The position numbers and the translations under genes were made by a program. This document shows, piece by piece, positions 1 through 29,032 of a stretch of DNA of 29,032 bases. Positions within the stretch are counted from its first letter, which is position 1. Each line of letters begins with the position of its first letter. Source of the DNA: a virus; the IMG/VR virus record IMGVR_UViG_3300047443_000020, positions 1 to 29,032 of that record; one strand, written 5' to 3'. The notes under the pieces were generated by a model that was not told the DNA's origin, searched no databases, and saw only the letters and a program-made list of their open reading frames with translations.

Positions 1-819
1 CGGCTGTTCGGCGCCACGCTGCCCAGCGAAGTGAGCGTGGCGGTCGGGCTCAAGCAGGTTGCCGTCGATCAGGTCTATGGAGCCGCGATGGCGCGGCCGT
101 TCCAGGGTCGGCTGCTGAGTGAGTGGGTCGCGTCGATGGACCAGCAGCGCATGACGCGCGTCCGGGATGCAGTCCGGGTGGGATTCGTGCAGAACCAGAC
201 GGTCGACCAGATCGTGAGAACGGTTAGGGGAACGCGGGCCAAGGGCTACGCAGACGGGCTACTAGAGATTGACCGGCGCGCCGCGGAATCGGTTGTTCGG
301 ACAGCGGTGAGCCACACGGCGGCCTATGCGCGGCAGGCGTACTTCGAGTCGAACTCGGACCTGATCCAAGCGCTGAAGTGGACGGCGACCCTCGACAGCC
401 GCACATCAGAACTCTGCCGGATCAGGGACGGAAAGCTATACACGGCCGACGACGCGCACAAGCCGATTGACCACAAGATTCCATGGCTCGGCGGACCCGG
501 GCAATTGCATTGGTGTTGCCGGTCAATCTCAAGCCCAGTGCTGAAGAGTTGGGAATCCATCGGCATCCCGATCGGTGACGCTCCGAAGAGCACGCGGGCG
601 TCGATGAACGGGCAGGTTCCCGCAGACACCACCTACGCGCAGTGGCTGAAAAAGCAGCCGGCCGCGAGGCAGGACGAAATCCTCGGGCCGACACGCGGCG
701 CCCTACTGCGCCGCGGCGACATCACGATGGATCGCTTCTACAACCAGAAGGGTCAGTACCTGACTCTCGCCGACCTGCGCGAACGCGACGCAGCGGCATT
801 CGAAAAGGCGGGTGTTTGA
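1..819 (+). CDS. Phage head morphogenesis protein (SPP1 gp7 / Mu gpF-like), 5' truncated by window edge
   Basis: The reading frame is open from base 1, so the gene begins upstream; an internal GTG at 31 is not needed as the start. The visible 272 residues match the C-terminal part of the minor capsid / head morphogenesis family (SPP1 gp7, Mu gpF). The clearest part is the segment LDSRTSELCRIRDGKLY followed about 30 residues later by GPGQLHWCCRS, the Cys/His-bearing core that this family shares. Family members bind the portal or inner capsid, are carried in a few copies and may be ejected with the DNA. The gene normally lies between portal and scaffold, which fits the scaffold and capsid genes downstream. 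It overlaps the next gene by one base (TGATG). The family call is firm; the exact role in this phage is inferred. Confidence 0.85.
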   Translation, partial: RLFGATLPSEVSVAVGLKQVAVDQVYGAAMARPFQGRLLSEWVASMDQQRMTRVRDAVRVGFVQNQTVDQIVRTVRGTRAKGYADGLLEIDRRAAESVVRTAVSHTAAYARQAYFESNSDLIQALKWTATLDSRTSELCRIRDGKLYTADDAHKPIDHKIPWLGGPGQLHWCCRSISSPVLKSWESIGIPIGDAPKSTRASMNGQVPADTTYAQWLKKQPAARQDEILGPTRGALLRRGDITMDRFYNQKGQYLTLADLRERDAAAFEKAGV

Positions 820-1037
820 TGGCCAGCGCAAGCTCGGCGTCGCCGTTCGTGGCCGAGTTGCTCCAAGCGCTCGGACTGAAGGACGCAGGCGTCACGAAAC
901 TGGTCCTGAACATCGAGCGCAATGACGTGGTTCGCGTCGAGGTGCAGATGCTGAACCTGGGCGATGCGCCACAGGTGATCAAGCACTATGCCTTCAAGGC
1001 GGTTCCGATCGAATTCGACGATGGTGGCTCGCAATGA
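819..1037 (+). CDS. Small conserved-looking phage protein, 72 aa
   Basis: The start ATG shares its first base with the stop of the head morphogenesis gene, and the end overlaps the next gene by ATGA, so it is translationally coupled on both sides. The product starts MASASSASPF and has a short helix followed by two predicted beta stretches (VTKLVLNIERND, VVRVEVQMLNLG). There is no signal peptide, membrane segment or known motif. The tight position between a virion gene and the HslV-like peptidase gene suggests a role in head assembly or regulation, but I recognise no family. A longer frame opens upstream at 642 inside the preceding gene; the coupled ATG at 819 is the credible start. Confidence 0.7.
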   Translation: MASASSASPFVAELLQALGLKDAGVTKLVLNIERNDVVRVEVQMLNLGDAPQVIKHYAFKAVPIEFDDGGSQ

Positions 1038-1474
1038 CCGCGATTGCATGGGACGGGACGGTTCTGGCTGGTGATCGGATGTGCACGGACGAATGGGTCG
1101 TTCGCACGACCACCAAGGTTCGGCGCATTCGCGGCCACCTGGTGGGCGGTGCCGGCAATGCGGCGGTGATCCGCGAAGCGCTGGCGTGGTTCGAGCGCGG
1201 CGCCGAGCCGGCAGACTTCCCGGAGTCTCTGCGCGACAAGGACGACGGCTTCACGCTGCTGGCCGTCTCGCCAGACGGGCGCATTTGGCTATACCAGCGC
1301 GCGCCGTACCCGATCGAGATTCTCGACGAGTGCGCGGCGATCGGCAGCGGTGCCGACGCAGCCCTCGCTGCGATGCACTGCGGCTGCAATGCCGAGCAAG
1401 CGATCGGCATCGCCGCGAAGGTCTGCCGGGGCGTCGGCAACGGCGTGGACGTGCTGGAGCTGCAGGGCGCCTGA
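1034..1474 (+). CDS. HslV/proteasome-like Ntn-hydrolase peptidase
   Basis: The 146-aa product aligns by eye with the HslV (ClpQ) peptidase, which is about 175 aa. The start MTAIAWDGTVLAGDRM puts Thr2 at the N-terminus after Met removal, as in HslV, where that Thr is the nucleophile. Asp14 in AGD, Lys28 in TTKVRR and GSG at 104-106 match the HslV Asp17, Lys33 and GSG positions. The strand-loop GHLVGGAGNAAVIREAL resembles the HslV GFAGGTADA region. No HslU-like ATPase is visible in the window, so the enzyme would need a host unfoldase or act alone. It overlaps its upstream neighbour by ATGA and sits between head morphogenesis and scaffold genes, so a role in proteolysis during capsid assembly is possible but inferred. 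Loops are shorter than in host HslV, arguing against a recently captured host gene. Confidence 0.78.
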   Translation: MTAIAWDGTVLAGDRMCTDEWVVRTTTKVRRIRGHLVGGAGNAAVIREALAWFERGAEPADFPESLRDKDDGFTLLAVSPDGRIWLYQRAPYPIEILDECAAIGSGADAALAAMHCGCNAEQAIGIAAKVCRGVGNGVDVLELQGA

Positions 1475-1543
1475 TCGGGGGTATTGGTCGGTCGGGTGAT
1501 CTGGGGGAAAATGCAGGCTCCGCCAAATGGGGAGTTTTGAAGC

Positions 1544-1840
1544 ATGTACCCAATCGTCTTGACCACGGCCGGCGCTTACTCGGACTACCGCGTATTGGGC
1601 ATCTTTGAATGGATCTCCAGCACGAAGCCATCGGAGGCTTTGGCGATCTTCACGGACGAAAACCCGGAGTGCACGAAGGACTATCACTTCGATGAAGATC
1701 AATTCGCAGGGTGGCTCCACGAACGCGGATATGTGCGCGACTTGGAGCATCACGAGATGCATTTGGGCGAATACGGGCGCGTTGAAACAGCGCAAATGCC
1801 GGACATCTCTGCAACGCCTGCCGAAGAGGTGGCCGCATGA
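1544..1840 (+). CDS. Hypothetical protein, 98 aa, acidic
   Basis: The start ATG is preceded by GGAG at 1531-1534 with 9 bases of spacing, after a 69-base gap from the peptidase gene. The product begins MYPIVLTTAGAYSDY and is rich in acidic and aromatic residues (DYHFDEDQFAGWLHERGY), with no membrane segment or signal peptide. I do not recognise the family. Soluble cytoplasmic localisation is likely. It is followed by a 4-base ATGA overlap with a tiny ORF and then the zinc-ribbon gene, so these three small genes appear to form one translation unit inside the head operon. Small genes of unknown role are common between portal-region and scaffold genes in tailed phages. Confidence 0.65.
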   Translation: MYPIVLTTAGAYSDYRVLGIFEWISSTKPSEALAIFTDENPECTKDYHFDEDQFAGWLHERGYVRDLEHHEMHLGEYGRVETAQMPDISATPAEEVAA

Positions 1841-1932
1841 GCGCCGCCCCGCAGTACAGCATCGCGTTTGAACTGACAATCAGCCCGTTGGTGATGGTGC
1901 CGGAAGAAACGAAGTGGCCTGCGCGGGCCTGA
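1837..1932 (+). CDS. Tiny ORF, 31 aa, translationally coupled
   Basis: The ATG overlaps the stop of the upstream gene as ATGA, and the TGA stop at 1930-1932 abuts the ATG of the zinc-ribbon gene directly. The product begins MSAAPQYSIAFELTISP and shows nothing recognisable. The exact tiling between two genes is the only support; it may be a real small protein or just a translated bridge that couples the two neighbours. Confidence 0.4.
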   Translation: MSAAPQYSIAFELTISPLVMVPEETKWPARA

Positions 1933-2151
1933 ATGCCGCTCCACCTCATCAAGACCCAGCAACCGCGCCACAACAAGCGCGCTGAGTCCCCGCGCCCCGA
2001 AGACATGCTCCAGTGCCACCGCTGCGGTGGCCGGGAAGTCACCGAGGCCAAGATTGGCGTGGTCCTGAAGTCAGGCAAGCCGCGCGGCGGCACGAAGGTG
2101 CTGCTCTGTGCGCAGTGCGGAAGAAGTGGCGAGCGCGTAGTCCTCGCCTAG
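1933..2151 (+). CDS. Zinc-ribbon small protein, 72 aa
   Basis: The product carries two CxxC knuckles, C28-H-R-C31 (QCHRCGG) and C59-A-Q-C62 (LLCAQCGRSG), separated by 27 residues, which is the spacing of a zinc ribbon. The N-terminal 25 residues are basic and probably disordered. Such proteins bind nucleic acid or protein partners. The ATG follows the preceding stop with no gap, so translation is probably coupled. The gene is the last before a pair of hairpin terminators at 2173-2260 and thus ends this small operon. Fold assignment is good; function is unknown. Confidence 0.7.
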   Translation: MPLHLIKTQQPRHNKRAESPRPEDMLQCHRCGGREVTEAKIGVVLKSGKPRGGTKVLLCAQCGRSGERVVLA

Positions 2152-2172
2152 ATCGACAACCGAACACCCCCC

Positions 2173-2203
2173 GAAGGCCGCCACTGAGCGGCCTTCTTCA
2201 TTT
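2173..2203 (+). terminator. Rho-independent terminator
   Basis: A perfect 9-bp stem (GAAGGCCGC, 2173-2181, with GCGGCCTTC, 2188-2196) has a 6-base loop and is followed by TTCATTT. It lies 21 bases after the zinc-ribbon stop codon. Confidence 0.7.
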
Positions 2204-2229
2204 CCGGCGAGCAATCGCCCCACCACCCG

Positions 2230-2261
2230 GCCGCCACTGAGCAATCAGCAGGCGGCTTTTT
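2230..2261 (+). terminator. Second tandem terminator before the scaffold gene
   Basis: The stem GCCGCC (2230-2235) pairs with GGCGGC (2251-2256). Inside it CTGA and TCAG pair across a GCAA tetraloop. A run of five T (2257-2261) follows. With the hairpin at 2173-2196 it makes a double terminator; the rest of 2152-2347 shows no convincing gene. Confidence 0.7.
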
Positions 2262-2347
2262 CATGCCCACGAACGGACGTTCAAGGGCGCACCGGGCCGG
2301 ATGGCCCAGCCGCACTCGAGCCGGATAGCTCGCAGAAAGCACCCCCA

Positions 2348-3139
2348 GTGAAGTTGAAACTCGATGACAAAGGCAACGTCGTTTTGCAGGACGGCAAGCC
2401 GGTCTACCTCCTCGACGATGGCCGAGAGGTGGCCCACGATGCTGCCGCAACCGTCGCGACGATCTCGCGCCTCAATGGCGAGGCCAAGGCCCACCGTGAA
2501 GCCAAGGAAGCCGCCGAAGGCAGGCTCAAAGGCTTTGAAGGGATCGAAGACGGCGAAGCGGCCCGCAAGGCACTCGAAACCGTCAAGAACCTCAGCACCG
2601 GCGAGCTGAAGACCGCGGCCCAGGTCCAGGAGATCAAGGACGCCGCCGCCCGCAGCGCCACCGAGGCCGTGGCCAACGCGACCCGCACCGCGCAAGAACG
2701 TGAACGCGCGCTGGCCGAGACCAACGCGAAGCTGACCGGCCAACTGAACAACCACATCGTCGGCCACGCCTTCGCCTCGTCGAAGTTCGTGACCGAGAAA
2801 CTGGCGATCCCCGCCGACATCGCCCAGAAGTTCTTCGGCGACCGCCTCAAGGTGGAAGACGGAAAGCTCGTGCCGCTCGATCGCAGCGGCAATCCCCTGT
2901 TCTCTGCTGTTCGCCACGGCGAGCACGCTGACATCGACGAGTTCTTGCAAGTCGCAGTCTCCGAGTACCCCAACAAGGAAATGATCCTCAAGGGCTCGGG
3001 TGGGACGGGGGGTGGTGCTGGTGGCGGCAAGCCGAACACCGGCAACGGCGGCGGCAAGACGATGAAGCGCGAAGCATTCGACGCACTGCCGAGCGTGCAG
3101 CGCGCCGAGATCGTGAAGACGCACGCCATCGTCGACTGA
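2348..3139 (+). CDS. Capsid scaffolding protein
   Basis: The 263-aa product is charged, mostly helical and Ala/Glu/Lys-rich, with a long predicted coiled coil at about residues 40-145. A Gly-rich linker (about 217-240, GSGGTGGGAGGGKPN and on) is followed by a basic C-terminal helix beginning MKREAFDALP. A helical body, flexible linker and short basic tail is the architecture of internal scaffolds that bind coat protein through the tail. It lies directly upstream of a P22-type major capsid gene, the expected site. From memory similar phage proteins carry a DUF6651 label; I cannot verify this. The start is GTG at 2348, the only start in frame after the terminators; no strong Shine-Dalgarno is seen. 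No protease domain is present. Confidence 0.8.
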   Translation: MKLKLDDKGNVVLQDGKPVYLLDDGREVAHDAAATVATISRLNGEAKAHREAKEAAEGRLKGFEGIEDGEAARKALETVKNLSTGELKTAAQVQEIKDAAARSATEAVANATRTAQERERALAETNAKLTGQLNNHIVGHAFASSKFVTEKLAIPADIAQKFFGDRLKVEDGKLVPLDRSGNPLFSAVRHGEHADIDEFLQVAVSEYPNKEMILKGSGGTGGGAGGGKPNTGNGGGKTMKREAFDALPSVQRAEIVKTHAIVD

Positions 3140-3196
3140 TAGACCCCCTCGAAACAGAAGCGCGGTTCCCAACGAGCCGCCTCTGAATCCCAACCG

Positions 3197-3223
3197 AGCC
3201 CGCCATGTGCGGGCTTTCTCATT
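3197..3223 (+). terminator. Hairpin upstream of the capsid gene
   Basis: AGCCCGC (3197-3203) pairs with GCGGGCT (3209-3215) around a 5-base loop, followed by TTCTCATTT. The capsid gene's Shine-Dalgarno GAAAGG follows at once (3227-3232). It may be a partial terminator or an mRNA 5'-end stabiliser rather than a complete stop. Confidence 0.55.
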
Positions 3224-3240
3224 TCAGAAAGGCCCTAATC

Positions 3241-4410
3241 ATGGCTGCTCTCACCCTCACCTCCCTGATCCCGACGATCTACAACGCGATGGACGTCGTC
3301 TCTCGCGAGCTCGTCGGCTTCATCCCGGCCGTCTCGAAAGACTCGAGCGCCGAACGCGCGGCACTGAACCAAGTCGTGATGTCGCCGGTCGTCGGCGCGA
3401 TGGCGGCCGAAGACCTTGTCGCGGCCAACGTCGCGGCGGACACGCCGGCCCAGACGATCGGCAACGTGCAGATGACCATCAGCAAGGCTCGCTCGGTGCC
3501 CTTCGGCATCACGGGCGAAGAGACGCTGGGTCTGCGCAACGCCGGCACGCTCGACACCGTCAACCGTGACCGCATCGCGCAAGCCCTGCGCACGCTGACG
3601 AACGAAGTCGAAACCGACCTCGCCGCGCTGCACATCTACGCCTCGCGCGCCTACGGCACCTACAACACGGCGCCGTTCGGCACCGCCGGCGACTTCACCG
3701 ACTTCTCGAACTCGCTGCGCATCCTGGACGACAACGGCGCGCCGCTCAGCGACCGCCAGCTCGTGCTGGGCTCGTCGGCCATCTCGAACATCCGCGGCAA
3801 GCAGTCGGTGCTGTTCAAGATGAACGAGGCCGGCACCGATGAACTGCTGCGTCGCGGCATCGTCGGCCAGGTGGAAGGCTTCGACATCCACAACAGCGCT
3901 CAGGTGAAGACCGCCGTCACCGCCGGCACCGGCGCGTCGGCGACGACCAACACCGCGGGCTACGCGGTGGGCGCGACGACCATCACGCTGGCCTCGGCCG
4001 GCACCGGCACGATCATCGCGGGCGATCTGATCACCTTCGCCGGTGACACGAACGTCTACGTCGTCGTGACTGGCGACACCGACACCTCCAACGGTGGCAC
4101 GGTGGTGATTGCCGAGCCCGGTCTGCGCAAGGCGATTGCCGCTTCGGCGACCGCCATCACCGTCACCGCGGCGACGACCCGCAACATGTTCTTCCACCGC
4201 TCGGCCATCCAACTGGCCACCCGCGCCCCGGCCATGCCGGACGGCGGCGACTCGGCGGACGACGTGATGCTGATCCAAGACCCGGTGTCGGGGATCACGT
4301 ACGAGTTCGTTGTGTACAAACAAAAGCGTCAGCTCAGGTACGAGGTGAATCTTGCGTGGGGCGTCAAAGCCGTCGCATCGCGCCACATCGGCCTCCTCAT
4401 CGGCGCCTAA
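3241..4410 (+). CDS. Major capsid protein, P22 coat-protein family
   Basis: The start is ATG 3241, with GAAAGG (3227-3232) eight bases upstream; an in-frame upstream GTG at 3205 lies inside the hairpin and is not the start. The 389-aa product begins MAALTLTSLIPTIYNAMDVV and carries features I recognise from the P22 gp5 coat family: SRELVGFIPAV, QTIGNVQMTISKARSVPF, RGKQSVLFKMNEAGTDELLRRG and AMPDGGDSADDVMLIQDPVSGI. A beta-rich insertion at about 245-315 (GYAVGATTITL, AGDLITFAGDTNVYVVV) corresponds to the Ig-like insertion domain of this family. The length is a little below P22's 430 aa. It assembles the icosahedral shell around the upstream scaffold. No prohead-protease cleavage is expected for this coat type. 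Confidence 0.95.
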   Translation: MAALTLTSLIPTIYNAMDVVSRELVGFIPAVSKDSSAERAALNQVVMSPVVGAMAAEDLVAANVAADTPAQTIGNVQMTISKARSVPFGITGEETLGLRNAGTLDTVNRDRIAQALRTLTNEVETDLAALHIYASRAYGTYNTAPFGTAGDFTDFSNSLRILDDNGAPLSDRQLVLGSSAISNIRGKQSVLFKMNEAGTDELLRRGIVGQVEGFDIHNSAQVKTAVTAGTGASATTNTAGYAVGATTITLASAGTGTIIAGDLITFAGDTNVYVVVTGDTDTSNGGTVVIAEPGLRKAIAASATAITVTAATTRNMFFHRSAIQLATRAPAMPDGGDSADDVMLIQDPVSGITYEFVVYKQKRQLRYEVNLAWGVKAVASRHIGLLIGA

Positions 4411-4427
4411 GCCGCCATCGGCTGACG

Positions 4428-4452
4428 GGAGGGGCTTCGGCTCCTCCTGTTC
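4428..4452 (+). terminator. UUCG-tetraloop hairpin after the capsid gene
   Basis: GGAGGGGC (4428-4435) pairs with GGCTCCTCC (8 pairs, one G-U, ending at 4447) around a TTCG loop closed by C-G, an exceptionally stable tetraloop. The downstream sequence TGTTCCTCACCTTTC is only moderately T-rich, so it may act mainly as a 3'-end barrier for the abundant capsid mRNA. Confidence 0.65.
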
Positions 4453-4476
4453 CTCACCTTTCGAGAACGAGGCGCA

Positions 4477-4647
4477 ATGGACACCATCAAAGTCAAGCCG
4501 TGGAGCCCCGACCAGGGCGACCACGTGCTGATCAACGCATCCGACTTCGACCCCGAGAAGCACGAACGCTTCGACGAGGCCGATGAGTCGCAACCCGCAA
4601 CCCAACCCAAGCGCGGCCGGCCGCCGAAGGCCAAGGAGCCGACGTGA
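4477..4647 (+). CDS. Small protein with basic proline-rich tail, 56 aa
   Basis: ATG 4477 follows GAACGAGG, and the stop overlaps the next gene's GTG start as GTGA. The product begins MDTIKVKPWSPDQGDHVLIN, continues with an acidic middle (FDPEKHERFDEADES) and ends in a basic tail (KRGRPPKAKEPT) whose RGRPPK resembles an AT-hook. Small acidic-then-basic proteins directly after the major capsid gene are common in siphophages. Function is unknown; a capsid- or DNA-associated role is only inferred. The coupled overlap and reasonable ribosome binding site support it as real. Confidence 0.7.
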   Translation: MDTIKVKPWSPDQGDHVLINASDFDPEKHERFDEADESQPATQPKRGRPPKAKEPT

Positions 4648-5084
4648 GCCAGTCCGTTGCCGCCGGCGCGCGCCAGACCATCACGGTCCCGCCGTATCAC
4701 ACAGTCGCGGTGACGGCAGACGTTCTCTCGAGCGGCGCGGTCTACCACCTGTCAGGCATCCCAGGGCAGCAACTGGGCGCTGTCGCTCCGAGCGGCTCGC
4801 TTCTCATCGGCCCCTACGCTGACCCGCGGCAATTCATCGTCGCCACCGCGACCGGCGCGCTGGTCTATGGCGACCCAGTCGCGGTCGACTTCCCTGCGCC
4901 ATTCGAAGCTGCAACCGCTGCACAAGGCGCCAAGGCTGACACCGCACTGCAAGCCGCCGATGTCGGCAGTGCTGCATTCACCTCATCCGTCGACTACGCG
5001 CCGGCCGGCATCACGACAAACGTCGTCGTCTCTGGCGTCGGCACGCTGCATTTCACCAATGGGGCGCTGACGTCGGTCACCTGA
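4644..5084 (+). CDS. Putative virion (head decoration or head-fibre-like) protein
   Basis: The start is GTG 4644 in a GTGA overlap with the preceding gene. The 146-aa product begins MSQSVAAGARQTITVPPYHT and is mostly short beta strands with Ala/Thr/Val-rich turns. It has no signal peptide or membrane segment. A central KADTALQAADVGSAAF segment resembles the linkers of phage fibre and head-fibre proteins, followed by a short beta C-terminus. Location immediately after the major capsid gene suggests attachment to the capsid surface. It ends before a strong terminator at 5115-5137, so it closes the capsid transcription unit. The family is not recognised with certainty; a head-tail joining role is an alternative. 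Confidence 0.6.
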   Translation: MSQSVAAGARQTITVPPYHTVAVTADVLSSGAVYHLSGIPGQQLGAVAPSGSLLIGPYADPRQFIVATATGALVYGDPVAVDFPAPFEAATAAQGAKADTALQAADVGSAAFTSSVDYAPAGITTNVVVSGVGTLHFTNGALTSVT

Positions 5085-5114
5085 TCGAAGCGACCCGAAT
5101 CCACCAAAGCCAGG

Positions 5115-5137
5115 AAGCGCCCGCGAGGCGCTTTTTT
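5115..5137 (+). terminator. Rho-independent terminator
   Basis: AAGCGCC (5115-5121) pairs with GGCGCTT (5127-5133) around CGCGA, with T continuing to 5137. A small extra hairpin GCCCG/CGGGC (5141-5145 with 5152-5156) sits just before the Shine-Dalgarno of the next gene. Confidence 0.75.
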
Positions 5138-5169
5138 CATGCCCGTTTCACCGGGCGAAGGAGTTCATT

Positions 5170-5592
5170 TTGGCCAGCTACAACAAGTTTTCCGCATTCA
5201 TCGAAAACCAACTGATCAGCAAGATCGATTGGGATGCGGACGTTTTCAAGGTCATGTTGACCAACACGGCCCCTGTCGCGACCAACTCGCTGAAGGGTGA
5301 CCTGACCGACATCAGCGCTGGTAACGGCTACACGGCTGGTGGCACGGCGACCACGATCACGCACTCGCGTTCGAGCGGCGTGTCGAAGATCGTCGGCACG
5401 GACGTGGTCTTCACGGCGGCCGGTGGCTCGATCGGTCCGTTCCGCTATGCGGTGCTGTACGACGACACCGTCTCTTCGCCGGCCAAGCCGCTGGTTGCCT
5501 GGTGGGACTACGGCTCGTCGATCACGTTGGCGGATACCGAAACTTTTACGGTTGACTTTGACGCTACGAATGGTATTTTCCAGGCGTCTTAA
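5170..5592 (+). CDS. Putative capsid decoration / virion structural protein
   Basis: No ATG or GTG fits the frame start; TTG at 5170 has AAGGAG (5158-5163) six bases upstream, so a TTG start is convincing. The 140-aa product begins MASYNKFSAFIENQLISKID and contains GDLTDISAGNGYTAGG, a signature I recall from abundant small virion proteins encoded near capsid genes. The rest is a compact beta sandwich (GPFRYAVLYDDT, KPLVAWWDYGSS). It probably decorates the capsid or lies in a fibre. The last 20 codons are rich in T-ending codons (ACT, TTT, GTT, AAT, GGT, ATT), unlike the rest of the gene and right beside the HNH gene, so this end may have been replaced during homing. Confidence 0.72.
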   Translation: MASYNKFSAFIENQLISKIDWDADVFKVMLTNTAPVATNSLKGDLTDISAGNGYTAGGTATTITHSRSSGVSKIVGTDVVFTAAGGSIGPFRYAVLYDDTVSSPAKPLVAWWDYGSSITLADTETFTVDFDATNGIFQAS

Positions 5593-5609
5593 GATATCGA
5601 TTGTGCATG

Positions 5610-6254
5610 TCATTGAGGCTTTGGGCCACGCTTCATCTTGCCGGGGCGCAAAGCCTCGGATGGCGGCATGCCATGCTGGATACGTGACGCTAGCGTGCTT
5701 GGGTTGATCCCCAGCAGTTCGGCCCAAACGCGCAGAGGTCGCGAGACGCCGTCGAGCACGATGTAGATCGTGTTTGACCTATTGCGTGCCTGGGTTACTT
5801 CGGTCGCCCAGCGGCAGTTTTCCTTGCAGTAGCCGAGGTTGTTGTCTTTGCGGTCGAGGGTCATGCCTTTGGGTTTGATGCCCATGTCAGCGAGGAAGTT
5901 TTCGTAAGACAGCCAGCGCTCGCAGACACGGATGCCACGCCCTCCATAGCGCTCATACGAAGCATGCGATTTCGTATTGCAGCGAGCCACCATGCCGGCC
6001 CATGTGAAGTAGGTCGGCGTGATGTGCGTCGATGAACTGTGCCCATGCTTTGTACTTCTCGCGACGAGAATTTCGTTCTTGAGGCAGCCGCAACTCGTCG
6101 AGTGTCCCGTGCGAAGAACGATGCTCTTGAGAACGCGAGCAGCGCCGCAGTCGCAAAGGCAACTCCACTGGGCCTGCCCATTGCGGTGGTTCTCTGCTCG
6201 TGCGAGTACGAGCCATCGACCGAAACGTTGCCCCTTGATATCAATCGGACGCAT
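5610..6254 (-). CDS. HNH homing endonuclease 1, antisense in the virion operon
   Basis: The start at 6254 (MRPIDIKGQRFGRWLVLA) has AAAGG nine bases upstream on the minus strand; the open frame runs further upstream without a good start. The 214-aa protein has an N-terminal Cys cluster (C32, C34, C36, C55, C57; WSCLCDCG ... SCGC), probably metal binding. The core has YERYGGRGIRVCERW, NFLADMG, LDRKDNN and KENCRWAT, typical of phage HNH-type freestanding endonucleases. A C-terminal helix-turn-helix-like segment (RVWAELLGINPSTLASRI) may read the target. It nicks or cuts a specific site in phage DNA lacking the insertion, spreading itself by repair. It opposes surrounding transcription, has lower GC than its neighbours and fits exactly in an intergenic gap, all signs of mobile insertion. 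Confidence 0.9.
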   Translation of the reverse strand: MRPIDIKGQRFGRWLVLARAENHRNGQAQWSCLCDCGAARVLKSIVLRTGHSTSCGCLKNEILVARSTKHGHSSSTHITPTYFTWAGMVARCNTKSHASYERYGGRGIRVCERWLSYENFLADMGIKPKGMTLDRKDNNLGYCKENCRWATEVTQARNRSNTIYIVLDGVSRPLRVWAELLGINPSTLASRIQHGMPPSEALRPGKMKRGPKPQ

Positions 6255-6263
6255 ATGGACCAA

Positions 6264-6300
6264 CCTTTGTTTTCGATTGCTAATTTTAGCACGGCAAAGG
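6264..6300. promoter_or_regulatory. Dyad-symmetric divergent control region
   Basis: Between the divergent HNH gene and the next virion gene lies nested symmetry: CCTTTG (6264-6269) with CAAAGG (6295-6300), and inside it TGCTAA with TTAGCA (6278-6291). The outer arms are the Shine-Dalgarno sequences of the two divergent genes. It could be a hairpin, an operator or a nuclease target; only the symmetry is seen. Confidence 0.4.
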
Positions 6301-6311
6301 CGCGCTGAGCA

Positions 6312-6860
6312 ATGCCGCGCCGCCTGCGCATCGGCTTCCCGCGATACGTTCTCGTTGCGGACACCGCGACGATTTCGGTCAACGGACAAGCCGTCAATCT
6401 GCGGCGCGGCAAGGCGCTGGTGTCGGCCGGAGGTTCGTCAACGATAGTCGGTGTTGCCGCGGCACTGCGAGTTGCGCGAGTCCTGGTGGCGGCACAGGGA
6501 ACTGTAGCCATCACGGGGCAGGCCGCCACGCTGACGAAGGGCAGCGCGGCCACCTCCGGTGCGGCGCTGAATTCCCCATTCCAGCTCGATCCAACGCCTG
6601 GCACGGGTCAGTTCACACCGAATTTCCAAGATCCACAGACCAAGGCGGACGGCTCGGCGATCGGCGCGATCACGGCGCGGACCTGCTACTACAGCCTGAC
6701 CGAAGGAGTCGCTCGCGAAATGGGTGGCACGTCGGTCTCCTGCACGTCTGGGACGCCAATCACCGGCATCGCGGCCGGCACGTACTACATCGCCGAGACG
6801 GTGACTGCTGGCGGGCTGGAAAGCAATCCATCAAACGAGAAGCCGGTGGTCGTGTCATGA
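6312..6860 (+). CDS. Short repeat-bearing fibre-like protein
   Basis: ATG 6312 is preceded by AAAGG (6296-6300). The 182-aa product begins MPRRLRIGFPRYVLVADTAT. Residues about 13-74 form three copies of the roughly 22-residue unit found some 20 times in the 738-aa fibre at 10513-12729; the third, VLVAAQGTVAITGQAATL, is nearly consensus. The rest (about 80-182) is beta-rich and ends in a fibronectin-like strand pattern (ITGIAAGTYYIAETVTAGG). It overlaps the beta-helix gene by ATGA, so the two are co-translated and may work together. The abrupt start in the middle of a repeat array, next to the HNH gene, suggests the 3' part of a formerly longer fibre gene. Function is presumed adhesion or fibre structure. 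Confidence 0.72.
   Translation: MPRRLRIGFPRYVLVADTATISVNGQAVNLRRGKALVSAGGSSTIVGVAAALRVARVLVAAQGTVAITGQAATLTKGSAATSGAALNSPFQLDPTPGTGQFTPNFQDPQTKADGSAIGAITARTCYYSLTEGVAREMGGTSVSCTSGTPITGIAAGTYYIAETVTAGGLESNPSNEKPVVVS
6348..6533 (+). repeat. Three copies of the AxxGTxxxxGQAAxL repeat
   Basis: Three diverged units encode ISVNGQAVNL, TIVGVAAAL and VAITGQAATL at intervals of 22-23 residues. They are homologous by eye to the array at 11101-12630, but not identical in DNA. Confidence 0.75.
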
Positions 6861-8545
6861 AGCGAATGCCATTCAAGCGGGTCGCACTCTCGATCCTCCT
6901 GCTTCAGGCCTTCCCGGCCTGGGCTGCGACTTACTACTTCTCAAACTGCGGCACGGGTGCGGCTGTCGGCGTCTGTTTAAACGGTGCAGATGGCAACAAC
7001 GGAACGTCGACGTCTACGCCGAAGCAGACCATGTCGGCATTCGTCACGCTCGCGAACAGCGCGGCGCCCGGCGACCGTTTCCTCTTCTCGAAGGGCGGCG
7101 CCTGGAACAACTTCACGACGCTACTTGAGACGCGCAACGGGACACTCGCGGCATTCGCTGCGAACCCGGTCGTCATCGGCAGCTTCGACCCGACGACCTT
7201 CAGCAGCAGTGCGCGCCCACGGCTCAACCTGACATCTGGCGCGAGTGGCAATCCGGTCGACTCGGCGGCAGCCTTCCGCTTCACCGGCGGCAGCGGAACG
7301 ACGCTCTTCGGCGGTTACGACATCAGCGGCTTCCTGATCGACGGAGGCGGCAACACCGAATTCAACAGCGGCTTCCTCGTCTACAACGTCGGCTCCTACG
7401 TCAACTTCCATGACAACGTCGTCCAGGGGACGATGACGTTCACCGGGTGCCAAGCGAACAGCAACGGCACGAACCCAGCGCCCCGCAACATCACCATTCG
7501 CAACAACACCATGACCGATTCACTCGGCATGGGCATCACTGCTTTCAGTTGCAGTGACCTCTTGATCGAGGGCAACACGCTGACGCGGGCGGCGAATCGC
7601 ACGACGATCACCGCTGCGAGCAAGGGATTCGATCATGCGATGTACGTCAGCGCTGACGAGACGAACGCAACAACGCGGAGGACGAAGAACGTTGTCATCC
7701 GCAACAACACGATGATCGATACGTGCTTCGGATCGACCGACGCGCCGACAGCAAGTTCGTGCACGGTCATGGTCGGGCATGGCCGATCCGATGGGTGGAC
7801 GATCGAGAACAACCTCGTCAAGAACTCGACGAAGGCGAGCGCCAACGGCTACGGCGTCGCGTTCAGTGCGGCCAACTTCGTCAGCGGGCAACCCGAATAC
7901 AACTACCGGCTCACGCTGCGCGGCAACCGCTTCATCAATGTCGGCTACATCGGCATTCAGGTTGATGGCACGAACGGCGGCATCGTCGAGAGCAACGTCG
8001 TCGTGCAGGAGTTTGCTGGCGAGTACGTCGGCATCCGGCAGACGAATTCGAACTGGAGCGACAGCGTTCCCAACTTCAAGAACGTCTACCGCAACAACTC
8101 TCTCTGGTTCGCGAACTCGGATGGCTCGAACCCTCTGTATGGGCTTCAGATCAACGGCGTCGGCTCGGGCCAGCACGTTGTCTCGAACAACCTGATCGTC
8201 TTCGCCGGAGCTAGCGGTGGCAAGCAGTGCTTCGCGACGGACATCGCGAACACGGGCTTCACAGCATGGGACAACAACTTGTGCTTCGGATTCAACACCT
8301 GGGCGAACGGGTCGAGCCTTGCGTCGTGGCAGTCGTCGCGTAGCCAGGATGCTGCGAGTCTGAGTAGCAATCCGAACCTCGTCGCGACGCCGAGCTACGC
8401 CAACAACGGCAGCATGAAAGTGCAGAGCGGGAGCCCTGCCATCAATGCTGGGAACACGACCTTCAAATCGCGCCTCGCGATCGACGGTTACCCGGCGGTC
8501 GGTGCGCGCGACATCGGCGCCTTCGAATTCGGGAGCAATCCATGA
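6857..8545 (+). CDS. Secreted-type right-handed beta-helix protein (tailspike/depolymerase-like)
   Basis: The start overlaps the preceding stop (ATGA). The N-terminus has a clear Sec signal peptide: basic MKRMPFKR, hydrophobic VALSILLLQAF and a cleavage site AWA-A after residue 23. The 562-aa protein then shows many rungs typical of the pectate-lyase-like parallel beta helix, for example ITIRNNTMTDS, LLIEGNTLTRA, VVIRNNTMID and WTIENNLVKN. The C-terminal region (GSPAINAGN ... GYPAVGARDIGAFEF) is the end motif common in bacterial secreted beta-helix proteins. Phage tailspikes with this fold bind or cleave polysaccharide, but catalytic residues cannot be assigned here. The signal peptide is odd for a virion protein and suggests capture from a bacterial secreted protein or a product exported by the host cell. 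Confidence 0.85.
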   Translation: MKRMPFKRVALSILLLQAFPAWAATYYFSNCGTGAAVGVCLNGADGNNGTSTSTPKQTMSAFVTLANSAAPGDRFLFSKGGAWNNFTTLLETRNGTLAAFAANPVVIGSFDPTTFSSSARPRLNLTSGASGNPVDSAAAFRFTGGSGTTLFGGYDISGFLIDGGGNTEFNSGFLVYNVGSYVNFHDNVVQGTMTFTGCQANSNGTNPAPRNITIRNNTMTDSLGMGITAFSCSDLLIEGNTLTRAANRTTITAASKGFDHAMYVSADETNATTRRTKNVVIRNNTMIDTCFGSTDAPTASSCTVMVGHGRSDGWTIENNLVKNSTKASANGYGVAFSAANFVSGQPEYNYRLTLRGNRFINVGYIGIQVDGTNGGIVESNVVVQEFAGEYVGIRQTNSNWSDSVPNFKNVYRNNSLWFANSDGSNPLYGLQINGVGSGQHVVSNNLIVFAGASGGKQCFATDIANTGFTAWDNNLCFGFNTWANGSSLASWQSSRSQDAASLSSNPNLVATPSYANNGSMKVQSGSPAINAGNTTFKSRLAIDGYPAVGARDIGAFEFGSNP

Positions 8546-8799
8546 AATACCACGTCCACTTCCGGCCCGTCGAGGGCCACGAAACCCTATCGGAGTGGCT
8601 GATCCACGAAGAGGGGTCTGACGAAATCGACGAAGACCCGCAAGGGCAAGCCTGCTGGGTCGAGGCCGACTCACCGGCCGAGGCGAAGACGAAAGCGAAG
8701 TGGGCACTGTTCCCGGACCGGATGGCCAAGGCGCAAGCCAAGCTCGACGCCAACCCGGCATACCAAGCGTGGCTGAAAAGCCGGGGCGGTGTTGAATGA
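8542..8799 (+). CDS. Hypothetical acidic protein, 85 aa
   Basis: ATGA overlaps at both ends tie this gene to the beta-helix gene before it and the beta-sandwich gene after it. The product begins MKYHVHFRPVEGHETLSEW and has an acidic stretch EEGSDEIDEDPQG, a Lys/Ala-rich helix (PAEAKTKAKWALF) and a second helix. No signal peptide or membrane segment is present. I do not recognise it. Small cytoplasmic proteins between fibre genes are often assembly chaperones, which is only a guess here. Confidence 0.65.
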   Translation: MKYHVHFRPVEGHETLSEWLIHEEGSDEIDEDPQGQACWVEADSPAEAKTKAKWALFPDRMAKAQAKLDANPAYQAWLKSRGGVE

Positions 8800-9443
8800 C
8801 GACCAAGAATCAAGGCGTCGTTGGCCGCGCCACGGCCGCCTCTGTCCAGACGACCACATCCGCGATCACCAGCGCTGCCGATGTGATCCTGGTGGCCTAC
8901 GTGGCGGCTGGCGGGAACTTCACAACCTGGGCTGACAACCAGAGCAACACGTACACGAGCGAGGCCACCTACTCGCCGTCCAACGATCCGACGACGGATG
9001 TGGAGGTGCGCCGGTGCAAGAACGTCACGAACGGGCCGACGCAGTTCACCGTGTCCAACGACTCGTTCCGCGACACGGCCTTGGCGGTCTACGACGTCAG
9101 CGGTCTCTCGAGTGCTGCCGCCGATACCCCCGTCAATGCCGCGTTCTCCAGCGCGAGCCCGACGACGACGATCACGACGTCGGTTGCGAACGAATTCATC
9201 ATCGGTCTGATCATCCACACGGGTGACAACGACGCGAGTCACACCGCTGGTTCTGGCTGGACCAAGGACGGCCCAACCGATGTTTGCCCGGCGAGCTTCG
9301 AGTCACAAATCGGCGCGACGGCGACCACCTACAACGTGGACATGACCCTGAGTGGGTCCAACGTCGGGAACATCTTCGCCATCGCCTTCCGGCCGGCCGC
9401 AGCCGGCGGCGGCAAGACCCTCATGACGCTCGGCGTGGGTTGA
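8796..9443 (+). CDS. Beta-sandwich virion/adhesin-like protein
   Basis: The 215-aa product begins MTTKNQGVVGRATAASVQTT in an ATGA overlap. It has the pattern of a jelly-roll or concanavalin-like beta sandwich: DVILVAYVAAGGNFTTW, TQFTVSNDSFRDTALAVYDVSGL and NEFIIGLIIHTGDND. Such domains recur in phage proteins that sit on fibres or capsids and bind surfaces. A similar order of motifs (GDLIIGFAYRDGS, then VIFHVYRGA) forms the N-terminal domain of the 738-aa repeat fibre at 10513, so the two probably share a fold. The C-terminus is a short Gly-rich tail. The stop lies 4 bases before the 3' end of the second antisense HNH gene. Confidence 0.65.
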   Translation: MTTKNQGVVGRATAASVQTTTSAITSAADVILVAYVAAGGNFTTWADNQSNTYTSEATYSPSNDPTTDVEVRRCKNVTNGPTQFTVSNDSFRDTALAVYDVSGLSSAAADTPVNAAFSSASPTTTITTSVANEFIIGLIIHTGDNDASHTAGSGWTKDGPTDVCPASFESQIGATATTYNVDMTLSGSNVGNIFAIAFRPAAAGGGKTLMTLGVG

Positions 9444-9447
9444 CGCC

Positions 9448-9993
9448 TCAGCTAAAGCGCCCGGCTGCGTCGCGTGCGCGATGTTGCCACTTGATGTTGT
9501 GTGTTCGGTTCTGCGCCTGCTCCTTGCGAGAGGCCCAGACGCAGTTGCCGGGTTCGTAGTTGCCGTCGTTGTTCTTGCGTTCGATGGTGTTCTTGCCGGG
9601 TGGGCAGTGCCCCATGTCCGCCAAGAAGGCGGCGAAGGATCTATCCCATCGCGCGCAGACGCGGATACCGCGGCCGCCGTATCTATCGTAGTGATCCTTG
9701 TTGGGATTGCTGCATCGCTGACGCATTTCAACCCAACTGGAGTGCTCGGCGGGGCGATTTCTTGAAGCCGTATGCCCCTCAAGCGAGTAGCTAGCGCCGC
9801 GCGAACAACCGCAGCTAACGCTAACGCCGCGAGTGAGGCTCTGTCCTCGAATCACGCGCTCGGTGCCGCATTCGCACCTACACATCCACGCGCTCTTCCC
9901 AGACTGCCGCTCGGCGTCGCCAAGAACGATCCATTTACCGAACTGCTTGCCAACCAACGACCTGAAGTTGTGGGGCGGGTTGTGATTTGCCAT
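9448..9993 (-). CDS. HNH homing endonuclease 2, antisense in the virion operon
   Basis: The 181-aa protein begins MANHNPPHNFRSLVGKQFGK. It has an N-terminal Cys cluster (C38, C40, C42, C61, C63; WMCRCECG ... SCGC) and a core with HYDRYGGRGIRVCARW, FLADMG, IERKNND and PGNCVWAS. This is the same family and order as endonuclease 1 at 5610-6254, without its C-terminal helix-turn-helix extension; the two diverged well before now. It sits with only 4 bases after the upstream stop and 29 bases before the downstream gene, transcribed against the operon. It probably cuts a site in the intergenic region or the flanking genes of uninfected relatives. The Shine-Dalgarno is weak, so expression may be low. 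Confidence 0.9.
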   Translation of the reverse strand: MANHNPPHNFRSLVGKQFGKWIVLGDAERQSGKSAWMCRCECGTERVIRGQSLTRGVSVSCGCSRGASYSLEGHTASRNRPAEHSSWVEMRQRCSNPNKDHYDRYGGRGIRVCARWDRSFAAFLADMGHCPPGKNTIERKNNDGNYEPGNCVWASRKEQAQNRTHNIKWQHRARDAAGRFS

Positions 9994-10022
9994 TCGGCGA
10001 TTCTACTTGAAAGTTATCTACC

Positions 10023-10490
10023 ATGGCCGACAATTTTGTTACAAATGCCGGGAGCGGTGGAAGCACCTTCGCTTCCGATGATGTCAGCAGCGTCCAATAC
10101 CCGCGCGTCAAGCGTTCGTACGGCCGTGATGGCACCGCCTCGGACGTGGGGACGCTGTCCGCCAAGTTCATCTCTGCGGCGACCACCAACGCCACGAGCG
10201 TGAAGGCTTCGGCGGGCGTCCTGTACTGCATCGTCGCCTTCAACCTGAACGCGGCCGTGCGTTACCTGAAGCTCTACAACAAGGCATCGGCTCCCACGGT
10301 CGGCACGGACACGCCGGTCATGACGGTGCCGATTCCGGCGTCGGCGACGGGCGCGGGCTTCGTGCTTCCGATTCCGCCGGGTGTCGACTTCTCGACGGGC
10401 CTCGCGTTTGCATTGACGACGGCCGCCGCAGATGCCGACACGGGAGCGGTTGCTGCAAACGAGCTCTTCGTTCACCTGATCTACGTCTGA
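10023..10490 (+). CDS. Small virion structural protein, 155 aa
   Basis: The ATG lies 29 bases from the divergent start of HNH 2, with GAAAG upstream. The product begins MADNFVTNAGSGGSTFASDD and is beta-rich (VLYCIVAFNLNAAVRYLKLYN, in which YLKLYNKASAPTVGTDTP is a motif I associate with small virion proteins found near fibre genes). Residues 105-155 contain GFVLPIPPGVDF and ALTTAAADADTG, resembling phage proteins often annotated only as structural. There is no signal peptide or membrane segment. The first codons (AAT TTT GTT ACA AAT) are AT-rich unlike the rest, again suggesting that the homing event altered this boundary. Its likely place is in a fibre or at the fibre base. Confidence 0.65.
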   Translation: MADNFVTNAGSGGSTFASDDVSSVQYPRVKRSYGRDGTASDVGTLSAKFISAATTNATSVKASAGVLYCIVAFNLNAAVRYLKLYNKASAPTVGTDTPVMTVPIPASATGAGFVLPIPPGVDFSTGLAFALTTAAADADTGAVAANELFVHLIYV

Positions 10491-10512
10491 GCCTCTACCG
10501 GGGCACTGACCC

Positions 10513-12729
10513 ATGTCGCTGACTCGCGTCGGCTCGGCCAAGGGCGTCACCAGCGCCACACTGCCGACGCATCAATCCGGCGACCTGATCATCGGGTTCG
10601 CGTACCGGGACGGCAGCACCACTGCGCCGACGATCCCCGGCACGCCGGCCTGGAACACGATCGACTCGGCCGGCGCGAACACCAACTCTGCCGTCACGGT
10701 CTGGTTCGTCGCGACGGGTGCGGGCACGACGACCGGCACGTTCACGAATGCCACCGAGGTCATCTTCCACGTCTATCGTGGCGCGCTGAACGGCTCGCCG
10801 ATCGGCGGACACGCGGTCGACGGCGCCAGCAGCACCAACGTCAACTACCCGACGTTGACGATGTCGCGCGCCGACGCGACCTCGTGGGTTGCGGGCTTCG
10901 CGGGTCACCGCTCGACCAATACCTCGCTGGAAACTGCCCCCACGGGGATGCAGAACCAGCAGAACCAGAACGACGCCACGGCGGAGGCATCAGGTCACGA
11001 CACGAACGGAACGGTATCGGCGTGGTCCGGTACGGTGGTCGCGGTCGGCGGCACGAGCAGTGGATGGCGCTCAGCAACCGTTGAGATCAAGGCGCGGCGC
11101 GACTTCACGCTGACTGCGGATCAGGGTTCGTATTCGGTTGCGGGCCTCGCCGCCGATGTGCTCGGGCCGATCGGCAAGGCGGGTGATCCGGGACCGTTCC
11201 CGCACCTCGGGCTTTTGCTCACCGCTGCGCATGCGTACACGCTCACGGCCGCGCAGGGCACCTACAGCGTCACCGGGCAGGCGGCGATCGTCGTGCCGGC
11301 GCGCAAGATCGTCGCCGCGCAGGGAACGTACGCAGTCTCGGGGCAAAGCGCATTCCTGAACTATGCGCGGCTGAAGCTCACCGCCGCTCAGGGCGCGTAC
11401 AGCATCACGGGTCAGTCCGCAGCGTTCCTGCGCGGCTACGACATCGCCGCCTCGCAAGGCACGGTCTCGATCACCGGGCAAGCCGCCGCGCTGAAGGCGA
11501 CACGCCGCATGGCGGCGGCGCAGGGCACGTACAGCGTCTCGGGACAAACGGCAGGGCTGAACTACAGTCCGATCGGTTCCTCGCAGTTCCCGGCGCCGTT
11601 CCCGCATCTGTCGTCGCTGATGGCGCCGAATGGGTCGGCATCACTGGTGGCGGCTCAAGGCTCGGTCACGATCTCGGGTCAGGTCGCCTTCCTGCGGGTC
11701 GGGCGCCTGAGCCTGGTCGCCGCTTCTGGCACCTATTCGATCAGCGGGCAGGCGGTCGGGTTCACGGCGACGCAGGCAAACCGCGCCTGGAATGCAGCGC
11801 CGCTGCCGCACCTCGGTTCGATCCTGCAAGCGCGCTCGACGCTGGTCGCGGCTTCTGGCTCCTACACCATCGCGGGGCAGGTCGCCAACTTCGCGGTCAA
11901 GCATTCGCTCTTGGCGGGTGGCGGGGTCTACTCGTTCACGGGCTCGGACGCGCTGCGCGACTTCCAGATCACGAGCAGTGGCGGCACGTACTCGATCACC
12001 GGCCAAGCCGCGAACCTCACGCGCAGCCGTCGCGTCATCGCGGATCAGGGCTTCTACAACTTCGCGGGGCAAGCTGCAGCGTTCCGCGCGACACACCGGC
12101 CGCTGACGAGCGATCAAGGCGTGGTGCAGGTCTTCGGTCAGGCGGCCGGGTTGAGCGCCGGGCGCCGGATCGCTGCGGCCAGCGGCACCTACCTGACGAG
12201 CGGACAGGCGGCTTCGCTGCTTCGGGTCCGTCGAGTCGTGGCGGTGCAGGGACTCTATGCCTACGCCGGCAATGCGGCGAACCTGGTCACGTCGAACCAG
12301 ACCAACTTCACCGTCACGGCGCAAAACGGCGCCTACGCGGTGGCTGGATTCGCTGCGGGGTTGCGAAGCGCTCGCCGCGTGGCGGCAGACGGCTCGGCGG
12401 TTGGCGTGGTTGGGTTCCCGGCTGCGCTGCGCAGGGCCTGGATCTTGGCGGCGGCGTCAGGCAGCTATTCGTCGCCAGGTGCGGCAGCAATCCTCACGCG
12501 CAAGCGGTTGATGGTGGCCGATGGTTCATCGGTGGCCGTGACCGGCTATCCGGCGCAATTGCTGGTCTCGCGCAAGCAGCTCGCCGCGGACGCTGGCTTG
12601 ATCGTCGTGACCGGCTTCGCGGCGCAATTGAGCATCGGCTCATCGATCGACATCTCGGAAACACGGATCGTCTACGTACCGCCCGAGAGTCGTGTGGTTC
12701 ACGTGGAACCTGGAGTGCTCAATGGCTGA
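10513..12729 (+). CDS. Large repeat fibre: lectin-like head plus about 20 tandem repeats
   Basis: ATG 10513 follows a short gap. Residues 1 to about 195 form a beta-sandwich domain (GDLIIGFAYRDGSTT, VTVWFVATGAG, VIFHVYRGALNG, SGWRSATVEIKA) of the type found in phage adhesins. Residues about 197-706 hold about 20 units of roughly 22 residues with the consensus AAQGTYSVTGQAAxLxxxR. Repeats toward the C-terminus are more degenerate (GFPAALRR, GYPAQLLVS). Three units carry inserts ending in PFPHL or PLPHL (near residues 229, 363 and 432). The C-terminus (SSIDISETRIVYVPPES) overlaps the next gene by 8 bases. An elongated beta-structured fibre is likely. The next gene encodes a fibre-tail adaptor, which supports a fibre role; the receptor is unknown. 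Confidence 0.8.
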   Translation: MSLTRVGSAKGVTSATLPTHQSGDLIIGFAYRDGSTTAPTIPGTPAWNTIDSAGANTNSAVTVWFVATGAGTTTGTFTNATEVIFHVYRGALNGSPIGGHAVDGASSTNVNYPTLTMSRADATSWVAGFAGHRSTNTSLETAPTGMQNQQNQNDATAEASGHDTNGTVSAWSGTVVAVGGTSSGWRSATVEIKARRDFTLTADQGSYSVAGLAADVLGPIGKAGDPGPFPHLGLLLTAAHAYTLTAAQGTYSVTGQAAIVVPARKIVAAQGTYAVSGQSAFLNYARLKLTAAQGAYSITGQSAAFLRGYDIAASQGTVSITGQAAALKATRRMAAAQGTYSVSGQTAGLNYSPIGSSQFPAPFPHLSSLMAPNGSASLVAAQGSVTISGQVAFLRVGRLSLVAASGTYSISGQAVGFTATQANRAWNAAPLPHLGSILQARSTLVAASGSYTIAGQVANFAVKHSLLAGGGVYSFTGSDALRDFQITSSGGTYSITGQAANLTRSRRVIADQGFYNFAGQAAAFRATHRPLTSDQGVVQVFGQAAGLSAGRRIAAASGTYLTSGQAASLLRVRRVVAVQGLYAYAGNAANLVTSNQTNFTVTAQNGAYAVAGFAAGLRSARRVAADGSAVGVVGFPAALRRAWILAAASGSYSSPGAAAILTRKRLMVADGSSVAVTGYPAQLLVSRKQLAADAGLIVVTGFAAQLSIGSSIDISETRIVYVPPESRVVHVEPGVLNG
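11101..12630 (+). repeat. Array of about 20 protein repeats, roughly 66 bp unit
   Basis: Repeats are readable from the translation as xLTAAQGxYSVTGQAAxL units. DNA copies have diverged, with no exact long identity seen, so the array is old rather than a recent slippage product. Related units occur at 6348-6533. Confidence 0.85.
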
Positions 12730-13057
12730 CGGCAGCGCAATCACAACCTCGGCAAGCGGCAAGAAGAGCGCGATCAAAGACCCGGATGCCGTTTTGGACT
12801 TCAGCTTCGACTGGTCAGACTGGCTCGCCGAGGTTGGCGACACGATCATCCAGCACGCTTTCAACGTGACCGACCCGGACGGCGCGACAGTGCCCATGGT
12901 GGTGACATCGACGGTGCGAGCCAACGGCATCGTCACGGCGTTCGTCAGTGGCGGCACGGTCGGCAAGACGCATGCGCTGACCTGCCGCATCACGACCGGG
13001 TCGACGCCGCCGCGCATTGACGAGCGCACGCTGTTCGTCAAGATTCGGGAGCGTTGA
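12722..13057 (+). CDS. Fibre-tail adaptor-like protein
   Basis: ATG 12722 overlaps the fibre gene's stop by 8 bases; a longer frame from 12692 would lie inside the fibre gene. The 111-aa protein begins MADGSAITTSASGKKSAIKD and contains DPDAVLDFSFDWSDWLAEVGDT and a late TCRITTGS ... DERTLFVKIRER. This is the layout of the small phage proteins that databases call fibre-tail adaptor (from memory), an immunoglobulin-like domain encoded directly after fibre or decoration genes. It would anchor the upstream fibre to the virion. Good support comes from motif order and gene position; the physical partner is inferred. Confidence 0.75.
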   Translation: MADGSAITTSASGKKSAIKDPDAVLDFSFDWSDWLAEVGDTIIQHAFNVTDPDGATVPMVVTSTVRANGIVTAFVSGGTVGKTHALTCRITTGSTPPRIDERTLFVKIRER

Positions 13058-13058
13058 C

Positions 13059-13583
13059 ATGGCGCTGATCATCGAGGATGGTTCGGGCCTCCCGGACGCA
13101 CAAAGCTATGTCTCGGTCGACGAGGCCGACGCCTACCTTACCGCGCGTGGCAAGTTCGATGCGTGGGACGAGTTCGACGCGGACGAGAAAGGCGCCTTCC
13201 TCGTTCGGGCTGCGGACTATTTGGGGCAGGCTTACCGCCTCGGATGGGCCGGCAACCGGCGGACCGCACATCAGTCACTGGACTGGCCGCGCTACGCCGT
13301 GCCGCAGATCGACGCGCCGACTTTCATCTACGACGTCTTCTACGACCCGGCCGTCATCCCGCGCGAAGTGAAGAACGCGCAGATCGAGGCCGCGTTCCGA
13401 TTTCTCTCCGGTGAACTGGCGCCGGATCAATCGGCGCCGGTCATCGAGCGCACGATCGGGCCGATCACGACGAAGTACGCGGAAGGCGCCCGGCAGTCGC
13501 CGACCTTCCCGGTGATCGACCGGATGCTCGCGCCGTTCCTGACCAATCGCGGCTCGATGTCGGCCCGAGTGATCCGCACGTGA
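13059..13583 (+). CDS. Head-tail connector protein (DnaT-like / head completion)
   Basis: The start ATG 13059 follows the preceding stop by one base. The 174-aa product begins MALIIEDGSGLPDAQSYVSV, then DEADAYLTARG, a pattern I recall from phage proteins labelled DnaT-like ssDNA-binding or head-tail adaptor. The core is helical (KGAFLVRAADYLGQAYRLGW, IPREVKNAQIEAAFRFLSGE), as in the gp6/gp15 family of head completion proteins. It lies before genes for head closure, an HK97 gp10-like protein and tail terminator, the standard order of neck genes. DNA binding is not visible; the adaptor role is the better guess. The stop overlaps the next GTG as GTGA. Confidence 0.78.
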   Translation: MALIIEDGSGLPDAQSYVSVDEADAYLTARGKFDAWDEFDADEKGAFLVRAADYLGQAYRLGWAGNRRTAHQSLDWPRYAVPQIDAPTFIYDVFYDPAVIPREVKNAQIEAAFRFLSGELAPDQSAPVIERTIGPITTKYAEGARQSPTFPVIDRMLAPFLTNRGSMSARVIRT

Positions 13584-13945
13584 GTTTCTACAGCGAAGCG
13601 GCGGCGTCAGCGCACGCGGTGCTCGTCGAGCTCGGGGCAGACGCCACGCTCGTCTCGAAAACCGGGGTTGTCTACGATGTCGCCACCGCTCGAGCCACTG
13701 CCGCGACCACGCGCAGCCGCACGGTGCGCGCGGTCGTCTTCGACTACCCGCAACGCTACATCGACGGCACGCTGATCCGCCAGAGCGACAAGCAGTGCTA
13801 CATGAGCACGGTCGGTGCGGGGCTGCCCAAGATCGGCGATGCGGTGGTGTGGGGTGGCGTCACGCATCAGGTGGTCAACGTGAAACCGCTGGCACCGGCG
13901 CTGACAGCCGTTCTGTTTGATCTGCAACTGCGGACCTCGCCGTGA
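13580..13945 (+). CDS. Head closure-type protein
   Basis: It starts with GTG 13580 in a GTGA overlap and ends the same way with the next gene. The 121-aa protein begins MSFYSEAAASAHAVLVELGA, with a helix followed by a beta barrel pattern (TRSRTVRAVVFDYPQRYIDG, VVWGGVTHQVVNVKPL). This size, fold and position match head-closure or stopper proteins that bind below the connector to seal the capsid. No specific motif proves it, so the assignment rests mostly on synteny. Confidence 0.7.
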   Translation: MSFYSEAAASAHAVLVELGADATLVSKTGVVYDVATARATAATTRSRTVRAVVFDYPQRYIDGTLIRQSDKQCYMSTVGAGLPKIGDAVVWGGVTHQVVNVKPLAPALTAVLFDLQLRTSP

Positions 13946-14382
13946 CGACCGAAGGCGTCTGGTCGGTGCCGCTGGGCGAGTTGGTCTCGCAGGCCAAGGA
14001 CGACATCGACACGGTGGTCCGGCGTGCGACGCTGGAGTTGTTCTCATCGGTCGGCGTGAAGTCGCCGGTTGACACGGGGCGATTCCGGGCGAACTGGAAT
14101 GTGCAGTACGCGACGGCCGATCTGTCGACGACGGCGAGCACCGACCAAGGCCGGATGACAACCGAGATCGCCAAGGTCGAGAGTTTGGCAGTGGGTGGGA
14201 TCGTCTACATGACCAACTCGCTGCCCTATGCCGCCGTGCTCGAGTTCGGCGGCTATCCGAACCCGCCGAAGGGTGGTGAGGGCAAGACCGTCAACGGCTT
14301 CTCGAAGCAGGCGCCGGCTGGCATGGTCCGGCTGTCGGTGGTCGAGTTCCAGTCGCATGTCAAGGCGGCACTGAGCAAATGA
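13942..14382 (+). CDS. HK97 gp10-like tail completion / head-tail joining protein
   Basis: GTG 13942 overlaps the preceding stop. The 146-aa product shows the recognisable core SPVDTGRFRANWNV, then NSLPYAAVLEFGGYPN and finally KQAPAGMVRLSVVEFQ. These are family hallmarks of the HK97 gp10-like neck protein. It joins the completed tail to the filled head. The gene overlaps the tail terminator gene by ATGA, as usual for this cluster. Assignment is strong from motif plus position. Confidence 0.87.
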   Translation: MTTEGVWSVPLGELVSQAKDDIDTVVRRATLELFSSVGVKSPVDTGRFRANWNVQYATADLSTTASTDQGRMTTEIAKVESLAVGGIVYMTNSLPYAAVLEFGGYPNPPKGGEGKTVNGFSKQAPAGMVRLSVVEFQSHVKAALSK

Positions 14383-14783
14383 ACCAAGACCTGATCCGCC
14401 GCGCGTTCGAATCGCGCGTGGACACCTACGCCGCCGCGGCTTCGTTGCTGGTCGAGCATCAGAACGTCGCCTTCAACGAGCCGGCAACGATGTACCTGCG
14501 CACCTATCTGCTGCCGGCGCAGAGCGTGAGCGAGACATTGGACAGGGCACACCTGAGCGAATCGGGTGTGTTCCAGATTTCGATCGTCATCCCGCCCGGC
14601 GAAGGGGCGGGGCAGGGCGAGGCGACTGCGAAAGCACTCGCGGCGCTGTTCTCTCCGCAGTCTCCGCTGCCTCAAGACGGCGCGCTGATCTGGATCACGG
14701 ACCCGCCTGCGATCTCTCCGGGCATCTCCGAGCCCAGCCGCTATGTGATTCCGCTGTCGATCTCGTTCCGGCTCGATACGTAG
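14379..14783 (+). CDS. Tail terminator protein
   Basis: The 134-aa product begins MNQDLIRRAFESRVDTYAAA and has the small alpha-beta fold pattern of tail terminators (lambda gpU type, DUF4128-like from memory): helix, then ATMYLRTYLLPAQ, then SGVFQISIVIPPGEG, then PSRYVIPLSISFRLDT. It caps the growing tail tube and joins it to the head. Its position just before the tube protein gene is canonical. A strong terminator follows at 14809-14833. Confidence 0.8.
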   Translation: MNQDLIRRAFESRVDTYAAAASLLVEHQNVAFNEPATMYLRTYLLPAQSVSETLDRAHLSESGVFQISIVIPPGEGAGQGEATAKALAALFSPQSPLPQDGALIWITDPPAISPGISEPSRYVIPLSISFRLDT

Positions 14784-14808
14784 TCAGACCTTCTCTTCCA
14801 TTCACTCC

Positions 14809-14833
14809 GGCCCGCCACTGCGCGGGCCTTTTT
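14809..14833 (+). terminator. Rho-independent terminator before tail tube gene
   Basis: GGCCCGC (14809-14815) pairs with GCGGGCC (14822-14828) around CACTGC, followed by TTTTT (14829-14833). A GAAAGG Shine-Dalgarno-like element lies about a dozen bases before the tube gene start. Confidence 0.8.
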
Positions 14834-14856
14834 CATTCCCGAAAGGCTCTTGCATC

Positions 14857-15510
14857 ATGAGTTTCCAACTCCCCAACGGCTCGACGCTCTCGATCGCGGG
14901 CACTTACGGCGCGACGAAGGCCATGTCGGCTGTCACCAACGCCAACCCTGCAGTTGCGACCCTGGCTGCGAGCCACGGCATCATCGTCGGCGACATCATG
15001 GAGGTCACCTCCGGCTGGTCGCGCCTGAATGGCCGTCTCGTGCGCGCATCGGCCGTGGCGACCAACGACGTCAGTCTCGAAGGCATCAACTCGTCGTCGA
15101 CCACCGCCTACCCGGCGGCCGGCGGCACGGGTTCGATCCGCGAGATCACGGCATGGACGCAAATCCAGCAGATCCTGAGCGTCGACACCACGGGCGGCGA
15201 GCAGCAGTTCACCAACTTCCAGTTCCTCGAGTCCGACTCGGAAATCCGCCTTGCGACGATCAAGAGCGCGGGCGGCATGACGCTGCAGATCGCGGACGAC
15301 CCTTCGCTGGCTGGCTACATCGCGCTGTCGGATGCCAACGACGACCGCCTGCCGCGCGGTGTCCGCCTGATCCTGGCCAACGGCTCGGTCATCCTCTACA
15401 ACATGACCGTCTCGCTGAACAAGACGCCGAAGCTCACCACGAACCAGGTCATGTCGGTCACGGCGACGCTGTCGTTCGTGAACCCTGAGCCGGTCCGCTA
15501 CGCATCGTGA
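14857..15510 (+). CDS. Major tail tube protein
   Basis: The 217-aa product begins MSFQLPNGSTLSIAGTYGAT and is mainly beta. It contains GDIMEVTSGWSRLNGRLVRA, FTNFQFLESDSEIRLATIK and a late PVMSV-like strand (NQVMSVTATLSFVNPEPV). This is consistent with siphovirus tube proteins of about 200 aa that stack as hexamer rings. It is placed between the tail terminator and the frameshifted chaperone genes, which is diagnostic. The strong hairpin and GAAAGG before it suggest high expression. The gene ends in a GTGA overlap with the chaperone. Confidence 0.87.
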   Translation: MSFQLPNGSTLSIAGTYGATKAMSAVTNANPAVATLAASHGIIVGDIMEVTSGWSRLNGRLVRASAVATNDVSLEGINSSSTTAYPAAGGTGSIREITAWTQIQQILSVDTTGGEQQFTNFQFLESDSEIRLATIKSAGGMTLQIADDPSLAGYIALSDANDDRLPRGVRLILANGSVILYNMTVSLNKTPKLTTNQVMSVTATLSFVNPEPVRYAS

Positions 15511-15839
15511 TCAGCCTCAAGGCGAAACCCACCTTCGCCAAGGTGGTCGACATCCCGGTGCCCGGCGAGGATGTTCCGCTCAAGCTCCGCATGGAGTTCA
15601 AGCACATGTCCAAGGACGCCTTCAAGGCTTGGAGCGACCCGGAGCGCATCGCGCAACGGGTGGCCCAGGGCACCACGGATGCGCAGATCGTCATGGAGTG
15701 CGCATCGGCATGGTACGACGTCGATCAGCCCTTCACCGAAGCGGCGCTGAACGACTTCTTCCAGGACTACCACGCGGCTGCGTACGCCATCACCACGGCG
15801 TACATGACCGAGCTCGGGAAGGTCCGCTCGGGAAACTGA
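15507..15839 (+). CDS. Tail assembly chaperone, short (gpG-like) form
   Basis: GTG 15507 overlaps the tube stop. The 110-aa product begins MISLKAKPTFAKVVDIPVPG and is helical after residue 30 (MSKDAFKAWSDPERIAQRVA, EAALNDFFQDYHAAAYAITT). It binds the tape measure and recruits tube subunits during tail assembly, as lambda gpG does. Its last codons TCG GGA AAC TGA contain the heptamer GGGAAAC in the slippery phase, so a fraction of ribosomes move back one base and read on into the next frame to make a longer form. Assignment is strong through synteny and the frameshift signal. Confidence 0.87.
   Translation: MISLKAKPTFAKVVDIPVPGEDVPLKLRMEFKHMSKDAFKAWSDPERIAQRVAQGTTDAQIVMECASAWYDVDQPFTEAALNDFFQDYHAAAYAITTAYMTELGKVRSGN
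15830..15836 (+). other. -1 programmed frameshift slippery site GGGAAAC
   Basis: The heptamer G GGA AAC lies in the zero frame right before the TGA stop of the short chaperone. Slippage to GGG AAA continues at CTG 15836 and keeps the frame open to 16174. A short possible stimulator GTATC/GATAC (15859-15863 with 15872-15876) lies 22 bases downstream. Confidence 0.85.
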
Positions 15840-16174
15840 TCGAGGTCGCGGCGGCGCTGTATCGGGCGGGTGATACGTCCGATGCTGAGTTGGCAAAGCT
15901 CGGGATGAAGCCCGAGGACGTTGCGACCGAGGTTGACGTTTGGCCCGACACCTATGAGCCGCTGCGGCTCTTTCGCCTGATGGACACGCAATGGCGTGTC
16001 GGTGCGTCAGGCGCCACCGGACTCGACTACGGCGTGCTGTTCTCGATCATGGATCGCGAGCGGCTCGATCGTGACGAGCAGGACGAACTCTTCAAGGCGG
16101 TGCGCATCATGGAAGAGTCAGCGTTGAAACAGATGGCCGTGAACCGGCAAGTGGCCGCTGAGGCAAGCGCATGA
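15836..16174 (+). CDS. Tail assembly chaperone, frameshift extension (gpGT-like)
   Basis: This frame has no convincing start of its own; it becomes joined to the short chaperone by the -1 shift, giving a 222-aa fusion. The added 112 residues begin LIEVAAALYRAGDTSDAELA and contain VWPDTYEPLRLFRLMDTQWRV and GLDYGVLFSIMDRERL, matching my memory of the DUF1799 family found at this place in siphophages. The fusion keeps the chaperone on the tape measure. The stop overlaps the tape measure start (ATGA). The only alternative start is ATG 15905 in the same frame, with no good ribosome binding site. Confidence 0.85.
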   Translation: MIEVAAALYRAGDTSDAELAKLGMKPEDVATEVDVWPDTYEPLRLFRLMDTQWRVGASGATGLDYGVLFSIMDRERLDRDEQDELFKAVRIMEESALKQMAVNRQVAAEASA

Positions 16175-18858
16175 CGGATCAAGTCACCACCCTCGGCCTA
16201 GCCGTCGACAGCTCGGGCGTCGTCAGCGCGAAGACCGCGCTCGACGCGATGAAGCAGAGCGGGGACGCGGCAGCCGCGTCCACCTCGCGGGTCGGGGATG
16301 CCGCACGTGCGGCGAGCACCGCCAGCAAGGGTGTCAACGAGTTGGCCGCCGCGGCGACGACTGCGAACAAGTCCATCGGGGCGGCGGGTGTCTCCACCCA
16401 GGGAGTCGCCGCTGCTGCTGCCGCCACCGCCAAAGGCACGCGCGAGCTCGCGGACGGCTTTCGCATCAGTGGTCAGCAGGCGCAAATCCTCGCTGTCCAG
16501 GTCAAGGACTTCTTCGAGTCGATCATCAGTGGTCAGAATCCCCTGCGCGCGTTTGCCCAGCAGGCCGGTACGTCGATCTCGGTGCTGGGCGGATTCCGCA
16601 ATGCGCTGACGTTCGTTGGCTCGGCGTTGACTGGGCTGGTCGGCGCTGCGCTCGCGGTGGCCGCGTCAGTCGGTGTTCTCGCCGTCGCCTTCTTCCAGGG
16701 CGCCAGCGAGTCAGCGAACTTCGCCAAGCAGATCACCCTGACCGGCGCTGCTGCCGGCGTCACCGAGGGCCAATACCGCAAGCTCGCCGAGGCCATCTCC
16801 ACCTCGACGCAGACCTCCATTGGATCGGCCAAGGAAACCCTCGCCGCGCTGATTGCGACGGGGCGATTCGGCGGCGATGCGCTGACGCAAGTCGCGACCG
16901 CCGCGCAGTTGCTCGGCAAGGTCACGGGGCAGACGACCGAGGAGATCGTCAAGAGCTTCACCCGCATGGCTGACAGCACGGATCGCTGGGCCGACGAGAC
17001 GAACAAGTCGTATCACTTCTTGTCCGCGGAGCAACTCAAATACGTCCGCGCGCTGGTCGACCAGGGCCGTACGCAAGAGGCCATCGTCATCACCGCGCAG
17101 GCGTTGGTCGATCGCCTCGACAAGACGCAGAGCAAGCTCGGGCTTCTCGAGCGCGCATGGATCGCCGCCGGCAAGGCTGCATCCGGCGCGTGGGATGCCA
17201 TGAAGGGCATCGGCCGCGCCGACACGGTCGAAGACCAGATCGGCGCCGCCACCGCCAAACTGGAGTCGCTGCAGGCGCGCCTGAAACTGTTCGCGCCTGG
17301 CGCAGTCGCCAACGCGCGCCCAGGTGGTGAGGTCGAAGACCTGCAGCGCCAGATTTCGGCGCAGCAGCAGATCGTCAGCGGTCTCCAGCAGACCAAGACA
17401 GCCGAGGATCAGGCGGCAACGGCCGGCGCGCGACGCGCGCAGCAGCAGCAGGCGCTCAACGACTTCTACAAGCTCGGCGAATCCAGCCTCACGCGCCAAC
17501 AACAACAGGTCAAGGCACTGGCGGATGCGAACGCACTCGCCGACAAGGCCGATCTTGCGAAAGATGACCCGCTTCGCCTGAAGACGCTTGCGAACATCAC
17601 CCAGCAGTTCACGGGCGATCTCGGGCAGGTTCGCCTGCAAGACGCCATCGCGAAGATTCAACGCTCGCTGCAAACCGAGGTCGAGGCCTTCCGCAACGCT
17701 GACTCCTTGCTTGACTCCCAGCGCGAACTCGGGCTCGTGCAGCTCGGCGACTACTACGCCCAGAAGCGCGCGTTCATCGACGCCGACACGAACCGCCAGA
17801 TTCGCGCGCTTACAGAAGAGAACGTGATCCTGGCCAAGCGCACGGGCAATGCGCGTGAAGACTTGGCCAACCAGCGCACGATCGCCGACAACCGGGAGAA
17901 GATCGCGCGCCTGACGGCCGAGGCCGACACGAAAGTGCGCCTCAGTGCCAATGCGCAGACCAAGGAACAGCAGGCGCTCGCGCAGGCGCGCCGAGAAGCC
18001 CAGCGGGCCGCGGAGGATGGCCTCGCGTTCCAGAATCGGGACCAGAGCCGGCAACTCGGGCAATTCGGCCTCGGCGATCAAGAGCGCGCGCGGCTGGCGG
18101 CACGGGCTCGCATCCAGGACGAGTTCGAGGCGCAGCGCCAGCAGGTTCTGCGCGGCCGGCAGGATGCCGAATCGAACGGAACCTTCGGACCGGATCAGCA
18201 GAAGAAGTACGACGCCGATCTCGCGCGTATCCGTGACTTCCAGTCGCAGTCGCTGACGAGTTTCGATACCTACTATTCCGCGCTACTCGAGAAACAGGCC
18301 TCCTTCGCCAACGGCGCATCGGACGCGCTGAACGACTACCTGGCGACGATCAACAACGTGTCGGCGGCGAGCAAGTCGCTCTTCACCGACTCGTTCAAGT
18401 CAGCCGAAGATGCGCTGGTCGACTTCGTCAAGACGGGCAAGCTGAACCTGAACAGCCTTGTCGAGACGATCATCTCCGGGCTTGCGCGGATCGCGATTCA
18501 GCAGGCGATCATCAAGCCGCTTCTTGGCGCTCTTGGTGGCGGCGCTTCCAGTGGCCTCGTAGACAGCATTTTTGCGGGCTTCTTCGCGGACGGCGGCGAC
18601 ATCCCGAGCGGCAAGGTCGGCATTGCTGGCGAGTCAGGCCCGGAACTGATCCGTGGCCCGGCGAGCGTGATGCCCCTGACCGGCCGCAATGCGTCATGGG
18701 GTGGTGATGGGTTCGCGTATCACGACAACCGCACGCTGATCTTCAATCCAGGTGTCAACCGCAATGAGGTTCGTGCGGCCATGACCCAGGCTGAGAACGG
18801 GGCCATCGCCCGCATCTCCGAAGCGCAGCGGCGCGGCAGGACGCGAGCGCCCGCATGA
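16171..18858 (+). CDS. Tail length tape measure protein
   Basis: The 895-aa product begins MTDQVTTLGLAVDSSGVVSA. It is the longest helical, Ala/Gln-rich protein in the tail cluster. Residues about 147-180 have hydrophobic segments (VGSALTGLVGAALAVAASV), followed by a helical rod with Gln-rich coiled coils (EDLQRQISAQQQIVSGLQQT). The C-terminal 200 residues resemble the lambda gpH C-terminal domain: FDTYYSALLEKQASFANGAS, LFTDSFKSAEDALVDFVKTG and LNSLVETIISGLARIAIQQA. It sets tail length and is threaded out with DNA. At about 0.15 nm per residue the tail would be roughly 135 nm (inference). ATGA coupling follows the chaperones. Confidence 0.93.
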   Translation: MTDQVTTLGLAVDSSGVVSAKTALDAMKQSGDAAAASTSRVGDAARAASTASKGVNELAAAATTANKSIGAAGVSTQGVAAAAAATAKGTRELADGFRISGQQAQILAVQVKDFFESIISGQNPLRAFAQQAGTSISVLGGFRNALTFVGSALTGLVGAALAVAASVGVLAVAFFQGASESANFAKQITLTGAAAGVTEGQYRKLAEAISTSTQTSIGSAKETLAALIATGRFGGDALTQVATAAQLLGKVTGQTTEEIVKSFTRMADSTDRWADETNKSYHFLSAEQLKYVRALVDQGRTQEAIVITAQALVDRLDKTQSKLGLLERAWIAAGKAASGAWDAMKGIGRADTVEDQIGAATAKLESLQARLKLFAPGAVANARPGGEVEDLQRQISAQQQIVSGLQQTKTAEDQAATAGARRAQQQQALNDFYKLGESSLTRQQQQVKALADANALADKADLAKDDPLRLKTLANITQQFTGDLGQVRLQDAIAKIQRSLQTEVEAFRNADSLLDSQRELGLVQLGDYYAQKRAFIDADTNRQIRALTEENVILAKRTGNAREDLANQRTIADNREKIARLTAEADTKVRLSANAQTKEQQALAQARREAQRAAEDGLAFQNRDQSRQLGQFGLGDQERARLAARARIQDEFEAQRQQVLRGRQDAESNGTFGPDQQKKYDADLARIRDFQSQSLTSFDTYYSALLEKQASFANGASDALNDYLATINNVSAASKSLFTDSFKSAEDALVDFVKTGKLNLNSLVETIISGLARIAIQQAIIKPLLGALGGGASSGLVDSIFAGFFADGGDIPSGKVGIAGESGPELIRGPASVMPLTGRNASWGGDGFAYHDNRTLIFNPGVNRNEVRAAMTQAENGAIARISEAQRRGRTRAPA

Positions 18859-19466
18859 CGACCTACACCTGGCCCGCGGGGCAGATGTTCATCCCCTCCG
18901 CGGTGACACTGCGTCAGATCCACAACAACCAAGCCTCGGTCTCGCCGCAGTCCGGCTTCACGCAGACGAACTCACTGCCCGGCGCTCGCTGGGGCTGGGC
19001 GATCGACTTCCAGCCACACCTGAAAGACGACCGGCAGGCGCTGGAAGCGTTCCTGACGCGCCTGAGCGGCATGGAGCACCGCCTGCAGATTTGGGACATG
19101 CGGCGGCCCTATCCGCTGGGGACGCTGAACCGAACCGGCGTCACGCACTCGGCCGCCTCCGCGCTGGCGAACACGATCACGCTGAACGGCTGCGGCGCCT
19201 CGACCACGATCAGGGCGGGTGACTGGATCGGCTTGAGCACGGGTCAACTGGTGATGGCCGCAGTCGACGGAACAGCGAATGGCTCCGGGGTCGTGTCGAT
19301 CGAGATTCGTCACCCGATTCGAACGGCGCTGTCAGGCGGTGGCGCGGTGACGCTGAACAAGCCGACCGCGAAATACATCCTGACGACATCAACGCTCGAC
19401 TTTCCGCGCCAAAGCGGCGCGTCCGATCCGCCGCTGTCCGCTGAATTCGTCGAGGTTTTCCTATGA
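18855..19466 (+). CDS. Distal tail protein-like minor tail protein
   Basis: The 203-aa protein begins MTTYTWPAGQMFIPSAVTLR and is beta-rich. It shows a WGWAIDFQPHLKDDRQALEA helix-strand and MRRPYPLGTLNRTGV, then a small beta domain (TTIRAGDWIGLSTGQLVMAA). It lies directly after the tape measure, where the distal tail protein lies in siphophages, and before a hub-like protein and an NlpC/P60-like protein. It probably forms the ring joining tube to tail tip. No specific motif proves this; a gpM-like role is the alternative. Confidence 0.7.
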   Translation: MTTYTWPAGQMFIPSAVTLRQIHNNQASVSPQSGFTQTNSLPGARWGWAIDFQPHLKDDRQALEAFLTRLSGMEHRLQIWDMRRPYPLGTLNRTGVTHSAASALANTITLNGCGASTTIRAGDWIGLSTGQLVMAAVDGTANGSGVVSIEIRHPIRTALSGGGAVTLNKPTAKYILTTSTLDFPRQSGASDPPLSAEFVEVFL

Positions 19467-20032
19467 GCCGAACCAACATCGACGCCGGCACGAAGGCCGC
19501 GCTCCAGGCGGCGCACGTCACGATGTTCGTGCTGCTCGAACTCGGCTTCGATTCTGGGACCGTCTACCTTGCCGACCTCCCATTCGACATCACGATCTCG
19601 GGACAGGTCTACACAGGGGCGCAGGGCATCGGCACGATCGACGTTGTCACCGAGACCGACAAAGAAGCGAAGGGTCTGTCATTCACGCTGAGCGGTGTTC
19701 CTTCGGCCCAAGTGGCGAACGTCCTGAACACGAATCTTCAGGGCCGCAGTTGCGTGATGAAGTTGGCCGTCTGGGATGGCGCCACGCTGAACATCGATCC
19801 AGGCGTGTGGAGTGGCGTGTTCGATGTGCAGACGCTGCTCGACGACGTGCCGACAAGCACGGTGCGCGTCACCGCAGAGCACTTGCTCATCGCCTGGCAG
19901 CAGCCGCGCGGCAATCTCTCATCCAACGAGGACCAGCAACTGCTGAGCCCAGGTGACAAGTTCTTCGAGTTCGCAGCGGACGTTTCGACGACGACCTTGG
20001 TGTGGCCCAACAAGTCGTTCTTCCAAAAATGA
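19463..20032 (+). CDS. Minor tail (hub / gpL-like) protein
   Basis: The 189-aa protein begins MSRTNIDAGTKAALQAAHVT and is beta-rich (VTMFVLLELGFDSGTVYLAD). It has a region typical of baseplate hub domains (ITISGQVYTGAQGIGTIDVV, KEAKGLSFTLSGVPSA) and ends with SPGDKFFEFAADVSTTTLVW, a stretch like the gpL-analog and DUF2163-type proteins placed here. It links distal tail and tip. The order tape measure, distal, hub, NlpC/P60-like, tail tip is standard. ATGA overlap follows. Confidence 0.72.
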   Translation: MSRTNIDAGTKAALQAAHVTMFVLLELGFDSGTVYLADLPFDITISGQVYTGAQGIGTIDVVTETDKEAKGLSFTLSGVPSAQVANVLNTNLQGRSCVMKLAVWDGATLNIDPGVWSGVFDVQTLLDDVPTSTVRVTAEHLLIAWQQPRGNLSSNEDQQLLSPGDKFFEFAADVSTTTLVWPNKSFFQK

Positions 20033-20469
20033 TCCAACTCATGCGACTGGAGGGCTGGCCGGAGCGGTTGGCTGCGTTTCTGCACGAGCGGCACTCGATG
20101 CCGTTCGAGTGGGGACGGAACGACTGTGTGATGTTCGCTGCCGGGAGCGTCGAGGCGATCACGGGCGTCAGCTTGTTGCCCGACTACACATGGTCGGATG
20201 CGGCCGAGGCAGAGGATCGTCTGAAGCGCGCAGGCGGGTTGAAGGCAATCGTGGATCAGCGACTGCCGCGACTCAAGAACCTTGCCTATACACGGCGCGG
20301 AGACATCGTGATGCTGAAGATTTCCGCCGCCTCGCCAGATGCGCGCGCAGTGCGCCCGCTGTCGGTATTCGACGGAGATCACTGCTTGTCGCCCGGCCCG
20401 AAAGGACTGATGCGCAATCGACTGGCTGAGGTTGGCGTGTTCGCGTGGAGCGTGGGGAGCCTTGGGTAA
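20029..20469 (+). CDS. NlpC/P60-like tail protein (DUF6950-type)
   Basis: ATG 20029 (MIQLMRLEGWPERLAAFLHE) overlaps the upstream stop as ATGA and is preferred over the in-frame 20002. The 146-aa protein contains FEWGRNDCVMFAAGSVEAIT, with the catalytic-type Cys in NDC, then RRGDIVMLK and DGDHCLSPGPKGL; His and downstream polar residues can complete a papain-like site. This is the DUF6950 pattern as I remember it and corresponds to lambda gpK-type tail hydrolases that cut peptidoglycan when DNA enters. The stop overlaps the tail tip start by one base. Confidence 0.8.
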   Translation: MIQLMRLEGWPERLAAFLHERHSMPFEWGRNDCVMFAAGSVEAITGVSLLPDYTWSDAAEAEDRLKRAGGLKAIVDQRLPRLKNLAYTRRGDIVMLKISAASPDARAVRPLSVFDGDHCLSPGPKGLMRNRLAEVGVFAWSVGSLG

Positions 20470-23400
20470 TGGCTGAGACACTCGCCGCCGCCATCACCTA
20501 TTTCGCTGAGGCGGCGGGCTACGCGATCACGGCGTCAGAAGCGCTGACAGCAGCCTACGCGGTGATCATCGTCTCGTCCGTCGCGATCTCGAATGCGCAA
20601 CGCCGCTCCGCGGAGAACGCGCAGCGCAGCGCGCTCAACGAGTCGCTGAAGGATCGGGAGTTGATGATCCGGTCGGCGGTCGCGCCGCGCCGCACGATCT
20701 ACGGCCGCGACAAGGTCTCCGGGCCGATCGTGTACGCCTTCAGCAATGGCGACAAGGGCCAATTCCTGCACATCGTCATCAAACTCGCCGACCACGAGTG
20801 CGATGCGATCGAGACGGTCTACTTCAACGAAGTGGCCCTTCCCAATCCTGATGTGGATGGCGGGATTTCATCCGGCCCGTTTGCACTCGCGGGTCATGTA
20901 GACGCCTCCTACACGGTCTCCACGGATGGGAGCGGCGTCGCAACGCTGCCGGCTCCGGTGACATCGATCACCACCATTGACCAAATCAGCGGATCGACTC
21001 TCGAGACGACGAATCTGACGGGTTGGAGCTATGGCGGCGGAACCTCGATCACGGGGCTCCCGCCAAGCCAGCCCGGCATTGTCGTCAGCTACCGAAACAA
21101 CACGGTTCGCAAGCTCGTCCACATTGAGAAGCATCTGGGGCAGTCCAGCCAGGTCGCCTCGGCGGAGTTGATCTCCCAGAGTGGTGGCGTCTGGACCAGC
21201 AATCACGCGGGACACGGAGTCTGCTATCTGTACGTGCAGCTCGAATACGAATCGGATGTATTTGGCCAGATCGGCCTGCCGAACATTTCTGCGGTCGTTC
21301 GTGGCAAGAAAGTCTTCGATCCGCGCAACTCCACAACCGTTTGGAGCCAGAACGCTGCGTTGTGCATCGCTGACTGGCTCCGCACCAACCCTTATGGCAT
21401 TGGTGCTTCCAGCCCTCAAGTTCCGAACGCAGAGGTAGCGAACGAAGCCAACATCAGCGATGAAGTGATCGCGCTGGATGGGAGTGGCGCGACTCAACCG
21501 CGCTACGTGATCAACAACAGCTTCGAGACAACGATCAGCCCTCAAGCGGCGCTTGAGCAGATGCTGTCAGACTGCGCCGGCCGGGCCGTTTGGACGCAGG
21601 GCCGCTGGCTGTTGCGCGTCGGCGCGTACCGCACCCCGGGCGACGCCATCACGACCGACGAACTGGCCGGGCCGGTGACGATCGTTCCGCGCATCACCCG
21701 CACCTCGCTGTTCAACGCGGTTCGCGTCACGTACAAAGACCCGGCGCAGGACTGGGCGGTCGTGCAGGCGCCACTCGTCACCAACACGACCTATGAGGCG
21801 CAGGACGGTGGCGTGCGCATCGTTCGCGACATCCAGTATTCGTCCAACATGGACCCGATGCGCGCGCAGCGGCTCGGCAAGATCGAGTTGGAACGGGCGC
21901 GTCAGTCGGTTGGCGTGACGATGGTATGCAACCTGCGCGCCTACGATCACGCGCCGACCGACACGGCCCCGATCACCATCGACCGCTATGGGTGGGCGGC
22001 GAAGGTCTTCGAGGTTCTGGAACGAGGTTTCGATCGCGGCGGCAAACTCTCCTACACGATGCAGGAAACTGCAGCATCGGTGTACGCATGGAACTTCGGT
22101 CAAGCGACCGTCGTTGACCCGGCCCCGGACACGAACCTCCCGGACCCCTACGCGCCGATCACGCCCGTCACGGGGCTGATCATCCAGAGCGGCACGAACG
22201 AACTTCTCCCCCAGGCTGACGGCTCGCTGATGACCCGCGCGTTCCTGCAATGGACGCCTTCCGCAACCTCCTTCGTCGCAGATGGCGGACGAACAGAAAT
22301 CCAGTGGCGCACGATTGTCGAGACGGATTGGCACGACACGCCGTTTCTGTCTGGCGAGGCGACGAATGCGTTCGTCGGCCCCCTGCCGGACGGCATCATG
22401 GTGTTGTTCCGTGTTCGCGCAGTCAATGCGCTCGGACGAGCCTCGGTTTGGAACATCGCGGCGCATCAAGTGGTCGGCAAGACGCAGCCGCCGTCGAACG
22501 TGGCCGGGATGACCGCGCAGCAAGTGGTTGGGGGTGTGAAGATTTCGTGGACCGAAGGTCGGCCGCTCAACGCTGATTACGCGAAGACAATCCTGAAGGA
22601 GTTGTCCGTCTGGAACGATGGCGCAGCGTCTCTATTCGAGGGCGACGCGAGTTCCTATACATGGCTCGCGCCGCCGCAGGGTTCGCACCTCGTGCTCGCG
22701 AAGCATCAGGACACCACCGGGAATCGTTCCACCAACGCGACAGGACTGTCGTTCACGATCGACGCGAACGGGCTCGTGCAATGGACGAGCATCAACGGTC
22801 GCCCGAAGAGTTTTCGTGTAGGGGCACGCGGGTTCAGCGATACGCAAGGCCCGCTGCTCGGTCTCTACGACCCTGAAACAGGAAGTTCGCTGACGACGTC
22901 GAGTGCTCGCAGCTACAACTTCGCCAGAATCTCCCGGGCCAGTGGTGGAGTGGCATTTTTCGATCGATTCGACATCTTTGGGGGTGGCGCCGATGCGGCC
23001 GGACAACTCAGCGGGAGCACGCTGACCGCTCGCATGAATGAAACCGGCGCAGATAGCATTGCAGTTGTCTGGACCAGCGACGAGCCGCAGAGCAACCGTC
23101 TTTCTGGCGCGCTGCCGGCGGCGATGTACCGCTGCGGTGCATCCCAAGGGGTGTTCGGCTCGCCGCTGTTCAAAGTGCGCTCTGCATACGTTCTGGTTGG
23201 GATCGGCGGCTGCGGAGAAGGCAACGGGTTCGAGGCCTATAACGGATCGATTGACGCCGACACCAACGCATGGTGCGACGTGGCCTTCCAGATTCAGAAT
23301 GGCGCGCTCAACGTCACGGGCTCTGGCGCCACGCCACGCACGCTGCGCGACTACAGCTACACGGGCACGCTAGACGCGACGAGCGATGTTGCGTTGATCG

Positions 23401-24305
23401 CTGGCGGTGGATGCCTGATCAACGGCAACACTGCCACGAAGACCGGCGCCACAGGCGCGTACGACGCAAGCGCGTATAGCCGAGACGGATACACCGGCGG
23501 CGCGTTCATGTCTGCGAGCGTGACTTCAACGCATAGCAGTCGGCCAATTTTCGGATTGAACACCGACCCGACCGCAGACAACGACTACGGATCAATCGAT
23601 TACGGGATTCACGCATCCTCCAATTGGCAACTTTATGCCTTCGAGTCTGGTGCGGCAATCTTGATCGCTCCGAGCTACACCGTCGACGACGTACTGACGG
23701 TTCAATACGACGGGGCTCGCGTTTACTATTTGCAGAACGGCAATGTTCGGCGAGCAGTCGCTGCCCCGGCAGGCTTGAAGTTCTACTTTGACTCGTCGAT
23801 GCTCGCGCAAGGCGACGTGATCAGGAACATCCGCTTCGGGCCGATGTCTGCGGTGGCTGACATTGGGACGGGTCAATTGGCTCCCGGCGCAGCAACTGAG
23901 ATTCGGGACTATTTGAGCCCCGTGAGCGGCTCCAACTGGAACGGAACCGATTCAAACCCGACCATTGTTGCCGGCGACACATTCATTCCAGTGGTGGCGT
24001 GCACGATCGTTGTGACGGTAACGTTCGAGGCGCTTGGTCAGGCAGCCTGGGACGCGAGGCGATACCTCAATGTGTTCGCCGACCCGTTCAGCGATACAAG
24101 CGGCGGCAGCTTTCTCGGCTCCAGCGCTCAGATCGGAACCCCGCAGTCCATCACAACGGCACGCGCGGCGTACTCCATTCGCGCCTCATTCAACGTGACG
24201 GCCGGGGTGACGTGGATGGTCGGGCTATGCAGTACCAACGTGCCCAGCGGCAGCGGGAATCAGGTCTGGAATGTCCGTGTGCACACAGAACTGATCAAGC
24301 GTTAG
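20469..24305 (+). CDS. Tail tip / host-specificity protein (gpJ-like)
   Basis: The start is ATG 20469 (MAETLAAAITYFAEAAGYAI), one base overlapping the preceding stop, rather than the in-frame 20445. The 1278-aa protein begins with a membrane-like segment (LTAAYAVIIVSSVAISNAQR) followed by the tip core (APRRTIYGRDKVSGPIVYAF, LHIVIKLADHECDAIETVYF) as in lambda gpJ. The middle (about 560-760) has two fibronectin-like domains (LQWTPSATSFV, FRVRAVNALGRASVW). The C-terminal third is a lectin-like region (NWQLYAFESGAA, DVLTVQYDGARVYYLQNG) and probably binds the receptor. It is longer than lambda gpJ (about 1130). It forms the tip and starts infection. Confidence 0.9.
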   Translation: MAETLAAAITYFAEAAGYAITASEALTAAYAVIIVSSVAISNAQRRSAENAQRSALNESLKDRELMIRSAVAPRRTIYGRDKVSGPIVYAFSNGDKGQFLHIVIKLADHECDAIETVYFNEVALPNPDVDGGISSGPFALAGHVDASYTVSTDGSGVATLPAPVTSITTIDQISGSTLETTNLTGWSYGGGTSITGLPPSQPGIVVSYRNNTVRKLVHIEKHLGQSSQVASAELISQSGGVWTSNHAGHGVCYLYVQLEYESDVFGQIGLPNISAVVRGKKVFDPRNSTTVWSQNAALCIADWLRTNPYGIGASSPQVPNAEVANEANISDEVIALDGSGATQPRYVINNSFETTISPQAALEQMLSDCAGRAVWTQGRWLLRVGAYRTPGDAITTDELAGPVTIVPRITRTSLFNAVRVTYKDPAQDWAVVQAPLVTNTTYEAQDGGVRIVRDIQYSSNMDPMRAQRLGKIELERARQSVGVTMVCNLRAYDHAPTDTAPITIDRYGWAAKVFEVLERGFDRGGKLSYTMQETAASVYAWNFGQATVVDPAPDTNLPDPYAPITPVTGLIIQSGTNELLPQADGSLMTRAFLQWTPSATSFVADGGRTEIQWRTIVETDWHDTPFLSGEATNAFVGPLPDGIMVLFRVRAVNALGRASVWNIAAHQVVGKTQPPSNVAGMTAQQVVGGVKISWTEGRPLNADYAKTILKELSVWNDGAASLFEGDASSYTWLAPPQGSHLVLAKHQDTTGNRSTNATGLSFTIDANGLVQWTSINGRPKSFRVGARGFSDTQGPLLGLYDPETGSSLTTSSARSYNFARISRASGGVAFFDRFDIFGGGADAAGQLSGSTLTARMNETGADSIAVVWTSDEPQSNRLSGALPAAMYRCGASQGVFGSPLFKVRSAYVLVGIGGCGEGNGFEAYNGSIDADTNAWCDVAFQIQNGALNVTGSGATPRTLRDYSYTGTLDATSDVALIAGGGCLINGNTATKTGATGAYDASAYSRDGYTGGAFMSASVTSTHSSRPIFGLNTDPTADNDYGSIDYGIHASSNWQLYAFESGAAILIAPSYTVDDVLTVQYDGARVYYLQNGNVRRAVAAPAGLKFYFDSSMLAQGDVIRNIRFGPMSAVADIGTGQLAPGAATEIRDYLSPVSGSNWNGTDSNPTIVAGDTFIPVVACTIVVTVTFEALGQAAWDARRYLNVFADPFSDTSGGSFLGSSAQIGTPQSITTARAAYSIRASFNVTAGVTWMVGLCSTNVPSGSGNQVWNVRVHTELIKR

Positions 24306-24475
24306 AGGCAACTCGGCGGCCTGGGCTGGGTCGAGCACCCGGGTAGGCCGGGTGTTGGCACTGGTGTGGTCTCGGGCGGAGGCGGCGTCTGCTCTTCTTC
24401 GCTGTCGCCGCCGCCCCCGCAGGCGGCGAGCAGGATGGAAAGCAAGAGCGCAGCGGTAAGATGGTTAGCAGCCAC
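24302..24475 (-). CDS. Small proline-rich outer-membrane lipoprotein, 57 aa
   Basis: A GTG start at 24475 is preceded by AGGAGG with 5-base spacing, the best Shine-Dalgarno in the window. The product begins MAANHLTAALLLSILLAACG: a hydrophobic stretch ending in a perfect lipobox LLAAC with the lipidated Cys19, then GGGGDSEEE and a proline-rich tail (PPPPETTPVPTPGLPG). Gly after the Cys favours the outer membrane. Cys47 and Cys56 could form a disulfide. It is antisense, and its stop overlaps the last bases of the tail tip gene. Proline-rich lipoproteins are typical of Rz1 o-spanins, but no inner-membrane partner lies in the same frame region; a receptor-masking or superinfection-exclusion protein is an equal possibility. 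No promoter is clear. Confidence 0.72.
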   Translation of the reverse strand: MAANHLTAALLLSILLAACGGGGDSEEEQTPPPPETTPVPTPGLPGCSTQPRPPSCL

Positions 24476-24505
24476 GTGGGCCTCCTAGTCAGGTTCATGG
24501 GGTCA

Positions 24506-24540
24506 GAGGCCCGCCAGTGTTAGCAGCATTGGCGGGCCTC
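24506..24540. terminator. Strong 11-bp hairpin between the tail tip and lysis genes
   Basis: GAGGCCCGCCA (24506-24516) pairs perfectly with TGGCGGGCCTC (24530-24540) around a 13-base loop. There is no T-run on either strand, so it may terminate weakly in both directions or protect RNA ends. Confidence 0.5.
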
Positions 24541-24612
24541 GCTACTTTCGGGCATAGGTCCGCAGATAGCAACCCCCAAGTTGGCGTCCCCGGGCGCCAG
24601 CGCATCAAATTC

Positions 24613-24638
24613 AGCCCGCCGCGTGCGGGTTTTCTTCT
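24613..24638 (+). terminator. Terminator-like hairpin with T-rich tail
   Basis: AGCCCGC (24613-24619) pairs with GCGGGTT (24625-24631, one G-U) around CGCGT, followed by TTCTTCTTTT. It lies before the lysis-region genes. Confidence 0.6.
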
Positions 24639-24664
24639 TTTGGACCATCACGAAGGCCATGCCA

Positions 24665-24940
24665 ATGGACATCGACGCACGCGCATTCGGCCAGCTCGAG
24701 GGCGAAGTCAAAGCCCTTGCCGCAGCCCTCGAGGCCCAGAACAAGATGTTCGAGGCCACGAGCGCATCGCAGAACCAAGCCCTTGCCGGCCTCGCGCAGG
24801 AACTGGCGGAAGTCAGCAAGACGCTGTCCGAGGCCCGCGGCGGTTGGCGAACGCTGATCTGGATTGCTGGGGCCAGCGCTTCGGCCGCCGGTGCGGTCAC
24901 TTGGGTACTTCAGCACATCACGTTCCGACCCGGCGCCTGA
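24665..24940 (+). CDS. Coiled-coil protein with C-terminal membrane anchor (holin-like candidate), 91 aa
   Basis: Two in-frame ATGs (24659, 24665) follow GAAGG (24652-24656); only 24665 is at a normal distance (8 bases), so it is the preferred start. The product begins MDIDARAFGQLEGEVKALAA, a coiled coil of about 60 residues (EVKALAAALEAQNKMFEATS, LAGLAQELAEVSKTLSE), followed by one membrane segment (TLIWIAGASASAAGAVTWVL). This is the layout of XhlA-type holin-associated proteins. It sits upstream of the endolysin, but one TM and a long coil argue against a classic holin; it may be a partner. Confidence 0.68.
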   Translation: MDIDARAFGQLEGEVKALAAALEAQNKMFEATSASQNQALAGLAQELAEVSKTLSEARGGWRTLIWIAGASASAAGAVTWVLQHITFRPGA

Positions 24941-24950
24941 GCGAGCGCCA

Positions 24951-24982
24951 GTGAAGTTGCGCCTCGTCAAGTGAATTTGCGC
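24951..24982 (+). repeat. 12-bp direct repeat at 20-bp spacing
   Basis: GTGAAGTTGCGC (24951-24962) and GTGAATTTGCGC (24971-24982) differ at one position and start 20 bases apart, about two helical turns. This suits a pair of protein-binding sites, but no known site is matched. It lies in a 92-base gap between genes. Confidence 0.35.
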
Positions 24983-25032
24983 GCCCAGTCGCTCTCACAG
25001 CTTCGTTCTCATCCTCCCTAGGAATATGTCCC

Positions 25033-25257
25033 ATGCGAACCATCGTCCTGTGCGCCATCGTTGGCGCGTCCGGCATTGCCGCCTTTGCGGGAGGGATCTG
25101 GCTCGCGCGGCCGGACGGAGCGTACATGCCGCTCGACGATGAGCAGGTCGCCATGTGCAAGGCCACGGGTGGCTGCACGGTCACGCCTGTTGCGCTACTT
25201 CGATACATGCACAAGCAGTTGGAGCAGTGCAAAGGCAACGACAAGGATCGCACATGA
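25033..25257 (+). CDS. Small single-TM protein in lysis region, 74 aa
   Basis: ATG 25033 follows AGGA (25020-25023) with 9 bases of spacing. The product begins MRTIVLCAIVGASGIAAFAG: one N-terminal membrane segment (about 3-24), then a short periplasmic part with Cys pairs (MCKATGGCT) and a helix (LLRYMHKQLEQCKGNDKD). It overlaps the endolysin start as ATGA. A small membrane protein directly before the endolysin is a common place for a holin, antiholin or inner-membrane spanin. It is short for an i-spanin and has no long coil. Unrecognised beyond that. Confidence 0.65.
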   Translation: MRTIVLCAIVGASGIAAFAGGIWLARPDGAYMPLDDEQVAMCKATGGCTVTPVALLRYMHKQLEQCKGNDKDRT

Positions 25258-25862
25258 CTCCGCAAACGCTTGCGGCCTGCACCGGCGCGCGGATCGATCG
25301 CGCCCGCACGCACGCGCCGTTCATCACGCAGGCAATGGACGAATACCTGATCGTCTCACCTGAGCGGCAGGCCGCCTTCCTGGCGCAGATCGGCCACGAG
25401 ACGGGTGGACTCCATTGGACCGAAGAACTGTGGGGCATCGTCGCAACGCCGCAGCAGACGCGCTATGAACGCGACTTCGAGCAACCATGGCCTTCCAGCC
25501 CACAGGAGGCCAAGCTGCCGCAGTTCGAACGCAACCGGCTGGCCTATGCGCTGGGCAACACGGAGCGTGGCGACGGGGTGCGATTCAAGGGGCGCGGCGA
25601 CATCATGGTCACGGGCCGATTCAACTACGGCAAGACGGGGCAGGCACTCGGCGTTGACCTGATTTCCAGGCCTGAACAACTTGCGCTGCCCGGGCTGGCG
25701 GCGCGGGCCGGCGGGCTCTTCTGGAAGACGCATGGACTGAACGAGTTGGCCGATGTGGGCGACTTCTTCACGATCACGCGCCGCGTGAACGGCGGCACCA
25801 ACGGCATGGCGCAGCGACTCGCGCTGTGGGCGAGCGCCAAGGCTGCGCTGGGGGTTGCATGA
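25254..25862 (+). CDS. Endolysin, glycoside hydrolase family 19
   Basis: The start is ATG 25254 (MTPQTLAACTGARIDRARTH), overlapping the preceding stop; the longer frame from 25155 lies inside another gene. The 202-aa protein matches phage GH19 lysozyme-like endolysins: FLAQIGHETGGLHWTEELWG carries the two expected acidic residues (E of HETGG and an E of WTEEL), followed by RYERDFE, LGNTERGDGVRFKGRGDIMV and TRRVNGGTNGMAQR, all typical. It cleaves the glycan strands of peptidoglycan. There is no signal peptide, so release needs a holin. Assignment is firm. Confidence 0.93.
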   Translation: MTPQTLAACTGARIDRARTHAPFITQAMDEYLIVSPERQAAFLAQIGHETGGLHWTEELWGIVATPQQTRYERDFEQPWPSSPQEAKLPQFERNRLAYALGNTERGDGVRFKGRGDIMVTGRFNYGKTGQALGVDLISRPEQLALPGLAARAGGLFWKTHGLNELADVGDFFTITRRVNGGTNGMAQRLALWASAKAALGVA

Positions 25863-26245
25863 GCACCACGCCACCCCGCAACCCGCTGACAGAGTCCGAC
25901 AAGGACGCCTTCGACGTCTATCTGCTGCACTGGCAGGAAGTGCTCGGGCTCATTGACTGGCGCATCCGCCGCTCGCGCAAGAAGCCAGCCGCCAAGGCGA
26001 ACATGGCGGATATAAAGATCTACCACGTCCCGCGCATGGCGAACGTGTTTCTGGGGGATGACTTCGGCGGAATGCCGGTCACAGACGAGTCGTTGAGCGA
26101 GGTGGCTTTGCATGAGTGCCTGCACGTTCTGCTGGCTGAACTCGTGAATCAGGTCGACTACGGCATTGAAGGGGCGGCGAGAGACAGTGCCGAGCATCGC
26201 GTGGTGCATGTGCTGGAGAAGTTGCTGCTCAAAGGGTCGTCATGA
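25859..26245 (+). CDS. Putative zinc metallopeptidase-like protein (HExxH)
   Basis: ATG 25859 overlaps the endolysin stop. The 128-aa protein begins MSTTPPRNPLTESDKDAFDV and holds a helix with H85-E86-C87-L88-H89 (ALHECLHVLLAELVNQ), the zinc-binding HExxH motif of metallopeptidases. A downstream helix (ARDSAEHRVVHVLEKLL) could supply the third ligand. The N-terminal helices contain WQEVLGLIDWRIRRSRKK. There is no signal peptide. It resembles minimal gluzincin or SprT-like folds, but no substrate is known. It could cleave host or phage proteins late in infection or be a structural relict. It overlaps the next gene by ATGA. Confidence 0.68.
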   Translation: MSTTPPRNPLTESDKDAFDVYLLHWQEVLGLIDWRIRRSRKKPAAKANMADIKIYHVPRMANVFLGDDFGGMPVTDESLSEVALHECLHVLLAELVNQVDYGIEGAARDSAEHRVVHVLEKLLLKGSS

Positions 26246-27426
26246 AGGTCGACAAGAACCTGACCCAGTTCGCGACCGTACGGCAGCTTGAATACATCGA
26301 CGCCATCAACCAACACGGCAGCCACCGCAAGGCGGCGAAGGCGCTTGGCGTCAGCAACGGCACGATTGGCGATTCCATCGTCGCGTTGAAGAAGAAGGCG
26401 GCACTCGCCGGCTACAGCCCAGAGCATCACCTGACCCGCCCGATCGCGCCGGGCCTGAAGATGCGCGGCACGAGCCAACTCTACCGACGCGGCGAAGCGG
26501 AGCCGGTCCTTGAGTGGATCAAGACGTCGGCCAATGAGGAAATGCGCGCCGCCGCGCAGAAGGCAGCGTTTGAGGCGCTGGCCGAAGAGCTCCCGCGGCT
26601 CCTTCCAGTTGGCGCGCCCCCATCCGTCAGCCAACGCTTGGCGACGGTCTACACGCTCACAGATAGTCACGTGGGGGCCATGTGTTGGCATCGCGAGGGC
26701 GGGGCCGATTGGGACTTGCGCATTGCCGAGCACACTTTGGTCGGGTGCTTCGAGAAGATGGTGGCCGCCTCCCCCAATTCGCGCATCGGCATCGTCGCGC
26801 AACTTGGCGACTTTCTGCATCAGGACGGGATCAGCGCCGTGACCCCGTTGCACGGCAACCTGCTCGACGCGGACGGTCGCTTTACGAAGGTCGTGCAGGT
26901 CGCGGTGCGCGTATTGCGCAGGGTGGTAGACCTAGCGCTTGCGAAGCATGAGAAGGTTGTCGTGCTGATGGCCGAAGGCAATCACGACATCAGTTCCTCG
27001 ATCTGGCTGCGCACGATGTTCGCGGCACTGTACGAGAACGAGCCGCGCATCGAGGTCATCGACTCGCCGCTACCGTACTACTGCCTGCAGCATGGTAAGA
27101 CCATGCTTGCATGGCATCACGGACACCTGAGCAAGAACGACCAGTTGCCGATTCTCTTTGCCTCGCAATTCCCGGCAATCTGGGGTGCCACGACAAAAAG
27201 ATATGCCCACACGGGCCACAGACATCACGTCGAAGAGAAGGAGCATTCCGGTATCACCGTGATGCAGCACACCACGCTGACGGCGCGCGATGCATATGCG
27301 GCTCGCGGCGGTTGGATCGCCGATCGTGCCGTGACGGCCGTGACCTATGACGACCAGTTCGGCAAGCACTCTACGGTCACCATCTGCCCAGAAATGCTGG
27401 AGGACTACCGGAGCAGCGGCTCATGA
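26242..27426 (+). CDS. HTH-metallophosphoesterase fusion protein
   Basis: The 394-aa protein begins MKVDKNLTQFATVRQLEYID. Residues about 10-55 form a helix-turn-helix (GSHRKAAKALGVSNGTIGDS). Residues about 133-370 carry the calcineurin-like phosphoesterase motifs in order: D141-S-H143, G189-D190, GNHD 246-249, HHGH 292-295 and GHRH 325-328. This set of metal ligands is complete, so an active binuclear metal site is likely. The HTH suggests a DNA substrate, as for Mre11/SbcD-type nucleases, but a DNA partner protein is not seen. It is coupled on both sides by ATGA overlaps. Possible roles include DNA processing or cleavage of host DNA; no packaging role is visible. Confidence 0.87.
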   Translation: MKVDKNLTQFATVRQLEYIDAINQHGSHRKAAKALGVSNGTIGDSIVALKKKAALAGYSPEHHLTRPIAPGLKMRGTSQLYRRGEAEPVLEWIKTSANEEMRAAAQKAAFEALAEELPRLLPVGAPPSVSQRLATVYTLTDSHVGAMCWHREGGADWDLRIAEHTLVGCFEKMVAASPNSRIGIVAQLGDFLHQDGISAVTPLHGNLLDADGRFTKVVQVAVRVLRRVVDLALAKHEKVVVLMAEGNHDISSSIWLRTMFAALYENEPRIEVIDSPLPYYCLQHGKTMLAWHHGHLSKNDQLPILFASQFPAIWGATTKRYAHTGHRHHVEEKEHSGITVMQHTTLTARDAYAARGGWIADRAVTAVTYDDQFGKHSTVTICPEMLEDYRSSGS

Positions 27427-27884
27427 ATCCTCGCATTGTCGGCACCGCCGGCAGCATCGCCCTGCACGCCCTGTTGATCCTGTCGCTGCTCCACATCACC
27501 GGCACGGCACCCAAGCCCCCACCGCAGCACACCGACTGGAAAGACGAACCCGAGCAGGTCACCAAGCTGCTGCGCGGCGCCGATCAGGGCCTGGTGCCCA
27601 CAACCCCAATCGCGGACGGGCAGACGATCGCTGGCGGCATCACATGTGCCGACCGAAGCTACGTCGGGATCGGCATCATGATCGCCTCCTTCATGGACCG
27701 CGTGATGATGGTCGGCGACGACACGCCGGCCTCACGCGCTGGCCTGCTGCCTGGCGACTTCATCCTGAACCCGGGCGAGCTCGGAACGAACTTCGAAGAA
27801 GGCCACGTCCTGAACCTGCGCGTCTCGCGCGATGGCGTCGAGATGGCGATCACGGTCGCGGTGCGGCGCATCTGCCAGGACTGA
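27423..27884 (+). CDS. Membrane-anchored PDZ-domain protein, 153 aa
   Basis: The product begins MNPRIVGTAGSIALHALLIL, with one TonB-like N-terminal membrane segment (about 8-24), then a Pro-rich periplasmic linker (TGTAPKPPPQHTDW). Residues about 78-150 read as a PDZ domain: SYVGIGIMIASFMDRVMMVG, then TPASRAGLLPGDFILN (the SxAGLxxGDxI signature) and RVSRDGVEMAITVAVRR. Cys75 and Cys151 flank the domain and may form a disulfide, consistent with the periplasm. PDZ domains bind C-termini of partner proteins. In this lysis-near region it may regulate a host envelope protease or act as a scaffold; this is inference. The gene starts inside an ATGA overlap. Confidence 0.82.
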   Translation: MNPRIVGTAGSIALHALLILSLLHITGTAPKPPPQHTDWKDEPEQVTKLLRGADQGLVPTTPIADGQTIAGGITCADRSYVGIGIMIASFMDRVMMVGDDTPASRAGLLPGDFILNPGELGTNFEEGHVLNLRVSRDGVEMAITVAVRRICQD

Positions 27885-27885
27885 A

Positions 27886-27913
27886 GTCCGAAGTTTGCGG
27901 GCGTTTATCGGAC
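27886..27913 (+). promoter_or_regulatory. Hairpin next to a Shine-Dalgarno
   Basis: GTCCGA (27886-27891) pairs with TCGGAC (27908-27913) across 16 bases; the AGGA ribosome-binding element of the next gene begins at 27914. It could modulate translation or mark a weak stop. Confidence 0.35.
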
Positions 27914-27926
27914 AGGAATGTTCACC

Positions 27927-28175
27927 ATGAGCACCAATGTAAACAATGAGCAACGCTTTCCGATCGGCGCACCCAAGAACCGCAAGCCGGAAGGCGACAT
28001 CCCGAAGCCGGTGCCGGGCCGACCGAACTGGTGGGTCAAGCGTGACGGCGTTCCCTACTACGTCGAGCCTCCGGTGCCTCTGCCAGACCTCACGCTCTGC
28101 CTGAGCCCGGCCGTCGCCTGGATGGTCGACCGGCTCGAATCCGTTCAACCTGCTGCACCCGCAGCCGAACTTTGA
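27927..28175 (+). CDS. Hypothetical proline-rich protein, 82 aa
   Basis: AGGA at 27914-27917 is 9 bases before ATG 27927 but touches the other in-frame ATG at 27918, so 27927 is the better start. The product begins MSTNVNNEQRFPIGAPKNRK, has a Pro/Lys-rich first half (GDIPKPVPGRPNWWVKRDG), then YYVEPPVPLPDLTLCLSPA and a short hydrophobic helix near the end. I do not recognise it. Its position between the PDZ protein and the small membrane proteins gives no clear function. Confidence 0.65.
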   Translation: MSTNVNNEQRFPIGAPKNRKPEGDIPKPVPGRPNWWVKRDGVPYYVEPPVPLPDLTLCLSPAVAWMVDRLESVQPAAPAAEL

Positions 28176-28185
28176 AAGTGACCCC

Positions 28186-28413
28186 ATGGACCTCATGAAA
28201 CTCCGCTTCGTGCTCGCTGTCGCGGCGCTGTTCGCGATCGTCGCGTTCTCGGCCGGCGTGCTGTTCTACGGCCGCGACTTGACGCAGATCCAAGTCGCGC
28301 TGCTCACGCTGCTCGCATCGGCGCTCATCGCAGAAGCCAAGGCGTCGTCGTCGTGGGCCTTCGATGGCGTACCCGACAAGCCTGCCGCGCCTCCTGTTCC
28401 ACCCACCGCCTGA
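28186..28413 (+). CDS. Two-TM small membrane protein (class II holin candidate), 75 aa
   Basis: ATG 28186 has GAAAG (28174-28178) with 7-base spacing. The product begins MDLMKLRFVLAVAALFAIVA. It has two hydrophobic segments (about 7-26 and 34-50; FVLAVAALFAIVAFSAGVLF and IQVALLTLLASALIAEA) joined by a short turn, then a Pro-rich tail (DKPAAPPVPPTA). Two TM segments and about 75 residues are the size and topology of class II holins. Its position a few genes after the endolysin fits, but no holin family motif is certain. Coiled-coil protein 24665-24940 is the other candidate. Confidence 0.7.
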   Translation: MDLMKLRFVLAVAALFAIVAFSAGVLFYGRDLTQIQVALLTLLASALIAEAKASSSWAFDGVPDKPAAPPVPPTA

Positions 28414-28428
28414 AAGGCACGCAACCCC

Positions 28429-28794
28429 ATGAAACAATCCATGAAACGATTCACTGACTTCCGCACCTGGATGCTGCTCGCCGCAGCGATGTGCCTCGCC
28501 GCCTGCGCGCAGCTCGGCATTCCCGCCGCCGACACGTTCAACAAGAAGCTCGCCGCCGGCTACGTCGCTGTCGGCGCTGTGGCCGAAGCCGCGAACAACG
28601 CCGTCGTCTCTGGTGCGCTGTCCAAGAGCGACGCCAAGAACGTGCTCGCCAGTGCCGAAGCCGCTGTGCAAGGCCTCGACCTTGCCTCCACCATGAGCAA
28701 GACCGACATGGCCGGCGCCTCGACGCGCCTGGACCTGACGATTGCGGCGATCACCGCGCTGCAAACATACCTCATCTCGAAAGGAGCGCACTGA
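28429..28794 (+). CDS. Lipoprotein, 121 aa
   Basis: ATG 28429 follows AAAGG (28413-28417). The N-terminus MKQSMKRFTDFRTWMLLAAA leads to a lipobox LAAC with Cys26, so it is probably a lipoprotein; +2 Ala suggests the outer membrane. The rest is a helical Ala-rich body (LAAGYVAVGAVAEAANNAVV, LTIAAITALQTYLISKG). No domain is recognised. A phage-encoded outer-membrane lipoprotein may modify receptors or help lysis; the alternative is a lysogenic conversion gene. A downstream ATG (28441) in frame is possible. The stop overlaps the next ATG by one base. Confidence 0.75.
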   Translation: MKQSMKRFTDFRTWMLLAAAMCLAACAQLGIPAADTFNKKLAAGYVAVGAVAEAANNAVVSGALSKSDAKNVLASAEAAVQGLDLASTMSKTDMAGASTRLDLTIAAITALQTYLISKGAH

Positions 28795-28973
28795 TGGGCG
28801 CCGCTGAAGTCCTGGGCTTGGCCCTCACCGCGCTCGAGCACGCGGCTTCGCTGTCGGCGATCTACCAGAAGGCGCAGGCCGAGGGTGGACGCGATCTGAC
28901 GGCGGATGAAGGCGCTGCGGTGCGCTCGGCCGCGCTGGCGAGCATTGGGAAGCTGGCGGCGACGCTGGCCTGA
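28794..28973 (+). CDS. Hypothetical helical protein, 59 aa
   Basis: The ATG at 28794 shares one base with the lipoprotein stop and has AAAGGAG seven bases upstream, a near-perfect site. The product begins MGAAEVLGLALTALEHAASL and is almost fully helical (YQKAQAEGGRDLTADEGA), with an Ala-rich C-terminus. It has no membrane segment. I do not recognise it, but its ribosome binding site is strong, so it is very likely translated. Similar short Ala-rich proteins follow lysis genes in many phages. Confidence 0.68.
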   Translation: MGAAEVLGLALTALEHAASLSAIYQKAQAEGGRDLTADEGAAVRSAALASIGKLAATLA

Positions 28974-28989
28974 GCATGAAGCGGTAGCC

Positions 28990-29014
28990 GCAGTTGCCCA
29001 CGCGCGGCAACTGC
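28990..29014. terminator. Perfect 9-bp hairpin at the end of the window
   Basis: GCAGTTGCC (28990-28998) pairs with GGCAACTGC (29006-29014) around CACGCGC. It lies 17 bases after the last gene. There is no T-run, so terminator function is likely but unproven. Confidence 0.5.
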
Positions 29015-29032
29015 CTGCGATTCCAAGCCCCC

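Follow-up and report, generated by a model that had tools for sequence, protein, structure and literature searches.

A 22-residue repeat array as the probable thread of a GP4-like bead-on-rope side fibre in a long-tailed phage

Introduction

Flexible side fibres are usually absent from cryo-EM models, and the genes encoding them stay "hypothetical". In fibre I of the Ralstonia podophage GP4, five gp80 dimers are reportedly joined by an elongated rope protein, the thread binding the beads, and five such fibres are said to sit on a 15-fold collar. The PDB entry 8jou ("Fiber I and fiber-tail-adaptor of phage GP4"; Zheng et al. 2023, doi 10.1016/j.jmb.2023.168258) contains 10 chains of gp80 and 3 of gp77. 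Three GP4-like rope relatives, searched against the PDB, gave no match; the GP4 rope has apparently not been deposited with its sequence, and its gene has to be deduced from relatives, which counts against the reading proposed here. In the neck whiskers of phage Sf14 (gp30/gp31), a thread (gp30) runs through partners that are dimers, and an adaptor holds it (PMC11821841). Alishewanella phage LSH1 carries a module, gp34-gp35-gp36, that comprises a payload protein, an 8JOU_g-like bead and an Ig-like protein; the C-terminal part of the payload protein is poorly predicted and was left unexplained by the authors (PMC13243795). The collar of phage Milano was also considered as a parallel and rejected, since there are no fibres there.

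The window analyzed here is a 29-kb virus record (IMGVR_UViG_3300047443_000020, 29,032 nucleotides) with the gene order of a siphophage: the major head protein (3238-4407) is followed by a structural cassette, a head-tail adaptor, head closure and neck proteins and, beyond the neck, by the tail terminator, major tail protein, tape measure and distal tail protein. The cassette contains a gene (10513-12729, + strand) for a 738-aa repeat protein that is probably the thread, or rope, of a composite bead-on-rope side fibre resembling GP4 fibre I. As in GP4, a Gp77-type adaptor gene and a bead of the gp80 fold are present, and by its position and repeats the 738-aa protein corresponds to the elongated linking protein encoded beside the adaptor. 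Unlike the podophage GP4, the window phage has the gene set of a long tail, its bead belongs to phrog_644 and not to PF23140, and its rope differs in its repeat, in having a large N-terminal domain and in carrying three docking-like motifs. The window rope is best read as being of the GP4 fibre-I type in a long-tailed phage, distinguished by the bead family, the number of units, roughly 20, and the conservation of a docking-like motif. The Sf14 whiskers resemble the window in their arrangement of thread, partner and adaptor, although they are short and not a 20-unit array (PMC11821841), and the LSH1 module, a set of three genes with a payload and an 8JOU_g-like bead, is similar to the window's cassette (PMC13243795).

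The Probable Rope Gene and its Repeat

The 738-aa protein matched no family in Pfam or NCBIfam, and a PDB sequence search with it retrieved nothing relevant. A consensus scan located 20 units of about 22 residues each (consensus LTAAQGTYSVTGQAAxLxxxRx) between residues 200 and 711 (nucleotides 11110-12645, +), and the original prediction of about 20 tandem 22-residue repeats was therefore right in essentials. Sixteen of the 19 spacings between units are of 20–26 residues, mostly 22 or 23, and the remaining three are of 43–45 (200 to 244, 333 to 378, and 401 to 444). Thirteen units outscore the best window of any of 500 shuffles (shuffle maximum 39, mean 22.2). The decay of the repeats toward the C-terminus, also predicted, is real though uneven, with scores of 24–26 for the units at 623, 667, and 690 and still 60 and 49 for those at 601 and 645. 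Since TRF detects no tandem repeat in the DNA of the gene, the array has diverged.

An alignment search retrieved 217 viral loci encoding this repeat, of which 80 were kept. Among them the unit length is 22 residues (639 of the spacings counted), followed in frequency by 20, 24, and 26, and there are from 5 to 27 units per protein, preceded by many different N-terminal domains. Spacings other than 22 are even in 88 cases and odd in 32, an excess to which kinship among the loci prevents attaching a reliable probability value, and which points more to an extended chain of alternating beta strands than to looped coils. In bacterial genomes the repeat was found in one locus, a Hyphomicrobiales MAG, a weak result because the search patterns were narrow.

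A short second protein with about three units of the same repeat is encoded at 6312-6860 (+; tblastn match to the rope, gene start uncertain). Its ORF starts beneath the 5′ end of an ORF on the opposite strand (5610-6389, −) that is HNH-endonuclease-like by eye and has no Pfam match, an arrangement that would suit another rope gene cut short or interrupted by a homing endonuclease. A second HNH-like ORF lies inside the structural cassette at 9448-9993 (−), and has no Pfam match at E 0.01.

Ahead of the array, residues 1–195 (10513-11097, +) form a globular domain with matches to phrog_36177 (1e-22) and to the minor tail protein family phrog_13352 (1.6e-14). In the AlphaFold2 model of the whole rope it is beta-rich, with pLDDT mostly 87–97. 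It had been described as lectin-like; the beta-rich character holds, but the best PDB match (Z 4.5, for residues 1–197 within the long model) is not a lectin. The domain occurs in 49 viral loci; predicted viral proteins that share it include minor tail proteins from mycobacteriophages and from rhizobium phages. One of its relatives is in a 1661-aa protein (DUF4082) of Rhizobium phage RHph_TM16 (41.5% over 163 residues), which also ends in short regular repeats, as the window rope does, although their sequence differs. We presume that this domain is the distal payload of the fibre. That the gene at 8796-9443 shares the domain was considered and not supported.

The Adaptor Gene and the E-x-R Tail

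Immediately downstream, the gene at 12722-13057 (+) matches PF23148, "Podophage GP4 fiber-tail adaptor protein gp77" (1.7e-20, cutoff passed), together with a weak match to 8jou_D (E 0.0045). Beginning with the ATG at 12722, it overlaps the stop codon of the rope gene (12727-12729). That the rope gene adjoins a fibre-tail adaptor gene supports the original assignment of the protein as a fibre. The rope ends in a C-terminal E-x-R tail, ISETRIVYVPPESRVVHVEP (12652-12711, +), the presumed anchor to the adaptor.

If the window protein is a rope, the genes before Gp77-type adaptors should share its architecture and not its sequence. We surveyed 78 loci from an adaptor alignment plus the earlier loci, and compared 61 distinct upstream proteins of at least 150 residues with a control set of 367 further genes from these loci. 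An E-x-R tail (as in SETRIVYVPPESRVVHV) was found in 42 of the 61 proteins just upstream of adaptors and in 15 of the 367 controls (p 1e-30, a value that, like those of the other gene associations, overstates the case because related phages are not independent). A significant period of 18–26 residues characterizes 39/61 of the upstream proteins vs. 16/367 of the controls. Several of the 15 tail-positive controls are themselves rope-like proteins. In one locus (L171) rope and adaptor are fused in a single ORF with PF23148 at residues 1391–1469 of 1473; this ORF (L171:2259-6677) joins dozens of SHTTD and TTAVSRV units to the Gp77 adaptor domain. The order in BcepIL02 is a Gp80 bead (PF23140), a protein of 285 aa whose 11 anchors are spaced 20–23 apart, and the adaptor; the window rope has about twice as many units as this relative. 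BcepMigl has about eight anchors.

Some observations count against the rope reading. Of 74 distinct proteins carrying the window's repeat, only 9 have the E-x-R tail, and most loci with this repeat show no detected adaptor. An E-x-R anchor used by all of these proteins is therefore rejected, and the repeat must also occur with other anchors. Ropes without the tail, such as those of L030, L013, and L035, often end in short repeats (VVEQDANIVQ, NPSSNSVTLEAA, and KIESGAATITI) which are perhaps such anchors.

A Probable Bead with the Gp80 Fold

The gene at 5170-5592 (+) encodes a 140-aa protein of phrog_644 (4.8e-17). Its AlphaFold2 model, built from an alignment of 45 phrog_644-type proteins, has a pLDDT of 91 and a pTM of 0.87. 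Plain Foldseek gave no significant match, and the similarity to GP4 came from a second look with VIA-align only, in which the model and 8jou_a, a chain of the GP4 fibre I entry, superpose nearly end to end (Z 9.0, 3.3 Å, 117 of 140 residues). VIA-align further retrieved baseplate, neck and fibre proteins of phages, including the T4 baseplate chain 5iv5_BJ, and the bead also resembles 9c39_K, a chain of the Sf14 neck entry (Z 6.5). At the profile level, hhalign compares the bead with Gp80 at 74.7% (E 2.6e-5), and one protein of L137 is matched by both profiles. The bead is nevertheless not a member of PF23140 (Gp80); a Pfam search extended to E 1 gave no match.

In 57 of the 80 loci with the window's repeat, a 140-aa phrog_644 bead is encoded on the same strand, no more than about 6 kb away. 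The bead gene was found in 61/81 loci with this repeat and in 25/126 without it, while detected Gp80 beads show the opposite distribution (0/81 vs. 22/126). This suggests that the window's repeat and the phrog_644 bead are matched pairs, an association that may partly reflect descent. The position of the bead gene, 4.9 kb upstream of the rope with other genes between, speaks against the rope reading.

A Conserved Motif in the Linkers and its Neighboring Gene

Three docking-like motifs, DPGPFPHLGLLL (11185-11220, +), FPAPFPHLSSLM (11587-11622, +), and AAPLPHLGSIL (11794-11826, +), have their cores at rope residues 228, 362, and 430, within two residues of the PFPHL/PLPHL inserts predicted at about 229, 363, and 432. 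The motifs had been placed inside repeat units; they are present, yet they sit in linkers between units. Each linker takes the place of roughly one repeat and leaves the units on either side approximately in phase. The motif is retained in the close relatives L092 and L170. A DNA pattern for PAP[FL]PH[LIFM]G, run across all viral contigs, returned 47 stretches, and the real matches share residues beyond the search pattern, roughly GGDPAP[FL]PHLGLLL. The proteins that carry them have repeats of at least five unrelated types, namely that of the window, "GDAxGTGSA" (L224), "TVNGTSSTPDTV" (L222 and L236), "SIGTITLTSAG" (L250), "GNAEGTSTA" (L262), and "STGALAAQAAVVAG" (L264).

A search for genes common to the motif-bearing loci singled out the family of the 155-aa MADNF...GSGG..FASDD protein encoded at 10023-10490 (+). 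Of the 14 motif-bearing loci, 13 carry a relative, compared with 11 of the 205 loci that lack the motif (p 1e-13). In most of the former the gene lies directly upstream of the rope gene, ending no more than 35 bases from it. The 14 loci were counted by hand, excluding chance matches outside ropes (L230, L247, and L259), merging duplicates of one contig, and adding L228. The sole motif locus without a relative (L236) is cut at the locus edge, and the relatives in the 11 motif-free loci are without the GSGG..FASDD form of the N-terminus. In L092, the closest relative, two tandem copies of the gene for this predicted 155-aa partner (2350-2829 and 2833-3312) precede the rope. Because motif and gene co-occur, the linkers are best read as putative docking sites for the 155-aa protein, their predicted partner, and the original suggestion that the inserts may be binding sites gains support from this association.

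Proposed Fibre and Alternative Explanations

The evidence for a rope is genomic and statistical, and from it we infer the contacts, stoichiometry and polarity of the fibre proposed here. The E-x-R tail would bind the Gp77-type adaptor made from the next gene, tying the fibre to the neck collar. Each 22-residue unit, probably two short beta strands, would capture copies of the Gp80-fold bead (5170-5592), so that the number of repeats would set the length of the fibre. The three PAP[FL]PHLG linkers would dock the 155-aa protein (10023-10490), and the distal end of the fibre would expose the N-terminal domain. The rope's cassette also encodes a beta-helix protein similar to tail spikes (6857-8545, +; phrog_2234, 8.4e-7), possibly an enzyme payload of the fibre.

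The array could also be a beta-solenoid stalk that folds by itself, as had been proposed, each unit being one coil, the whole a rigid rod and the PFPHL linkers its flexible joints. Twenty-two residues is a usual length for a solenoid coil. AlphaFold2 does draw a solenoid, with short strands in each unit, pLDDT of 65–88 along the array and below 50 in the motif linkers, and VIA-align superposes residues 468–731 on right-handed beta-helices (HMW1 secretion domain, Z 16.4; P22 tailspike, Z 14.5). However, the pTM is only 0.53 and AlphaFold2, unlike AlphaFold3, is documented to give confident false solenoids from repeats (PMC11795689). Moreover, the mostly even spacings other than 22 (see above) are better suited to an extended beta chain, and other phages fill the same place with unrelated repeats of 20–23 residues. 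We regard a solenoid as possible but less likely, and the genomic evidence fits a bead-clad thread of the GP4 type better.

Attachment to the capsid instead of the neck collar, as a head fibre or capsid decoration, agrees with the location of the gene between the major head protein and the connector genes, which lie downstream of the rope from 13047 on, and with the 'head and packaging' label that PHROGs gives to the BcepIL02 bead and rope. The overlapping adaptor gene belongs, however, to the GP4 fibre-tail adaptor family (PF23148), which makes this attachment quite improbable. A further alternative concerns the inserts only and is compatible with the rope reading: the PAP[FL]PHLG linkers might be spacers with no partner, co-inherited with the neighboring gene as one cassette. 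The motif loci do carry related 155-aa proteins, and descent of the cassette from a common ancestor is possible, but the motif has been retained among surrounding repeats of five or more unrelated kinds, and we consider a mere spacer rather doubtful.

Implications

Taken as a thread of the GP4 type, the window rope may belong to a wider class. A tentative but possible generalization is that ropes are exchangeable arrays of 20–23-residue bead-binding units, anchored by an E-x-R tail to a Gp77 collar, with a portable PAP[FL]PHLG motif docking the 155-aa partner whatever the repeat, so that the numbers of units and motifs would write the composition of the fibre.

Such a class could extend to the LSH1 module. 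In Slickus01, a relative of LSH1, the stretch matching the C-terminal part of the LSH1 payload has a clear 20-residue period, as expected of a rope. The Slickus01 protein (L221:2379-9320, −) has 2313 aa, and its C-terminal 800 residues repeat every 20 (DKSxFDISDV...). After the repeat stretch there are weakly adaptor-like and bead-like genes, suggestive matches with E-values from a four-sequence search. These 20-residue repeats may explain the region of LSH1 gp34 that resisted prediction.

If the rope reading is true, the question left open in the 2026 LSH1 paper, an unpredictable region beside a lyase domain, would be answered (PMC13243795). A docking motif testable by peptide would be on offer. 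One structure, that of GP4, would account for a very common gene cassette, and there would be a rule for spotting the thread, bead and adaptor genes of side fibres in uncultured phages.
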